This document shows positions 1 to 64,000 of a stretch of DNA of 64,000 nt, piece by piece; the stretch's first letter is position 1, and each line of letters opens with the position of its first letter. The notes beneath the pieces were generated by a model, which had not been told where the DNA came from, ran no database searches, and was given only the letters and a program-made list of their open reading frames with translations. The stretch is from Clostridia bacterium (GTDB taxonomy: Bacteria; Bacillota; Clostridia; Christensenellales; Aristaeellaceae): the NCBI GenBank assembly GCA_017936765.1, contig JAGBEX010000010.1:1-64000 (forward strand). The letters are read 5' to 3'. The position numbers were made by a program, and so were the translations under genes.

Positions 1-601
1 GGTAGCGAGTTGGCCCGGGACGGGCAGCAAACGGCGGAGCCCGGGCGGCAAGCGAGGCCGTTGGGTCCGCAGCGGGGCCACGTGGTGGCAGCGGCGGGGC
101 TGTTGCAGCAGCCGGGGAAACGAGCCAGGCGGCTAGCCGGAGCCAACGTGGGGCTAAATTGGGGTGGCAGCCGGGCTTCCCGGGCGGTTCCAAACCTTCC
201 GGGGCCGGTTTGCGGGCAAAAACGCAGGAAAAACCGGGGCCGGGGGCCGAAAACGGGGGGCGGCGCGGCACAGGCGGGGCCTTTTTCCGGCGCGGGCGGG
301 GCGCGGCGGGCGGCGGTTTGGCAAAAACACTGTGATCCGCCGCCGCAAAAAGCTACACAAACCCCGTACCGTGATCACGGATCCGGGCGCGGGGGCCGGT
401 TCGCGCCCGCGTACGCGCTATATAAGTAGGCCTTTTTCGGGCCGTTTTTCTTTGTCGGATAAGAGCTATTTCAGCCCGGAATGATTGGTGGTTTGGTCGG
501 GTTGCTATTTTCGGGCGGCAGAGTGATGTATATGTCACGCCGCGGGGCACACCCCCGGGGCGGGCCGCGGGCGGGAAAAGCCGCCGGGCCGGGAGGAACC
601 C
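1..601. other. GC-rich gene-free lead-in
   Basis: No supportable gene is seen. Several frames are open only because the sequence is very GC-rich and stop codons are rare; none has a ribosome binding site or a protein-like composition. Runs of G at 236-239, 242-246, 255-260 and 276-279 on the plus strand could form a G-quadruplex. An imperfect palindrome, GTGATGTATATGTCAC at 523-538, lies about 65 bases before the first gene and could be an operator. A GGAGG at about 593-597 serves the next gene. Confidence 0.5.
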
Positions 602-1486
602 ATGAAAAACCAAACCTTCGGTATCGAGGTCGAAACGACCGGCTTGGGGCGCGAAGGCACAGCCCGCGCGATCGCCGCCTACTTCGGTACACAGGCCCGC
701 TACGTGGGCCACCACCTGGGCGACTGGCACATCCCGATGCCCGACGGGCGCAAGTGGGTGGTCGAGCGCGACGGCTCGGTCACCGACCCCTCGGCGGAGG
801 TGGTCAGCCCGGTGTGCCGCTGGGAGGACATCGAGATGGTGCAGGCGGTGATCCGGGCGATCCGGAAAGCCGGAGCCTGCGTCGACAGCTCCTGCGGCAT
901 CCACATCCACGTCGGCCTCGGCGAGCACACGCCGCAAAGCCTGCGCCGCCTGGTCAACATTGTGAACGCCAAGGAAGACCTCCTGACACAGGCCTTGGGC
1001 ATTACACCCAGCCGCCGGATGCAATGGTGCGCCCCGGTCGAGCCCGCCTTCCTGCGGGCGCTCAACAACCAGAAGCCCACCAGCTTCGAAGCCTTCGCCA
1101 AGATCTGGTACAGGCACAGCGGCGGCAACTACAGCGACTGGCGCGACTGCGCCGCGACACACTACGACCACAGCCGCTACCACCTGCTCAACCTCCACGC
1201 GACCTTCTCCACGGAGCGCCCGGCGCACACCATCGAGTTCCGCGCCTTCAACGCGACCCTCCACGCCGGGAAGATCAAGGCCTACATCCAGCTTTGCCTG
1301 GCCATGAGCGCCCAGGCCTTGACCACCAAAGCGGCCAGCGCAACGCGCCCGCAAACCGACAACCCGAAGTACACCTTCCGATGCTGGCTCCTGCGCCTGG
1401 GCTTCATCGGCGAGGAATTCGAAACCGCCCGCCTGCACCTGCTCGCAAACCTGCCGGGTAACGCCGCCTGGAGGCAGGCCGCGTGA
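602..1486 (+). CDS. Amidoligase-family (COOH-NH2 ligase) protein
   Basis: This 294-residue protein has the landmarks of the Amidoligase_2 family, ATP-dependent enzymes that join a carboxylate to an amine. Visible motifs are GIEVE (residues 7-11), ERDGSV (55-60), EVVSP (66-70), SCGIHIHV (97-104) and IEFRAFN (211-217), in the order expected for the ATP/metal and substrate sites. GGAGG lies just before the ATG. Family members are common in phages and conjugative elements of Bacillota, which fits the neighbouring small genes. The substrate is unknown; tagging of a peptide or cell-wall amine is only a guess. It is followed by the first of three repeated structured spacers. Confidence 0.85.
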   Translation: MKNQTFGIEVETTGLGREGTARAIAAYFGTQARYVGHHLGDWHIPMPDGRKWVVERDGSVTDPSAEVVSPVCRWEDIEMVQAVIRAIRKAGACVDSSCGIHIHVGLGEHTPQSLRRLVNIVNAKEDLLTQALGITPSRRMQWCAPVEPAFLRALNNQKPTSFEAFAKIWYRHSGGNYSDWRDCAATHYDHSRYHLLNLHATFSTERPAHTIEFRAFNATLHAGKIKAYIQLCLAMSAQALTTKAASATRPQTDNPKYTFRCWLLRLGFIGEEFETARLHLLANLPGNAAWRQAA

Positions 1487-1510
1487 CACAGCTTCCAAAT
1501 CAACCCGCCT

Positions 1511-1568
1511 GACGATGGCCCGGTGGCCCCGGGCCGAAACGCCGACAGCGTCGCGGGAAGCCGCACAC
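1511..1568 (+). ncRNA. Structured spacer element, copy A
   Basis: Two hairpins in a row. The first is a perfect 7-bp stem, GGCCCGG with CCGGGCC and a 5-base loop (1517-1535). The second is ACGC with GCGT around CGACA. The conserved tail GTCGCGGGA follows. Bases 1501-1580 match 2641-2720 at 76 of 80 positions. It sits between a stop codon and the ribosome binding site of the next gene. RNA function is inferred only from the covarying stems (compare copy C). Confidence 0.4.
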
Positions 1569-1591
1569 TTTCAAATCGAGGAGGCAAACCC

Positions 1592-1897
1592 ATGTACGAA
1601 CACACCTACTGGAACAGCAACGGCCCGGAACAGGCCAAGTATGACGAAATGGAAGCCGCTGGCTTCAAGTACACCAAGGCGACCGAGGCGGCTTTCCACA
1701 GTTACTACCGCTACCACAACGACGGCGACCTGCCTGGCTGGGCGCGGAGCCGCTGGGACTTGACCAAGCACGCCGAGCACCTCGGGTACACCGCCCGCGA
1801 GCTCAACGCCGAGGGCGAGGCCGAGTTCGAGCGCCGGATCACGGAAAGGATCCAAATCGAGTACCGCCGCTTCAAGCGCCAGCACAACCCCGCCTGA
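1592..1897 (+). CDS. Small mobile-element protein (101 aa)
   Basis: Unrecognised 101-residue acidic protein rich in Tyr, Glu and Arg (YWNSNG near the start, FERRITERIQIEYRRFKRQ near the end). The ATG at 1592 is chosen because GAGGAGG lies seven bases upstream and the preceding bases belong to the repeated spacer; a longer reading would translate the spacer. The C-terminus, NPA and stop, is encoded by the same bases that open spacer copies A and B. Those spacers therefore look like duplicated 3' ends of a gene of this kind. It is likely an early accessory gene of the element. Confidence 0.6.
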   Translation: MYEHTYWNSNGPEQAKYDEMEAAGFKYTKATEAAFHSYYRYHNDGDLPGWARSRWDLTKHAEHLGYTARELNAEGEAEFERRITERIQIEYRRFKRQHNPA

Positions 1898-1948
1898 CGA
1901 AGGCCTCTGGCACAGGCCGAAACCCCTCTCGGGGTCGCGGGAGCCACA
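1896..1948 (+). ncRNA. Structured spacer element, copy C
   Basis: Same architecture as copies A and B with different bases in both stems. Stem one is GGCCT/AGGCC around CTGGCAC. Stem two is ACCCC/GGGGT around TCTC. Then comes GTCGCGGGAGCC. The linker GAAAC and the tail are conserved while the stems change in a pairing-preserving way. Confidence 0.4.
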
Positions 1949-1957
1949 GTTCCCAAA

Positions 1958-3370
1958 TCAAGCAAGGAGGTACATCCCATGAAGACCACTTTCTACCTGA
2001 ACGGCAAGAAGACCACCAAGAAGGCTGTGACCGAGCTGATCGGCGCGGAGCGACTCAAGCGGTACATCGAGGAGGCCAAGGAGACCTTCTTCGAAGACCC
2101 GCTCACCCAGAATAGCTTCTGGCTCGGCGGCAAGAACATGCTGACCATCGAGTTCAACTGACACAGCTACCAAATCAAGAAGGAGGCACACACCATGAAC
2201 GAACACGACAATCGCCTGACCGAAGAAGAGGTCATCGACGGCCTGCAGGCCCTGCTTTGCGGCGAGGACATTGAGGACACCCTGCTCGGAGATTGCTGGA
2301 CGCGCACATTCGCGGAAGGCGGCTACCTGACCTACGACAACGGCTTCACCATTCACACCGCTGACGGCTCGGTCTTCCAGATCACAGTCAAGCAAGAACG
2401 CTGACACAGCTTTGAAATCAAGGAGGCAACACACATGGCAAAACTCGACCTGGATACCTGCATGGACATTTTCGACTGGTTCGACGACAACACATATGAA
2501 TACCTCAATCACATCCTGCTTAGCAAACTCGACGGCGAAGAGCGCATCAAGCGTGCGCTGCCAGAGATCCGAAAGCGAGCACAGTGGCTGCTCAAGATCC
2601 ATCGCGGCACAGAATGCGCATACCCGGAAGCTTCCTAAATCAACCCGCCTGACGATGGCCCGGTGGCCCCGGGCCGAAACGCAAACAGCGTCGCGGGAAG
2701 CCGCACACTTCCAAATCAAGAGGAGGATACACCATGGAGTAAGGTGCAGGAAAGTGTTGTACCAATCCGTGTCCGGGAGTTCACCGTAAGTGATGTACAC
2801 CTTCGCGTCCTCAAATGTGAGGCCGTGCATCTCTCCCGAATCTCTGAAAGGTACCAGGGTGCTGATGAGCTCGTCGTGGGTCGTGAATTCTCGACCCTTC
2901 AAAGCCTCGATCGCAGCATCAGGAATCTTCAGCGTGTCGTTGCCGGTTGCGTGGTTGAGCAAGGTCTGCTTGCTGTAAAGAATGAACACCAGGTTCTTGA
3001 GCATGCTCACCGGCTTGATGTCGTAAGGAAATCCAATGCACATGCTGATTGCTTCTGAATCGCTGCCCTCTTCTTCGGGCAGTTCATCAGGCTTTTCGGG
3101 TTCATCAACCTCAAGCTCCGGAATCAAATCCACGTCGCTCTCGGCTGCAGCTTCATCGGCATCAATGTAGCCGTTCTCGATCAGCCAGGGCTTGACCGCT
3201 TCCAGATCAGCGGGATCCTCCGCGCTGATGTTGGCATCGCGATCGATCGTGAGGTGGCCAACCGTGTAGCCGAAGCTGGGCGGGCCGTTGTAGATGGGAT
3301 CCTCACCGAGCATTGCGGCGAGCTTGTTGACCATTTCCTTGCGGTTGGTGCAGTTGGTAGGAATCGTCAT
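1958..3370 (-). CDS. Virulence-related-protein-like gene with replaced C-terminus
   Basis: The first about 210 codons (3370 down to about 2740) resemble small 'virulence-related' proteins that sit next to VapE in Bacillota prophages: an N-terminal block (MTIPTNCTNRKEMVNKLAAM) followed by GPPSFGYTVGHLTIDRD, then a Pro/Glu-rich linker and a conserved C-terminal half. The ribosome binding site GAAGGAGG is excellent. After about 2740 the frame simply reads antisense through the GC-rich small genes to a stop at 1958, so residues after about 210 are not homologous sequence. The natural 3' end was lost at the breakpoint. The real product may be unstable. Confidence 0.55.
   Translation of the reverse strand: MTIPTNCTNRKEMVNKLAAMLGEDPIYNGPPSFGYTVGHLTIDRDANISAEDPADLEAVKPWLIENGYIDADEAAAESDVDLIPELEVDEPEKPDELPEEEGSDSEAISMCIGFPYDIKPVSMLKNLVFILYSKQTLLNHATGNDTLKIPDAAIEALKGREFTTHDELISTLVPFRDSGEMHGLTFEDAKVYITYGELPDTDWYNTFLHLTPWCILLLIWKCAASRDAVCVSARGHRAIVRRVDLGSFRVCAFCAAMDLEQPLCSLSDLWQRTLDALFAVEFAKQDVIEVFICVVVEPVENVHAGIQVEFCHVCCLLDFKAVSAFLLDCDLEDRAVSGVNGEAVVVGQVAAFRECARPAISEQGVLNVLAAKQGLQAVDDLFFGQAIVVFVHGVCLLLDLVAVSVELDGQHVLAAEPEAILGERVFEEGLLGLLDVPLESLRADQLGHSLLGGLLAVQVESGLHGMYLLA
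1979..2161 (+). CDS. Small mobile-element protein (60 aa)
   Basis: Unrecognised 60-residue basic protein (FYLNGKKTTKKAVTELIG at the start, GGKNMLTIEFN at the end). It has the look of a small phage or plasmid protein with one strand-helix unit. CAAATCAAGCAAGGAGG precedes the ATG, the same translation-start block seen before its neighbours. It lies in a run of four tiny co-directional genes. Confidence 0.6.
   Translation: MKTTFYLNGKKTTKKAVTELIGAERLKRYIEEAKETFFEDPLTQNSFWLGGKNMLTIEFN
2195..2404 (+). CDS. Small mobile-element protein (69 aa)
   Basis: Unrecognised acidic 69-residue protein beginning MNEHDNRLTEEEVIDGLQ and ending in a beta-rich half (GGYLTYDNGFTIHTADGSVF). The gap to the previous gene is 33 bases and contains CACAGCTACCAAATCAAGAA followed by GGAGG, again the common start block. 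High GC and strong third-position C/G match genes 602-2638. Confidence 0.6.
   Translation: MNEHDNRLTEEEVIDGLQALLCGEDIEDTLLGDCWTRTFAEGGYLTYDNGFTIHTADGSVFQITVKQER
2435..2638 (+). CDS. Small mobile-element protein (67 aa)
   Basis: Unrecognised helical 67-residue protein (KLDLDTCMDIFDWFDDN; ERIKRALPEIRKRAQWLLK). AAATCAAGGAGG lies before the ATG. It is the last intact member of the small-gene string; spacer copy B and then an interrupted start codon follow. Confidence 0.6.
   Translation: MAKLDLDTCMDIFDWFDDNTYEYLNHILLSKLDGEERIKRALPEIRKRAQWLLKIHRGTECAYPEAS
2651..2708 (+). ncRNA. Structured spacer element, copy B
   Basis: Near-identical to copy A: 1501-1580 against 2641-2720, 76/80 bases. It keeps the perfect GGCCCGG/CCGGGCC stem; stem two is ACGC/GCGT with the loop changed to AAACA. 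It is followed by CCAAATCAAGAGGAGG and an ATG that runs into TAA after one codon. Confidence 0.4.
2711..2742 (+). pseudogene. Orphan translation start, cut after one codon
   Basis: The usual start block CCAAATCAAGAGGAGG (2711-2726) precedes ATG GAG TAA (2734-2742). The gene that should follow is missing: the sequence switches at about 2737 to a lower-GC segment whose genes point the other way. This marks a recombination breakpoint. Confidence 0.6.
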
Positions 3371-3425
3371 GGAAAAACCTCCTTCAAATTTGGTACGCTA
3401 TTCATCACTCTAAAGCCACCGAAAG

Positions 3426-3677
3426 TCAAGCTAGGGACTTGATCGTTAGTAGGCTGCGGATCACAGCGTCTACACTCTGAGCATTGGTAAAACTCAGGAT
3501 GATATCACCGCCGTCAATCTGCAACTGTTCTTCGCTGGGGTCGGCTACCTGAAAGACGCCAATCTCCTGCGGATCCTGGTTCCTGAAGATCAGACGCCCG
3601 CAACCTTTCTCGCCAGACATGTAGATGCACACGTCGCCTGTACCGAAAGCGATCTCATTGCGGTAAAAGTTGATCAT
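3426..3677 (-). CDS. Hypothetical prophage protein (83 aa)
   Basis: Unrecognised 83-residue acidic beta-rich protein (IYMSGEKGCGRLIFRN; QIDGGDIILSFTNAQ). Its start is nine bases past the stop of the 73-residue gene, with a weak GAGGAA site inside the spacer, so the two are probably co-translated. It lies in the inverted segment with the virulence-related gene. Confidence 0.55.
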   Translation of the reverse strand: MINFYRNEIAFGTGDVCIYMSGEKGCGRLIFRNQDPQEIGVFQVADPSEEQLQIDGGDIILSFTNAQSVDAVIRSLLTIKSLA

Positions 3678-3686
3678 TCTTGTTCC

Positions 3687-3908
3687 TCATTGCGCCGGGT
3701 AACGGCGCTCAACGAACCAGCGACCGATGTTATCGCCGGTAAGCGAACTGTTGCGTTCGAAGTAAAGGTAGCTCTGCTTTCCTTCAACCCAAATGGTATA
3801 GCGATCACCCTGGCTGCCACACCGCATAGCCGCTTTCTGCTTGCAGTCTGACACGCGGTCAATCTTGAACTTTCTGCCATCCTCCCAGTGGATCACCAGG
3901 GGACGCAT
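3687..3908 (-). CDS. Conserved small prophage protein (73 aa)
   Basis: This 73-residue protein has a pattern I remember from small conserved Bacillota prophage proteins: an opening RPLVIHWEDGRKFKIDRV, a middle YTIWVEGKQSYLYFE and a final GRWFVE. Function is unknown. It has no good ribosome binding site in the present orientation because the bases upstream (3909 on) belong to the VapE remnant. If the segment were flipped, GAGGAGG at 2721-2727 would lie ahead of it. This supports inversion. Confidence 0.6.
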   Translation of the reverse strand: MRPLVIHWEDGRKFKIDRVSDCKQKAAMRCGSQGDRYTIWVEGKQSYLYFERNSSLTGDNIGRWFVERRYPAQ

Positions 3909-4721
3909 CTTACGCTCTTTGCTCGGCTCGGCGGCAAGTGGTTTTCAGACTCGCTCACCATCTCCGACATGAAGGACAAGACCGCAGCCGAAAAGCTGCA
4001 GGGTTACTGGATCCTTGAGCTCGGCGAGCTAGCTGGCATTCGTAAGGTTGATGTTGAAACGGTCAAGTCTTTCCTCACCAGGACAGATGATAAGTTCCGG
4101 CAATCATACGGCATGGTTGTAGAAAGCCATCCTCGCAACAACATCATTGTCGGTTCGACCAACTCTGAATCCGGCTTTCTTCGTGACATCACCGGCAACC
4201 GCAGGTTTTGGCCTGTGCCTGTTCGCGGCGGTAGTAGGCTTTCTGTATTCGATATGACGCAGGCTACCATCGACCAGATCTGGGCAGAAGCGCTGGAGGT
4301 TTATCGCAGCGGCGAGGACTTGACTGTATCGGATGAAGTTGCAGCTATGGCCTATGTCCAGCAGCAGGCAGCTATGGAAGCGGATGATCGCGAAGGCATC
4401 ATCATCGATTACCTTGACCGCCTTCTCCCTGAAGATTGGGACAAGATGGATCTGTACCAGCGTCGCTGTTTTCTGGGTGAGTCCGATTTCTCCGGCGCTC
4501 CCAAGAAAGGCACCGTGCGTCGTGAACGGGTATGCATCATGGAAATCTGGTGTGAGTGTTTCGGCAAGGAACGCCAGAACCTCAAGCGTACCGACTCGTA
4601 TGAGATTGAAGGTATCCTGAACCGCTTGGGTGGTTGGCAGAAGCTGACCAGTTCCAAGACAGGCAAGATTCGCTTCCCGCTTTACGGCCCCCAGAAAGCG
4701 TTCATCAGGCACAGCGATTAA
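3888..4721 (+). pseudogene. vapE: VapE-type primase-helicase, N-terminally truncated
   Basis: Virulence-associated protein E family: phage-type replication ATPases with a superfamily 3-like helicase core. The frame begins in the middle of the Walker A loop. Homologues read GKSTLF then LGG; here homologous residues start at TLFARLGGKWF (base 3912). The rest is well kept: DMKDKTAAEKLQGYWILELGEL, VETVKSFLTRTDDKFRQSYG and GSTNSESGFLRDITGNRRFW. Without the primase part and the P-loop it cannot be an active ATPase. It ends just before a cluster of TAGGCAC repeats. Confidence 0.8.
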
Positions 4722-4725
4722 CTCT

Positions 4726-4941
4726 TAGGCACGTGCCGATTGTGCCTTGATGGAGGATCGGCACAGCCGGTAGGCACGGCAAAAAGCCTTGAAACTACGG
4801 TGGTTTTGGGGCTTCCGTGCCTACTGTTCCCAGAAATCACCCTATAAAGTTTTATTGGATATAGATAGAGAGCTTATAGGCACGCGAACACACGTATACA
4901 CGCGTATAGGAGAAAACCCACATAGGCACAGACATAGGCAC
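4726..4941. repeat. TAGGCAC repeats, possible replication origin
   Basis: Six exact TAGGCAC copies in a 216-base gap: 4726-4732, 4771-4777, 4817-4823 (inverted), 4877-4883, 4923-4929 and 4935-4941. Start-to-start steps are 45, 46, 60, 46 and 12. The first is part of the palindrome GGCACGTGCC (4728-4737). An AT-rich stretch lies at 4839-4876. Directly repeated sites plus an AT-rich stretch next to a replication gene is what an iteron origin looks like. The last copy runs straight into the ribosome binding site of the VRR-NUC gene. Confidence 0.5.
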
Positions 4942-4954
4942 AGGAGGTTGAAGC

Positions 4955-5236
4955 ATGAGAGAAAGTACCGTAGAGCATCGCCTGGTCACCGAGGTCAAGA
5001 AGCGCGGTGGCATTGCTCTGAAGTTAGTTTCTCCTGGTATTGATGGTGTGCCTGATCGCCTGGTGCTTTTGCCTGATGGGAAGTTTGCCTTTGTGGAAGT
5101 AAAAGCACCCGGGAAACAACTACGACCTTTGCAAGTAAGAAGAATTGGGCAGCTGCGAGCGCTTGGCTATTTGGCATACTGCCTTGACCGTCCAGATCAG
5201 ATTGGAGGGATACTGGATGAAATACAAAGCACATGA
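4955..5236 (+). CDS. VRR-NUC domain nuclease
   Basis: A 93-residue stand-alone VRR-NUC protein of the PD-(D/E)XK superfamily, which in phages often sits beside a SNF2 helicase and may cut branched DNA. Visible motifs are an N-terminal Glu (E7 in ESTVEHRLV), GIDGVPDRL around residue 30 with the catalytic Asp, and FVEVKAPG with the E-x-K pair. AGGAGG precedes the ATG. The 3' end overlaps the start of the helicase gene by 20 bases, so they are translationally coupled. Confidence 0.9.
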   Translation: MRESTVEHRLVTEVKKRGGIALKLVSPGIDGVPDRLVLLPDGKFAFVEVKAPGKQLRPLQVRRIGQLRALGYLAYCLDRPDQIGGILDEIQST

Positions 5237-6575
5237 CTATCAGCAGTTCGCTACGGAGTTCGTTCTGGAGCATCCCTATTGTGGACTGATCCTGGACATG
5301 GGTCTTGGCAAGAGTGTGATCACGTTGACTGCCCTTTGGGATCTTGTCCTTGACCGTTTTGATTGTGGCCGAGTGCTCGTTATCGCACCGAAGCGTGTGG
5401 CCGAAGACACCTGGCCGAAGGAATTAGCGAAGTGGGATCATTTGAAAGGGCTGACTTATTCTCTAGTGATGGGAAGCGAGAAACAGCGCCGCGAAGCTCT
5501 GCAGAAACGGGCTTTCCTGTACATCATCAACCGAGAGAATGTGGCATGGCTGGTTGATAACTGCCCGTGGAATTTCGATACTATTGTGATTGATGAGCTT
5601 TCCTCTTTCAAGTCTTCGAAGGCCCAGCGATTCAGGGCACTCAAGAAAGTCAGGCCGCTGGTCAAGCGAGTGATTGGCCTGACCGGCACACCATCACCCA
5701 ACAGTCTGATTGACCTGTGGCCGCAGATTTATCTTCTGGACATGGGCCAGCGACTTGGTCGATTCATTACCCATTACCGTGAGCGCTTCTTCGTACCAGA
5801 CAAGCGCAATCGAGAAATGGTGTATTCCTATAAGCCGCGTGAGGGCGCTGAGGATCGGATCTATGAACTGATCGGCGACATCTGCATTTCCATGAAGGCC
5901 ACCGATCACCTGAACATGCCACCGCTGATCAGCAACCGTGTTGAGGTTTCTCTCGGGCAGCAGGAACGCAAAGTGTATGATGCCCTGCGCAAAGACATGA
6001 TCGTCAAGCTCAAGGATGGTGAGATCGATGCTGTGAATGCGGCGTCTCTCTCCGGCAAGCTTCTGCAGATGGCAGGTGGCGCTGTGTATGATACTGAAGG
6101 GCGCACGCTCAGGATCCATGACAAGAAACTGGATGTGCTGGAGGATTTGATCGAGGCGGCAAATGGTAAGCCGCTTCTGGTTGCCTACTGGTATAAACAT
6201 GAGCGCGACCGAATCCAGGAACGGTTCAGGGTTCGAGAAATCCTGACTACCAAAGATATAGACGATTGGAATGCTGGTCGCATCCCGGTTGCGCTCCTCC
6301 ACCCAGCAGCGGTTGGCCACGGCATCAACCTCCAGCAGGGCGGCTCCACGCTGATATGGTTTGGCCTCACATGGTCACTTGAACTGTATCAGCAGACCAA
6401 TGCCCGGCTGTGGCGACAGGGCCAGCAGCACGCGGTTGTGATTCAACACCTGGTAACAACAGGCACTCATGATGAGGATGTCATGCGAGCCTTGGAAAGA
6501 AAAGACATGGGCCAAGCCGCGCTGATCGAAGCAGTAAAAGCCCGTATGGAGGTTTCCTATGAACAGACAGCTTGA
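5217..6575 (+). CDS. Phage-type SNF2 family DNA helicase
   Basis: Superfamily 2 SNF2-like translocase of 452 residues. Motif I is GLILDMGLGKS (residues 23-33), motif II is IDELSSFK rather than DEAH, motif III is GLTGTPSPNS, and the second RecA lobe has GHGINLQ and QTNARLWRQGQ. The start at 5217 is chosen over an upstream frame extension because TTGGAGGG lies before it and the protein then begins in the usual way (MKYKAHDYQQFA). It acts with the overlapping VRR-NUC gene in element replication or recombination. It overlaps the next gene by 17 bases. Confidence 0.9.
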   Translation: MKYKAHDYQQFATEFVLEHPYCGLILDMGLGKSVITLTALWDLVLDRFDCGRVLVIAPKRVAEDTWPKELAKWDHLKGLTYSLVMGSEKQRREALQKRAFLYIINRENVAWLVDNCPWNFDTIVIDELSSFKSSKAQRFRALKKVRPLVKRVIGLTGTPSPNSLIDLWPQIYLLDMGQRLGRFITHYRERFFVPDKRNREMVYSYKPREGAEDRIYELIGDICISMKATDHLNMPPLISNRVEVSLGQQERKVYDALRKDMIVKLKDGEIDAVNAASLSGKLLQMAGGAVYDTEGRTLRIHDKKLDVLEDLIEAANGKPLLVAYWYKHERDRIQERFRVREILTTKDIDDWNAGRIPVALLHPAAVGHGINLQQGGSTLIWFGLTWSLELYQQTNARLWRQGQQHAVVIQHLVTTGTHDEDVMRALERKDMGQAALIEAVKARMEVSYEQTA

Positions 6576-7050
6576 GAAAATGCTGAAGAACTATCCTGCA
6601 ATGGTCAGGGAACGGGATTCCCTCGCGCACCAGATTGCGCATTTCAAAGGGCTTACTGCTGAGGAGGTTATTGAGAGCATGTACACGCCCCGCATGGACG
6701 GTGAGCGTGTGCAGACCAGCAACATCTCCGATAAGACAGCCCAGATTGCGATGACCTATCAGGAACGCATGGATCGGATCAACCGCGAGTGGTATGAGCA
6801 TCTGGAGAAGCGAATGATGTATCTGTCCACTGAGCTTGATAGCTTTGAAAGTGCACTGAACACACTCCCTGAACGTCAGGCGGCTATCATGAAAGACATG
6901 ATCATTGGCGGGGTCACCTGGGATGCGTTGTGCGTGATCCATCATTTGAGCAGGACGATGATCGCGAAGTATCGTAGGCGGGCCATTGAACGCCTTTCTG
7001 AGATTTACGATCAGAATGAACAGATTGCTGCCGACTACCTGCTCAGCTGA
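6559..7050 (+). CDS. Phage late-gene regulator (ArpU/sigma-like HTH)
   Basis: A 163-residue protein. The N-terminal half is a long helical region (about 1-100) and the C-terminal half is a sigma-region-4-like helix-turn-helix (LPERQAAIMKDMIIGGVTWDALCVIHHLSRTMIAKYRRRAI). This is the shape of ArpU/RinA-type phage regulators that switch on late genes. Three GGTGTACT direct repeats and a promoter lie straight after its stop codon, the expected target. It overlaps the helicase 3' end. Confidence is lower for the exact family than for the HTH. Confidence 0.75.
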   Translation: MNRQLEKMLKNYPAMVRERDSLAHQIAHFKGLTAEEVIESMYTPRMDGERVQTSNISDKTAQIAMTYQERMDRINREWYEHLEKRMMYLSTELDSFESALNTLPERQAAIMKDMIIGGVTWDALCVIHHLSRTMIAKYRRRAIERLSEIYDQNEQIAADYLLS

Positions 7051-7081
7051 GGTGTACTAAGGGTGTACTAAAGGTGTACTG
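7051..7081 (+). repeat. Three 11-bp-period GGTGTACTR repeats
   Basis: GGTGTACTA at 7051-7059, GGTGTACTA at 7062-7070 and GGTGTACTG at 7073-7081, exactly 11 bases apart, so on one face of the helix. They lie immediately upstream of a promoter and downstream of a regulator gene, as an activator-binding array would. Confidence 0.6.
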
Positions 7082-7083
7082 AA

Positions 7084-7113
7084 TTGTTCCAAGTAATGTG
7101 GTATAGTTATAAT
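7084..7113 (+). promoter_or_regulatory. Promoter ahead of metK
   Basis: A -10 box TATAAT at 7108-7113 and a poor -35 TTGTTC at 7084-7089 with an 18-base spacer. The weak -35 next to three phased repeats suggests an activator-dependent promoter. Confidence 0.5.
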
Positions 7114-7128
7114 CACCAAGAGAAGATC

Positions 7129-7160
7129 GAGCGAGGCCCAACCGGCCCCGCTCTTTTCTT
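7129..7160 (+). terminator. Terminator between promoter and metK
   Basis: GAGCGAGGCC (7129-7138) and GGCCCCGCTC (7144-7153) form a strong hairpin with one A-C mismatch, followed by TTTTCTTT. It starts about ten bases after the predicted transcription start and ends before the metK ribosome binding site, so it may act as an attenuator. Confidence 0.6.
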
Positions 7161-7187
7161 TACCCTTTGACGATAAGGAGTATGTGT

Positions 7188-8234
7188 ATGCTGTTTACCT
7201 CTGAACAGGTATCCCGAGGTCACCCGGATAAGATTTGTGACCAGATCTCGGATGCCATTGTGACGGATTGCCTCCGCCACGATAAGAACGCCCGCGTTGC
7301 TGTTGAGTGTATGATTAAGGACTATGAGATCATTCTCGCTGGCGAAATGACCTCTGACCATGTGCCTGACTACGAGGCTCTGGGCCAAGAAGTGCTTCGT
7401 CGAATCGGCGTCCCCGATGTAGAAAAGTATCATGTTACGCCCCTGATCGCTTGCCAGTCTCGTGACATCGCTGTCGGTGTTGATAATGATGGCGCAGGCG
7501 ACCAGGGCATCATGTATGGCTATGCCACCGACGAGACGCCGCAGCTGCTCCCGATTCCGTTTGCGGTTGCAACCCGAGCGCTGGAAATCCTCCGTGATAT
7601 GAACTGCGATCAGCTGCTTCCTGATGCGAAAGCACAGGTAACTTACGACTACCGCAGCAAGAGGATCCACACTTTCCTCATCAGCTGCCAGCATCGTGAG
7701 GATGTTACTGTGCGGGGTATCACCCCGATTATCCGCTCTGCCATGAATGCTGCCGCAGAGGAATTTGGTCTGAACACCGATTTCAAGGTGCTCATCAACC
7801 CAACCGGTCGATTTGTGATCGGCTCTTCCTTTGCCGACTGCGGCCTGACGGGACGCAAGATCATCGCAGACACTTATGGCGGTATGTGCCGTCATGGCGG
7901 CGGAGCCTTCTCTGGTAAGGATCCTACAAAAGTCGACCGCTCCGGTGCGTACATGGCCCGCAAGATTGCCTGCGATATTGTCCGCGAAGGACTGTGCAAG
8001 CGATGCGAAGTGCAGCTCTCCTATGCGATCGGCATAAAGGAACCCGTTTCCGTGTCTGTATACTGCTATGGCACCAACAAGATTCCTGTGCCTGATATTC
8101 TGAAGCTGATTCGAGAGCGATACGACCTTACGCCCAAGGGAATCATTGACTTCCTCCACCTGAAGGATGTCGATTACAATATTGTGTCTGCCTACGGTCA
8201 TTTCGGAAAGGTTGGTCTGCCATGGGAAGCTTAA
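7188..8234 (+). CDS. metK: S-adenosylmethionine synthetase, phage-type
   Basis: Makes S-adenosylmethionine from methionine and ATP. The 348-residue protein is shorter than the usual about 390-residue chromosomal enzyme but keeps the signature blocks: GHPDKICDQISDAI, GAGDQGIMYGYA, DCGLTGRKIIADTYGG and the glycine-rich GGGAFSGKDPTKVDRSGAY. The ATG at 7188 is preferred over the ATG at 7182 and an in-frame TTG because AAGGAG at 7175-7180 is then seven bases away. Phages carry metK next to methylase or packaging genes, presumably to supply methyl donor. It overlaps the next gene by 13 bases. No SAM riboswitch is seen. Confidence 0.93.
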   Translation: MLFTSEQVSRGHPDKICDQISDAIVTDCLRHDKNARVAVECMIKDYEIILAGEMTSDHVPDYEALGQEVLRRIGVPDVEKYHVTPLIACQSRDIAVGVDNDGAGDQGIMYGYATDETPQLLPIPFAVATRALEILRDMNCDQLLPDAKAQVTYDYRSKRIHTFLISCQHREDVTVRGITPIIRSAMNAAAEEFGLNTDFKVLINPTGRFVIGSSFADCGLTGRKIIADTYGGMCRHGGGAFSGKDPTKVDRSGAYMARKIACDIVREGLCKRCEVQLSYAIGIKEPVSVSVYCYGTNKIPVPDILKLIRERYDLTPKGIIDFLHLKDVDYNIVSAYGHFGKVGLPWEA

Positions 8235-8773
8235 AGCTCACCAAGGCACAGACTGATCGGATTCGAGAGCTGCGTAGTCAAGGGGTCGGTTATCGGTTGA
8301 TCGCTCAGGAACTGGACATCAGCCGAGACACCGTCCGCTACTACTGCAAAACCCACGGGCTTGATGGATTCGCGGAAGAACAGATGCCCGCTGGAACTGA
8401 CGAGAGTCACTGCCTACAATGTGGCAGCGAGATTCAGCAGCCTGAGACTGGTAGAAAGCGCCGCTTCTGCAGCGACGCCTGTCGGTGGAAATGGTGGCAC
8501 GAGCACGGCGAAGAAGTCATGCGGCCTGCTGCAAACCGGCAGGAAGTTGTCTGTGTGAACTGCGGGAAACCTTTCTCCGCGTACAGGAGTAAGGGACGTA
8601 AGTATTGTAGTCACGCCTGCTATATTCGAGACCGTTTCTGGAGATTGGAAGACGGGCGGGAACCTTATATTTCTCCTTCAAAATCATCAGATTTATCAAA
8701 GATGTTATACATGTTGTTCAGAATAAAGTATTCAACAATGATATCGCCCTTATCACTATGGGAAAGTGCATAG
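8222..8773 (+). CDS. HTH plus double zinc-finger prophage protein
   Basis: The N-terminal about 45 residues form a helix-turn-helix ([35 protein letters not shown]). Two Cys4-type fingers follow: CLQC...FCSDAC and CVNC...YCSHAC. Such proteins are often annotated as sigma-70-like in Clostridia prophages. After [25 protein letters not shown] the last about 35 residues read into the 3' end of the convergent macro-domain gene, so the natural stop was probably lost where the prophage module joins the defence island (about 8660). Confidence 0.7.
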
Positions 8774-9654
8774 CCCGCCTTCATCAGGAGTTCCTTAGTT
8801 TCCTCCAGCGACAGTTCCAGGGCAATCGCCAAAGCTAGTGCTGTTTGCTTCTTGGGACGATAGTTGTTGTCCTTTCGAAGCTTTGAGAAGAGTTTGCGAT
8901 CGAGATTTGCTTTCTTATAGCATTCAGGATCAGTCATGCCTTTCTCGTCAATCTTGCGAAGAACCATCGAGGCAAAACTTTCATCGATCATACCGAGCGC
9001 TTCTTCCAGGCTGCCGATCTCCTTAGGTGCGCACATGCAATCCGCAAGTGTGTCCTCGAAAACACGAGAGGACTCAAGCTGAGCGATCCTACGATGACGC
9101 CTGTCAGAATGCTCGAAAGCATAGTTATCGTCAATGTATTCAGCAATTCCTGCGTAAAGCTTACCGCTGATCTTGAAGCTTGTCTTATCGAACACAACAA
9201 TGTAAACCAGCATATCGGTATCATCTGTGTTCCTGATCAGAAAGTCGCGGATTGTGTCTGTAGCGACTCTTAACGCCTGATCCTTAGGATAGCCATATAC
9301 ACCGGAGGAGATGAGCGGAAAAGCAATGCTTGTGCAGCCATGCTCTTGGGCTAACTGCAGGGATTTCTGGTAACAGGATCTCAGAAGCTTTTCTTCTCCG
9401 TGCAGGCCGTCAGTCCAAATAGGCCCAACCGTATGGATGACATACTTGCATGGAAGATCATAGCCTTTTGTGATCTTCGCATCGCCGGTTTTACAGCCGT
9501 GCAGAGAACGGCACTCTTCAAGTAGTTGTGGGCCTGCAGCACGATGGATTGCACCATCTACACCGCCTCCGCCGAGCAAAGACTCGTTAGCAGCGTTGAC
9601 AATGGCATCTACGCGCATCTTGGTTATATCATTTCGGACAATTTCTATAGGCAT
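8665..9654 (-). CDS. Macro-domain protein with C-terminal HTH-like domain
   Basis: Residues 1 to about 170 are a macro domain of the O-acetyl-ADP-ribose deacetylase/YmdB kind: [42 protein letters not shown] and [11 protein letters not shown]. These domains bind or remove ADP-ribose. The C-terminal about 100 residues (from [14 protein letters not shown]) look like a small helical HTH or antitoxin-like domain seen fused to macro domains in Clostridia. AGGAG precedes the ATG. No DarT-like toxin is adjacent. It converges on the prophage remnant and lies downstream of the BREX operon on the same strand. Confidence 0.8.
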
Positions 9655-9740
9655 AGCATACTCCTAGGTGAGTATCTTAGTCAGTATCGACCAAGTGAAT
9701 TGAAAATGTAATTACCATATTTCTCGTATATGCGAGGCAC

Positions 9741-10448
9741 TTATGTCCTGAATCTTATGACTATATTATCACCCATTCGTTCAAGCAGAAAACGATCACA
9801 GGCTGCTAGATCAGCTTGTGTTACATACTCAATATTAAATGGGAACAAAGCCGGATGATGGACAATTTCTTCCCATGTCATATATTCAAGGCCAGAGCAT
9901 TTCAAAATAGCTGCTGCAAGTACACATACTGTTTTCTTGTTATCAACGTGGTGAGAAATAGGTTTATATACTCCGTTTTTTGACTGTGGCTCAAGAATTC
10001 TCATGTCCTTCATTGTTTGAAGATTCTTGGATAGGGCATGAATGAGTGTTGTTCTAGCACTCCATGTTTCGAATATCCGTTCCTTCACTTGAGTTGCGGA
10101 GAATTCATCTCTATAATCGAGCATAGTGCCGATAATTGTACACAGATCAAAGAAAACAGGATAAGCAACCATCAATAGCGCCCAATGCAAAGGAAGTCGT
10201 TCTGGAACGGTTACTTCTTTGGCAATCTCGATGCATGTATTCTGAAACCATAATTCATTTCGATACCATGTATTCAGAAGAATCACTCGAGTATTTTTAA
10301 TATTTGTTTCCGCATGAATGTGGGTGCCAATAAGTGCGTTCAAAATATCTCTTGCTTCTAAAAGTGGCTTGTCTGCCAGTTTACAATCAGCAACAACATT
10401 CAGATATTCTTCGCTAATATTCCGAGAGAGCCCAACTCTTTCAGCCAT
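9741..10448 (-). CDS. Last gene of BREX-3-like operon, possible BrxA-type
   Basis: A 235-residue helical protein that I do not recognise outright. In type 3 BREX the gene after pglZ is brxA (DUF1819). This protein has the right place and size, and a segment (ERIFETWSARTTLIHALSKN then LQTMKDMRILE) like the C-terminal helical part of that family, but the match is weak. The ATG at 10448 has AGGTGG five bases upstream. It overlaps pglZ by eight bases, so it belongs to the operon. The 86 bases after it hold no clear terminator. Confidence 0.45.
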   Translation of the reverse strand: MAERVGLSRNISEEYLNVVADCKLADKPLLEARDILNALIGTHIHAETNIKNTRVILLNTWYRNELWFQNTCIEIAKEVTVPERLPLHWALLMVAYPVFFDLCTIIGTMLDYRDEFSATQVKERIFETWSARTTLIHALSKNLQTMKDMRILEPQSKNGVYKPISHHVDNKKTVCVLAAAILKCSGLEYMTWEEIVHHPALFPFNIEYVTQADLAACDRFLLERMGDNIVIRFRT

Positions 10449-11916
10449 GTTTTCCACCTATCCTTACGAACGGTACTACCGCCTCTTCTAGTGTCATACC
10501 GCCATGTGTAATATACTCTTTTCCAGTGTCACCGTAGCAAGTATCCGTGCTGAAGAGATACGCGTCATACCCTTCTGGTAAATATGCTCCTGAGTAACGC
10601 TTGACATTAAATTTTTCAAGTTCCCTTGCATCAAAAGAAGCATCATAGATGACTGCACGTCTGCTAGCGGGTTCAGCCACAACGCTCGGCTTTGCAAAAC
10701 GCCCTTCCGCTATCGCTGCTGTATTACCATGGTCGCTTGTCATGTATACAGTAAAGCCATTATCCATTAGCATTTGGAACATTTTTGATAGTTTACCGTT
10801 CTTTATCCATTCACGGAGACCCTGCTGGATACCGGAAAGCCCTTGCAATTCTGCGTGCATGAGATCATCTACAATATTGACTACAATACCTAAAGCTTTC
10901 GCTGTGAAGGGAACATCGTCGAGCATGCCTTTATGATAGATAATCTCATTATCCCGTAATCCGGCGCTCTTCCAGAAAGCGATCCACTGTTTCTCTTCTC
11001 TATCAAGAGAAAATGGTGTTGGATGCTCACTTGGCATCTTACCTGAAAAAATAGACTGCCGAGCAACGGATGTGACGGTAGGAAAAAACGAGAACGAAGA
11101 ATGAATCTCAAAATAGATCGGTTGGTTAACCATTTCTCGCTGAATGGTATATAGGTTTTCAAAACTCATGCCATCCATCACAACGAGAGCTACTTTTGAA
11201 CTTGAGCGCCTGATGAAATCTGCAACCTTACTAAGTAGTACAGGGCGCTTTCGATCGACACTACCCGAAAGCAAATGGTATTTTTGATCAACCCACGTTC
11301 CAAAAGATTCCTCGATCAGCTTCCGAGCTTGAGTCCAATTTGCCAAGGAAACACCAGAATGCTGTATCATTGCAGCTTTCCCATAGAGTTTTGCTATGGT
11401 ATCCCAATCGCGATGCTTTGAGGCTGTTTTACATAGTACAAGGGCTTGTTCCAGTAGTCCAGATGCATATTCAACGCAATTCTCCGCTTGATACATCCCC
11501 CGCTGGCACCAGTCAATAGTTTGAGCGTAATCCATAAAACCAAACGGAATCTTGCTCATGCTATAAGCTAATAGATCCATATCGATTCCTTGCATTGATC
11601 GAAGTGCCTCTGCAGACAGTTGTTGAAAAAGCCTATCATACGTCAACATTGTGATGGTGAATAGTCGCCTTATATCAACGGGAATATACATATCCAGTTG
11701 GTGCATGATCAAAAGTATACGGTCTTCATTATTGTGCATCAACTTCTTTTCGTGCTCATATCGAAGCTCCATTTCATTATGAATGTTAATGACCTGGAAT
11801 CCAGCTTCTGATGCATTACTAGAGCAATCATACTCCTGCCATATCCCGTCTATATCGAACAGGATGCAATTATTCTGTGAGAGGATTCCAGTAACCTCAA
11901 ATATCCTGTTTTTCAT
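10441..11916 (-). CDS. pglZ: PglZ phosphatase-family protein of BREX
   Basis: A 491-residue member of the alkaline-phosphatase-like PglZ family, a core protein of all BREX phage-exclusion systems. Landmarks are VVMDGMS (245-251) with the metal/nucleophile Asp, SFFPTVTSVARQSIFSGKMP, SDHGN (394-398) and HGG followed by TLEEAVVPFV (471 on). The start at 11916 lies two bases after the helicase stop, whose last codons supply the GAGG site. The protein is shorter than many PglZ proteins, as in type 3 systems. Confidence 0.88.
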   Translation of the reverse strand: MKNRIFEVTGILSQNNCILFDIDGIWQEYDCSSNASEAGFQVINIHNEMELRYEHEKKLMHNNEDRILLIMHQLDMYIPVDIRRLFTITMLTYDRLFQQLSAEALRSMQGIDMDLLAYSMSKIPFGFMDYAQTIDWCQRGMYQAENCVEYASGLLEQALVLCKTASKHRDWDTIAKLYGKAAMIQHSGVSLANWTQARKLIEESFGTWVDQKYHLLSGSVDRKRPVLLSKVADFIRRSSSKVALVVMDGMSFENLYTIQREMVNQPIYFEIHSSFSFFPTVTSVARQSIFSGKMPSEHPTPFSLDREEKQWIAFWKSAGLRDNEIIYHKGMLDDVPFTAKALGIVVNIVDDLMHAELQGLSGIQQGLREWIKNGKLSKMFQMLMDNGFTVYMTSDHGNTAAIAEGRFAKPSVVAEPASRRAVIYDASFDARELEKFNVKRYSGAYLPEGYDAYLFSTDTCYGDTGKEYITHGGMTLEEAVVPFVRIGGKHG

Positions 11917-11918
11917 AG

Positions 11919-14591
11919 TTACCTCGTAATGATTGCCAACATCGGCGTGAATGTCGGGCAAATCTCCTGCTTACGTTCGTAGGCGATTGTGGCGTCACGG
12001 AGTTCAGCTTCCAGCCTACTGATCCGCGCGATTCTGATATTCTCAATACCGATACGCTGCGCAGCTTCGATTCGTAGAGTCAGTGCGCGTTTCTGCTTTT
12101 GATACTGTGCCTCGTGTCTTTGCTCGTAAGAGGCCTTCATCTGGAGGAAAGCATCTGTGGCCATCTCCTGCGCACGGGCTGTGAGGGCCGCGAATTGCTC
12201 CGCTGTGAACTCTTGCGTATCGCACACTTCTACGGTACTTTCAGGCTTAATGAGTTCCTCCCATATGAGCTTCGATGCAGCGGGACGATATACGCCCTGC
12301 TCATTCATGAAGAAGGCAATAATGCGCTTGTCTGCATCATCTTCGCCGAGAGACACTTCCCAAAGGCTGAATACACCATTTTCAGTGCGGATATTGGGGA
12401 AATGCACGGTCTGCACACCTTGGCTTGGGTGCCATATTTGCCGCATTTCCAGTATGTCATGGATATGCTTATCAGAAACGGAAAGCTCCAGATCGAATCG
12501 CCAGTCAGGATTACGTCCCTTCCACGTTTCATACTCAAAGAGCATTTCCTTGAGCAGCATATGAAAATTGTGCTGCTGTCTTTCGGCTGCGACGTCTGTT
12601 TCCAGCGTTTTTTCTTCATGGAGAACGCTTTGGACGGCCTGATACTGTTTGACTTGCTTCTGCATATCCTTATTGAGCGCATCTACATATACAGCCTGAT
12701 GACGCTCCTGCACGATGGAAGAAATATAGACCTTGGTAAAATCCAAGTCAGCAGTTCCTTCATCGAGAACGTCCTGCAGCTTATCAATGCCGAGCTCCTG
12801 TAGAATTACGGCCAGCTTTTCTTCGAGTACCGTTCTTACACGGTTTTCAATGGTGTCGCCGAGAATGAAATTATAGACCTGAACATCTGCGGACTGGCCG
12901 ATACGGTCGGCACGGCCAATGCGCTGCTCTATCTTCATCGGATTCCACGGCAGGTCAAAATTGATTACAATGTGCGAGCATTGGAGGTTCAAACCTTCGC
13001 CGCCTGCATCGGTAGAAATGAGCATCTGCTTTTCACGGCGGAACATATCCAGAGAAGCATTGCGTTCCTCCAAAGACATGCTACCGTTGATCAGCGTGGT
13101 CGAAATACCGTTGTACTCCGCAAGCTGCCGTATAGCTTCCTGAGTTGCGACAAATTCGGTAAATAGGATGATCTTGGCATCCGGCTCCTGCCTGCGGATT
13201 TTATCCAGCAAATCTATCAAGGCTTCCTGCTTTGCATCCATACCTTGTACATGAGCCTGCTTTGCAAGGGAAAGGAGCGCACGAAGCTGCCGGATTTCCT
13301 CCTTGATATTGGTCGAAAGGAGCGTCAATGCGTCTTTCAGCGATTCTTCCGCGTCGCTTTCGACGAGTTCGTTGAAATTACCAGAATGCAGCTGTTCCGA
13401 CTGCATTTCAAGCGCATTGAGGCGCTTTTCCATTGCGTCGATGATGGCTGTGGTAGAGGACGAAACGAGCCTCTGGAATAGAATCATCAGGAAACCGATA
13501 TAGTTCTTACGCTCGCGGATTGCCTTATTATAGCCGTTACGGACATACTCCGTCACTTCTTCGTAAAGCTGCCTCTGCAATTCATGGCGAGGTTCCCATG
13601 CAATCTCCATAACATGAGTATGCCGCTTACGGAAAAGAGAGTTGCCATCATTGTCAACGGCGTCGCGCTTCTCTGTGCGGATCAAATACGGAGCAACCTG
13701 ATCACGAACAACGGCCTTTACGCTCGGGAAAGCATCTTCATCCAAAAGCCTCATGAGGCGGAGGAACGGTTCTGTTTTACCGGAATGCGGTGTGGCTGTA
13801 AGCAGGAGCAAATGCGGGCTCGCCTTGGAGAGCATTTCGCCGAGTTTATGGCGGGCGACCTCATTGGTTTGGCCAGCGACACGGTGGGCCTCATCGATGA
13901 TGATTAAATCCCATGCTCCTGCGATGACGGCCTCAATGCGGTCTTGGTTGTATTGATCGATTTTTTCCTGTGACCAGCCGACGCGTTCTTCCAAGGGCTT
14001 AATTGCATCCATGGGGCTGATGACATGCGTCAGATTGGCGAAGACATTCTGATCCGGAGCCACCTTGCGCAGGGTCGCATAATCCTCTGGTTGAACGATG
14101 GTGAAGCGTTCGCCGAATTTCTCCAGCATTTCTGCCTCCCACTGGGTCATGAGGCCCTTGGGGCATACAACGAGTACTCGTTCAATCAAGCCACGAGCCT
14201 GCAATTCCTTGATGATAAGGCCTGCTTCAATGGTCTTACCCAAGCCAACCTCGTCGGCCAGCATATAGCGGACTTCATTGGTGGCAATGGCACGTTCCAA
14301 AGCATAGCGTTGGTGTGGCAGCGGAATTACACTTTCTGAGACATCGAAAACAGTGCCGGTCGCTAATTCATTCTTGACGCGGCACCAAACAGATGCAAAG
14401 CGCACGAAGGCCGCAGAGGGCTGCGCAAGGCAACTCTCTGCGGTCAGGGTGCTTTCCGCAGCGTTATAGATTTTACCAGTATCCGGTTCATAGACCTTAT
14501 ATGTGGTCATTCCGAATACTTGCTGGACACCAATTACCTGCACAGTTTTGCCGGTATGGATGTCGGTGGCAAACTGGCTGACGGTCAACAT
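11919..14591 (-). CDS. brxHII: SNF2-family helicase of BREX (BrxHII-like)
   Basis: An 890-residue helicase. Motif I is LADEVGLGKTIEAG (from residue 111), motif II IIIDEAHR, motif III LLTATPHSGK. The second lobe is STDAGGEGLNLQ and PWNPMKIEQRIGRADRIGQ. The C-terminal third is long and helical with charged coiled-coil character. Its place between a methyltransferase and pglZ is that of BrxHII in type 3 BREX. It is 14 bases downstream of the methyltransferase gene and is part of one long minus-strand operon. Confidence 0.85.
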   Translation of the reverse strand: MLTVSQFATDIHTGKTVQVIGVQQVFGMTTYKVYEPDTGKIYNAAESTLTAESCLAQPSAAFVRFASVWCRVKNELATGTVFDVSESVIPLPHQRYALERAIATNEVRYMLADEVGLGKTIEAGLIIKELQARGLIERVLVVCPKGLMTQWEAEMLEKFGERFTIVQPEDYATLRKVAPDQNVFANLTHVISPMDAIKPLEERVGWSQEKIDQYNQDRIEAVIAGAWDLIIIDEAHRVAGQTNEVARHKLGEMLSKASPHLLLLTATPHSGKTEPFLRLMRLLDEDAFPSVKAVVRDQVAPYLIRTEKRDAVDNDGNSLFRKRHTHVMEIAWEPRHELQRQLYEEVTEYVRNGYNKAIRERKNYIGFLMILFQRLVSSSTTAIIDAMEKRLNALEMQSEQLHSGNFNELVESDAEESLKDALTLLSTNIKEEIRQLRALLSLAKQAHVQGMDAKQEALIDLLDKIRRQEPDAKIILFTEFVATQEAIRQLAEYNGISTTLINGSMSLEERNASLDMFRREKQMLISTDAGGEGLNLQCSHIVINFDLPWNPMKIEQRIGRADRIGQSADVQVYNFILGDTIENRVRTVLEEKLAVILQELGIDKLQDVLDEGTADLDFTKVYISSIVQERHQAVYVDALNKDMQKQVKQYQAVQSVLHEEKTLETDVAAERQQHNFHMLLKEMLFEYETWKGRNPDWRFDLELSVSDKHIHDILEMRQIWHPSQGVQTVHFPNIRTENGVFSLWEVSLGEDDADKRIIAFFMNEQGVYRPAASKLIWEELIKPESTVEVCDTQEFTAEQFAALTARAQEMATDAFLQMKASYEQRHEAQYQKQKRALTLRIEAAQRIGIENIRIARISRLEAELRDATIAYERKQEICPTFTPMLAIITR

Positions 14592-14605
14592 AGTAATTCC
14601 TCACT

Positions 14606-17179
14606 TTATACGCGAGCGCAGGCGTTATCGTAGTACATCAGGAGAGCGGGATCTTCCTGCAGGACGGCCTCGGGCAACTTCTCACCAACAGCAACGATGG
14701 TTTTGAAGTCGCGGGCCTTCCAACATTCATCAAAACCAGCACGGATAGCTTCCATACGGAACACCTTGAGCTTGGCCTTACCAGGTACGCAGGAATCGTA
14801 GAATTCCTTGAGCAGGGCCTTACGGCGAACTTTTGCCAAGTCGGCTGCGTTGGACAGATCAGGCACATACCATGCACCCTTTTCGTCCTGAACGAAATTC
14901 TCGCGGAGCATATCCAGCAATTCCGGCATCTTTTCCTGTTTGCTCTGATGGAGCTCCTGCAGGTAGACAGGCTGGATTTCCTGATAAGTCTTGGGGCCAT
15001 CGCGGAGTATATAATTCAGCCAGGCAATGGCATTCTTTTCGTCTGTAACGAGGAATGCCAACTGCTGAACATCAAGTTCCATATGAGCGCGCTTTTCATC
15101 GTACTCATTAACCTGATCAGGCAAGAAGAACATACCATCACGCTGGAGGAACCGCTGTCGGAGCCCCTCATAGAAGGTGTGAGCATCCATAGGAACAGGA
15201 ATGCCATTCATGATATGCCAAGCAACCATGCGGTCGAACAATAGATAATCTTGACGTTCAGCAATAATATCGAGTTTTCCATCGCGGTTTCCATCTGCAA
15301 CAATAGGAACATTCCGCAAATGCTGGCGTACAAATTCCCACGCCATTTCAGGATCACCGGCATTCTCATAAAAGCGTCGCACAAAAGCCTCTCTGGGCTT
15401 ATACGCCGAAATAACCAAATCCTGCTTTACCGCCGAGGTGGATGTCATTTGCTTAAAAGAGCCCTGTTTCTTATCCAGCGTTCTTACATCAGCTATAATA
15501 AAGCCAGCGCGGAGAACAGCTTCGCTAATGGCGTTCCAAACTGCATTCTGGCTATTATGGAATTCAATGGTAATCCATCTTCCGGGTTTCAAAACTCGAT
15601 AATATGTTGCTAAGCACTTTTCCATAAGATCCTGGTATTCAGGAAGTGCTTTCTTTTGAGTTTTGTTAATTATAGCCTCGTTTTGTGTACTGGTAACAAC
15701 CTTGAGCCAGCTCTCCCATATACAGCTAAGCTCAGAATAGTTTATATTTGCGCCAAATGGCGGATCAGTAAAAATGTAATCGACAGAATTATTGGGCATG
15801 CTCACAGCATCAAGAGAGGAACACCCGATATTTGCAACACCAGAAAAACTTCTCGTATTTGCAAACAAAGTCAGTATGCTTGAGAGGCGGCGCCTGTAGT
15901 TCTCAAATACGGCTCCTTCACGACTGAGTGAGGGGATAAATAACGTACCGTTAAGAGTACCGCCCGCAGTATTCTGCGGATTTCTGGAGTCGAATCTAAA
16001 TCGAGACATTCTCGAACTGATTTGCATGATACCTGTTAGTACAAAACGCAAAGGGATTTCAAGGGCATTTCCCTCAGCGAGTTCCCACAAGCGACCAAGA
16101 ATAATCAAATTCCTCAGTGTGAAAAACTGGTGCGCGTAGTATACCCCGTGAGAATTACGAGGCTGATCAATGTTGCTTCCGGCAGGCAGTAGCCAAGGTG
16201 TTATACACGAAGGAATTTTAGTTTTTCCGATTCTGCTAAGCAAATCAAAGTCATATTCATCTGCGATCTTTGTGTAACGTGATGAACCGACAGTGTAGTT
16301 GATAAAAGCTGGGACTTGCTTTGCAACAGTGATTGGTTTTCCAACAATGGAGTCATACTCCGTCATTTGAGCGCGGTTACATTCTCTTTTTGTCAATTTA
16401 CTGTTACAATGCGGACAGCAAAATTCATCAGAAATAATACCATGAGATTTGTCAACCGCTGCAGACCAGAAATTCACTTCGCCGGAACAAGACGGGCAAA
16501 CAAAAACATCCGCCCAAACGACATACTGAATTCGGCCAAGCATAGGTTTCCCATCTAAACCCAAAATACTTTCACCTTGCTCTGTAACATGCCGCGTTGA
16601 ATACATCCAGCCATACTCTTCTTCGCACAAAGAGAGTAGGCGTTCAGCTTCTTGCGAAAGCTCAGAAGGATTAACTGGTGTATTATAGTTATGTGCAATA
16701 AACGTTGCTGCAGGCGAGAGATCATTCAACACTGCGTGTCTTTCGCCCCATTCAACAGGTTCAGAAGATTCTCTCTCAATCTGAGCTCTTAAATCTTGCG
16801 TTGGGCAACCACACATTTGTGCTGCCACACCAGTCATACCAGTACCGCAGAAGCCATCAAAAACAATATCGCCAGGTTTAGTGTAATGAAGTATATAGCG
16901 CATTATTGCTTTATGAGGCACTTTTGTATGATAACTATGCGCGTTATAAATTGGGTCATTTTTGCCCTCACTAACATCAGCAGCAAAAGGCTCACGATGG
17001 TAGTCGTCGGTTGCCTCGTCATACGGAGTGCCATTCTCACGAATGAAGTTCTCGATAAAAGGATTCGGGCACGCAGTATAGTACGGCGGACGAGAAAGCG
17101 CAATAATATCCTCATCTCTCGCAATGGGGAAACCCTCTATATGGCGCACCTTATCAATATTTTGTTTGGTCAGCTTCAT
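14606..17179 (-). CDS. pglXI: DNA methyltransferase of BREX (PglXI-like)
   Basis: An 857-residue amino-methyltransferase. SAM-binding motif I is FDGFCGTGMTG (107-117) and catalytic motif IV is TDPPF at 471-475, followed by GANINYSEL. Motif I before motif IV with a very long insert between them is unusual. The insert holds a zinc ribbon (CPSC and CPHC pairs, about residues 230-270). In BREX the methylase marks host DNA, and the other proteins block unmarked phage. The start has GAGGGAACC just upstream. The gene is 15 bases past brxC. Confidence 0.8.
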   Translation of the reverse strand: MKLTKQNIDKVRHIEGFPIARDEDIIALSRPPYYTACPNPFIENFIRENGTPYDEATDDYHREPFAADVSEGKNDPIYNAHSYHTKVPHKAIMRYILHYTKPGDIVFDGFCGTGMTGVAAQMCGCPTQDLRAQIERESSEPVEWGERHAVLNDLSPAATFIAHNYNTPVNPSELSQEAERLLSLCEEEYGWMYSTRHVTEQGESILGLDGKPMLGRIQYVVWADVFVCPSCSGEVNFWSAAVDKSHGIISDEFCCPHCNSKLTKRECNRAQMTEYDSIVGKPITVAKQVPAFINYTVGSSRYTKIADEYDFDLLSRIGKTKIPSCITPWLLPAGSNIDQPRNSHGVYYAHQFFTLRNLIILGRLWELAEGNALEIPLRFVLTGIMQISSRMSRFRFDSRNPQNTAGGTLNGTLFIPSLSREGAVFENYRRRLSSILTLFANTRSFSGVANIGCSSLDAVSMPNNSVDYIFTDPPFGANINYSELSCIWESWLKVVTSTQNEAIINKTQKKALPEYQDLMEKCLATYYRVLKPGRWITIEFHNSQNAVWNAISEAVLRAGFIIADVRTLDKKQGSFKQMTSTSAVKQDLVISAYKPREAFVRRFYENAGDPEMAWEFVRQHLRNVPIVADGNRDGKLDIIAERQDYLLFDRMVAWHIMNGIPVPMDAHTFYEGLRQRFLQRDGMFFLPDQVNEYDEKRAHMELDVQQLAFLVTDEKNAIAWLNYILRDGPKTYQEIQPVYLQELHQSKQEKMPELLDMLRENFVQDEKGAWYVPDLSNAADLAKVRRKALLKEFYDSCVPGKAKLKVFRMEAIRAGFDECWKARDFKTIVAVGEKLPEAVLQEDPALLMYYDNACARV

Positions 17180-17194
17180 GGCTGGTTCCCTCCA

Positions 17195-20100
17195 TTACTT
17201 GATTACGATTCTGACTTTGGTTTTGTCATAGCCACTGGTGTGCTTATCGATCCAGTCCGTCAGGCGAGCCTTAAATTCATCTGGCGCACAAGGACTCCAA
17301 GAAGCCATTGCCCTGTGCATATCCTCCAGCGGGAGCTCAACGCTTTCCATGCCGCTAAGAAGCGTATTCACGCAGTCGATAAACTGCTGGTCAACCGGAA
17401 TGGGAAGCTGTTTGGTGGTAGTGAAACGAGCAATGATTTCTTGCTGCTTCTTGCCGAGCAGGGCTCGCTGATCGTCAAGCATCGGGTCATCCAGAGCTGC
17501 CAGCATTTGCTGAGTCCATGCTACAAGGAGATCATCCAAACGATCTTCAATGAATTCCAAGCGTCCTGCGACAGCCGGGGCCATGTTATCTGCCGGATTG
17601 AAATGGCAGTGCGGGCAATCAGGTGTTGCCTGCAATTCCGGTGTCGTGCATTCATAGCAGACTTTGATGCTGGCCATCTGGTTCGTAAGATCCTGCAACT
17701 GGCTCAAGGGCAGAATATCGCGGATACCACGAAGGGAGTGCAGGGCCTTGAGCGTCGCACTCTCCTGAATCTTTCCCTTTTTCTGCGCTCCATTGATGTC
17801 CAAGCGGAACTGCTTATGAGCATCCATGTAATACTCGATATATGCGTTCTTGAGATCAATGAGCTCAGCAATGAGATCATCCGTTTCGTCGGCATCAAAA
17901 TCATCATCCAGCAGCCGATCACGAACGGCCATAAATGTCGCCTTCTTCGCAGAAAACGCTTCATGAAGTGCTACATCTGCAGGCACCTTCGATTCAGCGG
18001 CAGCAATGTACTGCATGATCTCCTGTGTCTCTGCGTAGAAGGTGTGAGCACGGGCGGCAGTCTGCATGGCGACAAACCCATCCTCCAGCGCCTTCATGCG
18101 AGCCTCGTCATAGTCGAAATTCTTGAGCTTGGCAGGCGTGGTGAAACGGCTGCGGATATCATCGCCGGATTTATGTACAGCAGTCAGCTGCGCCTGCAGA
18201 TTCTCAGAGATGTTCAGCGGAATCAGCATTTCTCCCCATACGCTGGCGTTCTTCATGAGGAAGTTTTTGAGAGTGATGGCCTGATTGCCAAAGTTCTGTG
18301 CTTCCTTCAAGAGCTGCTGGAGAGCCTGCGGATAGGTGGTTTCACTGGCCAGTAGGCCGGTGGAAATATCATACAGGTCAAAGAGGCGTGTGAGCATCTG
18401 GCGATTCATAGTCTTCGGCTTTTCCAGACGCTTGAAGCGGTAAATATCCAGCGGGCTGATCTTACAAAGGGCCTCCATGTTACCTGCATCATACTTCTTG
18501 TCATCGCCGCCGACAAGGACGCAATGACCACCATATACGAGCGCAGTAAGGATAATGCTCATCCATACTTCGGAGAGGCCGAAGCGCTTGTCTGCATAAT
18601 CCTCACTATTATTACTTTCCATAATATCTGAAAAATTGAGAACGTGCCCCTCGGGCAGGGCTTTGAGCTTCTGGATATAGAACGCTGTGTACTTGCTATT
18701 CTCTGGGCGAATCTTTCCATCAAGCAGCAGACCAAAAGCATCCAGAATATCGTTGCCGAGCTTGGTTGGTTTGCCAACAATCGCCTGAATTGCTTCGGCG
18801 CGGTTGGCAGACATATTCAGCACGGTTACAACGTTCGGGAACTTCGGGTAATCCGGGTACTTGGAGCCGAAATAGCTGCCAAGTGCGCGGGAAGCAGCAT
18901 AATCAACAGCGGACTTTACGGTAAGCTCATTCATGCGAACACCGCGCAGGTATTCAAGGATCGGTTTTTCGACACCTTGATAGATGATGTTGAACATTCG
19001 AGTCTTGTTCTCGTCGAGCCACTTACGGATCTGAGAAAGATACGACTTTCCGCGCTGCACATAGGTGGTCTTGGTTTCACCGGCAGCACTCAGAGCTTCC
19101 ATTTCTTTCGCGCCACCATAGAGGCGGATCAGCTGCGCCAGCTTGGTTTCCATCTTCATGATGAAATAGACCTCGTCCTTCTGAGAAGGCGATGCCGGAC
19201 GCTCATTGCCGAAGGGCGGCAGGATATATACATAGAAATCTTCTTCGGGCTGCGCAGTCGGACGATCTGCGCTATTGCCGAGGAACAGATAGCCGCGACG
19301 GAAGATGTTCTTCTCATACCATGTGAGGTTATACTGATAGATATGATAACCGGTCACATGCTGCGGCGTATTCCATTCGAGGGAAGAAATCAGAATTTCA
19401 AAGAAATAGCGGTTAAGGGCATCGTTGCCAAGGAAATCAGCTTTCTCCTGAATTTTCTTGGCATAGTCGATGTCCTTTTTCAGATCGAGGTAATACTGGC
19501 CATTGTCGCTGTTGTATTCAATGAACTGGCCAGAAACGGTATTGAGGATGTCCCGCAGCACAGTGATGATGATGGACAGCAGGAAATCTTCCTCCATGAC
19601 TGGCATGGGAATAAAAAGACAGAGATCATCTTTCAGGCTCTGCGCCGTAAGTCCCAGCTTGGCATCCAATGTGCCGGTGGTCAGGCGATGCACAGAAAGA
19701 GCATAAATAATCTGCAGAGCAATAGGCCTGTATGTAGGTTTCGGGAAATTACGCGAGAGGATGTCTTCCAAAACAGTAGACTTGGAGAGAACCTCATGGA
19801 CGGCAGGATCAGTGCGCAGGCTGGGATTTTCCTTGATACGCTTCCAGTAGGTATCATACGAAACGATACCGGGCCTTTCTGGATCAAGCTCGTTGTTAAT
19901 GATTGCACCGATGGTTTCAGAAATCGTTTTCAGCACTTCGCGCTTCTCAACGGTGATGATGTGCTGGAAGGTATCGATGTACGCCGGGTGAATCGGGAAC
20001 ATATCGACATAATCTTCCAGACGGTCTGCCATGTTCTGATACATTGGGCAGAACTTTTGCAGATGGTCGCGGATAAGTGCCTTCTGTTCCGGAGACTTGC

Positions 20101-20884
20101 GGAGCACACGACGCTGGGCGACGAATGCAATATCTTCGGAACGAATCAGTACCTGCTCAAAGCGATCCTTCATTTTGAGCAGAGAGCTGGAAACCTGACG
20201 GAATGCAGAATTGTCGAAAAGCGCTTCCTGAACGCCGCTGATGAAACGGAAGCGAGTGGACTTGATGATTTCACCCAATTCACGCATGAAATTGAGATCA
20301 GCCATCAGTTCGTTGTCCTTGCGAGTGCGCAGATAATCGAGCAGCTCGTCCACAACGACCAGATAGCCGCGCTCGTCGCCATATACCTCGGCAAAGGCTG
20401 CCATCATATCAAGCAGCGAGTCCTTGTTATTGGTGATGGCTTTGACATCAGGGAATTTATAGGAAATACCGCGACGGGCCAAATCCTGCTCCAGATTCGA
20501 TGTGATGATTCCGCGCAGGGACATGGCAGTCGAGCCGATTTCAATACGCAGCACTTCAAAACGTCCAGCAATGCAAGCAGCATCCGCTTTGAACTGCGCG
20601 TTCTGAGCAAGGGCCAGAAGATCTGCGGAACCGGCGATAGAAGAAACAACGCTCATCAAGTGAGATTTACCGGTGCCGTAGTTACCAACAAGCAAAACGC
20701 CCTTGTTGTCAACTACGTTCTCCAGCTGGAGCTGGGAGATAATCTTTGCGCTGATCAATTCCGCCATGCTGTCGCTCATGACATAGCTGCTGACCAGTTC
20801 CTCGGCCTTCTTCTTATCGTCTGCACTGCGCAGAACAATGACCGACTCAATCGGATCGAATTGAATCAAATCACGGTACTTCAT
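17195..20884 (-). CDS. brxC: BrxC-like ATPase (DUF6079 family)
   Basis: A 1229-residue P-loop ATPase. Walker A is GNYGTGKS (67-74) and Walker B YLVVVDE (174-180). The long C-terminal part is helical and ends with a zinc ribbon (CYEC...CPHCHF). The size and its place just after the small BrxF-like gene fit the BrxC component of type 3 BREX, a family I remember as DUF6079. It is presumed to drive recognition or blocking of phage DNA with the other subunits. A large plus-strand frame on the opposite strand is a shadow. Confidence 0.8.
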   Translation of the reverse strand: MKYRDLIQFDPIESVIVLRSADDKKKAEELVSSYVMSDSMAELISAKIISQLQLENVVDNKGVLLVGNYGTGKSHLMSVVSSIAGSADLLALAQNAQFKADAACIAGRFEVLRIEIGSTAMSLRGIITSNLEQDLARRGISYKFPDVKAITNNKDSLLDMMAAFAEVYGDERGYLVVVDELLDYLRTRKDNELMADLNFMRELGEIIKSTRFRFISGVQEALFDNSAFRQVSSSLLKMKDRFEQVLIRSEDIAFVAQRRVLRKSPEQKALIRDHLQKFCPMYQNMADRLEDYVDMFPIHPAYIDTFQHIITVEKREVLKTISETIGAIINNELDPERPGIVSYDTYWKRIKENPSLRTDPAVHEVLSKSTVLEDILSRNFPKPTYRPIALQIIYALSVHRLTTGTLDAKLGLTAQSLKDDLCLFIPMPVMEEDFLLSIIITVLRDILNTVSGQFIEYNSDNGQYYLDLKKDIDYAKKIQEKADFLGNDALNRYFFEILISSLEWNTPQHVTGYHIYQYNLTWYEKNIFRRGYLFLGNSADRPTAQPEEDFYVYILPPFGNERPASPSQKDEVYFIMKMETKLAQLIRLYGGAKEMEALSAAGETKTTYVQRGKSYLSQIRKWLDENKTRMFNIIYQGVEKPILEYLRGVRMNELTVKSAVDYAASRALGSYFGSKYPDYPKFPNVVTVLNMSANRAEAIQAIVGKPTKLGNDILDAFGLLLDGKIRPENSKYTAFYIQKLKALPEGHVLNFSDIMESNNSEDYADKRFGLSEVWMSIILTALVYGGHCVLVGGDDKKYDAGNMEALCKISPLDIYRFKRLEKPKTMNRQMLTRLFDLYDISTGLLASETTYPQALQQLLKEAQNFGNQAITLKNFLMKNASVWGEMLIPLNISENLQAQLTAVHKSGDDIRSRFTTPAKLKNFDYDEARMKALEDGFVAMQTAARAHTFYAETQEIMQYIAAAESKVPADVALHEAFSAKKATFMAVRDRLLDDDFDADETDDLIAELIDLKNAYIEYYMDAHKQFRLDINGAQKKGKIQESATLKALHSLRGIRDILPLSQLQDLTNQMASIKVCYECTTPELQATPDCPHCHFNPADNMAPAVAGRLEFIEDRLDDLLVAWTQQMLAALDDPMLDDQRALLGKKQQEIIARFTTTKQLPIPVDQQFIDCVNTLLSGMESVELPLEDMHRAMASWSPCAPDEFKARLTDWIDKHTSGYDKTKVRIVIK

Positions 20885-20897
20885 GGTGCTGCACTCC

Positions 20898-21326
20898 TTA
20901 CTCTGTTATGACGTATGTATCTATGAATCTGGTATAGTCTGCTTCGTAGTATTCCGGGCTGCTTGGTTCCGCATATGTTAGCGTATTTCCGCTTATGCGG
21001 CCCGGCCAGCTTAAACATATCTTTCGATTCCGGCATAATGACAGCAGAACACCGATAGCATCCAGTTTGAGAGACGGTGTGAATAGGATTTCAATGTGTG
21101 ATAACGATACGGCTGTATACGTTTCGACAATACTGCGCAGGCAGTTATCGATCTCAAAACACCGTCTGTCAGCGGGAATTCCCATTAAGCGCTCGCTCAA
21201 TACATAGCCAAGGTTAATGACGGGCTGATCCTTTGGCAAGCGTTTTGCGTCAGAAAACACAAAAAGGCCTTGATATACGGCGGGATACTGTCGCCGGAAA
21301 TCAGACCTGCGTATTTTCGCACCCAT
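20898..21326 (-). CDS. brxF: BrxF-like protein lacking its P-loop
   Basis: A 142-residue protein. Its C-terminal two-thirds match my memory of BrxF, the small first protein of type 3 BREX: VINLGYVLSERL, SHIEILFTPSLKLD, LCRNRKICLSWPG and LTYAEPSSPEY. BrxF normally opens with a nucleotide-binding GxxGxGKT loop; here the matching stretch is GLFVFSDAKRLPKDQP, with no such loop. The ATG at 21326 lies inside the end of the XRE gene, in another frame, with GGAGG 12 bases upstream. The system may therefore use BrxF as a structural part only, or an ancestral N-terminus was lost. Confidence 0.6.
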   Translation of the reverse strand: MGAKIRRSDFRRQYPAVYQGLFVFSDAKRLPKDQPVINLGYVLSERLMGIPADRRCFEIDNCLRSIVETYTAVSLSHIEILFTPSLKLDAIGVLLSLCRNRKICLSWPGRISGNTLTYAEPSSPEYYEADYTRFIDTYVITE

Positions 21327-21543
21327 GCTCTGAATCCGCCTCCATCTCCGAATCATACTTGAACGCGATGCCTTTGCTGGTAAAGAAGCTTTGAATCGCA
21401 TTCAGAACAATAGGTGTCGGGAAATGCTTCCCGTTCTCATAGCGGTTGATCGTAGAGAATGCAACGCCCAGAGCCTTGCTGAGCTCCGTTTGCGTCATTC
21501 CTGCGGATTCTCGTGCTTGTTTTAATGCTTTGGAGAATGTCAT
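21301..21543 (-). CDS. XRE-family repressor heading the BREX operon
   Basis: An 80-residue DNA-binding protein with a clear Cro/CI-type HTH: ALKQARESAGMTQTELSKAL followed by GVAFSTINRYENG. Its 3' end overlaps the BrxF-like gene by 26 bases, so it is made with the BREX proteins. A perfect palindrome over its own -10 box (21571-21584) is the likely operator, which would make the operon autoregulated. Confidence 0.85.
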   Translation of the reverse strand: MTFSKALKQARESAGMTQTELSKALGVAFSTINRYENGKHFPTPIVLNAIQSFFTSKGIAFKYDSEMEADSEHGCENTQV

Positions 21544-21567
21544 GTGTATATCAACTCCCTATTATCC

Positions 21568-21596
21568 ATTATAGCACTTGCTATATCGAATGTACA
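21568..21596 (-). promoter_or_regulatory. BREX operon promoter with overlapping operator
   Basis: Read on the minus strand, TGTACA (21591-21596) and TATAAT (21568-21573) are 17 bases apart. The perfect inverted repeat ATAGCA-CT-TGCTAT fills 21571-21584, overlapping the -10 box and half of the spacer. A repressor bound there would exclude RNA polymerase. Confidence 0.65.
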
Positions 21597-21611
21597 TAGG
21601 GCGGGAAAATT

Positions 21612-22325
21612 TTATACATCGATAATACATTGAGCCTGCAACAATACATCATAGTCCTCAAACAGAATCTGCATTCTATCCACCTTTTTCTCAGTGTGGT
21701 AATGCCCAGCATACCACTTGCCATATTGCAATTGACATTCGATGCTATCAAGCCACTGTTCGGTGGACTTGTCGACGTTGCTTTGTTCGATGCCAGGGAG
21801 GAAAACCTCAACTGGTTCATATTTCAAAGGGACGGTATGAGAGAGCACAACATCAACCTTCCACCCGAGCTGATCGAGCGTTTGTTCAACCTGTGTTTTT
21901 ACTTTATCCGAAGGTTGTTCATCGGGCCACCAGCTCCTACCTGGGATCCGTAGCATCCAATCAATGCTGTAAGCACCACCAATGACAATAGCCTGCATGC
22001 CATTCAGGTTATAAATCTCGCCATCTTTCGCGAAGAGTATGCTTGGGAATTGCTCTTCAACATAAACAGTCCCACCGTGCCATTTCTGCTCGATGTAAGA
22101 GGGGATCGTGGCCGGGCGTTGCTCATGGTTGCCGTGGATACAGAAGAGTGTAATAGGCAACGCACTGATGTATTTTTTCTTATGATGATCACGCCAGCCG
22201 CCATAGAAGTTGATCCCGGCGTCACCGAGAATAATCATGATGTCAGAGGGCTTGGTATTCATGCGAGCACAGAAATGAGCAATACGCTGAAAGTTACCGT
22301 GAGTATCGCCAGTTAAATAGATCAT
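21612..22325 (-). CDS. Calcineurin-like metallophosphoesterase
   Basis: A 237-residue phosphoesterase with all metal-binding motifs in order: GDTHGN (residues 6-11), GDAGIN, GNHE, a lone His in SHTVP and GHYH near the end. The family cleaves phosphomono- or diesters; the substrate here is unknown. It lies upstream of the BREX operon on the same strand but with its own gap and the BREX promoter in between, so it is probably a separate unit. Such genes are frequent in defence islands. A GGAGGTAAATA site precedes the ATG. Confidence 0.85.
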   Translation of the reverse strand: MIYLTGDTHGNFQRIAHFCARMNTKPSDIMIILGDAGINFYGGWRDHHKKKYISALPITLFCIHGNHEQRPATIPSYIEQKWHGGTVYVEEQFPSILFAKDGEIYNLNGMQAIVIGGAYSIDWMLRIPGRSWWPDEQPSDKVKTQVEQTLDQLGWKVDVVLSHTVPLKYEPVEVFLPGIEQSNVDKSTEQWLDSIECQLQYGKWYAGHYHTEKKVDRMQILFEDYDVLLQAQCIIDV

Positions 22326-22688
22326 TATTTACCTCCTGTAGATTTCCTGGATATATCATACGGCCTGTAAGCTGAAAACAACATAAACATAGAGTATCAA
22401 TAGTTTTGTTTGTCTGTGTTCCGATATGATTAATTGTGGTCGAAGGGCTTATGAAAAACGCTCAGAAAGTGAATCGAAGCGTGTATTGTAGTACAGTAGT
22501 GCACATAATCTCAACGGAATAATCACGCAAGATATTTCGCTTGTCCTCTTTTGGTTTCAACAAGTATTTGTTATAATGTACGTAATTCAACACGAATTAC
22601 TATCATCATGGAGGATACATATCGTGTAGCTAGTGCGGCGATATGACTCACATGGATATTTGAATTTCATGAACTGGGGCGATCTATA
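22326..22688. other. Divergent regulatory gap of the defence island
   Basis: 363 AT-rich bases between the metallophosphoesterase (minus) and the 105-residue gene (plus). It holds an extended -10 promoter and an inverted repeat (listed separately). No convincing small gene is visible: GGAGG at 22611 leads only to GTG TAG. Confidence 0.5.
22569..22600 (+). promoter_or_regulatory. Extended -10 promoter with inverted repeat
   Basis: TG-T-TATAAT at 22569-22577 is a textbook extended -10. The perfect inverted repeat GTAATTC-AACAC-GAATTAC (22582-22600) covers the expected start site and could be a repressor operator for the plus-strand genes that follow. Confidence 0.6.
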
Positions 22689-23006
22689 ATGGGTCTCTTT
22701 TTCGGAAACAAGCGTCATAACATACGTGCATGGGAGTATGCGCTATTTGAGGGGAATAATGACTATCTTGCCTTTCCCAACCTTGCACTGTACGATAAGC
22801 TTACGGAAGCTCAGATAGAAAATGATTGTCGCATCATAATCGAGAGCTCACGAATCATTTCCTCGACGACGGATCCCAGAGTTTCCAAAAGCAGACGGAA
22901 GCTGGCAAAGGAACGTTATAAACACCTGATGACACTAAAACCGTTTGCAGACCGATCACAGCGCGAATTGATCAGAGAAGCAGAAAAGGTTTATAAGGCG
23001 CTTTGA
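22689..23006 (+). CDS. Hypothetical protein (105 aa)
   Basis: Unrecognised helical, charged 105-residue protein (TEAQIENDCRIIIESSRIIS; SKSRRKLAKERYKHLMTLKP). The ATG has only a GGGGCG-like site, so the start is moderately sure. It lies 82 bases before the GmrSD-like gene, on the same strand and behind the same promoter, and may be a partner or accessory of it. Confidence 0.55.
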   Translation: MGLFFGNKRHNIRAWEYALFEGNNDYLAFPNLALYDKLTEAQIENDCRIIIESSRIISSTTDPRVSKSRRKLAKERYKHLMTLKPFADRSQRELIREAEKVYKAL

Positions 23007-23088
23007 AAGGGCATTCCCTCGCGCTACTCATCTACAAATTATTATGGATACGTAGATTTGACTGATTCATTTAAAGAGGTGATCTTAC

Positions 23089-24897
23089 GTGGCTATCAAT
23101 ATAGCTCCTACATCCAACGATACTAGCTTAGAACAATTGATGCATGATGTGGCCAACGGGAAGATTCAGCTTCCTGACTTTCAGCGTGGCTGGACATGGG
23201 ACGACGACCGTATTCGTGGAATTCTTGCCAGTCTTACGCAGGGATACCCAATGGGAGCGATAATGTGCCTAGAATACGGTAGTGAAAGCGTCCGCTTTAA
23301 GTATCGAACAATTGAAGGCGTAAAAGTTGAAGGGGGTGAGCCTGAATTCCTGGTTCTGGATGGTCAGCAAAGGTTAACCTCCATGTATCGTTCTACATAT
23401 TCGTTGGATCCAGTAGCAACAGTCACCGACAAGAAAAAGGAAATTAAGCGCTTCTATTATCTGGATATAAATAAATGCTTGAATGACGAAGATGATCGCC
23501 TTGACGCTATCCTTTCTGTTCCGGCAGATCGAAAGGTAAAGGCTAATTTTGACCGAGATATTGTTTTGGATATATCCACGCGTGAGTTGGAATTCGAGCA
23601 TGAAATGTTTCCCTTGAACATCATTTTCGATAGCAGCGAACGTGAAGACTGGGCAGATGGCTATAAGGAATACCACGGCTATGCCTCGGAAATCATGTCA
23701 AAGTACAAGCGTTTCCGGAAAGAGATCATCGATACCATGACCAAGTACAAGCTTCCGGTTATCCGACTTGATAAGGCGACTCCACGCGAGGCAGTATGTA
23801 AGGTCTTTGAAAATGTGAATACTGGCGGTGTTGCCTTAACGGTATTTGAGTTGGTCACGGCTACATATGCGACTTACGGCCATGACCTCCGCAAGGACTG
23901 GGAGGTTTGCAGGGATCTGATCTGGGGTAAGCACGAGCCGCTGAATACAGATGTCATGTACAGTGTAGACGAATCTGCCTTTCTGCAAACCATTACGCTA
24001 TACAGTAATTTCCGTGCTTCAACGATGACTACCTGCAAAAGAAAGGATATTCTTGATCTCCCCTTCGAAGTATATCAGGCCAATAAGGAGGCTGTTCTGG
24101 AGGGCTATCGTCTGGCACGGAAGTTCCTGTTCAGTCAATATGTCTTTAGGCAAAGAGACTTGCCTTATCCCACGCAGTTGATTCCGCTTGCAGCTATCTG
24201 CGCTGTAATTGGTAAAAGCGAATTTGATAAGCCAAGGACTCAGGATATCCTGTCCCAATGGTTTTGGTGCGGCATTATGGGTGAAATGTATGGCGGTGCT
24301 AATGAAAGCCGATATGCCAATGATATTGATGACATCGTTAACCTTATTCGCGGAAATATAGTTCCCGTAAGAACCGTTACTGCGTCTTTCTTCTCTGCAA
24401 CGAGACTTCTTTCATTGCAGACACGCAATAGTGCGGCTTATAAAGGAATTATGGCGCTAATTTATCGGGAACAATGCCGAGATTTCATGAAGGGCATAAC
24501 GATGGATTTGGTAAAGAGCATGGATGAATCTCCGGACATTCACCATATATTCCCAGAAGCATACTGTATTAAAGCAGGTTATAAACGCGAAAAATGGAAC
24601 TCTATCGTCAACAAAACTCCGCTGCTTCCCGCATCAAATCGCTCTATCGGAGGAAGTGCACCAAGCGTATATAGCAAGAAAATCATGCGCGAAGCAAGTA
24701 TCGATGCAGATACGCTCAAAGCCAGAGTCGAGTCTCATTTGGTTGATTACGAAGCCTTTGCAGCAGATGATTTTGAAAGTTACTTCATTGCACGAGCAAA
24801 GAGCCTTCTTGCAGTGATTGAAAAAGCAATGGGAAAAACTGTGGCTGACAAAGCTTCTGAGCAAACGATTCATGCTTTTGGCGTTGGTTTGGAATAA
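23089..24897 (+). CDS. GmrSD-like DUF262/DUF1524 restriction protein
   Basis: A 602-residue single-chain protein. The N-terminal DUF262 domain has LPDFQRGWTW (28-37) and the nucleotide-binding/hydrolysing DGQQR (91-95). The C-terminal DUF1524 HNH-type nuclease region has DIHHIFP followed by NKTPLLPASNRSIGG. Proteins of this build include type IV restriction enzymes that cut phage DNA with modified bases, and Ssp-type effectors. The central region is helical. Start uses AGAGGTGATC before GTG at 23089. It sits beside the BREX operon, so a complementary anti-phage role is likely but untested. Confidence 0.85.
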   Translation: MAINIAPTSNDTSLEQLMHDVANGKIQLPDFQRGWTWDDDRIRGILASLTQGYPMGAIMCLEYGSESVRFKYRTIEGVKVEGGEPEFLVLDGQQRLTSMYRSTYSLDPVATVTDKKKEIKRFYYLDINKCLNDEDDRLDAILSVPADRKVKANFDRDIVLDISTRELEFEHEMFPLNIIFDSSEREDWADGYKEYHGYASEIMSKYKRFRKEIIDTMTKYKLPVIRLDKATPREAVCKVFENVNTGGVALTVFELVTATYATYGHDLRKDWEVCRDLIWGKHEPLNTDVMYSVDESAFLQTITLYSNFRASTMTTCKRKDILDLPFEVYQANKEAVLEGYRLARKFLFSQYVFRQRDLPYPTQLIPLAAICAVIGKSEFDKPRTQDILSQWFWCGIMGEMYGGANESRYANDIDDIVNLIRGNIVPVRTVTASFFSATRLLSLQTRNSAAYKGIMALIYREQCRDFMKGITMDLVKSMDESPDIHHIFPEAYCIKAGYKREKWNSIVNKTPLLPASNRSIGGSAPSVYSKKIMREASIDADTLKARVESHLVDYEAFAADDFESYFIARAKSLLAVIEKAMGKTVADKASEQTIHAFGVGLE

Positions 24898-24941
24898 CAG
24901 GATTTATTGCCATTATGGCAGCAACCATACGGAGGTAGACG

Positions 24942-25577
24942 ATGATAATTGATCGTGATGCTTTCCTCGGGATGGCTTTTTCAGAAAATGGCGTCTATGC
25001 TGAAAATAGTGAGTATTATCTTCGTGCCATCCTTCCTTCTGATAGAGCCAACTACATCAGCATATTCAAAGGAAAACCGGAATGGAAGGAACTGTTTGCA
25101 AACCTAGATTTGAACACAGAAGAGCGTCTCTGGAATACGTTCAATAATCCTGAAACCCTGAATGTGATTATCATCAGAAAGCAGGACGATGCTTTCTGTG
25201 GATTTTGTGGGCTTCAACAGTATGCCATTTCCAAAAAACCTGAAATATCCATTGAAGTAGTTGAACGCTATCAGAATCAAGGGGTTGGAACAGCTGCGCT
25301 TCGTCTTTTAATCCAGCGATTTGCTGCCATCTCTGATACGAGAGAGTTTATAAGCAAGGTAAGCTGTGGAAATATAGCAAGTCAGCGGTTAATGCGCAGG
25401 CTTGGCGGACGCGCTGATGGGGTCACTTTATTTCCCGGAATATCGGAAGAAGTAGCACAAATGATGGAGGAAAGAGATTATCCCCTTCCTGAAAACGTGG
25501 AGGCGCTTGCGGAAGAATTTAGGACCACACCTCGACAACTCAAAAGCCATGTTCTTGTATTCCGTTTTTCCGTTTGA
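24942..25577 (+). CDS. GNAT-family acetyltransferase
   Basis: A 211-residue acetyltransferase of the RimJ/RimL type. The acetyl-CoA loop reads RYQNQGVGTAAL, and the late motif is CGNIASQRLMRRLG. CGGAGG precedes the ATG. It follows the restriction gene by 44 bases and may be in its operon. The last about 50 residues (from EEVAQMMEERDYPLP) are an extra tail seen in some Clostridia members. Substrate unknown. Confidence 0.8.
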   Translation: MIIDRDAFLGMAFSENGVYAENSEYYLRAILPSDRANYISIFKGKPEWKELFANLDLNTEERLWNTFNNPETLNVIIIRKQDDAFCGFCGLQQYAISKKPEISIEVVERYQNQGVGTAALRLLIQRFAAISDTREFISKVSCGNIASQRLMRRLGGRADGVTLFPGISEEVAQMMEERDYPLPENVEALAEEFRTTPRQLKSHVLVFRFSV

Positions 25578-25587
25578 CTGGAGTGTG

Positions 25588-26199
25588 ATGCGGATGAAGT
25601 GGGAAGATTACTATGATCGGTTCTGGGACTGGGCCGAAAGCACACAGATCAGCCGAATTTCAACGCTGACTGATTTCACATCCTCCGCCGAGGTTGCTGA
25701 AATTGCCAATGAATTTTTTGATGAGAAGAATTCAACACGTCTGGTAAAGCGCGCCATGCAAAACGGAATACACTTTACGCCAGCTGAGATCATTGAACTA
25801 GGTGGCTGTGTGACGGAGGATGTGTTCAATGAGGCCATTCGCAGTCGCCGGGGTCAGTTTACTGCAGAGCAGTACGAGGAACTGGAAGGCCAATGCTATG
25901 ATGAGGATCTGCTCGAAGCTGTTGCCAGGGCAGGCGGTATCTACCGCGAGATCGACGACCTTCCCTTTGAACCGCAGATAGCCCTTGTACAGCCGGTGAA
26001 AAAGGGGCCGGGGTTCCTTGCCTCTCTGCTTGGCCTCGCCTCGGATGCAGGATCCAAACGTACTCACCCAGGACGCTGCACAGGTGACTGCTCTAGCTGT
26101 CCTGCTCATTATGGCTATCGATATGGCCGATGGTATTATGGACATCATCATTCTCACGGCTGTGAATTTGGCGGAAATGATGGAAGCGGAAAACCGTAA
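25588..26199 (+). CDS. Hypothetical protein with Cys/His-rich tail
   Basis: Unrecognised 203-residue protein. The first about 150 residues are acidic and helical (RFWDWAESTQISRISTLTDF; AEVAEIANEFFDEKN). The tail is rich in Cys, His, Tyr and Gly (CTGDCSSCPAHYGYRYGRWY, then HHHSHGC) and could bind metal. The ATG at 25588 is chosen because TGGAG lies just before it; a longer frame upstream would overlap the GNAT. Another ATG two codons on is equally possible. Confidence 0.55.
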   Translation: MRMKWEDYYDRFWDWAESTQISRISTLTDFTSSAEVAEIANEFFDEKNSTRLVKRAMQNGIHFTPAEIIELGGCVTEDVFNEAIRSRRGQFTAEQYEELEGQCYDEDLLEAVARAGGIYREIDDLPFEPQIALVQPVKKGPGFLASLLGLASDAGSKRTHPGRCTGDCSSCPAHYGYRYGRWYYGHHHSHGCEFGGNDGSGKP

Positions 26200-26434
26200 A
26201 GTGTCTGTAAGAAGGTGTAGGCATGTTTCGTTTTCCTGTGTGGGCAAGTGTGTGATTGTGTGTTCTTGTGTATAACTGTATCGGTCATGGGGTAAAACGA
26301 AAACAGCGGTTTTTAGGTTCTGATCGGGAAACGAGCAAAAAACCTCATCGCCAGGGGATGAAATTACCCCACCCCTGAAATAGCAAAAGGCCCAGAAGCC
26401 CTGTGATTACAAGGTTTTTGAGCCTTTGAAGTAT
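26200..26434. other. Intergenic edge of the accessory region
   Basis: No gene is seen. The stretch from about 26380 (GGCCCAGAAGCCC then AAGGTTTTTGAGCC) looks like sequence I associate with the ends of tyrosine-integrase genes and attachment regions in Clostridia, but no integrase is left. It lies directly beside the tRNA-Thr. Confidence 0.3.
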
Positions 26435-26476
26435 AAAAAAATTCATCACCCAGTTTGTATCAAAAACTAGGTGATG
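26435..26476 (-). terminator. Terminator of tRNA-Thr
   Basis: On the minus strand a CATCACC.../...GGTGATG hairpin (26444-26476 with one mismatch) is followed by a run of seven T (26435-26441). It ends the tRNA-Thr transcript. Confidence 0.7.
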
Positions 26477-26479
26477 ATG

Positions 26480-26555
<76 letters not shown>

Positions 26556-26594
26556 ACAGGCTGTATAAAGTTGCTGCGACGCTGCATAGAGTGA

Positions 26595-26638
26595 ATCCTT
26601 ACCAAGGATGCGCTCTACCTACTGAGCTACATCAGCAC
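26595..26638 (-). pseudogene. Duplicated 5' half of tRNA-Thr
   Basis: Bases 26595-26638 are identical to 26514-26557, i.e. the acceptor 5' strand, D arm and anticodon arm of the tRNA-Thr. The 3' half is missing and unrelated sequence takes its place. The two copies are 37 bases apart. It is either an attachment-site scar or a deleted tandem tRNA. Confidence 0.85.
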
Positions 26639-26756
26639 GTCGCTTTCGGCAACATTGATACTATACCACAGTTCAGAGAGAAATGCAAGAGGTATTTTTT
26701 CTTTTTTTCAACTTTTTCTGTTTTTTGTTGCTGATAAAACTTCGTGAATTTTCCCC

Positions 26757-26785
26757 TTGACGCGCTGGCGGGGGCGTGATATAAT
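26757..26785 (+). promoter_or_regulatory. tRNA-Ser promoter
   Basis: TTGACG (26757-26762), a 17-base spacer and TATAAT (26780-26785). Transcription should start about 26792, 13 bases before the first tRNA-Ser. Confidence 0.85.
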
Positions 26786-26804
26786 AATCGGGCTGGTTCC
26801 CTGT

Positions 26805-26893
26805 GGAGAGATGGCCGAGCGGTTTAAGGCGCTGGTCTTGAAAACCAGTGATATCGCAAGATACCGGGGGTTCGAATCCCTCTCTCTCCGCCA
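26805..26893 (+). tRNA. tRNA-Ser (TGA anticodon)
   Basis: An 89-base class II tRNA with encoded CCA. Acceptor GGAGAGA/TCTCTCC, anticodon arm CTGGT-CTTGAAA-ACCAG (anticodon TGA), a long variable arm and T-loop GTTCGAATC. Transcribed with the second tRNA-Ser from the promoter just upstream. Confidence 0.95.
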
Positions 26894-26936
26894 GCTTTCC
26901 TCAAACAGCGGTGTGCCGCTCATATTCGCTTGACAT

Positions 26937-27028
26937 GGAGAAGTACCCAAGAGGCCGAAGGGGCTCCCCTGCTAAGGGAGTAGTGTGCGATAAGCGCAGC
27001 GAGGGTTCAAATCCCTCCTTCTCCGCCA
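26937..27028 (+). tRNA. tRNA-Ser (GCT anticodon)
   Basis: A 92-base class II tRNA with encoded CCA. Acceptor GGAGAAG/CTTCTCC, anticodon arm CTCCC-CTGCTAA-GGGAG (anticodon GCT), a long variable arm and T-loop GGTTCAAATCC. Confidence 0.95.
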
Positions 27029-27029
27029 C

Positions 27030-27060
27030 AAAAAATCCTGCTCATTGAGCAGGATTTTTT
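27030..27060 (+). terminator. Bidirectional terminator after tRNA-Ser pair
   Basis: AAAAAATCCTGCTCA and TGAGCAGGATTTTTT form a perfect stem with A and T runs on both sides. It can end the tRNA transcript and also the minus-strand gene at 27077. Confidence 0.9.
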
Positions 27061-27076
27061 CTATGTAATGGATGTG

Positions 27077-27469
27077 TTATTTTTTCTCTGCCTTCGCATT
27101 TTTATCGATGGCGGAAGCTGCGCCAATGATGGCGCCGGGAACACCGCCGATGATCGTACCGGCGATAGCACGTTTGGTGACGCTGGCGGGTTTATGAGAG
27201 CCGGAGGTGTCCATGCTGACGAGTTCGTGCGTGCGACGAACGATTTCATCAGTCGTCATGGGATAGTAACCGCTGGAGGGGTTTTCTTCCTGCTTCTTCT
27301 TCCGATCCTGATAGAACATGACCATTGCCCAGATGGCGAATCCGGTGCCAAGAATGAGGCCAGCAGGAACGGCAAAGGATTCAAAGTCGGTCAGGAAGTA
27401 GAAGGAAAACCAGCCAAGTCCATAAGCAATGGCAAAGCAAAAAATTCCGATACAGATGATTTCAAACAT
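27077..27469 (-). CDS. Small membrane protein with glycine-zipper tail
   Basis: A 130-residue protein with two hydrophobic membrane segments at the start (about 3-26 and 33-53), a basic loop (YQDRKKKQEE) and a C-terminal glycine-zipper-like segment (AIAGTIIGGVPGAIIGAAS). Function unknown. The ATG at 27469 has only a weak GGGGTGAAA site. Confidence 0.7.
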   Translation of the reverse strand: MFEIICIGIFCFAIAYGLGWFSFYFLTDFESFAVPAGLILGTGFAIWAMVMFYQDRKKKQEENPSSGYYPMTTDEIVRRTHELVSMDTSGSHKPASVTKRAIAGTIIGGVPGAIIGAASAIDKNAKAEKK

Positions 27470-27533
27470 GATATTTCACCCCATATGATTAAATTCTTGA
27501 AGAAAAGCCGATAATGATCTCGTTTACAGGTGA

Positions 27534-27737
27534 TTAGTTGCCCCAGTTGGATTCCATACTATTCCACAGACCGGGATCAACTCGCTTGACGTAATCGGAG
27601 AAGGATTTGTCACCGCTGTTGGGCATTTCATAGCCGCCAGCACCATAGCTCTTACTGCTGCCGCCTCCGCAGGAACACAGGGAAAAGACCAATGCGACCA
27701 ATAAGGCAACCAGGCACCAACGTTTTGCTGTTTTCAT
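27534..27737 (-). CDS. Small lipoprotein
   Basis: A 67-residue exported lipoprotein. The signal is KTAKRWCLVALLVALVFSLC, with lipobox LCSC placing the lipidated Cys at residue 23. The mature part is Gly/Ser-rich, ending WNSMESNWGN. AGGAGCG lies before the ATG. Function unknown. It may pair with the membrane protein 65 bases downstream. Confidence 0.75.
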   Translation of the reverse strand: MKTAKRWCLVALLVALVFSLCSCGGGSSKSYGAGGYEMPNSGDKSFSDYVKRVDPGLWNSMESNWGN

Positions 27738-27880
27738 GAAAAACGCTCCTTTTTCCCAGCACTACAGGCTGTTTTTTCGTCGTCAGAATACATCCGTTTA
27801 GCCCAAAAGTCACGCAAAGATTCTTTTACATTTTGGAAAACACAAGGAAAATCAAGGGTTTCAGCCATGCGCTTTTTTGC

Positions 27881-27915
27881 AAAAAAAGAGAACCGCTTCT
27901 GTGGCGGTTCTCTTT
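27881..27915 (-). terminator. Terminator of nucleoside hydrolase operon
   Basis: AAAGAGAACCGC and GCGGTTCTCTTT (27885-27915) form a perfect 12-bp stem; on the minus strand it runs into a T tract. Confidence 0.85.
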
Positions 27916-27925
27916 GTATATCCGT

Positions 27926-28840
27926 TTATTTTGCTGCCAGCCGTGCGAACAGATCCCCCAACAGCGCGTCCCGGTTGATGTGGAACACATACCGGCACAG
28001 CGGGTTGGCGGGGGCGCTGCCGTAGTGGTTGTCGTATTCCGGCACGGGGGTGGGGATCAGCCGGGAGCGCATGAAGCGCTCGTCGTCGTTCACAAGCCAG
28101 GCCACGGCGGTCACGTCCCACAACACGCGGCTCCACACGCGGCCGGCGGCGTAGCTGTTCACCTCGTCCACGGTGTTCTGCACCAGGAAATCGCACAGGG
28201 GATTCTTGCCCCGCAGCCAATAGTCCAGCTCCGGGCCGGAGGTGCTGAACACATTCACCACGCCCAGGCAGGGAAGCATCACCAGGGGTGCGCCGCTGGC
28301 GAACACCACGCGGGCGGCGGCCACGTCCTGCTTCATGTTGAATTCAGCGGTGTCCGGCCAGTCCAGGGCATGGCCGCCCAGGAAAACGATCACCACCCGG
28401 TCGGCAATGGCGGGGTTCAGCAGCAGGGCGGAGGCCACGTTGGTAATGGCACCCAGCGCCACCACATACAGGGGCTTTTCCGGGGTGTAGGCCATGGCGC
28501 GGCGGGCCAGGTCCTCGGCAGCGGGGGAGGCGATGGGCGTGTTCTCGTCCGGCAGATAGTCCGGGGAGCCGCGGAAGCTGGGGGTGGAAGCCCCCAGCAG
28601 GTGCATCAGCCGCTGGATTTCTTGGAAGCTGTTCTCCATGCCATTGGCTGGGGAGGTGGAGCGGTGGTTCAGGAAGGGGGCGGCATACACCGCCTGCACC
28701 CGCAGCTTTTCCGGGTTCAGGTGGGCGTAGGCAATGGCAAACTGATCGTCGATCTCGTTGTAGGTGTCGCTGTCGATCACCACGTCAATGGCTTCGGTGG
28801 GGACTTGCAGCATTTGCAGGCGCTGGATATCGGTCAGCAT
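27926..28840 (-). CDS. Nucleoside hydrolase (IunH/RihA family)
   Basis: A 304-residue enzyme that splits nucleosides into base and ribose. The calcium-binding Asp cluster is visible as IDSDTYNEIDDQFA (about residues 22-35), a variant of the usual DTDPGxDD. Later family features include LGAITNVASAL around 150 and VVIFLGGHALD. Length is typical. It follows trpB by 15 bases and probably shares its transcript. Confidence 0.85.
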   Translation of the reverse strand: MLTDIQRLQMLQVPTEAIDVVIDSDTYNEIDDQFAIAYAHLNPEKLRVQAVYAAPFLNHRSTSPANGMENSFQEIQRLMHLLGASTPSFRGSPDYLPDENTPIASPAAEDLARRAMAYTPEKPLYVVALGAITNVASALLLNPAIADRVVIVFLGGHALDWPDTAEFNMKQDVAAARVVFASGAPLVMLPCLGVVNVFSTSGPELDYWLRGKNPLCDFLVQNTVDEVNSYAAGRVWSRVLWDVTAVAWLVNDDERFMRSRLIPTPVPEYDNHYGSAPANPLCRYVFHINRDALLGDLFARLAAK

Positions 28841-28855
28841 GGCGATCCCTCCTGC

Positions 28856-30073
28856 TTATTTGTTGAACTGCTCGCCGTAGCCGTAATGCTCCACCACATA
28901 ATCCACGTCCTTGTCGCCGCGGCCGGACAGGGTGGCCAGAATGGCGCCGCGCTTCATTTCCTTGGCCTTGCGCATGGCAAAGGCAACGGCATGGGCGCTT
29001 TCCAGGGCGGGGATGATGCCCTCGTAGCGGCTCAGGGCGAAGAAGGCATCCACGGCTTCCTCGTCGGACACGGTCTCATACTTCACGCGACCCAGGTCGT
29101 GGAGGTAGGCGTGTTCGGGGCCAACGGAGGGATAGTCCAGGCCGGAGGCGATGGAGTACACGGGGGCGGGTTCGCCATTCTCATCCTTGAGCATGATGGA
29201 GTTGAAGCCGTGCATGATGCCGGGGGTACCGTGTTTCATGGAGGCAGCGTGGTCGCCCAGGTTGTCGCCGCGGCCAAGAGGCTCGATGCCGTAAAGGTCG
29301 GAGGTGGAATCCAGGAAGGGGACAAAGGTGCCGATGGAGTTGCTGCCGCCCCCCACGCAGGCGCACACGGCATCAGGATCCAGGCCGGTCATTTCCTTGA
29401 ACTGCTGGCGCATTTCGTCGCCCACCACCATCTGGAAGTCGCGCACCATCTGGGGGAAGGGATGGGGGCCAAGGGCAGAGCCGATGCAGTAGATGGCGTC
29501 CTTGTACTCGCGGGCATAGGCATCGAAGGCAGAATCGACAGCTTCCTTCAGGGTCTTCAGGCCGTGGGTGACAGGAACCACCTTCGCGCCCAGGATCTTC
29601 ATGCGGGTCACGTTGGGAGCCTGCTTGGCAATGTCCACCTCACCCATGTGGATCTCGCATTCCAGGCCGAAGAAGGCCGCCGCCGTGGCCAGCGCCACGC
29701 CGTGCTGACCAGCGCCGGTCTCGGCAATGAGCTTCTTTTTGCCCATGTACTTGGCCAGCAGACCCTCGCCCATGCAGTGGTTCAGCTTGTGGGCGCCGGT
29801 GTGGTTCAGGTCTTCGCGCTTGACGTAGATCTGTGCGCCGCCCACCATGCGGGAGAGACGCTCGCAATGGTACACCGGGGTGGGACGACCCTGGAAATCC
29901 CGGCGGATGCGGCGCAGCTCGTTGATGAACTGGGCGCTGTGGCAAATGGTCTGATAGGCATCGGTGATCTCGGCAAAGGCGGCCTTGAGTTCATCGGGCA
30001 GCACAGCGCCGCCGTATTCGCCAAATTTGCCCTTTTCATCGGGATGATAGCGGAGATAAGTGCGATAATCCAT
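28856..30073 (-). CDS. trpB: Tryptophan synthase beta chain
   Basis: A 405-residue PLP enzyme joining indole and serine to make tryptophan. The PLP lysine is in HTGAHKLN, followed by [14 protein letters not shown], the catalytic Glu region, and the phosphate-binding [10 protein letters not shown]. The start at 30073 uses AGGAGG; an upstream GTG/ATG extension lacks a site. No trpA or other trp gene is near, so it may work alone as an indole-salvaging enzyme or pair with a distant trpA. No T-box or trp leader is visible upstream. Confidence 0.93.
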
Positions 30074-30137
30074 CGTAGTATCCTCCTGTAAACGAATCAT
30101 TTGCGCCTATTGTAGCATAGCTTGCAGCCGGTGACAA

Positions 30138-30177
30138 GAAAAAACAGGCATTGCGCTGAAAAGAACACAATGCCTGT
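30138..30177 (-). terminator. Terminator of hflX operon
   Basis: ACAGGCATTG (30144-30153) pairs with CAATGCCTGT (30168-30177); on the minus strand it is followed by TTTTTTC. Confidence 0.8.
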
Positions 30178-30184
30178 ACAATGA

Positions 30185-31945
30185 TTATTGTTTGATGATA
30201 TCCTTGCCGTATTTGCTCACCAGGCGATCCCGGTCGGCCTGGCCGATGATCATGGTCAGCTCGGTGCCGGTATCGGTGTGGTTTTCGCTGATGACCCGGC
30301 CCAGGGGACGGATCTGCCCCAGAAGGCCATACTGGCTGAAGGGCAGGAAGAAGGTCACTGGGGCGTAGGTCTTTTGCAGCTCGGCGGCAATGCGGGCGGA
30401 AAGCTCGTCAATGCCCTCGCCGGTTTTGGCGGAGACCATCACCGCGCCGGGCAGGGCGGGGACGGCGCTGCCCAGGTCGCATTTGTTGATGACCTCAATG
30501 CGGGGCTGCTCGGTGGCGCCCAGTTCAGCCAACACCTGCTCCACGGTCTCGTGCTGCTTGAGCATCTCCTCGGAGGCACCGTCGGACACAATGATGAGCA
30601 CATCCGCCAGGGCGGCCTCGTCCAGGGTGGAGCGGAAGGCGCTGACCAGGGCGTGGGGCAGCTTGCGGATGAAGCCCACCGTGTCTACCAGCAGGTAGGG
30701 CGTATGCTCCGCAGTCTCGATGCGGCGGCTCACCGCGTCCAGGGTGGCGAAGAGCTGATCCTGCACGTACACGTCCGCGCCGGTCATGCGGTTGAGCAGG
30801 GTGGACTTGCCTGCGTTGGTGTAGCCCACCAGCGCCACCACGGGGATCTCGTTGCGCTCGCGGCTCTTGCGGCGCAGCTCACGCTGCTTTTCCATGCCCT
30901 CCAGGCGGCGGCGCAGCTCGGTCATGCGCTCGCGGATGCGGCGGCGGTTCATTTCCAGCTTGGATTCACCGGGGCCGCGGGTGCCGATGCCGCCAGCCAG
31001 TCGGCTCAGCACCAGACCCTGGCCGATGAGGCGGGTGGACTGGTATTGCAGCTGCGCCAGCTCCACCTGCAGCTTGCCCTCGGCGCTGGAGGCGCGCTGG
31101 GCGAAGATGTCCAGGATCAGCGTGGTGCGATCCACCACCTTCACATGGAGGATGTCCTCCAGGTTGCGCACCTGGATGCCGGTCAGCTCCTCATCAAAGA
31201 TGCACACGTCGGCTTCCAGCGCCTGCACCTGGCGGCAGAGTTCGTCCGCCCGGCCACGGCCGATGAACAGGGCGGTATCGGGCTTATCCCGCTTTTGCAG
31301 GAAGGACCCCACCACCTCTGCCCCGGCGGTGTCCGCCAGGCGGGCCAGCTCGGCCAGGGATTCGTCGCTCTCGATGCCCATCAGCACGGCGCGCTCCTTC
31401 AGGCCGCGCTGCTTTTCCTGTTCGTTCCAGCCCACGATCTTGTCGCTGATGGTTATCTGCTCCACCCAGGCTTCGTCCGGGGTGCGGTACCAGCGGGCGG
31501 GTTCATCCATGAGGATATTGGCATTCTCCCCCAGGAAGGCAGCCTGCACAAAGGTGGGTTCGCCATCCTTGCAGCCAATGGCGGCCATGGCGTCGTAGCG
31601 GAAGGCGCGCAGGGCGCTGAGGTCAACGTCGCTGAGATGCCCGTCCCCATTGGGGTGGGTGTGGATGCACCGCACACAGCTCAGGCGCTGGGCATTGCGG
31701 CGCAGGCGGTAGTCACGGAGTTCGACGTCCTTGTCCGTACCCACGGACACATCCACCACCTCGCCATCGCGGGTGATATAGAGGGCGATCTCCCGGTTCA
31801 TGATCTGGGTGAACTTGGCCAGCAGCTGCATCAGCTCCCGGGGGAGGAACACGTCCTCGTCCACCTCATAGAGGTAAAGCTGGCTGAGGGAGGCGATGAG
31901 CGAATCCCGCAGGCCAGTCAGATTGCCATGTACTTCTTGCTTCAT
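30185..31945 (-). CDS. hflX: HflX GTPase with N-terminal JAMM-like extension
   Basis: HflX is a ribosome-splitting GTPase that rescues stalled or heat-damaged ribosomes. The HflX core begins at about residue 185: GAEVVGSFLQKRDKPD, the glycine-rich linker GGIGTRGPGESKLE, G1 GYTNAGKST (374-382), G3 DTVGF (421-425) and G4 NKCD. Residues 1-180 are an extra domain that contains H95-x-H97-x7-S105-x2-D108, the metal-site pattern of JAMM/MPN proteases, with Glu52 upstream. At 586 residues it is much longer than the about 430 of E. coli HflX. The start overlaps the GNAT stop (ATGA). Confidence 0.93.
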   Translation of the reverse strand: MKQEVHGNLTGLRDSLIASLSQLYLYEVDEDVFLPRELMQLLAKFTQIMNREIALYITRDGEVVDVSVGTDKDVELRDYRLRRNAQRLSCVRCIHTHPNGDGHLSDVDLSALRAFRYDAMAAIGCKDGEPTFVQAAFLGENANILMDEPARWYRTPDEAWVEQITISDKIVGWNEQEKQRGLKERAVLMGIESDESLAELARLADTAGAEVVGSFLQKRDKPDTALFIGRGRADELCRQVQALEADVCIFDEELTGIQVRNLEDILHVKVVDRTTLILDIFAQRASSAEGKLQVELAQLQYQSTRLIGQGLVLSRLAGGIGTRGPGESKLEMNRRRIRERMTELRRRLEGMEKQRELRRKSRERNEIPVVALVGYTNAGKSTLLNRMTGADVYVQDQLFATLDAVSRRIETAEHTPYLLVDTVGFIRKLPHALVSAFRSTLDEAALADVLIIVSDGASEEMLKQHETVEQVLAELGATEQPRIEVINKCDLGSAVPALPGAVMVSAKTGEGIDELSARIAAELQKTYAPVTFFLPFSQYGLLGQIRPLGRVISENHTDTGTELTMIIGQADRDRLVSKYGKDIIKQ

Positions 31946-32454
31946 AGGGTTCCTTTCTGCGGCCAGACATAGCGCCGCACCTCTCTGGGCTGCCCCTGAT
32001 AGGAGCTGACGCCCTTGAAAACCAATTCAAATCCGCATTTCTCCAGCACCCGGTGGGAGGCGACGTTCTCCTCCAGCACGATGCCGTCGATGCTTGCAAT
32101 ATTCAGCTTGTCCACAATATAAGGCAGAAATGCCCGCAGCGCCTCGGTGGCATAGCCCTTGCCGGTGTGGGCCTTGGCGATGTGATAGCCCACCTCCCAG
32201 CCGTTTTCCGCCATGCAGGCCTGCACATAGCCGATGTTCTCTCCATCCTTCGTCAGCAGGGGGTAGAGATAGGGGCCATCGCCCTGGGCGGCCTCCATCA
32301 GGAATGCCACCACCTCCCGGGCTTCCTCCAGGGTATCGAAGACCTCGTCCGGCACAAAGCGGCGGTTGTCCTCATCCTGGGAATTGCGCAGGATATCTCC
32401 GGCCATGTCGGCGGTCAGCTCGGTGAGAACAAGTCTGTCAGTCTCGATGATCAT
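31942..32454 (-). CDS. GNAT acetyltransferase (RimJ/RimL type)
   Basis: A 170-residue N-acetyltransferase: MIIETDRLVLTEL at the start, GWEVGYHIAKAHTGKGYATEAL for the acetyl-CoA loop and NVASHRVLEKCGFE near the end. The start at 32454 uses GGAGGG; longer frames lack a site. It overlaps hflX by four bases (ATGA), so the two are translationally coupled. The substrate could be a ribosomal protein or a small molecule. Confidence 0.85.
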   Translation of the reverse strand: MIIETDRLVLTELTADMAGDILRNSQDEDNRRFVPDEVFDTLEEAREVVAFLMEAAQGDGPYLYPLLTKDGENIGYVQACMAENGWEVGYHIAKAHTGKGYATEALRAFLPYIVDKLNIASIDGIVLEENVASHRVLEKCGFELVFKGVSSYQGQPREVRRYVWPQKGTL

Positions 32455-32517
32455 GGTAGCATCCCTCCATTCGTACCAACGCATTATAGCACAGGAAAGC
32501 AAGAAAGGGAACCATTT

Positions 32518-32645
32518 TAGCCTCCCTCTTTGAGGGAGGTGGCAGCCGCTTGCGGCTGACGGAAGGAGTTTTCGTAACGGAAATGCACTCGCATTCTCCC
32601 TCAGTCAGGCTTACGCCTGACAGCTCCCTCCCGGAGGGAGCCTAA
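32518..32645. repeat. Palindromic MITE/REP-like element
   Basis: 128 bases bounded by near-perfect ends (TAGCCTCCCTC and GAGGGAGCCTA) and built of four small hairpins: CCTCCCTC/GAGGGAGG, CAGCCGC/GCGGCTG, CAGGC/GCCTG and GCTCCCTCC/GGAGGGAGC. I associate very similar elements with multicopy intergenic repeats of gut Clostridia. It separates the divergent hflX and DUF5711-type transcription units. Confidence 0.7.
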
Positions 32646-32725
32646 GTTTGTGTTCTTTCTTGCTTGCACCATTCCTCTTCACCTGCTATAATGAAATGAA
32701 TCCCTATCAGCAAAGGAGACCCCTT

Positions 32726-33877
32726 ATGCAAGGTAAAGGAAAATCCATGTATAACGACCGCCAGGCCATGGACCTGCGCCGCCGCAGGCAGATCCGCAAC
32801 TGGATCATCCTGATCGTGTTGGTGATCGCGGTGTTTGCAGGGCTGCGGTTCCTGCAGAATATGGGGCAGACCACGGAGATCTCCGCCGTGACCATGCCCT
32901 GCTATGCCACCCAGGACGTGACCCCCTTTGGCGACAGCGTTTTGTATTACGATGGCGCGTCCATCCATTGCCTCTCTTCCACCGGCGCGGTGAAGTGGTC
33001 CTTCCCCGTGGGCGGAGGCGCTACCTTCTCCGTTTCGGATAACCACATGGTGGTGTGGGTGGGCAGCCAGCTGTTTATCGTGGACAAGAACGGCCGTCCC
33101 TCCTACAACGAGAACATGGGCGCGGAGATCCAGTTTGCCCGCGTGGGCGACAGCTATGCCGCCGTGGTGATCGGCGAGGATACCGCCCCTGACCTGGTGA
33201 TCAAGGATCTCCAGGGTTCCCAGGTGGACGAGGAGGCCGAGGCCTTCTCCGGTATGCTTCTCTTGGACGTGGGCTTCTATGGCGAAAAGGGCGAGTATAT
33301 GTGGACACTGGCCATGGACGTGTACGGCACCGCCATCAACACCGTGATGAACACCTTCCAGGTAGGCAAGATGAACACGGGCGAAGTCTCCCTGGGCGAA
33401 AACCTGACCTACAAGGTGCTGTTTGAGGATAACAAGCTGCGGGTGTTCACCACCCAGCAGATGTACACCTACGACTACAAGGCCGTGCAGGATGTGAACA
33501 ACACCAAGCTGGTCTATGGCTGGAAGCTCATCGACCACTACATCCCCAGCCGCGGCAGCGCCAGTATGCTGCTGGCGCCCACCTCCCAGACCAGCGCGGA
33601 CAGCAGCATTACCGAGCTGCGCATCCTTTCCGGCACGCTGGATCGCCGCTACACGCTGCCCAGCGCCTGCGTGGGCGCAGGCGTGCAGGGCAAGAATCTG
33701 TACGCTTTCTCCAACGAGTATCTCTACCGGGCGGACATCGACAGCCAGCGCTTCTATGGCTACGCCCTGCCCCTGCCCGAGGGCGTGAAGGCGGATGGCT
33801 TCATTGGCCTGACCAGCAATGGCCGGGCGCTGCTGACCAGCGGCAACACCGTGTATTCTGTGGGGCTGCCCCAATAA
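32726..33877 (+). CDS. Membrane-anchored beta-propeller-like protein (DUF5711 type)
   Basis: A 383-residue protein. There is a basic N-terminus (DLRRRRQIR), one membrane helix (NWIILIVLVIAVFAGLRFL, about 23-41), then an extracellular region of repeated short beta blades (DSVLYYDGASIHCLSSTGAV; NHMVVWVGSQLFIVDKNG) like PQQ/YncE propellers. I recall the family as DUF5711, of unknown function and common in Clostridia. AAGGAG lies seven bases before the ATG at 32726. The LUD gene follows after 15 bases. Confidence 0.75.
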   Translation: MQGKGKSMYNDRQAMDLRRRRQIRNWIILIVLVIAVFAGLRFLQNMGQTTEISAVTMPCYATQDVTPFGDSVLYYDGASIHCLSSTGAVKWSFPVGGGATFSVSDNHMVVWVGSQLFIVDKNGRPSYNENMGAEIQFARVGDSYAAVVIGEDTAPDLVIKDLQGSQVDEEAEAFSGMLLLDVGFYGEKGEYMWTLAMDVYGTAINTVMNTFQVGKMNTGEVSLGENLTYKVLFEDNKLRVFTTQQMYTYDYKAVQDVNNTKLVYGWKLIDHYIPSRGSASMLLAPTSQTSADSSITELRILSGTLDRRYTLPSACVGAGVQGKNLYAFSNEYLYRADIDSQRFYGYALPLPEGVKADGFIGLTSNGRALLTSGNTVYSVGLPQ

Positions 33878-33892
33878 CAAGGGAGGATCACC

Positions 33893-34507
33893 ATGAACGA
33901 ACTGATGCAGACTGTGGCCGAAAACCTGAAGCGCAACGGCTTTGAGGTCTATACCGTCGCGACTGCCGATGAGGCCAAGGCGCAGGCGCTGTCCCTGATC
34001 CAGCCCGGCTGGAACGTGGGCGTGGGCGGCTCCATGACCATCCGTCAGCTGGGGCTGGTGGAGGAACTGGAGGCCGCCGGGCATAAAGTTTGGTGGCATT
34101 GGACCTCCCCCGAGGAAAAGTCCATCGTGTGGGAGAATGCCCGCAAGGCGGAGGTGTATCTGGCCTCGGCCAATGCGGTGACCCGCGCCGGCCAGCTGGT
34201 GAACATCGACGGCACCGGCAACCGCGTGGCTTCCATGATCCACGGCCCCGCCATGGTGCTGACGGTGGTGGGCAGCCAGAAGATCGTGGAGGGTGGCCTC
34301 ACGGCGGCCATTGCCCGCATCAAGCAGGCGGCCTGCCCGCCCAATGCCTCCCGCCTGGGGCTGGACACCCCCTGCGCCAAGACTGGCAAGTGCAACGAGG
34401 CCATCTGCGGTGATGACTGCATGTGCCGCGCCATCAGCATGACCAACCGCCCTCTGCGGGGGCAGCGGTATGTGGTGATTCTGGTAGAAGAACCCATTGG
34501 TTACTGA
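33893..34507 (+). CDS. LUD-domain protein (LutC-like)
   Basis: A 204-residue LUD (DUF162) protein, the fold of LutC/LutB used in lactate utilisation. Blocks seen: VGVGGSMTIRQLGL, ASANAVTRAGQLVNIDGTGN and VVGSQKIVEGGL. A Cys-rich stretch near the end (CAKTGKCNEAICGDDCMC) could hold an iron-sulfur cluster, an addition seen in stand-alone Clostridia versions. No lutA/lutB lies next to it, so its substrate is not clear. GGGAGG precedes the ATG. Confidence 0.85.
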   Translation: MNELMQTVAENLKRNGFEVYTVATADEAKAQALSLIQPGWNVGVGGSMTIRQLGLVEELEAAGHKVWWHWTSPEEKSIVWENARKAEVYLASANAVTRAGQLVNIDGTGNRVASMIHGPAMVLTVVGSQKIVEGGLTAAIARIKQAACPPNASRLGLDTPCAKTGKCNEAICGDDCMCRAISMTNRPLRGQRYVVILVEEPIGY

Positions 34508-34513
34508 TCTTCA

Positions 34514-34535
34514 GCCGACCCAGCGTCGGCTTTTT
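34514..34535 (+). terminator. Terminator after LUD gene
   Basis: GCCGAC-CCAGC-GTCGGC followed by TTTTT. Confidence 0.85.
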
Positions 34536-34566
34536 ACATTTTATTCACACAAAGCCAGAGCCATCA

Positions 34567-34575
34567 TGGTATAAT
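34567..34575 (+). promoter_or_regulatory. Extended -10 promoter of ABC operon
   Basis: TGG-TATAAT is a good extended -10; no clear -35 is seen at the right distance. The start codon of the ABC ATPase is 36 bases further on. Confidence 0.5.
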
Positions 34576-34611
34576 AAGCGATGGCAAGCTATTTCCCCAT
34601 GGAGGTTTTGA

Positions 34612-35559
34612 ATGATCGAACTCAAGCAAGTGACCAAGCGCTATGGCGCCACCCTGGCGGTGGACGGCCTGTCCTTCCGGGCGCCGGAGGGGCAAATTGT
34701 GGGCCTGCTGGGGCAGAACGGCGCGGGCAAGACCACCACGCTGAATATGCTCACCGGGTATTTCCCGCCTACCTCCGGCCAGGTGCTGGTGAATGGCGTG
34801 GATATGCTCCAGGATCCCCGCACGTGCAAGCGCTGCATCGGCTATCTGCCGGAAAAGCCGCCCCTCTACGACGAAATGACCGTGGCGGCCTACCTGGCCT
34901 TTGTGTGCGAACTGAAGGAAGTGGAGCGCAAGGCCATTCCGGCGCACATCAAGGAGATCATGGCCACCTGCGGCCTCACGGAGGTTTCCCAGCGGCTGGT
35001 GGGCCACCTGTCGAAGGGCTACCGCCAGCGGGTGGGCGTGGCACAGGCGCTGTGCGGCAATCCGCCGGTGATCGTGCTGGACGAACCCACCGTGGGTCTC
35101 GACCCCAGGCAGGTGGTGGAGATCCGCGAATTGATGCGCCAGCTGGGCAAGGATCACACGGTGATCTTCTCCTCCCATCTGCTCAGCGAGATCCAGCAGC
35201 TGTGCCAGCGGGTGATCATATTGCACAAGGGCAAACTGATCCGGGAGGCCGACATGGCTGATCTGACAGGCGGCGGCGATACCCTGCGCCTGCGAGCGTC
35301 CATCGCCATGAAGGAAAAGCAGCTGCTGCCTGCGCTGAAGGGTCTGGACTGCGTACGCCGGGTGAAGGTGCTGCCCACCAGCGATGTGAACATCACCGAG
35401 GTGGAACTGGAATGCGTCACCGGCGGCGACCGGGGCGACCCGCAAACCCAGCTCTTCCGCCTGCTGTGCGCCCTGGATGCCCCCCTGCGCCTGCTGGTAC
35501 CCCAGCGGGACACCCTGGAAGAGGTATTCCTGCGCGCCACCGCGGAAGACGATGCATAA
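34612..35559 (+). CDS. ABC transporter ATP-binding protein (GldA-like)
   Basis: A 315-residue ATPase. Walker A is GQNGAGKTTT (about 38-47), signature LSKGYRQRVGVAQAL, Walker B VIVLDEPTVGLD and the His switch FSSHLLSE. The last about 85 residues form the regulatory tail usual in GldA/CcmA-like subunits. It is the first gene of a four-gene operon (ATPase, permease, GldG-like, DUF4340) that is common in Clostridia and of unknown cargo. GGAGG lies before the ATG. Confidence 0.9.
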   Translation: MIELKQVTKRYGATLAVDGLSFRAPEGQIVGLLGQNGAGKTTTLNMLTGYFPPTSGQVLVNGVDMLQDPRTCKRCIGYLPEKPPLYDEMTVAAYLAFVCELKEVERKAIPAHIKEIMATCGLTEVSQRLVGHLSKGYRQRVGVAQALCGNPPVIVLDEPTVGLDPRQVVEIRELMRQLGKDHTVIFSSHLLSEIQQLCQRVIILHKGKLIREADMADLTGGGDTLRLRASIAMKEKQLLPALKGLDCVRRVKVLPTSDVNITEVELECVTGGDRGDPQTQLFRLLCALDAPLRLLVPQRDTLEEVFLRATAEDDA

Positions 35560-35573
35560 GGAGGAAACCACGT

Positions 35574-36284
35574 TTGATCTCCGTTTGGAAACGTGAATTG
35601 CAAAGCTATTTCTACACGCCGGTGGGCTATTTGTTCATGGGCGTGTTTCTGGCGCTGTCCTCGGTGATGTTCTATTTGCAGATCCTTGCCCAGCGCTCCA
35701 GCGATCTGCTGACCTTCATCGGGCAGATCAGCTATTTGTGGATGCTGCTGACCCCTGTGCTGACCATGCGCCTCCTGGCCGAAGAGCGGCAGAAGCGCAC
35801 CGACCAATTGCTGCTCACCAGCCCCGTGTCCCTCACGGGCATCGTGCTGGGCAAGTATTTGGCAGCGGTAACGGTGATGCTCATCACCGTGCTGCTCACC
35901 ATGGTGTATGCCCTTATTGTGGCCATCTATGGTCAGGTGTACCCCGGGGAGCTGCTGGTGGGCATGATGGGCTTTGTGCTGCAGGGCTGTGCCTTCATCG
36001 CGCTGGATCTGTTCATCTCCGGCTGCGCCACCAACCCGGTCAGCGCGGCGGTGATGGCCTTTGGCGTGAACTTTGCCCTGTGGATCTTGGACATGGTGGA
36101 GACCAGCGTCAGCGCCGGATGGCTCAGCGATGCGCTGAATTTCTTCAGCCTTTATGCCCGCAACGAGCCGTTTCTCATGGGGCAGCTCTCCTTTGCCAGC
36201 ATCGGCTTTGACGTGAGCTTTGCCGCAGCCTGCCTGGTGCTGACCATCCATATGCTGGACAGCCGGCGATACAGGGGAGCGTGA
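35574..36284 (+). CDS. ABC transporter permease (GldF-like)
   Basis: A 236-residue permease with six membrane segments, starting ISVWKRELQSYFYTPVGYLF as ABC-2 type Gld permeases do. The start is TTG at 35574, with AGGAGG just upstream and 14 bases after the ATPase stop. A longer reading would overlap the ATPase. It should form the membrane channel for the upstream ATPase. Confidence 0.88.
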   Translation: MISVWKRELQSYFYTPVGYLFMGVFLALSSVMFYLQILAQRSSDLLTFIGQISYLWMLLTPVLTMRLLAEERQKRTDQLLLTSPVSLTGIVLGKYLAAVTVMLITVLLTMVYALIVAIYGQVYPGELLVGMMGFVLQGCAFIALDLFISGCATNPVSAAVMAFGVNFALWILDMVETSVSAGWLSDALNFFSLYARNEPFLMGQLSFASIGFDVSFAAACLVLTIHMLDSRRYRGA

Positions 36285-36288
36285 TGGC

Positions 36289-37755
36289 ATGAAGAAACTG
36301 AGCTTTTTGAAAAATCCCCGCTTCCGCTATGGCAGCCTGTCCACGGCCATCCTCTGCGTGCTGCTGGCCCTGCTGATCGGCGTGAACTTCCTTTTCGGCA
36401 CCCTGGAAAAGAAAAACGGCTGGCGGGTGGACTGCTCCTTTAACGGCATCACCACCCAGAGCGACACCACGTTGCAAATCCTGGAGCAGTTGCCCCATCC
36501 GGTGCATATCTACGCTCTCTTCCCCAAGGGGCAGGAGGACGCCCCCCTGATGGAGCTGCTGGATCGCTACGCCGCGGCAAGCCCCCTGGTGACCTGGGAG
36601 CAGACGGACATCACCCTGAACCCCGGCCTGCTGACCCGCTTCCAGAGCGATACCTCGGAAACGGCGGTGTCCAACGATTCCCTCATCGTGTCCTGCGAGG
36701 TCACCGGGCGCTGGAAGGTGCTTTCCCCGGCGGATTTCGTGAGCCTGAGCCTGGACTATGAGGCCGGGACCTTCACCTCCGCGGGCTATACCTACGAGAG
36801 CCGCATCACCTCCGCCATCAACTATGTGACCCGGCCGGAGATCCCGCGGCTGTTGATTTTGCAAGGCCACGGGGAACTGAACGAAGCGGAGACGGCCGTG
36901 TTCGCGGAGCTGCTCACCGCCAACAATTTCGACGTGCAGTACATCACCCTGGCCGACCAGGACGTGACCCTGGAGCCGGAGGACACCCTGGCCATCCTGT
37001 CCCCCCTTCGGGACATCACCGATGGGGAGATGGCGCAGCTCACCGAGTTTGCCGCTCTGGGCGGTAGCTTCCTCTTCACCTGCGATTACACCGACCCCAT
37101 CGACGAAATGCCCAACTATCAGGCGCTGCTGCGCTCCTATGGCTTCCTGCCCAAGGACGGGCTGGTGATCGCCTCTGCGGAGGAACGCGGCAGCTATTAC
37201 AGCGATATGCGCATTGCGCTGATCCCCACCATGGTCTCCACCGACGTGACCTTCGACCTGGTGGCCGCCGGGGCTGACACTCTGCTGATGGTGGGCAGCC
37301 GCGGCTTTGCCCTGCCTGACCAGAGCGACCGGAACCTGGATGTGTCCTCGGTGCTGAACACGGGGTACAAGGCCTATCTGCGCAGTCTGAAGGATGGCGA
37401 CCTCACCAGCCTGGAGCAGCAGGACGGCGACGAGCTGGGTCCCTTCTCCCTGGGCTTGCAGGCCCGGCGGGTGACCACCGAGGGCTATGTGAGCCGTGCC
37501 TTTGTGCTGGGCAGCTCCACCGTGCTGACCGACAGCCAGATCCACGCCATGACTGACAGCCAGGAATTCACCCTGCGGGTGGTGGAGTTTCTGCTGAATG
37601 CTGAACCCATCGACCTGGGTATCATGGCGAAATCCGCCCTGCGCCCCCAGCTTTCGGTGGAGTCCGTCACGCTGGGCAGCGTGCTGCTGGTGGCGCTGCC
37701 CCTGGCGGTGCTGGCGGCGGCCTTCATGGTGCTGTGGCCCCGGAGGAACCAATGA
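36289..37755 (+). CDS. GldG-like extracytoplasmic ABC component
   Basis: A 488-residue protein with a membrane helix near the N-terminus (STAILCVLLALLIGVNFLFG) and another at the C-terminus (LGSVLLVALPLAVLAAAFMV). Between them is a large outside domain of the GldG/IFT52-like kind (RLLILQGHGELNEAE; LAILSPLRDITDGEMAQLTE; FAALGGSFLFTCD). It starts four bases after the permease stop. It is thought to act with the permease in gliding-type or export ABC systems. Confidence 0.85.
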   Translation: MKKLSFLKNPRFRYGSLSTAILCVLLALLIGVNFLFGTLEKKNGWRVDCSFNGITTQSDTTLQILEQLPHPVHIYALFPKGQEDAPLMELLDRYAAASPLVTWEQTDITLNPGLLTRFQSDTSETAVSNDSLIVSCEVTGRWKVLSPADFVSLSLDYEAGTFTSAGYTYESRITSAINYVTRPEIPRLLILQGHGELNEAETAVFAELLTANNFDVQYITLADQDVTLEPEDTLAILSPLRDITDGEMAQLTEFAALGGSFLFTCDYTDPIDEMPNYQALLRSYGFLPKDGLVIASAEERGSYYSDMRIALIPTMVSTDVTFDLVAAGADTLLMVGSRGFALPDQSDRNLDVSSVLNTGYKAYLRSLKDGDLTSLEQQDGDELGPFSLGLQARRVTTEGYVSRAFVLGSSTVLTDSQIHAMTDSQEFTLRVVEFLLNAEPIDLGIMAKSALRPQLSVESVTLGSVLLVALPLAVLAAAFMVLWPRRNQ

Positions 37756-37756
37756 T

Positions 37757-39244
37757 ATGCTTGATGTGAAAAAGAAAAAGCCCCGCACCTTGCGCCGGGG
37801 CTGGCTGCTGGTCTGCGCCCTGGTGCTGCTGGCGGGGGTGTGGTGCGCCTATGGCCTGCTGAGCCGCCCTGAGCCGGTGGTGGAGGCGCATGACCACGAT
37901 CATTCCGGCACGCTGGCTGCCTATGAGGCAGCGCAGGTGACCCGCCTGGCCGTGACCCTGCGTAATGGCGACAGCTGGTCGGCGGTGCAGGGTGCCGAGG
38001 GCAGCCTGACCCTGGAGGACGACCCGACCTACGAGGTATCCGCCACCACGGCGGCCAAGCTGCTGGAAAGCGCCAGCACCATTACCTATCAGGAAGTGCT
38101 GACAGAGGATGCAGCGGCGTATGCTGATCGCCTGGCGGACTTCGGCCTGGAAACGCCGCGGGTGGTGCTGGACATCAACTACAGCGACGGTGCGCGCTGG
38201 GTGGTGCGCATTGGCGATGCGCTGTCCCTGGACGAAAACAATGCCTACTACATGACCGTGGACGGCGATGAGCGCCTCTTTGCCCTGGACAAGGGTTCTG
38301 CCGAGGCCATGATGGTGGAGCGGGCGCTGCTGCATCCGGTGACCCAGCCCACGCTGCACAAGTCCCGCTTTGACCGGATCACTTTCGCGGACGGTGCGGG
38401 GAATGTGCTGGCCGAGTGGGCATTGCAGGGGGACATCGGCGGGAACGCCCAGGACAGGTGGATGCTCACCGCCCCGGTGCAATACCCGGCGGACGGCGAG
38501 GCCATCAGCAAGCTGCAAACCAATTTGGAAAACCTGCGGCTGGGCGCCTATGTGGGCAAGGCCACGCCGGAAAACCTGGCGGCCTGTGGCTTTGATACGC
38601 CCCGGCTGGTGCTGGAGGTGCATATGGCCGCAGGTTCCATCGGCACCACCGGACTGGATGGTGTGTACACCGTGACGGACTGGCCGGAGGAGAGCTTCGT
38701 CCTCACCGTTGGCGGCGCGAAGAACGACAATGTGGATTACGTGCGGGTAGGGGAGCAGATCTACATCAGCAGCCACTACTCGCTGGAAGTGTTCATGGAT
38801 ATGGAGCCGCTCACCACCCTGAGCCGCTATACCGTGCCGGTGGCGCTGGGCAACCTGCGGCAGCTGAGCATCCGTCAGGGCGATGTGGAGCGGATCTACA
38901 CCGTGGAGCGCGCCGAACAGGTGGCGGAAAACAATGAGCTGGTGACCGACAGCGAGGGAAATGTGCTGTATGACCTGCGCTGCACCCTGAATGGTGTGGA
39001 GATCGGCTATGCGGCCTTTGAGGCGGCGTACAACGAGCTGCTGAAGGTCACGGTGTCCGGCGTGCTGCCCGATGGCTGGACAGCGGAGGAAGAACCCCAC
39101 ACCGCATATGTTTTTGAAGCGGTGACAGGGGAAAAGTACACGCTGGAGCTGGTACGGTTCGATGCCCTGCACGATGCGGTGCTGCTGGATGGGCGCGGGG
39201 TGTTTTATTTGATCCGGGATGGAATGAGGTTTGAGGTGGAATAA
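37757..39244 (+). CDS. DUF4340 domain protein of Gld-like ABC operon
   Basis: A 495-residue protein with one N-terminal membrane helix (GWLLVCALVLLAGVWCAYGL) and an outside region of repeated DUF4340 units (FGLETPRVVLDINYSDG; CGFDTPRLVLEVHMAAG). The start at 37757 lies two bases past the previous stop, with GGAGGAACC ahead. It completes the four-gene Gld-like set. Function unknown; probably periplasm-facing support of the transporter. Confidence 0.85.
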   Translation: MLDVKKKKPRTLRRGWLLVCALVLLAGVWCAYGLLSRPEPVVEAHDHDHSGTLAAYEAAQVTRLAVTLRNGDSWSAVQGAEGSLTLEDDPTYEVSATTAAKLLESASTITYQEVLTEDAAAYADRLADFGLETPRVVLDINYSDGARWVVRIGDALSLDENNAYYMTVDGDERLFALDKGSAEAMMVERALLHPVTQPTLHKSRFDRITFADGAGNVLAEWALQGDIGGNAQDRWMLTAPVQYPADGEAISKLQTNLENLRLGAYVGKATPENLAACGFDTPRLVLEVHMAAGSIGTTGLDGVYTVTDWPEESFVLTVGGAKNDNVDYVRVGEQIYISSHYSLEVFMDMEPLTTLSRYTVPVALGNLRQLSIRQGDVERIYTVERAEQVAENNELVTDSEGNVLYDLRCTLNGVEIGYAAFEAAYNELLKVTVSGVLPDGWTAEEEPHTAYVFEAVTGEKYTLELVRFDALHDAVLLDGRGVFYLIRDGMRFEVE

Positions 39245-39248
39245 GCAA

Positions 39249-39278
39249 GGAGCCTGCTGAAGATAGCAGGCTCCTTTT
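39249..39278 (+). terminator. Terminator of Gld-like ABC operon
   Basis: GGAGCCTGCT (39249-39258) pairs perfectly with AGCAGGCTCC (39265-39274), then TTTT. Confidence 0.9.
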
Positions 39279-39318
39279 ATGTGCGTTTCTTTTGAAATAG
39301 TGCTTGTGTGCGGCGTGC

Positions 39319-39494
39319 GGGCGATCGCAGATCGCCCCTACAGGTGCGCGGGAAAGTGGCTTGATCCGCGTCGCGGCGCAACCGTATTTGCGCCGTGACC
39401 CCTTCTCGGAGACCATCTTGCAGCGCCGTCCCCGAAAGGGATTCTTAAGGGATAAAATCCCTTAAGCGGGAGTGCAGAGGGCAGCGCCCTCTGC
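39319..39494. repeat. Cluster of intergenic palindromes
   Basis: Three perfect palindromes in 176 bases: GGGCGATC-GCA-GATCGCCC (39319-39337), CTTAAGGGAT-AAA-ATCCCTTAAG (39444-39466) and GCAGAGGGC-AGC-GCCCTCTGC (39474-39494). The last abuts the stop codon of the minus-strand esterase gene and may end its transcript. The sequences look like dispersed repeats of gut Clostridia. No gene is seen here. Confidence 0.6.
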
Positions 39495-40298
39495 CTACAT
39501 GACCTGCTTCAGGAAGCGGGCGGCGAGGTCGGGCCAGGGGGTGCATTCGGGGACGTTTTGGTGGGGGTGGTCGATGGAGGTGGAGAACTCGTTGGCCAGG
39601 GAGATGCCGTGGCAGCCGAAGGGGTAGATATGGACTTCGGTGGTGATGCCGGCTTTGCGCAGGGCGGTGGCCATGAGCAAGGTGTTTTCCACGGGGACGG
39701 CGTCGTCGGCCCAGGTATGCCACAGGAAGGTGGGCGGGGTGGCGGGGGTGACGAGGGCGTCCAGGGAATGGATGGCGTGGGTGGCCAGGTCATCGGTGCC
39801 AGTGAGGTTCACAAAGGAACCCCGGTGGGCAAACTCGCCGCCGGTGATCACCGGGTAGCACAGCACCATGGCGTTGGGCTTCACCTGCTCCGGGGTCAGC
39901 CCCAGGGGCTGCCACAGCTCGGCTTTTGGCCACAATACACCCAGGCTGCCTGCGGCATGGCCGCCTGCGGAAAAGCCCATCACGGCGATCTTATCCGGCG
40001 CGGTATGGGTCATAGCGGCGTTTTCACGCACCCAGGCCACGGCGGAGGCTACGTCCTGCTGGGGGGCAGGGAAGCGGTTGGGCGAGAGGCGATACCACAC
40101 GATGAAGCAGTTGAACCCCATCAGCAGAAAGCGCAGCGCCACCGGCTCGGCCTCCCGCTCGGAGAGGTGCATATAGGCGCCGCCGGGGCAAATGACCACC
40201 GCCGGGCGCTGCACCTGGGGGTCGATCTGCTGGGAGACGTGGGGGACGTACATATCCATGGGAACGCCGGTGGGCAGGGTGATGCGCTGGTAATTCAT
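39495..40298 (-). CDS. Alpha/beta hydrolase (esterase-like)
   Basis: A 267-residue alpha/beta hydrolase of the xylan-esterase/BD-FAE kind. The oxyanion region is ICPGGAYMHLSEREAEPVAL, the nucleophile elbow GFSAGG, the acid Asp in TWADDAVPVENTLLM and the His in GCHGISLA. No signal peptide, so it should act in the cytoplasm on acetylated sugars or similar esters. Its start follows AAGGTATCACC. It is 27 bases downstream of the TPR lipoprotein gene. Confidence 0.88.
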   Translation of the reverse strand: MNYQRITLPTGVPMDMYVPHVSQQIDPQVQRPAVVICPGGAYMHLSEREAEPVALRFLLMGFNCFIVWYRLSPNRFPAPQQDVASAVAWVRENAAMTHTAPDKIAVMGFSAGGHAAGSLGVLWPKAELWQPLGLTPEQVKPNAMVLCYPVITGGEFAHRGSFVNLTGTDDLATHAIHSLDALVTPATPPTFLWHTWADDAVPVENTLLMATALRKAGITTEVHIYPFGCHGISLANEFSTSIDHPHQNVPECTPWPDLAARFLKQVM

Positions 40299-40325
40299 GG
40301 TGATACCTTCTTTCGTATGAGTGGT

Positions 40326-41402
40326 TTATCGGAAGGGATCCGCCGGTGTGCCGTTGCCCTGGGTGAAGGCGTAGCGATCCAGGTCGATGACCAGCCGGGG
40401 ATGCTCAAAGAGAACGATGGCGGCTTCCTCATCGGGGGTGAAGGGGTAGCTCAAGTCGGTGATGGTGGCGGGGCGAAGGCTGCTCTGGCACAGCAGCGTG
40501 GCCTGGCTGCCTTCCACCATGCTCACCCGCCACAAAAGGGGTGCATCACCAGATGTGCCGAAGGATACATAGGGGCGGGCATGGGCAGCTGCGGCCAAAC
40601 GCAGGTTGGCAGCGTAGTGCTGCTGCAGGTCGCGCAGGCGCAGGGGACTATCGAAGTAGTCCTCCATTTCCGCATAGCGATCCATCAACTCCTGGGCGGT
40701 GGACAGGCTGGCAGCGGCGTAGTCCTCTTCCAGCTGGTCATACATGGCGCCGCGGCACATCCGCGCCCGGGCAGGGGCGTCCAGCACATCCCCCAGGGCT
40801 TCAAAGGCAGCCATGGCCTGGGCGTATTGCCCGCTTTCGTAGAGCTGCATGGCCTGGTCGTAGGCGCTGCGGGTGATCTCCTCCCGGCAGCGCTCGGCCA
40901 GCTCGGCGCTTTCGCCATAGCCGTTCAGGGCCTCCAGCACGGCCAATGCCTGCTCCCAGCGGTCAGCGCCCATCAAGGCGCGGGCGTGGGCGAGATCACG
41001 CTGGGGGATGGCCTCCTGCAGGCTTTGCACATGGGTGAGGCTGTCCTCAAAGGAGCCAAGGCTGCGGAAAAAGCCCAGGGCTTCCTCCAGGTTGCCATTC
41101 GCCTCGGCCTCACGGGCGGCGATGTAGCGCAGGTAGCGCTGGCTGCTCTTGAAGGGGGCGACCAGCTCCATATTGGCCCTGGCCAGGGCGAGCTGGTCGT
41201 GCTTGAGGGCGTTGAGGGCGGCGCAGTAGAGGGCGTAGTCGGCAGCGTCCTCATATTCGCCCAGCTGGGTGAAGAGCAGCGCGGCGCTCTCATAGTCGCC
41301 ATTGCCCAGGTAGAGCTGGGCGTGGTGGTAGTAGTCCGGGGTGGAAGGGGTGCAGCTGCACAGGCACATAAGCAGGGGAAACAGAAGCAGAATGCGTTTC
41401 AT
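40326..41402 (-). CDS. TPR-repeat lipoprotein
   Basis: A 358-residue exported lipoprotein. Signal KRILLLFPLLMCLCSC places the lipidated Cys at about residue 17. The next about 240 residues are helical repeats of TPR type (YYHHAQLYLGNGDYESAALL; YDQAMQLYESGQYAQAMAAF). The last about 100 residues form a separate beta-rich domain (ending IDLDRYAFTQGNGTPADPFR). It is likely a surface scaffold. GGAGG lies before the ATG. Confidence 0.8.
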   Translation of the reverse strand: MKRILLLFPLLMCLCSCTPSTPDYYHHAQLYLGNGDYESAALLFTQLGEYEDAADYALYCAALNALKHDQLALARANMELVAPFKSSQRYLRYIAAREAEANGNLEEALGFFRSLGSFEDSLTHVQSLQEAIPQRDLAHARALMGADRWEQALAVLEALNGYGESAELAERCREEITRSAYDQAMQLYESGQYAQAMAAFEALGDVLDAPARARMCRGAMYDQLEEDYAAASLSTAQELMDRYAEMEDYFDSPLRLRDLQQHYAANLRLAAAAHARPYVSFGTSGDAPLLWRVSMVEGSQATLLCQSSLRPATITDLSYPFTPDEEAAIVLFEHPRLVIDLDRYAFTQGNGTPADPFR

Positions 41403-41456
41403 CCGGCAAGACCTCCGTGTGATGGTTGGAGGTAGTGTGGCCGGAAAACGCCGGAA

Positions 41457-42887
41457 TTATTTCTTCATGCCGGGGATGAGCCGCAGCAGGGCGCGGTTGC
41501 GGGTCTTGAGCCACATGGCCAGGCACAGCCCGCCATACACGACCATGCCAACCGCCACCTGAAGGATCAGCCCCAGCCAGCCGCCCAGGGGCAGCAGCGC
41601 GGTGAGCCGCACGGCCAGCAGCATGATGCAGCCAATGCCCGCATAGGTCAGGGCGTGGCGCAGCAGGCGGCCGTGGGGGAGTTCCTTGCGCAGGTAGAGC
41701 CAATGCACAATGGGCAGGGTGAATTCCGCCGCCAGCGTACCCACGATGGCTCCCGCCGCGCCGAAAGGCGGAATGAGCAGGAAGTTCAATATCAGGTTGA
41801 TGATGGCGCCTGCCACCACGCTGGTGATGAAGATGTGATCCTTCCCCTGGGGCAGGATCCATTGGGTGCGCACCACATTGGCAAAGCCCATGCCGATGAG
41901 GGAGAAGGCCAGCGGGATCATCAACACGCCGGAAAAGGCGAAGTCCTGGCCGAAGAACAGGGGCGCAAAGTCGATGGCCACCGAGGCTACGCCGAAGGAT
42001 AGGGCGCAGACCATGCACATCACCACCTGCATGGATACATCCAGATGGGTGCGGACGTGGTCGATCTCTCCGCTCTTGAACATACCGGAAACCTTGGGGA
42101 GCATCACCGTGCCTACCGCGGTGATGAAGCCGCTGAGGCAGTAGACGATCTTCTCGGCATTTTCGTAGAGGCCGTTCTGCTCCATGGAGCTGAGGGCGCC
42201 CACCATCACCTTATCCATGCTGCGGAACACGCTGATGGCCAGCACCGACACAAACAGCACCGCGCAGGGCTTGAAGTGGCGCAGGGCGTTTTTCCAGGTG
42301 ACGGGAACCAGTTTGATGGTCCCCCGCAGCCCTGTCCAGCAGCTGAGGCAGCCCACCAGCGTGGCCAGCGACCAGGCAAAGCCGTAGATCCACAGATCCT
42401 GGGGCGCTTTGATGAACAGGAACACCGCAGCGGCGGCCAATAGCTTCACGGCGGTATTCCGCAGGGCGATGGGCTTGAACTGGTCAAGCCCCATGAGGCA
42501 CCAGTCCAGGTTGACAAGGCAGCTGACGGACATCATGGTCAGGTGCAGGGCGATGGTTTTTTCCTCGCCTGCAATGGCGAAAACATACACCAGCCAGCCC
42601 AGCAGCGCTGCGCCAGCCACCAGCAGCTGCATCCGCCAGATTTCCGAAAAGGTGCGGTGCAGGGCGGCAGGCTCGTCCTTCACCCGGGCAATGGCGCGGG
42701 TGCCGTAGCTCTCCAGTCCCAGCAGGCCGATCAACACAAACACATGGCTGATGTTCCAGGCGTAGCTGTACAGGCCCACACCCTCGGTTCCCACCACGCG
42801 GGAAAGATAGGGGGCGGTGACCAGGGGCAGGAAAACCGAGAAAACGCGGTAAGCCACGTTGTAGAGCGTATTCTTGCGGGTAGACAC
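41457..42887 (-). CDS. Oligosaccharide flippase (Wzx/MATE-like)
   Basis: A polysaccharide-biosynthesis flippase of the MOP superfamily with about 14 membrane segments over 476 residues. Typical opening NTLYNVAYRVFSVFLPLVTAPYLSR is followed by GTEGVGLYSYAWN. The start is taken as GTG at 42887, which has AAAGGA nine bases upstream; an ATG 21 bases earlier lacks a site. It would move lipid-linked sugar repeat units across the membrane. No glycosyltransferases are adjacent. Confidence 0.88.
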   Translation of the reverse strand: MSTRKNTLYNVAYRVFSVFLPLVTAPYLSRVVGTEGVGLYSYAWNISHVFVLIGLLGLESYGTRAIARVKDEPAALHRTFSEIWRMQLLVAGAALLGWLVYVFAIAGEEKTIALHLTMMSVSCLVNLDWCLMGLDQFKPIALRNTAVKLLAAAAVFLFIKAPQDLWIYGFAWSLATLVGCLSCWTGLRGTIKLVPVTWKNALRHFKPCAVLFVSVLAISVFRSMDKVMVGALSSMEQNGLYENAEKIVYCLSGFITAVGTVMLPKVSGMFKSGEIDHVRTHLDVSMQVVMCMVCALSFGVASVAIDFAPLFFGQDFAFSGVLMIPLAFSLIGMGFANVVRTQWILPQGKDHIFITSVVAGAIINLILNFLLIPPFGAAGAIVGTLAAEFTLPIVHWLYLRKELPHGRLLRHALTYAGIGCIMLLAVRLTALLPLGGWLGLILQVAVGMVVYGGLCLAMWLKTRNRALLRLIPGMKK

Positions 42888-43000
42888 GTTGAGGCGTCCT
42901 TTCTGCATTCAAATATAGGTAGTATTCGCTGTTTTTCCTTCGCTTCCTGCTTGACGGCGGGGGAGGCAGCGTGTATCATGCACACAAAGGAGGCGGTCAT

Positions 43001-43507
43001 GTGAAGACCCGGCGGATGATTCTGTGCGCGCTGTTTGCCGCGCTGACGGCGGTGTGCGCCCAGGTGACGGTTCCCATGGGCGTGGTGCCGATGAACCTGG
43101 CGCTGCTGCCGGTATTGGTCTGCGGCGCGCTGCTGCCCTGGCGCTATGCGGCGGGCGCCATGCTGGTGTATCTGCTGATGGGACTGGCGGGCCTGCCTGT
43201 GTTTGCTGGAATGGTCGGCGGCCCGGGGCGGTTGTTTGGCCTCAGCGGCGGGTATCTCTTTGGCTATGTGCTGTGCGCTGCCCTTGCGGCATGGCTGCTG
43301 GAAAAGCGGGCATCCCCATGGCTGGCCATGGGGGCGGGGGTCATTGCCTGCTATGGCATGGGAACCCTGTGGCTGATGCTTGTGGGGCATATGGGCGCGA
43401 GGACGGCCGTCAGCATGGGTGTGCTGCCCTTTGTGCTGGGAGATGCGGCCAAAGTATTTGTGGCGAACCTGCTTGCCCGCAGGCTGAAAAATGCACTTCA
43501 CCCTTGA
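43001..43507 (+). CDS. bioY: Biotin transporter substrate-binding protein
   Basis: The 168-residue S component of the energy-coupling-factor biotin transporter. Six membrane segments; the typical block GLPVFAGMVGGPGRLFGLSGGYLFG is complete. GTG start at 43001 with AAAGGAGG seven bases upstream. The EcfA/EcfT energising module is not here, as is normal for group II ECF systems. Confidence 0.92.
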   Translation: MKTRRMILCALFAALTAVCAQVTVPMGVVPMNLALLPVLVCGALLPWRYAAGAMLVYLLMGLAGLPVFAGMVGGPGRLFGLSGGYLFGYVLCAALAAWLLEKRASPWLAMGAGVIACYGMGTLWLMLVGHMGARTAVSMGVLPFVLGDAAKVFVANLLARRLKNALHP

Positions 43508-43572
43508 CGGATTGGTGATATAAAGGTAAAATAATACCAAATAGGCGGATGCTTAGGATGGGAGGAAACAAG

Positions 43573-45445
43573 ATGTTGTATGAAAATAAAATCTGGGTGG
43601 GTACCGGCGCTGCGCCGGTGTATCTCCTTCCCCAGATGGCCAACCGGCATGGCCTCATCGCCGGCGCCACGGGTACGGGCAAAACCGTGTCCCTCAAGGT
43701 GCTGGCCGAGGGCTTCTCTGCCATGGGCGTGCCGGTGTTCCTGTCTGATATCAAGGGCGACCTGAGTGGCGTGGTGCGTCCCGGCGAGCACAGCGACGGC
43801 CTGGCAGAGCGCCTGGCGCATTGCGGCGTCTCCAGCTTCCAGTATCAGGCTTTCCCCACCGTGTTCTGGGATGTGTATGGCGAGCAGGGTCACCCCGTTC
43901 GCGCCACCGTGAGCGAAATGGGTCCGCTGCTGCTTTCCCGTATGCTGGGCCTGAACGACACCCAGACCGGCGTGATGAACATCCTCTTCCGCGTGGCAGA
44001 CGATGAAGGTATGCTGCTGCTGGACATCAAGGATCTGAAGGCCATGCTGGCCTACCTGGGCGAGAACGCCCGCAACTACACCCTGGAATACGGCAATGTG
44101 TCCGTGGCCACCATCGGCGCCATTCAGCGCGCGGTGGCGGTGCTGGAGGATCAGGGCGGCGACCAGTTCTTTGGCGAGCCGGCGCTGAACATTGCCGACT
44201 GGATGCAGCTGGACGATGAGGGCAAGGGTGTGATCAACATCCTGGCCGCCGACAAGCTCTTCCGCAATCCCACCATGTATTCCACCTTCCTGCTGTGGAT
44301 GCTCTCCGAGCTGTATGAGCTGCTGCCCGAGCAGGGTGATTCCGACAAGCCCCGCATGGTGTTCTTCTTCGACGAGGCGCACCTGCTGTTCAACAACTGC
44401 TCCAAGTCCCTGCTGGAGAAGATCGAGCAGGTGGTTCGCCTGATCCGCTCCAAAGGGCGTGGGCGTGTACTTTATCACCCAGTCCCCGGCGGATATCCCC
44501 ATGACCATCCTGGGCCAGCTGGGCAACCGCATCCAGCACGCCCTGCGCGCCTACACGCCCCTGGATCAGAAGGCTGTGAAGGTGGCCGCCCAGACCTTCC
44601 GCACCAACCCCGCCTTCGATACCGAGGAGGCCATCACCCTGCTCAAAACTGGCGAGGCGCTGGTGTCCTTCCTGGATGAGGACGGCGCGCCCGGCGTGGT
44701 GGATCGTGCCACCATCCTGCCGCCCCAGTCCTTCATGAGTGCCATCGATGCCGAGCTGCGCAAGACCTTCATCGAGACCAGCCCCTTCTATGGCGTATAC
44801 GATGAGCAGGTGGATCGCGAGAGTGCCTATGAGATGCTGGTGGGAGCCTTCCAGAAGGAGCCGATCCAGCCTGTGACACCTGTGATGCCCATGATGCCCA
44901 TCATGCAGCCTGCCGACGTGCAGGTGTCCACCGCCCCCGTTGTGACTAAGCCTCAGGGCTTTATGGTATACGATCCCGCCACCGGCGGCTATGTACAGAA
45001 GGAGTTGAACACCATGACCCCCATCCCCACCCAGCAGCCCCAGGTTCCCACCATTCAGATGCAGCCCCAGCAGCCCGTGGTGCAGCAGATGCCCGTGATG
45101 GTTCTTGACCCCACCACCGGCCAGTATGTGCAGAAGCTGATGACCCTGCAGCTGGATCCCACCACCGGCAACTACATCCCCGTGCAGACGCCCGTGGATC
45201 CCAAGGAAGCCGAGAAGCTCCGCAAGGAAGCCGAGAAGGCCGAGAAGGAACGCCTTGCCGAGGAGCGTCGCCAGCGTGCTGACGAGTTGCGCGAAGAGCG
45301 CGCCGACCGCGCCCGCAAGAACGACTCTGTGCTGGGCCGCATCAAGAACACCGCCATCTCCACCGCCAGCCGCGAGGTGACCCGCAGCATTACCCGTGGC
45401 CTGATGGGCTCCATTTCCAGCCTGTTCGGCGGCAAGAAGAAGTAA
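43573..45445 (+). pseudogene. HerA-like/DUF853 ATPase, frameshifted
   Basis: A HerA-type (DUF853, YjgR-like) P-loop ATPase split by one extra base. The first part (43573 to about 44452) has Walker A GATGTGKT and Walker [12 protein letters not shown]. At 44452-44454 the run AAA, where AA would keep frame, shifts reading. The second part resumes as [15 protein letters not shown] with arginine-finger-type [14 protein letters not shown] and carries on to a coiled-coil, Gln/Pro-rich tail and a C-terminal [19 protein letters not shown] typical of the family. Read together it would be about 623 residues. The indel may be real, a sequencing error or, less likely, programmed slippage at AAAGGG. Confidence 0.85.
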
Positions 45446-45514
45446 TTCCGATTCATGAAAAGTCATTAGGGGAGCGGAGCCATCCGCTCCTCTTCCTGTT
45501 TGGGAGGTTCATCC

Positions 45515-46411
45515 ATGCATCTGTCTCCCCGTCTGGGACGCGTGGTGCTGTTCACCGCAGCGCTGATCTGGGGCAGCTCCTTTTTCGTGATGAAGGACGC
45601 TGTGTCCGGCGTGCCTGTGTTTCTGCTGCTGGCCATCCGCTTCACGGTGGGCTGCGCCTTGCTGAGCCTCATCTTCTGGAAGAAGTGGAAGCATTGCAAA
45701 GGCCGCCTGCTGCTCCACGGCGCGGTGGTGGGCGTGCTGCTCTTTGCGGCCTACACCGCCCAGACCTATGGCCTCAAGGACACCACCCCCGGCAAGAACG
45801 CCTTCCTCACCGCGGTGTACTGCGTGCTGGTTCCCTTTGTGAACTGGCTGCTGCTGCGCCGCAGACCCACCCGGTGGAACTGGATCGCCGCGGTGATGTG
45901 CCTGGGCGGCATTGGGCTGGTATCGCTGGACGGCAGCCTGGCCATGAACCGGGGCGATGCCCTGACCCTGCTGGGCGGCGTGTTCTATGCGCTGCACCTG
46001 GTGGCGGTGAGCCGCTATGGCGAGGAGGACGACGCGGTGCTGCTCACCACCGTGCAGTTCGGCACCTCCGCCCTGTGCTGCTGGCTGTGCTGCGGCCTGT
46101 TTGAGCGCGTCCCCGCCTTTCCGCAGAACGCCTGGGTGGAGCTGATCTACCTGGCGGTGTTTGCCACCACCATTGCGCTGCTTTTGCAAAACGTGGGTCA
46201 GTCCGTGACCCCCGCTGCCCAGGCCTCCATTCTCCTGAGCCTGGAGAGCGTGTTCGGCGTTTTGTTCTCCGTGATCTGCTATGGCGAAACGGTGACGCTG
46301 CGGCTGGTGGTGGGCTTTGTGCTGATCTTCCTGGCGGTGATCGCCAGCGAGACGCAGTTTTCCTTCTTCAGACGCAAATGTCCTCAAAACGTCAAGACGC
46401 AATCCCCCTGA
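45515..46411 (+). CDS. EamA/DMT-family transporter
   Basis: A 298-residue membrane protein with ten segments and two EamA repeats (ALIWGSSFFVMKDAV in the first; LQNVGQSVTPAAQASILLSL in the second). Drug/metabolite transporter family; substrate unknown. The start at 45515 has GGGAGG ahead. Upstream extension lacks a site. Confidence 0.88.
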   Translation: MHLSPRLGRVVLFTAALIWGSSFFVMKDAVSGVPVFLLLAIRFTVGCALLSLIFWKKWKHCKGRLLLHGAVVGVLLFAAYTAQTYGLKDTTPGKNAFLTAVYCVLVPFVNWLLLRRRPTRWNWIAAVMCLGGIGLVSLDGSLAMNRGDALTLLGGVFYALHLVAVSRYGEEDDAVLLTTVQFGTSALCCWLCCGLFERVPAFPQNAWVELIYLAVFATTIALLLQNVGQSVTPAAQASILLSLESVFGVLFSVICYGETVTLRLVVGFVLIFLAVIASETQFSFFRRKCPQNVKTQSP

Positions 46412-46460
46412 CGTGTTATGCTGATGATGCGGGAACCCCATTCCTGATTTGGAGGCAAGC

Positions 46461-47258
46461 ATGAGTCGATTGCAGGTACTATCGGAAGCGCTTCGCTACA
46501 TCGAGGCGCATTTGCAGGGCGCATTGACCCCGGAAGAGGTGGCCGACAGCTGCGGCTACAGCCTTTCTGCGCTGCAAAAAATGTTCCGGTATGCCTTCCG
46601 CATCGGCGTGAAGGACTACATTGCCCGTCGCAGGATTACCCTGGCCGCCCGTGACCTTCTTGGTACCAAGGACACGGTGCTGACCATCGCCCTGCGCTAT
46701 GGCTATGAGTCCCACGAGGTCTTTACCCGCGCGTTCCGGCGCATCTGGGGAGAGACGCCCTCCACCTTCCGCAGGGAGCGGGGCTTTGCCGACATATACC
46801 CCCAGCTGCAGCCGCAATCCTGCCGGCTCCAGCTGCGCGAAGGAGGATTTGTCACAGTGCATCAGTTTGATAATACGGATCTGTACGACGCCATGCAGCA
46901 CATGCACGGCACCTGGGCGGTGGCCTTCGACACCCGCCGCCTGATGGAAGTGAACGATACCTATGGCCACATGGCGGGCGATCTGGTGATCGCCGAGTGC
47001 ATCAAGCGCATCGACCGGGAAAAGGAAGAGGGCATGGTGTTCTTCCGCATCGGCGGGGACGAGTTCATCCTGCTCACCGGCAGCAAGGACGAGGCCGTTG
47101 CCCAGCGCATGGCTGAGAAGGTCATTGCCATGAACGGCCAGACCATCGTCTTCGATGGCAAGGAGATCCCCGTTGCCCTGCGCCACGCCCTGACCCTGCT
47201 GGACACCCGCGTGCCGGATCGTGCCATGATGCAGGAACTGAAGTGGGATATGGATTAA
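46461..47258 (+). CDS. AraC-type HTH fused to GGDEF domain
   Basis: A 265-residue regulator. Residues 5-105 are an AraC/XylS double HTH (LTPEEVADSCGYSLSALQKM; ALRYGYESHEVFTRAFRRIW). From about 130 a diguanylate-cyclase-like domain follows, with FDTRRLMEVNDTYGHMAGD and RIGGDEF (GGDEF at 198-202). The catalytic GGDEF is intact but the domain is short, so cyclic-di-GMP synthesis is uncertain. AraC domains are rarely fused to GGDEF domains. GGAGG precedes the ATG at 46461. Confidence 0.85.
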   Translation: MSRLQVLSEALRYIEAHLQGALTPEEVADSCGYSLSALQKMFRYAFRIGVKDYIARRRITLAARDLLGTKDTVLTIALRYGYESHEVFTRAFRRIWGETPSTFRRERGFADIYPQLQPQSCRLQLREGGFVTVHQFDNTDLYDAMQHMHGTWAVAFDTRRLMEVNDTYGHMAGDLVIAECIKRIDREKEEGMVFFRIGGDEFILLTGSKDEAVAQRMAEKVIAMNGQTIVFDGKEIPVALRHALTLLDTRVPDRAMMQELKWDMD

Positions 47259-47330
47259 GTGAAAAAACTGCTGACAGCAAGAGTGATGAAAAGGATGGAG
47301 TTATCCTTCGCTTCACGCCAAAGAAATGCT

Positions 47331-47368
47331 GAAACAGCAAGCCTGTCAAGGCTTGCTGTTTCTTGTTC
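47331..47368 (+). terminator. Terminator after AraC-GGDEF gene
   Basis: GAAACAGCAAGCC and GGCTTGCTGTTTC (47331-47362) form a perfect 13-bp stem followed by TTGTTC. Confidence 0.75.
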
Positions 47369-47417
47369 TGCGTGATAGAATGAAAGCGATAAACGGGAAT
47401 TTGACGGAGAGAAAACT

Positions 47418-48068
47418 ATGCTTGAAAAGATGCGTGATTTCTTTGAAGCAAGACTTGATGGATACGATGAACATATGATGACAAATATCGAGTCAGCGAC
47501 GGAGTTCTATCCTTTTACCGCAAAAATGTTGCCTGCCATTGCAAATTGCCATATTCTTGATTTGGGGTGTGGCACAGGGTTGGAATTGGAAGAGTATTAC
47601 TTGTTGTGCCCATCTGCAAAGGTGACAGGCATTGATTTGTCACAAGGTATGCTATCTACCCTTGGTAAGAAACTTGCTGATAAAGATATCACATTAATCG
47701 TTGGTTCCTATTTTGATGTACCATTTGGCAAAGATGTATTTGAAGCGGCTGTGTCTGTTGAAAGTCTGCATCATTTTACAAAAGAGGAGAAAATTTCCCT
47801 ATATACAAAACTTCATGCCGCACTGAAAGAAAACGGTTACTTTATACTGACGGATTACTTCTCCTTGTCAGATGACGAAGAAAAGATGCATCGCCAAAAC
47901 TTGATTGCCTTAAAAGCAGAACAAGGTATTTGTGATAATGAGTTCTATCATTACGATACGCCCCTCACTGTAAAACACGAAACAGAAGCATTACTTCAAG
48001 CAGGGTTTTCTACTGTCGAGGTTTTGAACCATTGGGGAGCAACATATACACTAAAGGCAGTTAAATAA
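47418..48068 (+). CDS. Class I SAM-dependent methyltransferase
   Basis: A 216-residue small-molecule-type methyltransferase. Motif I is ILDLGCGTGLELEEY (about 45-59), post-I VTGIDLSQGML and motif IV-like FEAAVSVESLHHF. AT-rich codon use sets it and the next gene apart from the surrounding GC-rich genes, suggesting transfer. GGAGAG precedes the ATG. Substrate unknown. Confidence 0.85.
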   Translation: MLEKMRDFFEARLDGYDEHMMTNIESATEFYPFTAKMLPAIANCHILDLGCGTGLELEEYYLLCPSAKVTGIDLSQGMLSTLGKKLADKDITLIVGSYFDVPFGKDVFEAAVSVESLHHFTKEEKISLYTKLHAALKENGYFILTDYFSLSDDEEKMHRQNLIALKAEQGICDNEFYHYDTPLTVKHETEALLQAGFSTVEVLNHWGATYTLKAVK

Positions 48069-48096
48069 AATTCCAATTTGAAGGAGAACATGCACT

Positions 48097-48447
48097 ATGA
48101 AAATGATGCACATTACAATTCAGACAAAACATTTTGCTGAAGAGTTGAAATTCTATCAGGAAATCATTGGTCTCACCATTCAGCACGAAATGAATGGTAT
48201 GGGCAGACATATTGTATTTTTAGGTGATGGCGAAGGCGGTATGTCAATCGAAATCATCGACAGACCCGATGCTGAAAACAGCGGAAATCAGTTTTTATCC
48301 ATGGGCTACAAAACCGAAGATGCGGTTAAAATGCGGGAAACGCTGATTGAAAAAGGCTACGAAGTGTCAGAGATAGTTTCTCCGATGCCTCAGATTCAAT
48401 TCTTCTTTGCCAAAGACCCCGCAGGTGTTACTATTCAGTTTATGTAA
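48097..48447 (+). CDS. VOC-family (glyoxalase-like) protein
   Basis: A 116-residue vicinal-oxygen-chelate protein: FYQEIIGLTIQHE near the start and FFAKDPAGVTIQFM at the end, the paired beta-alpha-beta halves of the fold. It may be a glyoxalase-like enzyme or a drug-binding protein. GGAGAAC lies ahead of the ATG. Same AT-rich style as the methyltransferase 28 bases upstream, so likely one transferred operon. Confidence 0.85.
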   Translation: MKMMHITIQTKHFAEELKFYQEIIGLTIQHEMNGMGRHIVFLGDGEGGMSIEIIDRPDAENSGNQFLSMGYKTEDAVKMRETLIEKGYEVSEIVSPMPQIQFFFAKDPAGVTIQFM

Positions 48448-48679
48448 CACTGGTCAGCAAATCCCAATTTGGCGAGCAGCTCAAATTCCACAGGAGGGCG
48501 CAATTTTACGCACTGTGCCAGTGCATTGCGTTTGTGGGGGCACATACGCAAATGAGCATCCGGGTTTTCGAGTTGTTTTGTCAAGGGTGTTTTATCAGTT
48601 TTTCAAACAACAAGAATTACGGTGCTCGAAGTCTTTGCAGTTCCCTGCTTCCCACCCTACCCCAAACAATATCAAAAGA

Positions 48680-48715
48680 AAAAGTAGAAGCGCACCATCG
48701 GTCGCTTCTACTTTT
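48680..48715. terminator. Bidirectional terminator between VOC and RiPP operons
   Basis: AAAAGTAGAAGCG (48680-48692) pairs perfectly with CGCTTCTACTTTT (48703-48715), with T-rich flanks on both strands. It closes the plus-strand VOC unit and the long minus-strand RiPP operon. Bases 48448-48679 hold no gene that I can support. Confidence 0.85.
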
Positions 48716-48749
48716 ATTTCTTTATAGCCTGTTCTCTCGCCCTCGCCGC

Positions 48750-49523
48750 TTATTGAATCATCCGGTCATACCAGATCATATCGCATCCGTTTTGAAGCTC
48801 GCCGGGGAAGAACGCTGTCTGGACAAAACCGCATTTGGCAAGCGAATCGCGCATCCACTGCTGCCGGGGGTGCATATAGGGATAACGCAGCTTGGAGGCA
48901 TACCCGCCAAAGAGTTTCGCGGCGTGATCTGTCAGCAGGCGCAGCTGCTCACACGCATCCTGCGCGTCAAGCTTCTCATGAAACACTGCTGTGGAGATGC
49001 TCAAAACCGTATTCCCGGATATATGGTTGGGCTGACTGATTTCCAGCAGGGCAAGAAGCTCCCCCTCCTGCTCGCTGAGGAGGTAGTGGGTTTGCCGCTC
49101 ATAAAGCCTCGTATACACGCCGTAAGGACCATTGTAGCCCTCGCCCACTATGGTTGCGCAACTCTGTCCCTTTTGCGCATAGGCCGTCAGGAAGCGGGAT
49201 ATGTGCATATAGTCGCCCTGCTGAGCCAGACGGCAGCCTGTCCCTGCAGGTTGGGGGATTTCCTCCAGCCTGGCCAGGCCGCAGGCGTGGAGCTTGTACA
49301 GGATTTCTTCGAAATATCTGCGCAGCTTTGCAGGGGTTGTGTTCACCGCCCCAAGGTCATGCAGGAATTCATCCAGCTCCACCCAGCGGTCGCACACATC
49401 AAAGATATGGCGTCCGGCACGGTTGAAGTGCAGGATCCGGTTGGTTTTGCAAACCATGATCGCCATGGTGCCCTGCTCTTCCTCTCGGGCGAAGAAATCC
49501 TCCCGGTTAATGCGATATCTCAC
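48750..49523 (-). CDS. RRE-GNAT fusion protein, copy 2
   Basis: A 257-residue protein. Residues 1-85 look like a PqqD-type RiPP recognition element that binds leader peptides (YRINREDFFAREEEQGTMAI; NRAGRHIFDVCDRWVELDEF). From about 95 on the pattern is that of a GNAT acyltransferase (LLSEQEGELLALLEIS; LQNGCDMIWYDRMIQ at the end), though the acyl-CoA loop is poorly kept. GTG start overlaps the radical SAM stop (GTGA). It is homologous to 52308-53054. In related RiPP clusters GNATs add fatty acyl groups to Lys or Orn; that role here is inference. Confidence 0.7.
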   Translation of the reverse strand: MRYRINREDFFAREEEQGTMAIMVCKTNRILHFNRAGRHIFDVCDRWVELDEFLHDLGAVNTTPAKLRRYFEEILYKLHACGLARLEEIPQPAGTGCRLAQQGDYMHISRFLTAYAQKGQSCATIVGEGYNGPYGVYTRLYERQTHYLLSEQEGELLALLEISQPNHISGNTVLSISTAVFHEKLDAQDACEQLRLLTDHAAKLFGGYASKLRYPYMHPRQQWMRDSLAKCGFVQTAFFPGELQNGCDMIWYDRMIQ

Positions 49524-50524
49524 GTAGTTCCCTCCAGCAGATCAAGTTGAATGCTTTCCTCTCCGTAGGGCAAAGGATCAAGCAAGTCCCAGTCGTATAC
49601 ATTGTGAATGGCACAGACATAATCGCGCACCTGCGGAACACTGCGCGCGGCCGCAAATGCAGAGCGGAGATTGCCCATAGCACCATCGGCAGTACAATCG
49701 CCCATGAGAATGGGCAGATAGCTGGTCAGTGCCAGCTGGCCGTCAGCGCGAATCTCTAACATGGGTTCCTTTTCGTTTGTCCCCATACGCCCGGGCATAC
49801 CAAGGATCACTTGAAGCGGATCATCCCACTCGATGCGGATCTGATTGCCGTATCGCTCAGACAGCCGCCACAGCTCCCGTCGGAAGCGGAAATAGCCCTC
49901 TTCGTCCAGCATCAGCGGACGGCCCATGCTGCGTCCCCGCCCCGATGGCAGGAAGGGCATGGCTCGGATGATGTCCACCCCCAGCGAAAGGCAGAGCTGC
50001 ACATATTCCTCCAGCGAATCCACATTCAGCCGGTTGGGCAGGATGGCGCACACCACCTGCGCGATGCCCGCTGTTTTCAGCGCACATATGGCCTTTATGG
50101 CACGCTCAAAAGAACCTGCTGTGCCGCGCAGGCTGTCATGCTGCCAGGCATATGCACCGTCCAGGCTCACCTGCACAGCGCGAACCCCGTAGGCTGCAAG
50201 CCTCCTTGCCCAGGCTTCATCCAACGCAAAGCCGTTGGTCACCATGGAAATCTGCGGCACTCGTCCCTGTAAATGCTCCAGCAACAGCAGCAGATCAGGG
50301 CAGCACAAGGGCTCCCCGCCGCACAGGCAGATATTGAAGGGCTTGAGCGACAGCACCGCATCAGCAGCCTGCAGCAACGTCGCTCTGTCCATATCCCGCC
50401 GCAAATTCTCCCCGCTGCCATTATAGCAGTGCAGACAGCGGAGATTGCAGCGGCTGGTGATGTTCAGCGCAACGCTGTCGTAATAGCAGGGTTGCTTTGC
50501 CGCATCAGTCAGTGACATTGGCAT
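49520..50524 (-). CDS. Radical SAM RiPP maturase, copy 2
   Basis: A 334-residue radical SAM enzyme. The cluster motif is CNLRCLHC (C26, C30, C33), followed by LCGGEPLCCPDL, VQVSLDGAYAWQHDSLRG and MPFLPSGRGRSMGR. There is no SPASM Cys cluster at the C-terminus. Its start overlaps the 3' end of the Asn-ladder precursor by 20 bases, and the RRE-GNAT overlaps its stop, so these three are one translational unit. It is the best candidate to modify that precursor, for example by epimerising residues, but the reaction cannot be read from sequence. Confidence 0.85.
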   Translation of the reverse strand: MPMSLTDAAKQPCYYDSVALNITSRCNLRCLHCYNGSGENLRRDMDRATLLQAADAVLSLKPFNICLCGGEPLCCPDLLLLLEHLQGRVPQISMVTNGFALDEAWARRLAAYGVRAVQVSLDGAYAWQHDSLRGTAGSFERAIKAICALKTAGIAQVVCAILPNRLNVDSLEEYVQLCLSLGVDIIRAMPFLPSGRGRSMGRPLMLDEEGYFRFRRELWRLSERYGNQIRIEWDDPLQVILGMPGRMGTNEKEPMLEIRADGQLALTSYLPILMGDCTADGAMGNLRSAFAAARSVPQVRDYVCAIHNVYDWDLLDPLPYGEESIQLDLLEGTT

Positions 50525-50882
50525 TCGTCAGCGCGTTGACATTGGCTGCTGCCATCGCATTGGCTGCAGCCACAGCATTAGCGGCTGCCATGGCGTTGGC
50601 TGCAACGTTCAGGTTTGCACCCGCATTGATATTGGCCACAAAATTCACATTGGCCGCAACAACAACAGGAACAAAGAAGTAACCTGCGCCGTCCTTATCC
50701 TCCAGTTCTTCAGTGGAAAGGCCCTCCAGATCGTCGTCAGAGAGCTCGCTGGCGTCGTAAAGCACAGCCTCTTCCTCCGGCTGCTTCTCATCAGGCTTCT
50801 TTGCAGGTTCGGTTTCGTCCGGCTTGAGAGGCTTCTTGGTTTCGTTCTCATCGGGGCTCGTGATCTTCTTCTCGTCAGACAT
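50505..50882 (-). CDS. Asn-ladder RiPP precursor (polytheonamide-like core)
   Basis: A 125-residue precursor. Residues 1-66 are an acidic Lys/Glu/Pro-rich leader ending LSTEELEDKDGAG, neither Nif11 nor nitrile-hydratase-like. From YFFVPVVV (68 on) the core is Ala/Val/Asn only in character. Asn falls at 78, 84, 90, 96, 102, 108, 114 and 120, an exact six-residue period, with a second partial ladder at 80, 86, 92, 116 and 122. Polytheonamides have the same spacing; there alternating D-residues make a beta-helix and the aligned Asn are N-methylated. The ATG at 50882 has GAGGTGG upstream. A methyltransferase precedes and a radical SAM gene overlaps it. Confidence 0.85.
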   Translation of the reverse strand: MSDEKKITSPDENETKKPLKPDETEPAKKPDEKQPEEEAVLYDASELSDDDLEGLSTEELEDKDGAGYFFVPVVVAANVNFVANINAGANLNVAANAMAAANAVAAANAMAAANVNALTNANVTD

Positions 50883-50900
50883 ATTTTCCACCTCTTCTGT

Positions 50901-52304
50901 TTATTTGAGCAGACGCTTCAAAGCGCCAATGCGTTCAAGATTCATGCAGGTATCCAGCACCCGGCTCAGGAAGGCCGGATAGCCCTCCTTTTGATAACGG
51001 GGCTTGTCGGCGTACTGGCTCCACAGTGCTTCGGCAGTCTCGCGGATGGATTTGCCAGATTGCATTTGGGCCATAATATCCGCCTTTTCTCTGCTGAGAA
51101 TACCCATATGGCGTTTCCCACGCCAGATGCTTTGCACATTCGGGTTGGGGCCCGTGGTGACCGACGGGTCAAGGCTTGCCCGATCCTCCATATCCCACTG
51201 GTTATACTGGCGGATGCGGCACAGCTGCCCATCTCCCTTGCCGCTGGCATGGATGCGGTAGAGAATGCTGTACAGATACGTCGCACCAAGATCGCGGTAA
51301 ATTTCTTCCATCTGCCGGCGCAGCGCAGCCTTGTCCAGCTCCTCGTTGAACAGCGCGGTCAAATCCACCATTTTGCAGATCTGATGGCTTGCCTCCAGCC
51401 GGCCCGGAAGGAGCTGACTGGTCTGCCAGCCATGCTCACGGCCAAGACGCTCGACGTCCGCATCGAAGAACACACCATTGCTGTCGCCCAGGCATTCGCA
51501 GAAGATGATCGCCTCGCCGCCGGGATTGAGGTACTTCGGCAGACCCTCCACAATGCGGCGCAGCACCTGCAGACCATCCCGTCCGCCAGTGCCGCAGATG
51601 GGATAGGTCACATCTTCTGTCATGGGGATAAAGGGCGGATTCGCGTAGATGCAGTCGAAGGTTTCTCCCTCTTTAAGAACATTATACAGGTTTCCCTCGC
51701 GTAATTCAACCCTGTCTTCGCAGTTGTTGAGGAGAATGTTGAAGCGGGTCACCGGCACAGCCTTGGGATTCAGCTCCACCGACACTACCTTGCGGGCGAA
51801 CCGGGCGCAGAGCAGGCCCTGTATGCTGCTGCCACTGCACAGATCCAGCGCTGTATCGCCCCGCTGGTAGCCAATGTTTTCCGCCAGACGGTAGCTGTCG
51901 CTGCCCAGGTAGACGTCAATATTGCGGTTGGTGCAGCTGGGGAACCAGGGATTTGTCTCCACCACCAGCAGCAGCCCCTGATAGGGGATCACCACATAGT
52001 TGTTGGTCTCAATGTTGTCGCCTTCCCGGTGCCACAGGCCAGCTTCGATCAGTTGGTCTATCGCCTCCTGCCCGATCTCATCAGCCAGTTCGCTCTCCAC
52101 CACGCCAGCGCCCAGATGCAGAATGCGGAAGGCCGCCTTGCAGGGATTCTCCATGTGACTCAGGCAGCGCTCCATGGACGCATAATCAAACCACGGATCA
52201 TGGAAGCCATATAGCCCGCGAAATGCCTTAATCGTAAAGGCATAGTCGATTTTTTCGCATACATCCCGAAGGATTTTTGTGTATTTCTTTTCAGCAAGGA
52301 GCAT
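50901..52304 (-). CDS. NPPF-type methyltransferase of RiPP locus
   Basis: A 467-residue SAM-dependent methyltransferase. Residues 1-130 form an N-terminal helical/winged region. Motif I is LDLCSGSSIQG (153-163) and the catalytic motif IV is NPPF (222-225), the form used by enzymes that methylate amide or amino nitrogens such as PrmC on glutamine. The C-terminal about 130 residues are helical. It is 18 bases upstream of the Asn-ladder precursor. N-methylation of Asn side chains, as PoyE does in polytheonamide, is a strong inference. GGAGG precedes the ATG. Confidence 0.8.
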   Translation of the reverse strand: MLLAEKKYTKILRDVCEKIDYAFTIKAFRGLYGFHDPWFDYASMERCLSHMENPCKAAFRILHLGAGVVESELADEIGQEAIDQLIEAGLWHREGDNIETNNYVVIPYQGLLLVVETNPWFPSCTNRNIDVYLGSDSYRLAENIGYQRGDTALDLCSGSSIQGLLCARFARKVVSVELNPKAVPVTRFNILLNNCEDRVELREGNLYNVLKEGETFDCIYANPPFIPMTEDVTYPICGTGGRDGLQVLRRIVEGLPKYLNPGGEAIIFCECLGDSNGVFFDADVERLGREHGWQTSQLLPGRLEASHQICKMVDLTALFNEELDKAALRRQMEEIYRDLGATYLYSILYRIHASGKGDGQLCRIRQYNQWDMEDRASLDPSVTTGPNPNVQSIWRGKRHMGILSREKADIMAQMQSGKSIRETAEALWSQYADKPRYQKEGYPAFLSRVLDTCMNLERIGALKRLLK

Positions 52305-52307
52305 CGC

Positions 52308-53054
52308 TTATCCTCCAATTACCCGGTCGTAGATCGTCAGGCCGATGCCGCCCAGCAGCTCCCGTTCCAGCGTGCAGGTCTTTTGGAAGCCCTGCGCCGC
52401 CAATGCGGAGAGCATCCCATCCTGACAGGCATCGAAATACTGGAATCGCAGCCGGGCGTAATCCTGACGGAAGGCAGCCTCCACCTCGGTCAGCAGAGCC
52501 TCCAGCATGGCTGTCTGTTCTCCTTCGGGAAGTTCCGCTGCATAGATCACGTGCTGGAGATACACCACACTGGAAACATCTCCAGCCGCCGGAGGACGTA
52601 CGATCATCAATGCCACGATCTGTCCATCCCGCTCGGCCAGAAAATTGTATTCATGATTGTTAAATTGCCGCGCGCGGACGCTGTCCTCATTGTGCATCTC
52701 CGGGGAATACGCAAGACTTTGGTTGGGCCCCTTTCCCGCATGGCGCTCCAGGAATGCGCTGATGCGGCGGTAGTCGCGCTCGCCAGCCACACGGCAGGGC
52801 TTGACCGGCTTTTCTTCCTCGATCTGCGCAATATCGAAACATTCCAGCAGCATCAGTCCATCGCGAAGATCGCGCCGCTGCTGCTCGGAAACGCCACGGG
52901 TCACTTCCTCAAAGTCGATCCATTCGTCTGTTCTGTCCAGCAATGCCCCAGCGCTTTCCTTCAGGAACAGTGAGCGAAAGCCAGCCTTCATGGGGATCAC
53001 GCCGCTTTGCGCATCCCGCCGGGTAAAGGCGCTGCTGTTGATCAAGTATCGCAT
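52308..53054 (-). CDS. RRE-GNAT fusion protein, copy 1
   Basis: A 248-residue homologue of 48750-49523. The N-terminal 85 residues are PqqD-like (MRYLINSSAFTRRD; SAGALLDRTDEWIDFEEV) and the C-terminal part GNAT-like (NFLAERDGQIVALMIVRPPA; YAAELPEGEQTAMLEALL). The start at 53054 lies one base after the radical SAM stop, with GGAGG inside that gene. It is three bases from the methyltransferase. It probably binds a leader peptide and may acylate the product. Confidence 0.7.
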   Translation of the reverse strand: MRYLINSSAFTRRDAQSGVIPMKAGFRSLFLKESAGALLDRTDEWIDFEEVTRGVSEQQRRDLRDGLMLLECFDIAQIEEEKPVKPCRVAGERDYRRISAFLERHAGKGPNQSLAYSPEMHNEDSVRARQFNNHEYNFLAERDGQIVALMIVRPPAAGDVSSVVYLQHVIYAAELPEGEQTAMLEALLTEVEAAFRQDYARLRFQYFDACQDGMLSALAAQGFQKTCTLERELLGGIGLTIYDRVIGG

Positions 53055-53055
53055 C

Positions 53056-54069
53056 TTACGCCTCCAGAATATCAATCATGATGGTTTCGCCGCTGTACGG
53101 GGCGGGCTCGAAGGTTTCCAGATCATAGATGTTTCGGATTTGATCGGTATACTGCGTCAGCTGCTCATTACCCCACAGATTTTTGTAGCCGCCATCCCAG
53201 TATTCCCGCAGGGTGCGGCGGGTACAGTTGCCCACCAGCACAGGCAGGTAGGTGCTCAGCGTCAGGTCGGCGTTCGCCTTGATCTCCATGGAATAGGAAT
53301 GCAGACCCAGGCTGGCGTTGAAGGGCATCCGGCGCATATGGTCAATGGGGTCGCCCCACTGGAAGGCGGGCCTGCCCTGATACCTCGCATCCAGCCGCTC
53401 CAGGCTGCGGCAGAATTGGAAATACTGCTTTTCATCCAGCATCAGGTTGCGCCCCACCGAGCGTCCCCGGCCTGAGGGCAGGAAGGGCATCAGGCGAATT
53501 TGATGCACGCCAAGGTCATGGCACAGCTCGGTATATTCCTCCAGGCTCTGCCAGTTCAGCCGGTTGGGCACCATCGACACATCCACCGAGGAGATCCCAG
53601 CAGCGATCAGGTTGCGCACCGCAGCGACAGCCCGGTCAAAGGAGCCCTGCACACCCCGGAAGCTGTCATGCTGCCAGGCGTTGGCGCCATCGATGCTGAT
53701 CTGCGCCAGATCCAGCCCATGCTCGACCAGCCTGCGAGCCATTTCCGACGTCATCAGGAAGCCGTTGCTGACCATACTCAGCTTACCCACATGCGGGCGG
53801 AGGACGTCCATGATGTCGAACAGGTCGGAACAGCAAAGGCTTTCACCGCCGCACATACACACGTTGAAGGGGTGCATCTCGGCAATCTGCCTGGCAATAT
53901 CCAGCCGCTGTTCACGGGGCAGGTCAGGATTGGGCGCCTGATCACCGCTGTTGTTAAAGCAATGGACACACCGCAGATTGCAAAGCTGCGTGGTATCGAA
54001 GGATACCATAATCGGCCCGTGGGTCAGCCGGTAATGGTTGAGATCCACAAAAATTTCGTGCTGCGCCAT
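53056..54069 (-). CDS. Radical SAM RiPP maturase, copy 1
   Basis: A 337-residue radical SAM enzyme homologous to 49520-50524. CNLRCVHC gives C30, C34, C37; then MCGGESLCCSDL, AQISIDGANAWQHDSFRG and MPFLPSGRGRSVGR. No C-terminal SPASM cluster, only scattered Cys. It follows the Cys-free Nif11 peptide and precedes RRE-GNAT copy 1. Substrate could be that peptide or the Asn-ladder precursor. Confidence 0.85.
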   Translation of the reverse strand: MAQHEIFVDLNHYRLTHGPIMVSFDTTQLCNLRCVHCFNNSGDQAPNPDLPREQRLDIARQIAEMHPFNVCMCGGESLCCSDLFDIMDVLRPHVGKLSMVSNGFLMTSEMARRLVEHGLDLAQISIDGANAWQHDSFRGVQGSFDRAVAAVRNLIAAGISSVDVSMVPNRLNWQSLEEYTELCHDLGVHQIRLMPFLPSGRGRSVGRNLMLDEKQYFQFCRSLERLDARYQGRPAFQWGDPIDHMRRMPFNASLGLHSYSMEIKANADLTLSTYLPVLVGNCTRRTLREYWDGGYKNLWGNEQLTQYTDQIRNIYDLETFEPAPYSGETIMIDILEA

Positions 54070-54131
54070 ATCAGGGGTTGCTCCTTATGTGTTGATGGGG
54101 TGCCGAATTCCAAATCCTTGTTAGTTCCTTT

Positions 54132-54443
54132 TTATGGCTGTCTCGCTTTTCTTCTTTCCTCTTCTGCTTCCGTTGTAGTTATCATCAGTAAAGTCATTAG
54201 TTCATCTAATGACATATTCTCTATTCCTCCGCCCGCAGTTTTCTCCAGCTCCTCATCGGTGAGTTCTGCGCCGTCGATCTGTTTGAAATCGTCTTCCGTG
54301 AGCGTTATCCCCACTGCGGCGGCCAGCGCCGATAGTTGCGCTCTCCGCGCTTCGAAGGGAAGTCTGTTTAAATCCTTCAGTGTTTCCAGCGACTGGTCGT
54401 TCTTAACCGCCGCCTCAAAAAAACGCTTCATTCTTTCTGTCAT
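54132..54443 (-). CDS. Nif11-leader precursor with Cys-free core
   Basis: A 103-residue peptide. The leader is Nif11-like (MTERMKRFFEAAVKND; AALAAAVGITLTEDDFKQ by pattern) and ends ELTDEELEKTAGG, a double-Gly cleavage site. The core after GG is GIENMSLDELMTLLMITT followed by a charged tail; it has no Cys and so differs from the other Nif11 peptides. It sits between the exporter and radical SAM copy 1, its probable modifier. ATG at 54443 has GGAGG nine bases upstream. Confidence 0.8.
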   Translation of the reverse strand: MTERMKRFFEAAVKNDQSLETLKDLNRLPFEARRAQLSALAAAVGITLTEDDFKQIDGAELTDEELEKTAGGGIENMSLDELMTLLMITTTEAEEERRKARQP

Positions 54444-54487
54444 TGCAAACAACCTCCATATATATCATAATATCTCGTCGTCAGCCA

Positions 54488-56647
54488 TTACGAATCCAGC
54501 CTTTGCCGCGCTACCAGATGGGCAAAGCGCCCGTTCAGGGCGATCAGTTCGTTGTAGGTACCGTCCTCCACGATCCGGCCGCCATCCAGCACCACAATGC
54601 GGCTGCAGTTCTGGATGGTGGAAAGGCGGTGGGCAATGACCACGCGGGTGCAGTTCAGCGCATCCAGCGAGCGCACCGCATGGGCCTGCGCCACATTGTC
54701 CAGCGCGGAGGTGGCTTCGTCCATGAAGATGATGCTTGGACGGCCCACCATCGACCGGGCGATCAGCAGCCGCTGGCGCTGTCCGCCGGAGATACCCGCG
54801 CCGTTTTCGCCCAGCATGGTGTTAAGCTTCATGGGCATACGGCGCACATCCTCGGCCAGGCCTGCCTTTTCAAGGGCTTCCCATGCCTCGTCTTCGGTCA
54901 TGTCGGGCTTTACGATAGAGAGATTGGTGAAAATGGAGCCCTGCATCAGCTGGCCGTTTTGCAGCACCGTGCCGATTCTGCGGCGCAAACCGCGCAGGTT
55001 CAGGGATTTCATGTCGTGGTCGTCATAATAGATTGCGCCCTGCTCCGGCTTTTCAAAGCCGAGCATCAGCCGCATCAGGGTGGACTTGCCGCATCCCGTT
55101 GCTCCCACGATGGCGAGGTATTCGCCGGGGGCAATGTCCAGCGTCACATCATCCAGCAGCATGGGGCCGTCCTTGTTATAGCGGAAGCTGACGTGGCTCA
55201 CGCTGATCTTACCGGTCAGCTGTTCGGGGATCAGCTTGCCCGGTTCGATCTCCGGCTCCGTTTCCAAAATGGGCTTCATCATGTTCAGCATCGGGCCGAA
55301 CTCCGTCAGGGTGGACACAATGCCGATCAGCGCCGTGAATGCGCCGGAAACCAGACCATAGGCTGAGCTGAACGCCATGTAGTTGGCCGCTGAAACACCG
55401 CTGGAAGCCGCCGCATAGTAGATCACCACAAGGCCGATCAGGCTGATGAACCCCATCAGCGCCTGCCGGTAAAGGAGGATTCTCGGCTGCCGGTAGGTCA
55501 GGTCAGCTACGTCCTTGTATTCGTTGGCCCACTTGGCAAAAATGCGCTTCTCCGCGCCGGAAAGGCGGATCTTCTGGATGCCATTGATGATGGTCAGCAT
55601 CCTGCCGGAAAGGCTGGCCTGCTTCTTCATGCGCACATTGGTGCGCTTCACGCCGATGACCACGCAGGCCAGGGACAGCGCGGTTTTCAGTACCAGCACG
55701 ATCACCGCAGGCACCGTCAGCGCCGGGGCAAAGGCAGAGATCTGCGCAATGTAGATCAGCGAAAACAGGCCTGTCAGGCCGGAGGAAAACACCGCCTTCA
55801 CCGTGGCGGCCGTCAGATTGTCAATGGAGCTCAGCTGGGCAGCCACCTCGCCGGAGGCGTGCTGCTTGAAGAAGCCCGCAGGCATGGACATGACTCTCGC
55901 CATTGCCGCCGATTGCAGCGACGCGCCTGCCCGGATATTCACCACGCCCACCGCCAGCGTCCGTAGCACATTCACCAGATGGGTGGAGGTGACGGAGAAC
56001 ACCAGCAGGAACAGGATGGGCAGCACCAGATTCAGCTGTCCTGAGGGGATCAGCCCGGAAAACACCAGCTGCGTCATGGCAGGAAGCGTCATCGCCAGCA
56101 CGCTGGCCAGCGCCGTTGCGCCGATGAGCTGGATGTAATCCCATGCCGTCAGAGATTTGAGCATATAGCGATACAGATCGCGTAACGTGAGTTTCCCGGC
56201 AGGCAGGGGCAGGTAGAAATACTGTGCCTCTGCCTCCAGATTCTCCGCTGTCTGACGGTTGACACGCACGCACTTGCCTGCGTTTTTGTCGTAGTATTCA
56301 TAGTGGTTCCGCCGGGGCAGGATGGCAACGGTTTGTCCGTCGGTCGTCCGTCCCAGATAAGGGCCGATGGCATCGCGGTACCACTCGCCCTCCAGAAACA
56401 CCGTCCGGCAGGAAATGTTCAGCGTTTCGATGACGTAGTCCACCGGGTTCACGCCCTCCGGGATCTCCGCCGTGCGGTGATAGAACGCCAGGATCTCGCT
56501 GACCGCCTCCGCAGTCTGCGTGCGCTCGGATTGCGCCGTCCGCAGCCCGGCCTTGCCCGTGACGGTGGAGGCAAGCTCACGGTAGGCCGCATCCAGCATC
56601 GCATCGTCAAGCTGGGCGCGCTGGATGCTCTTTTCGTTGATATTCAT
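54488..56647 (-). CDS. NHLM-type export ABC transporter, second subunit
   Basis: A 719-residue permease-ATPase. An N-terminal soluble domain (1-170) without peptidase motifs is followed by six membrane segments, then Walker A GATGCGKS, signature ISGGQRQRLLIARSM, Walker B IIFMDEATSALD and the final His of IAHRLSTI. This matches the peptidase-less partner of the NHLM bacteriocin export set. The start at 56647 has AAGGAGG. It should dimerise with the C39-bearing subunit encoded just upstream. Confidence 0.9.
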   Translation of the reverse strand: MNINEKSIQRAQLDDAMLDAAYRELASTVTGKAGLRTAQSERTQTAEAVSEILAFYHRTAEIPEGVNPVDYVIETLNISCRTVFLEGEWYRDAIGPYLGRTTDGQTVAILPRRNHYEYYDKNAGKCVRVNRQTAENLEAEAQYFYLPLPAGKLTLRDLYRYMLKSLTAWDYIQLIGATALASVLAMTLPAMTQLVFSGLIPSGQLNLVLPILFLLVFSVTSTHLVNVLRTLAVGVVNIRAGASLQSAAMARVMSMPAGFFKQHASGEVAAQLSSIDNLTAATVKAVFSSGLTGLFSLIYIAQISAFAPALTVPAVIVLVLKTALSLACVVIGVKRTNVRMKKQASLSGRMLTIINGIQKIRLSGAEKRIFAKWANEYKDVADLTYRQPRILLYRQALMGFISLIGLVVIYYAAASSGVSAANYMAFSSAYGLVSGAFTALIGIVSTLTEFGPMLNMMKPILETEPEIEPGKLIPEQLTGKISVSHVSFRYNKDGPMLLDDVTLDIAPGEYLAIVGATGCGKSTLMRLMLGFEKPEQGAIYYDDHDMKSLNLRGLRRRIGTVLQNGQLMQGSIFTNLSIVKPDMTEDEAWEALEKAGLAEDVRRMPMKLNTMLGENGAGISGGQRQRLLIARSMVGRPSIIFMDEATSALDNVAQAHAVRSLDALNCTRVVIAHRLSTIQNCSRIVVLDGGRIVEDGTYNELIALNGRFAHLVARQRLDS

Positions 56648-56663
56648 CCGTTGTGCCTCCTTC

Positions 56664-58829
56664 TTACGATGCGCTGACCAGGGCTGCATAATCGCCGTTC
56701 AGCGCCAGCAGCTCGTCATGGGTGCCGCGCTCGGTGACGACGCCGTTCTTCAGCACAAGAATCTCATCTGCGTCCCGGATGGTAGACAGCCGGTGCGCCA
56801 CCAGCAGCATGGTCATGCCTCTGGCTTTGATGGCGTCCATCACCAGCGCCTCCGTCTGAGCATCCAGGGCGGAGGTAGCCTCATCCAGAATAAGGATGGA
56901 CGGATTTCCCGCCAGCGCCCGGGCAATCTCCAGCTGCTGGCGCTGTCCGCCGGAGAAGTTGCTGCCACCCTCGGCGATGCGTGCATCATAGCCGCCCTCG
57001 TGCTTGAGGATGGCCTCATGCACCTGCGCGTCGCGGGCCGCACGGATCATGTCCGCGTCGGTGATGGTGCCGTCTGCAAAGCGGAAATTGTCCTTCACGG
57101 TGCCGGAGAACAGGAAGATGTCCTGATCCACCACCGCCACGGAGGAGGTGAACGCCGCCCGGTCATAGGCGGACATGGGCTTGCCGTCAAAGAGAATCTC
57201 GCCCTCCCAAGGCTGATACAGCCCCGCCACCAGCCTCGCGATGGTGGATTTGCCGCAGCCAGAAGAACCCACCAGCGCCACCTTGCGGCCGGGGGTAAGC
57301 TCCAGCGAGAAGCCCTTCAAAACCGGCGCGGCCTGCCTGGAATAACCGAAGGTCACATTACGGATGCTGACCTTCCCCGTCATGGGAGCGGTGATCTTCT
57401 CGTCATCGCCCGCAGCAAAGACCACATCCTCCTCGTAATTGGTCACGTCTTCAATACGCTCCATACCGGAACGCATCTCCGTCATTTCCTGTCCAGCGGC
57501 GATCATCTGCGACGCCGGGGTCATGAAGGATTGCAGCAGGCTCTGCAGTGCCAGCAGCATACCGGTGGTCAGCTCGCCGTCAATGATCAGCAGCGCGCCC
57601 AGCGCCACCAGCACCACATTGGCGACGTTCAGCAGCAAACCGGGAATGGTACCCAGATAGGTGTTGATCTTTGCAATTTTCGCCTGCCCTGCCATCACGG
57701 CGGCCTGCATACCCGTCCACTGGGCAAACACGCCTTCCTCTGCGCCACTGGCCTTGATGGTCTCCATCACATTCAGGATGCCCGCCGTGGAGCCGGACAG
57801 CACGCCGCTGTCACGGGCAATGACCCTCGTGATCTCCACCCGCCTGCGGGAGATATACTGCGCCACGAACAGGTCGAGCACCAGCGCCGACACGCCAATG
57901 AGCGTCAGCACCGGGCTGATGGAGAGCATCATAATCAGGTACACCGCCATGGTGATCAACCCCACGCCCACAGGCGCGAGGGTGTTCATGAGGGTGCTTG
58001 CAACGGCAGCGTTATCCTGCTGACGGCCTGCAATGTCACCTGCCATTCGCTGGGAGAAAAACTGCATGGGCAGATGCAGCACATGAATCAGATACGAGCA
58101 GTTGGCCGACACAGCAAACCGCCCCTGCACGTAATTCTGATAGGAGGCCGTCACCGCCAGCAGCAGGAACTGCAGCACCGCCATGCCGATGAGGATCACC
58201 AGCAGCGGCATGAGCCAGGCAGTGTTCGAACCGGTGAGGATCTTATCCACAAAGCTGGAAGACAGCGCAGGCTGGGCAATGCCGAAAACCGCCGCAGCCA
58301 CCCCTGACAGCGACAGGAACGCCAATGCACCGCCTGCGCCCTTGAGCCGCTGCTTCACAAAGGGCCACACGCTGGCGGGCCGTCCGCTGGGCTCGAAATG
58401 CTCGCCGGGGACGATCTCCAGAGCGATGCCGCTGTATTGCTTTTCAAATTTGTCCATCGGCACAACCACCGCACCGCTGGCAGGGTCGTTGATGTACGCG
58501 CCCTTTTTGCCAAAGCCGGTCAACACCACGAAATGGCAGCTGTTCCAGAACAGAATGCAGGGCAGGGTGATCTTCGTTTGCAGGCTGTCCACGCCGTAGC
58601 GGAAGCCCTTGCCCTCCATGCCGAAGCTGCGCGCACCCCGGATGATGCTCATCGCGTTCACGCCATCGCGGGAAACGCCCAGCTCCGTGCGCACCCTGGG
58701 CAGGGGCAGCCACTTGCCGTAATACGCCAAGATCATGCTCAGGCTGGCAGCGCCGCATTCCAGCGCTTCCATCTGCATGACCACCGGCACCATTTTCGGG
58801 GCAAAGCGCCCCGCCTTCGTTTTCTTCAT
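56664..58829 (-). CDS. NHLM-type ABC transporter with C39 peptidase
   Basis: A 721-residue exporter. Residues 1-130 are a C39 peptidase with Cys25 in ALECGAASLSMILAYYG, His99 in CHFVVLTGF and Asp115 in NDPASG; it cuts leaders after double Gly. Six membrane segments and an ATPase follow (GSSGCGKST, FSGGQRQQLEIARAL, ILILDEATSALD). It should process and export the Nif11 peptides, all of which end their leaders in GG. The Asn-ladder leader ends in GAG, so cutting there is uncertain. GAGGTGG precedes the ATG. Confidence 0.93.
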   Translation of the reverse strand: MKKTKAGRFAPKMVPVVMQMEALECGAASLSMILAYYGKWLPLPRVRTELGVSRDGVNAMSIIRGARSFGMEGKGFRYGVDSLQTKITLPCILFWNSCHFVVLTGFGKKGAYINDPASGAVVVPMDKFEKQYSGIALEIVPGEHFEPSGRPASVWPFVKQRLKGAGGALAFLSLSGVAAAVFGIAQPALSSSFVDKILTGSNTAWLMPLLVILIGMAVLQFLLLAVTASYQNYVQGRFAVSANCSYLIHVLHLPMQFFSQRMAGDIAGRQQDNAAVASTLMNTLAPVGVGLITMAVYLIMMLSISPVLTLIGVSALVLDLFVAQYISRRRVEITRVIARDSGVLSGSTAGILNVMETIKASGAEEGVFAQWTGMQAAVMAGQAKIAKINTYLGTIPGLLLNVANVVLVALGALLIIDGELTTGMLLALQSLLQSFMTPASQMIAAGQEMTEMRSGMERIEDVTNYEEDVVFAAGDDEKITAPMTGKVSIRNVTFGYSRQAAPVLKGFSLELTPGRKVALVGSSGCGKSTIARLVAGLYQPWEGEILFDGKPMSAYDRAAFTSSVAVVDQDIFLFSGTVKDNFRFADGTITDADMIRAARDAQVHEAILKHEGGYDARIAEGGSNFSGGQRQQLEIARALAGNPSILILDEATSALDAQTEALVMDAIKARGMTMLLVAHRLSTIRDADEILVLKNGVVTERGTHDELLALNGDYAALVSAS

Positions 58830-58840
58830 CTGCCGCCACC

Positions 58841-59320
58841 TCAGTTCATCAGGAAATCGAAGGGGCGGGTTTCCGCCAGCACGATTTCCAGGGTGACGAC
58901 GCCGTCCGGGCAGATGTTCGGATCAAGATCGATCCTGATATCCACATTGTAGGGATTCAGCACCAGCTGATCGCTGTAGTAGGCATTGTCAATCGACGCG
59001 ACGATCTCTGCCGCGTCGATGCTGGCGGTGCCTCGGCTGACCAGCACGCCTGCTTTTTCCCCCTTGTAATCCACGCTCATGCCGCTTCGCAAGGAGAGGG
59101 AGTCCCTGGGCATCAGGTAGCCGGTGAAGTGCACCCCTTCCTTGATGCCAGTCACGGCAATGGTGGTCTTCATCGTGCCAAGGAAGGACCATACCAGCGC
59201 CATCGCCACGATCAGCAGCGTCAGCGACAGGATAAGCCAGCTGCCGGGCCGGGCGGCCTTGAGGTAATGGGTCAATTCAGGCCCGCCGGGATTTGTATTG
59301 CGGTTGTTGGTCGTTGGCAT
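58841..59320 (-). CDS. NHLM-type HlyD-like membrane fusion subunit
   Basis: A short 159-residue HlyD-like protein. One membrane helix (SWLILSLTLLIVAMALVWSF) is followed by a small beta-barrel/lipoyl-like outside domain (FTGYLMPRDSLSLRSGMSVD). It lacks the long coiled coil of Gram-negative HlyD, as expected in Bacillota. With the two ABC subunits it completes the three-gene exporter. The ATG at 59320 is chosen for its AGGAG site. Confidence 0.82.
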   Translation of the reverse strand: MPTTNNRNTNPGGPELTHYLKAARPGSWLILSLTLLIVAMALVWSFLGTMKTTIAVTGIKEGVHFTGYLMPRDSLSLRSGMSVDYKGEKAGVLVSRGTASIDAAEIVASIDNAYYSDQLVLNPYNVDIRIDLDPNICPDGVVTLEIVLAETRPFDFLMN

Positions 59321-59366
59321 GGTCACTTCTCCTCGTTTTTCACATCGTCAAACCGTAAATGACGTA

Positions 59367-59717
59367 TTAGTTGATGGAGTTATCCGAATCGCCGCTGCCG
59401 CCCATCACGCAGAAGCAGCGCTGCTTTCCGTTGTCATGATATCCGGCGCCCGCGGCAACGCAGCCACAGGCCTCACTGTCGTCATCCTTCGTGCCGCCGC
59501 CGGCAGCAACACACAGACACTTCTTACCGCCGGTCACAGCCGCCATTTCCTGATCGTTCAGGATGTCCTCCGGCTGCCCAAAGTCTGCCTCGATCAATTC
59601 AATGCCCAGCTCCTTCGCCAGGGCGATCAGCTCAGCCTTCTCCAGCTTGCCAGCCTTCACCGCCAGCCTCTTGTCCTCGGATACCTTTGCCAGGAAAGTC
59701 TTCATGCTTTCAGTCAT
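59367..59717 (-). CDS. Nif11 CxC-repeat precursor 1
   Basis: A 116-residue precursor. A Nif11 leader (TESMKTFLAKVSEDKRLAVK; ELIALAKELGIELIEADF) ends VTGG. The core has three C-x-C-x3-G-x-G units, CLCVAAGGG, CGCVAAGAG and CFCVMGGSG, parted by acidic linkers. Six Cys in three pairs. ATG at 59717 with AGGAGAAA ahead. It is the last of five peptide genes before the exporter. Confidence 0.88.
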   Translation of the reverse strand: MTESMKTFLAKVSEDKRLAVKAGKLEKAELIALAKELGIELIEADFGQPEDILNDQEMAAVTGGKKCLCVAAGGGTKDDDSEACGCVAAGAGYHDNGKQRCFCVMGGSGDSDNSIN

Positions 59718-59811
59718 TTTCGTTTCTCCTTTCCTGTCTTGGGGTGTATTGTGTATATAGCGACAGCATGCGCTGTTATCGCCGCTCATGATACTCTTTG
59801 CTGCTGGTATG

Positions 59812-60153
59812 TCAATCGTCGGTACCGCCGCCTCCGGCCATAGCGCACACGCAACGCTCGTGTCTTTCCGTAGATCGACCCCAACCGGCAAACACGCAGG
59901 CACAGGCAGAATCTTTTTCACCATCTGTGCCACCGCCGCCCGCAACGCAGTAGCAATTGCCGCCGCCGGTCACGCTGTTCAGTTCGCCTTCGGAGATATC
60001 GCTCTCCGTCTGTGCAAAGTCCGCCTCGGTCAGGTTAACACCCATCTCCTTCGCCAGGACAATCAGTTCATCTTTCTCCAGCTTGCTGGCCTTTTCTGCC
60101 AGCGCCTTATCCTCGGATACCTTTGCCAGGAAGCACTTCATGTTTTCTGTCAT
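59812..60153 (-). CDS. Nif11 CxC-repeat precursor 2
   Basis: A 113-residue precursor. Nif11 leader (TENMKCFLAKVSEDKALAEK) ends VTGG. Core units are CYCVAGGGG, CACVFAGWG and CVCAMAGGG, ending GTDD. The middle unit carries the CACV form common to most members. GGGAGAG precedes the ATG. The leader has an extra Cys at residue 7, unlike its paralogues. Confidence 0.88.
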   Translation of the reverse strand: MTENMKCFLAKVSEDKALAEKASKLEKDELIVLAKEMGVNLTEADFAQTESDISEGELNSVTGGGNCYCVAGGGGTDGEKDSACACVFAGWGRSTERHERCVCAMAGGGGTDD

Positions 60154-60213
60154 AGGTGATCTCTCCCTTCTTTCGGTCAGCTATACGTTGTTCTTTGGGG
60201 TGCGTTTTGCTGC

Positions 60214-60558
60214 TCAGCCCTTGCCGTAGCCGCCAAGTGCACAAACGCAGCGGTCATAGTCGCCATTCCAGTCCCTGCCCACGCCCGCCAGCACGCAGCC
60301 GCAGGCGGGGTACTGGCCATACGTCGCCTTGGTTCCGCCACCGCCCAGATAACACTGGCACTCGTCACCGCCAGAAATAGTCTTCAGCTCGTTTTCAGCG
60401 ATCTCGCCCTCGGGCTGTACGAAGTCAGCCTCGGTCAACTCAACACCCAGTTCCTTTGCCAGCGCGATCAGCTCGTCCTTCTCCAGCTTGCAGGCCTTTT
60501 CTGCCAGTGCCTTGTCCCCGGATATCTTTGCCAGGAAATTCTTCATGCTTTCAGTCAT
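60214..60558 (-). CDS. Nif11 CxC-repeat precursor 3
   Basis: A 114-residue precursor. Leader TESMKNFLAKISGDKALAEK to ISGG. Core units are CQCYLGGGG, CGCVLAGVG and CVCALGGYG. Start at 60558 with AAGGAGG upstream; a longer frame would translate the spacer. The linker between units one and two is Tyr-rich (KATYGQYPA). Confidence 0.88.
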   Translation of the reverse strand: MTESMKNFLAKISGDKALAEKACKLEKDELIALAKELGVELTEADFVQPEGEIAENELKTISGGDECQCYLGGGGTKATYGQYPACGCVLAGVGRDWNGDYDRCVCALGGYGKG

Positions 60559-60624
60559 ACTGCAGCCTCCTTGTTTTGATGGCTGACCATTACACATGTT
60601 TCCGCCGCACGGAAACACATGCAA

Positions 60625-61032
60625 TCAGATATCATCATCTGTGCCCACGCCGACCAGCGGACAGATGCATTTACGCCCTCCGCGGTAGCCCTGACCGTAA
60701 CCCACGCAAGCGCATACATCGCCATTTTCGTCACGTTGCCCACCGCCGCCAGCTGCACAGAAGCAGTCCTGGATGCCATTGTTGCCGGAGCAATTGTTGA
60801 AGTCAGCCCACGCCTGCTCTTGCTGCGTGCTGGTAGTTCCGCCGTGAATGACCGTCAGCTCATCCTCAGAGAGAGAGGCCTCCGGCTGTGCAAAGTCCGC
60901 CTCGGTCAGTTCGATGCCAATCTCTTTTGCCGCCACGATCAAATCATCGGCCTTCTCTAACTTGCCAATTTTTTCCGCCAGTGCCTTGTCCCCGGATACC
61001 TTTGCGAGGAAGTTTTTCATATTCGCAGTCAT
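60625..61032 (-). CDS. Nif11 CxC-repeat precursor 4, with insertion
   Basis: A 135-residue precursor. Leader TANMKNFLAKVSGDKALAEK ends IHGG. Unlike its paralogues about 22 residues (TTSTQQEQAWADFNNCSGNN) lie between GG and the first unit, adding a seventh Cys. Units are CFCAAGGGG, CACVGYGQG and CICPLVGVG. Start at 61032 with AGGAGG. Confidence 0.86.
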   Translation of the reverse strand: MTANMKNFLAKVSGDKALAEKIGKLEKADDLIVAAKEIGIELTEADFAQPEASLSEDELTVIHGGTTSTQQEQAWADFNNCSGNNGIQDCFCAAGGGGQRDENGDVCACVGYGQGYRGGRKCICPLVGVGTDDDI

Positions 61033-61064
61033 TGTAAAAGCCTCCTTATTCATTGCAGTAAACC

Positions 61065-61445
61065 TCAAATGAGCTCATCTGGCATAACATCGATCACACC
61101 CTCGCCGCCAAGAGCGCAGAAACAGGTAAAATCGTCTTTGCTTCCGTCGCCGCCCTGACCATAGGCCACACAAGCGCAGCCGTAGACGTCATCCCGGCCA
61201 TTCTTTCCGCCGCCGCCACCAGCCAGCACGCAGAAGCAGCCGCCGCTCTTTCCGCCGGAAACAACGTTCAGCTCTTCTTCGGAGAGCTCACTGTTTTCGG
61301 GTTCGATGTCCGCCAGCGTCAGCTCCACGCCGATCTCCTTTGCCAGCGCTATGATCTCGCCGTACTCCTTCGCCGCCTTCAGCCGTTCGATCAGCTGAGC
61401 GTCTGCCGAGACTTTTGCCAGAAACGCTTTCAGGTTCTCACTCAT
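61065..61445 (-). CDS. Nif11 CxC-repeat precursor 5
   Basis: A 126-residue precursor. The leader is the most divergent (SENLKAFLAKVSADAQLIER) and ends VSGG. Units are CFCVLAGGG, CACVAYGQG and CFCALGGEG, then a hydrophobic/acidic tail VIDVMPDELI not seen in the others. It lies 12 bases after the SPASM radical SAM gene, with AAGGAGG before its ATG. Confidence 0.88.
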   Translation of the reverse strand: MSENLKAFLAKVSADAQLIERLKAAKEYGEIIALAKEIGVELTLADIEPENSELSEEELNVVSGGKSGGCFCVLAGGGGGKNGRDDVYGCACVAYGQGGDGSKDDFTCFCALGGEGVIDVMPDELI

Positions 61446-61457
61446 GCTTTTGCCTCC

Positions 61458-62870
61458 TTAATTCGACGCCGCTTCCGTTTTTTCCTGCGGGAGGATATTT
61501 TTCATCAGCTCCGCAATTTTCTCCGTCCAGCCACCCTTGAAGATGCCGCAGATAGCCATATCCGGGGCGAGGATATCCGTGGGCGAAGTCTCCAGCGCGC
61601 TGGCGCGGCAGCCTGCAAGGCACTGCAGGGCGTATTTGCACTTGGCGCATTCCGGATTGTGCGCAAGGACTTCTGTGGCACGGGTATCAATCAGGCGCAT
61701 ATAGCGTGATTCGGTAATGCACTGCGCCAGTCCGATCTCCGGAATCAGCGGGAATTCCTCCTGGATGTCCATGCCGGAGAGCGCCATGCAGGGCAGCGCG
61801 CGTCCCTCTGCGGAGATATACATGACCATCCGGGCATGACCGCACACGCAGGTATTTTCCGGCTTGGAGCAGTGCTTCATGCAGGGGATGTCGTAGCGAT
61901 CCGGCCTGCTGGGCGATGCCGAGAAGAAGCCGCCCAGCTGGAGGGACAGAGGCATCCCATCCTCATAATAATGCGGGATGTAATCAAAGTAGATCTGATA
62001 CAGCTCCTGCATGGAGATGCTTTTGCCGTATCCGCCCTCCTTCCACGCGCCCACGTTGGAGATGGGGTTGGTTTTCAGGCTCCGGCAGCCCAGCTCCGCC
62101 AGGCGGTTGATGGTCTGGCGAAGTAAATGCTTGTTGCCGTTGTGGATGCACATTTCCGCGCCCGTGGGGAAGCCCTTCTCCTTGCAGCGCAGGAACGCAT
62201 CCTCCACGATCTTCCCCGCATTGGGGATGCCACGCAGCCAATCGTGCCAGCCGTCCACGCCGTCGTAGCTCATGTTGAACTCCGGGTGGATGCCCCGCTC
62301 CGCCAATGCGTCCAGCAGCTTGTCAGTGACGAGCTTGCCGTTGGAATAGATGGTAGTGATGCGGATACCGCCCGCCAGCAGAGCATCCACGATTTCCATG
62401 AAATCCTTGCGGACAAGGGGCTCGCCGCCGGTGAGGGAAACCTCCATCACGCCGCAGTCGATCAGCTGCTGCACGATGGACATGATCTGCTCGTGGCTCA
62501 ATTCGCCGTACTTGGCATCCGGCGCGGACATGTAGCAATGCTTGCAGCGGTAGTTGCAGTGCCCGGTGATGGACCAATGAGCTGTGCGGATATAGCGGGC
62601 GGGATAGAGCTTATACTCCTGCTCGGGTGCGATGGCATCGCCGGGTTCGCAGGCGCGGATGATGCCATTCTTCTCGATCTGCGGGATCATGTCGCGGATC
62701 TCCTGCGGGATCAGCGGCAGGGACAGGTCGATCTGTCCGTTGCACAGTTCCAGCGCACGCATTTCCTTTGCGTTGATAAAGATGGGCTGCCGTCTGCGCT
62801 TGTCCACCAACGCATAGGGCAGCTTCTGCCAACCACGCAGGAGGTAATTTTCCTTCAGCTTGTAAAACAT
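61458..62870 (-). CDS. SPASM radical SAM maturase of CxC peptides
   Basis: A 470-residue radical SAM enzyme. Residues 1-90 form a PqqD-like region likely to bind leaders. CNYRCKHC gives C105, C109, C112; SLTGGEPLVRKDF follows. The C-terminal SPASM region has CVCGHARMVMYISAEGRALP with C and then ECAKCKYALQCLAGC, ligands for two auxiliary iron-sulfur clusters. Such enzymes make thioether or carbon-carbon crosslinks in peptides. It stands between three and five CxC precursor genes, so they are its natural substrates; which bond it makes is unknown. Confidence 0.9.
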   Translation of the reverse strand: MFYKLKENYLLRGWQKLPYALVDKRRRQPIFINAKEMRALELCNGQIDLSLPLIPQEIRDMIPQIEKNGIIRACEPGDAIAPEQEYKLYPARYIRTAHWSITGHCNYRCKHCYMSAPDAKYGELSHEQIMSIVQQLIDCGVMEVSLTGGEPLVRKDFMEIVDALLAGGIRITTIYSNGKLVTDKLLDALAERGIHPEFNMSYDGVDGWHDWLRGIPNAGKIVEDAFLRCKEKGFPTGAEMCIHNGNKHLLRQTINRLAELGCRSLKTNPISNVGAWKEGGYGKSISMQELYQIYFDYIPHYYEDGMPLSLQLGGFFSASPSRPDRYDIPCMKHCSKPENTCVCGHARMVMYISAEGRALPCMALSGMDIQEEFPLIPEIGLAQCITESRYMRLIDTRATEVLAHNPECAKCKYALQCLAGCRASALETSPTDILAPDMAICGIFKGGWTEKIAELMKNILPQEKTEAASN

Positions 62871-62920
62871 CTCATCATCCTTTACACTTCACTATATTTG
62901 GGAGTGTATCTGCGATACTC

Positions 62921-63163
62921 TCAGGCCGGGCCTTCGGTGCCATTGCCGTAACCGAAGCAATCACCGCCGCCGGTCACAGCTTCCAGTTCGTCGTCGTTCA
63001 TTTCGCCCGCAGGCTTGGTGAGATCAGCGCCGGTCAGCTCAATGCCCAGCTCCTGGGCCAGGGCAAGCAGGTTTTCCTTGGTCATGGTGCTGGCCATTGC
63101 AGTCAGATCGCTGTTCTGGGAAACAGCCTCCAGGAATTTCTTCATGCTTTCAGTCGTTGTCAA
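62921..63163 (-). pseudogene. Nif11 precursor 6, degenerate
   Basis: An 80-residue relic. The leader is normal (TESMKKFLEAVSQNSDLTAM to VTGG), but the codon matching the ATG of its paralogues is ACG, leaving a TTG two codons upstream or an internal ATG. The core is only GDCFGYGNGTEGPA with one Cys, so both the CxC units and the start have decayed. It lies just upstream of the SPASM gene. Confidence 0.7.
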
Positions 63164-63183
63164 CCATCCGTTCGCGGATCACA

Positions 63184-63540
63184 TCAGTTGTCCGTGCCAA
63201 TCCCGGCCAAGCCGCAGATGCAACGTTCATAGTCGGGATCGGAGAAATCCCCAAACTTAGCGTAACCCGCACCGATAGCCACACAGGCACAGGTCTTGTC
63301 ATTACTGTCTTCGGTGCCACCGCCGCCTATGGCGCAGTAGCATGCCCCGCCGCCGGCAACAGCGTTCAGCTCGTCGTCATTCAGTTCGCCTGCTGGCTTT
63401 TCAAAATCAGCCTCGGTCAGTTCGACGCCCAGCTCCTTGGCCAGGGCAAGCAATTCTTCCTTGGTCAGGTTGTTGATCTTCTTGGTCAGTTCTTCGTTCT
63501 TGGAAACGCTTTCCAGGAATTTCTTCATGTTCTCAGTCAT
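63184..63540 (-). CDS. Nif11 CxC-repeat precursor 7
   Basis: A 118-residue precursor. Leader TENMKKFLESVSKNEELTKK to VAGG. Core units are CYCAIGGGG, CACVAIGAG and CICGLAGIG, with a long Asp/Tyr-rich linker before the third (KFGDFSDPDYER). ATG at 63540 with AAGGA upstream. Confidence 0.88.
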   Translation of the reverse strand: MTENMKKFLESVSKNEELTKKINNLTKEELLALAKELGVELTEADFEKPAGELNDDELNAVAGGGACYCAIGGGGTEDSNDKTCACVAIGAGYAKFGDFSDPDYERCICGLAGIGTDN

Positions 63541-63623
63541 TGTCGTCGATCCTTCCCGAATTTTTTGTCGTTCTTTACGATTCACTATATCTCAGTGTGC
63601 GTCTGTAGCACCGCTGATGGATA

Positions 63624-63974
63624 TCAGTCTGCGTACAATGGCTTGTCGCCACTACCAGCACCGATGCACCAGCAACGGTTTTCGCCATCCCTTGCTGAAC
63701 CGCCGCCAAACGCAACGCAGGCGCAGGCCTTTCCATCTTCATCCGCTTTACCACCGCCGCCTGCAACGCAGAAGCAATCCTTCCAGCCACCGGTTACGGC
63801 TTCCAGCTCGTCCTTTTCCAACTCGCTCTCCTGGGCAAAGTCATCCTCGGTCAGCTCAATGCTCAGCTCCTTGGCCAGGGCAAGCAGGTCTTCCTTGGTC
63901 ATGGTGTTGATCTTCTTGGCCAGTTCTTCGTTCTTGGAAACAGCCTCCAGGAATTTCTTCATGTTCTCAGTCAT
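63624..63974 (-). CDS. Nif11 CxC-repeat precursor 8
   Basis: A 116-residue precursor, the first visible gene of the operon. Leader TENMKKFLEAVSKNEELAKK to VTGG. Core units are CFCVAGGGG, CACVAFGGG and CWCIGAGSG. AAAGG precedes the ATG. The operon promoter must lie beyond the right edge, where more precursor genes may exist. Confidence 0.88.
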   Translation of the reverse strand: MTENMKKFLEAVSKNEELAKKINTMTKEDLLALAKELSIELTEDDFAQESELEKDELEAVTGGWKDCFCVAGGGGKADEDGKACACVAFGGGSARDGENRCWCIGAGSGDKPLYAD

Positions 63975-64000
63975 ACAAACAAACCTTTCTTCTGCACAGA

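What the first reader, a model, noticed from the sequence alone, without database searches (positions are those of the whole stretch)
50505..50882. Polytheonamide-like Asn-ladder precursor on an unfamiliar leader
In the core, Asn occurs at residues 78, 84, 90, 96, 102, 108, 114 and 120, an exact period of six over eight turns, in an otherwise Ala/Val background, with a second partial ladder two residues later. Polytheonamide and aeronamide cores show the same six-residue Asn spacing; there the side chains line one face of a D,L beta-helix pore. Those come from proteusin precursors with nitrile-hydratase-like leaders. This leader is short, acidic and Lys/Pro-rich, so the peptide would be a separate lineage or a convergent one in a gut-type Clostridium.
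Basis: partly seen in the sequence, partly recalled or inferred. Interest (0 to 1): 0.95.

Follow-up and report, generated by a model that had tools for sequence, protein, structure and literature searches.

The report
Asparagine-ladder channel peptide in Clostridia
This gene encodes a 125-residue precursor peptide whose core asparagines all fall on alternate residues, mostly six apart as in the sponge toxin polytheonamide, and it lies in one gene run with a methyltransferase and two radical enzymes that would likely turn it into a channel-like helix by a partly new route.

Summary
A 125-aa ORF (50505-50882, minus strand) has Asn at 78, 84 ... 120, eight rungs six apart; shuffled cores reach this in 2 of 100,000. 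All 13 core Asn are invariant in 17 homologue rows. A stronger rule emerged: in 30 related cores on several different leaders, 434 of 434 Asn lie on one parity, as expected if every second residue is D-configured. The gene sits in a tight six-gene run: rSAM, partner, methyltransferase, precursor, rSAM, partner. The methyltransferase's best solved match (7rc2, E 6e-24; recalled to be AerE, the aeronamide Asn N-methylase) keeps the three residues varied in that series. The rSAMs, closest to SkfB, share an invariant Cys in CxC-GGEP, and the core has no Cys, which suggests epimerisation. An NHLM exporter with a C39 peptidase is next door. The same run occurs in a named Clostridiales MAG and, over two contigs and with an added B12 C-methyltransferase, in another genus. 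No NHLP leader or PoyD was found. Best reading: a polytheonamide-like D,L-helical channel peptide made with another leader and a new rSAM pair. Epimerisation, N-methylation and pore formation are inferred, not shown.

The parts
50505..50882 (-). Precursor peptide gene, 125 aa plus stop
   Evidence: 18 close homologues (P0002, 99% identical, may be the same species)
50685..50882 (-). Leader, residues 1-66; residues 1-39 vary, 40-66 (ending LSTEELEDKDGA) conserved; cleavage after GA66 is inferred
   Evidence: mean identity 0.55 versus 0.85; cleavage site inferred from the C39-type motif
50508..50684 (-). Core, residues 67-125, GYFFVPV then the Asn ladder
50540..50603 (-). 18-bp tandem repeat, one hexad per unit, 3.6 copies
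50901..52304 (-). Methyltransferase, 467 aa, best solved match 7rc2; Y132, D136, N222 (NPPF) conserved; predicted Asn side-chain N-methylase
50904..51197 (-). C-terminal RRE-like domain of the methyltransferase (residues 370-467)
   Evidence: low-confidence model
49520..50524 (-). Radical SAM enzyme 2, no SPASM cysteine motif seen by eye, CxC-GGEP; predicted epimerase
48750..49523 (-). Partner protein 2, probably RRE-like N-terminal part, rest unassigned
53056..54069 (-). Radical SAM enzyme 1, paralogue of enzyme 2 (44% identity)
52308..53054 (-). Partner protein 1, paralogue of partner 2 (26% identity)
56664..58829 (-). NHLM-type ABC exporter with C39 peptidase (TIGR03796 over cut-off), probable leader protease and exporter
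54488..56689 (-). Second NHLM-type ABC subunit (TIGR03797, 660 bits, under its cut-off of 709)

Best explanation
The gene encodes the precursor of a probable modified peptide whose core asparagines all lie on alternate residues, mostly six apart, and it is likely matured into a predicted D,L-helical, channel-like peptide by the enzymes encoded around it. Proposed steps, all inferred unless stated: (1) RRE-like parts (two partner proteins and the tail of the methyltransferase) bind the leader. (2) The two rSAM enzymes abstract C-alpha hydrogens and return them from an enzyme cysteine of the CxC-GGEP motif, giving D-residues at every second position; two paralogues may divide the core. (3) The methyltransferase, whose three probe residues are shown to match the 7rc2 series, N-methylates Asn side chains, which then form hydrogen-bonded ladders up the outside of a helix of about six residues per turn. 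(4) The C39 exporter cuts after GA66 and secretes the 59-residue core, which at about 0.76 Angstrom per residue (recalled) would be about 45 Angstrom long and could span a membrane, with the Asn-free GYFFVPVVVAA end inserting first.
Confidence: 0.66

Rival explanations
1. It is a modified peptide with N-methylated Asn, but the two rSAM enzymes do something other than epimerise, for example C-C or C-O cross-links or a SkfB-like C-alpha reaction, and the peptide folds as an all-L structure.
Against: Core has no Cys; strict same-parity rule over 434 Asn is hard to explain without a two-residue repeat of stereochemistry or strand pairing; YydG-like rSAMs accompany ladders elsewhere.
Confidence: 0.2
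2. The product is a D,L-helical peptide but not a pore: it serves as a signal, a surface fibre or a carrier.
For: I recognised no dedicated immunity gene in the window cassette (by eye and by the scans; not searched for specially); no activity data exist.
Against: Exporter is of the NHLM bacteriocin type; SdpI-family genes lie beside ladder loci in Thermus and Klebsiella; that SdpI gives immunity is recalled.
Confidence: 0.15
3. It is an ordinary proteusin whose leader has drifted.
For: NHLM exporter, AerE-like methyltransferase; the Rhizobium ladder precursor weakly matches NHLP-related models, below cut-off.
Against: No NHLP or Nif11 match to this precursor; no PoyD over cut-off; leader of 66 residues is Lys/Pro/Glu-rich.
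Confidence: 0.05
4. Low-complexity Ala/Asn protein kept by slippage, not a modified peptide.
For: 18-bp tandem repeat in the core.
Against: Asn columns invariant while synonymous sites change; run with maturases in three genomes.
Confidence: 0.02

Closest known systems
Polytheonamide (PoyA; PoyE, PoyD, PoyB, PoyC)
   Same: Asn at six-residue spacing (16, 22, 28 named in PMC11285071); Asn-methylase; hydrophobic Asn-free N-terminal part (recalled); C-methyltransferase in the sister locus G076
   Different: No NHLP leader, no PoyD-family epimerase over cut-off, no TIGR03975 C-methyltransferase in the window genome, two other rSAMs with separate partners, 59-residue core with a GxFFVPV start
Aeronamide (AerA, AerE)
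   Same: Methyltransferase matches 7rc2-7rc6 (recalled as AerE) with the three varied residues kept; reported methylated Asn 25, 31, 37, 41, 43 (putative localisation) share parity and six-residue spacing (PMC11285071)
   Different: The 7rc2 chain has 384 residues; the window enzyme has 467 and a C-terminal RRE-like domain; other leader and rSAMs
Epipeptides (YydF/EpeX with epimerase YydG/EpeE)
   Same: rSAM epimerisation with an enzyme cysteine is the proposed chemistry (PMC8326336, passages); YydG-like rSAMs lie at ladder loci on plasmids
   Different: Window rSAMs are nearest SkfB among solved proteins; EpeE has two clusters, these show no SPASM-type cysteine motif by eye
Sporulation killing factor maturase SkfB
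   Same: Closest solved rSAM
   Different: Substrate needs Cys for thioethers (recalled); the window core has none; SkfB lacks the CxC before GGE
Nif11-type precursors (same window, 59367-63974)
   Same: Leader end LSxEELxxxxGG/GA by eye; same neighbouring exporter
   Different: No Nif11 match for this leader; their cores are Cys-rich

Membership tests
Proteusins (NHLP-leader RiPPs) | Nitrile-hydratase-like or Nif11 leader | tested here: not met
   no NHLP or Nif11 match at E up to 1 for the precursor (HMMER's filters drop most matches above about 0.1)
Proteusins of the polytheonamide type | PoyD-family radical SAM epimerase (TIGR04517) | tested here: not met
   nothing over the cut-off in the genome (97% complete); the one weak match, 14.6 bits, is on another contig
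Proteusins of the polytheonamide type | Asn side-chain N-methylase of the PoyE/AerE family | tested here: met
   by sequence; that 7rc2 is AerE is recalled; activity not tested
Proteusins of the polytheonamide type | B12 radical SAM C-methyltransferase | tested here: not met
   no TIGR03975 match in the window genome or G885; present in G076
Proteusins of the polytheonamide type | Asn at six-residue spacing in the core, one parity | tested here: met
   parity of the known peptides only from the positions named in PMC11285071
Proteusins of the polytheonamide type | Dehydratase-made N-terminal group | not tested
   no search for the dehydratase was run
Proteusins of the polytheonamide type | Alternating D-residues and pore formation | not testable with these tools
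   needs mass spectrometry, D2O labelling and bilayer recording
Peptides exported by NHLM transporters | NHLM ABC exporter with C39 peptidase | tested here: met
   TIGR03796 863 bits over 853; Peptidase_C39 98.7 bits; that it exports this peptide is inferred
Sactipeptides | Cys in the core as thioether donor | tested here: not met
   no Cys in the window core; 2 of 32 rows (P0027, P0032) have one
YydG/EpeE epimerases (for the window rSAMs) | Match to TIGR04078 or fold match to EpeE | tested here: inconclusive

The most novel reading that the evidence does not exclude
Clostridia hold an independent route to D,L-helical channel peptides: a new radical SAM epimerase family with a CxC-GGEP hydrogen donor works in paired copies, each with its own RRE-like partner, on Asn-ladder cores that ride on several different leaders, and joins them to an AerE-like methyltransferase with a built-in leader-binding domain. 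Together with ladder loci in Thermus, Klebsiella, Collinsella and Rhizobium, the polytheonamide design would be a widespread plan for membrane peptides rather than a sponge-symbiont oddity.
Probability: 0.5. Interest if true: 0.92.

Novelty: new variant of a known kind. Interest (0 to 1): 0.82.

Why it matters
Polytheonamide-type channels are among the most heavily modified ribosomal peptides, and the two characterised ones named in the passages I read (polytheonamide, aeronamide) are proteusins. A compact anaerobe cassette with a short leader and small rSAMs would give a tractable second system, would show that leader, epimerase and core are exchangeable parts, and would make the parity rule (Asn only on alternate residues) a simple, testable search key for such peptides in any genome.

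Tried and rejected
Viral contigs: core pattern gave 0. Genome contigs: the same pattern gave 1 record (records of the window's own or very near genomes may be left out), so exact matches are rare among named species genomes. A1 in 150 family genomes: 2 (own and G076). A2 in 396 order genomes: 1, own. A3 in 391 class genomes: 1, own. Ordinary proteusin disfavoured. The attempt to confirm by fold that the methyltransferase is AerE-like failed: model pLDDT 41, 7rc2 not among the 50 rows shown; only the tail domain was informative. A GNAT reading of the partner proteins' second half was by eye and found no support (best E 0.08, to unrelated families), so I leave that half unassigned. C178 of the rSAM was first taken for the conserved cysteine from 5 sequences; with 110 it is 98 of 110, weaker than C66. 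rSAM on plasmids at E 1e-20: no match. Promoter-like sites 7 against 3.6 (sd 2.0) in shuffles and terminator-like 6 against 5.6: not used. Ribosome-site pattern scan: 869 matches, uninformative for single genes. Paper searches: I saw listings and starts of abstracts, none of which describes this family; of PMC11285071 and PMC8326336 I read passages, of PMC10776388 one passage. Two papers on aeronamide and one cited for spore photoproduct lyase are not held.

Full report
What is there. Window 50505-50882, minus strand, is a 125-aa ORF with the reported Asn ladder. It overlaps or nearly touches its neighbours in one minus-strand run: rSAM1 53056-54069, partner1 52308-53054, methyltransferase 50901-52304, precursor 50505-50882, rSAM2 49520-50524, partner2 48750-49523; gaps 1, 3, 18, -20 and -4 bp. 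Upstream lie two NHLM-type ABC subunits, one with a C39 peptidase and over the curated cut-off, and a set of Nif11-leader peptides with another rSAM.

Is the ladder real and selected. Eight rungs six apart arise in 2 of 100,000 shuffles. The protein search gave 19 proteins: 18 close ones and one distant. In 17 of the 19 rows of A1 (P0007 and P0002 left out) all 13 core Asn columns are invariant against 81% on average elsewhere in the core, while the first 39 leader residues average 55%. Between the window and L003 no core Asn codon changed its residue, although 16 other core codons changed silently and 9 changed residue. An 18-bp tandem repeat covers part of the core, so the ladder probably grew in part by copying whole hexads.

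The core is found on other leaders. The distant hit P0020 carries the same kind of core on a different leader; searching with its core gave P0020 itself and 12 more. By eye the leaders differ: Lys/Pro/Glu-rich ending in GA; shorter ones with GG followed by Y-E-[DES]-P; one of 130 residues. The cores keep G-x-[FIL]-F-[VI]-P (P0004 has S for the third residue's neighbour F) and then Asn hexads. Of 31 precursors, 12 share an exact longest-contig length with a protein of the rSAM family found, against a mean of 0.2 (maximum 3 in 5,000 trials) with lengths jittered by up to 5%; among them are five on other leaders (P0020, P0021, P0023, P0024, P0029). I could not read those contigs; equal length is my evidence that they are the same contig.

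The parity rule. Counting the conserved Gly as residue 1, all 434 Asn in 30 cores are at even positions and no two Asn are an odd distance apart at lags 1 to 17; P0004, missed by the search expression, agrees with 13 of 13; P0007 was dropped. The rows are related to one another and P0002 is a 99% copy, so these are not independent events, but the rule holds across leader types and across core lengths of 54 to 72 residues. For the window core alone the chance is 4.6e-5 under uniform placement. Published positions fit: polytheonamide 16, 22, 28; aeronamide 25, 31, 37, 41, 43, the latter a putative localisation (PMC11285071, passages). One parity is what alternating L and D residues would demand.

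The radical SAM pair. None of the 25 best listed NCBIfam models, of 82 and 70 matches, reaches its cut-off. The alignment of 110 holds 106 of the 117 relatives found plus 4 window and locus copies; the three cluster Cys and C66 are in 110 of 110, C68 in 107. The 11 left out were short, long or simply not chosen; 9 of them hold the GGE stretch, with C66 in 9 and C68 in 8. C66-x-C68 precedes GGEP, the stretch that binds SAM in such enzymes (recalled); SkfB, PqqE and BlsE have no Cys at those places. The model is good (pLDDT 92.8) and nearest to SkfB. PMC8326336 (passages) states that epimerases and thioether synthases share C-alpha hydrogen abstraction and differ in whether the radical meets a substrate Cys or an enzyme Cys, and that PoyD-type enzymes have one cluster, a C-terminal RRE and one strictly conserved Cys (Cys372, not at the place of C66). 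With a Cys-free core and an invariant enzyme cysteine, epimerisation is the simplest reading. It is not shown.

The partners. Six sequences align but find nothing significant in Pfam, NCBIfam or solved chains. The Collinsella relative of the rSAM (E 1.7e-63) is preceded by a protein that matches PqqD in Pfam (35.4 bits, cut-off 23.4) and aligns with the partner profile (probability 79%, E 1.7e-5 for a single comparison). So an RRE-like part is likely; the rest is unassigned.

Other loci. L003 (Clostridiales bacterium SIG368) has the same run, and by eye the same exporter side. G076, another genus of the family, has rSAM, partner and methyltransferase (45% identity) at the end of one contig and precursor, TIGR03975 C-methyltransferase, rSAM and partner at the start of another; that they adjoin is inferred. 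The methyltransferase found 21 plasmid records; of 13 loci examined, 4 had a same-parity ladder of at least 7 Asn in 36 residues: Thermus, Collinsella, Klebsiella, Rhizobium Vaf10; these 4 were among the 7 examined loci above 100 bits, none among the 6 below. There the ladder lies inside a protein of roughly 220 to 300 residues and the rSAM's best NCBIfam model is the YydG peptide epimerase (74 to 81 bits, below its cut-off of 300); SdpI-family genes lie beside it in Thermus and Klebsiella, a B12 rSAM in Rhizobium, a peptidase-domain exporter in Klebsiella. The same scan over the 64-kb window returned only the reported gene.

Verdict. The finding is real and under selection, and the polytheonamide comparison is supported by an independent enzyme. 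It is not a proteusin by the leader and epimerase tests. I file it as a new variant of the polytheonamide kind, working like it by inference.

Noticed in passing
window 59367-63974, minus strand: Seven peptides with three CxC repeats each (59367, 59812, 60214, 60625, 61065, 63184, 63624), beside a rSAM (61458-62870); the 4 of 7 that I scanned pass the Nif11 leader cut-off. They may share the exporter with the present cassette.
   Followed up: partly
window 54132-54452, minus strand: A short Nif11-like peptide (24 bits, under the cut-off of 32) between the exporter and rSAM1; in L019 only about 35 bp lie between those genes.
   Followed up: partly
L020 2599-3504, L022 3981-4715, L021 4033-4758, L024 3103-3909: Asn-ladder proteins on plasmids of Thermus aquaticus, Klebsiella sp., Collinsella aerofaciens and Rhizobium leguminosarum, annotated as hypothetical or DUF5969, or unannotated; DUF5969 (PF19394) lies downstream of the ladder in two of them.
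   Followed up: partly
L021 1487-1642: A 51-aa peptide (GPVPVVVNFAAVVDNVVAAV...) beside a window-type rSAM and a PqqD protein in Collinsella: possibly another precursor type for this rSAM family.
   Followed up: no
P0020: It passes the NCBIfam cut-off for CTB family bacteriocin (37.1 against 32 bits).
   Followed up: no
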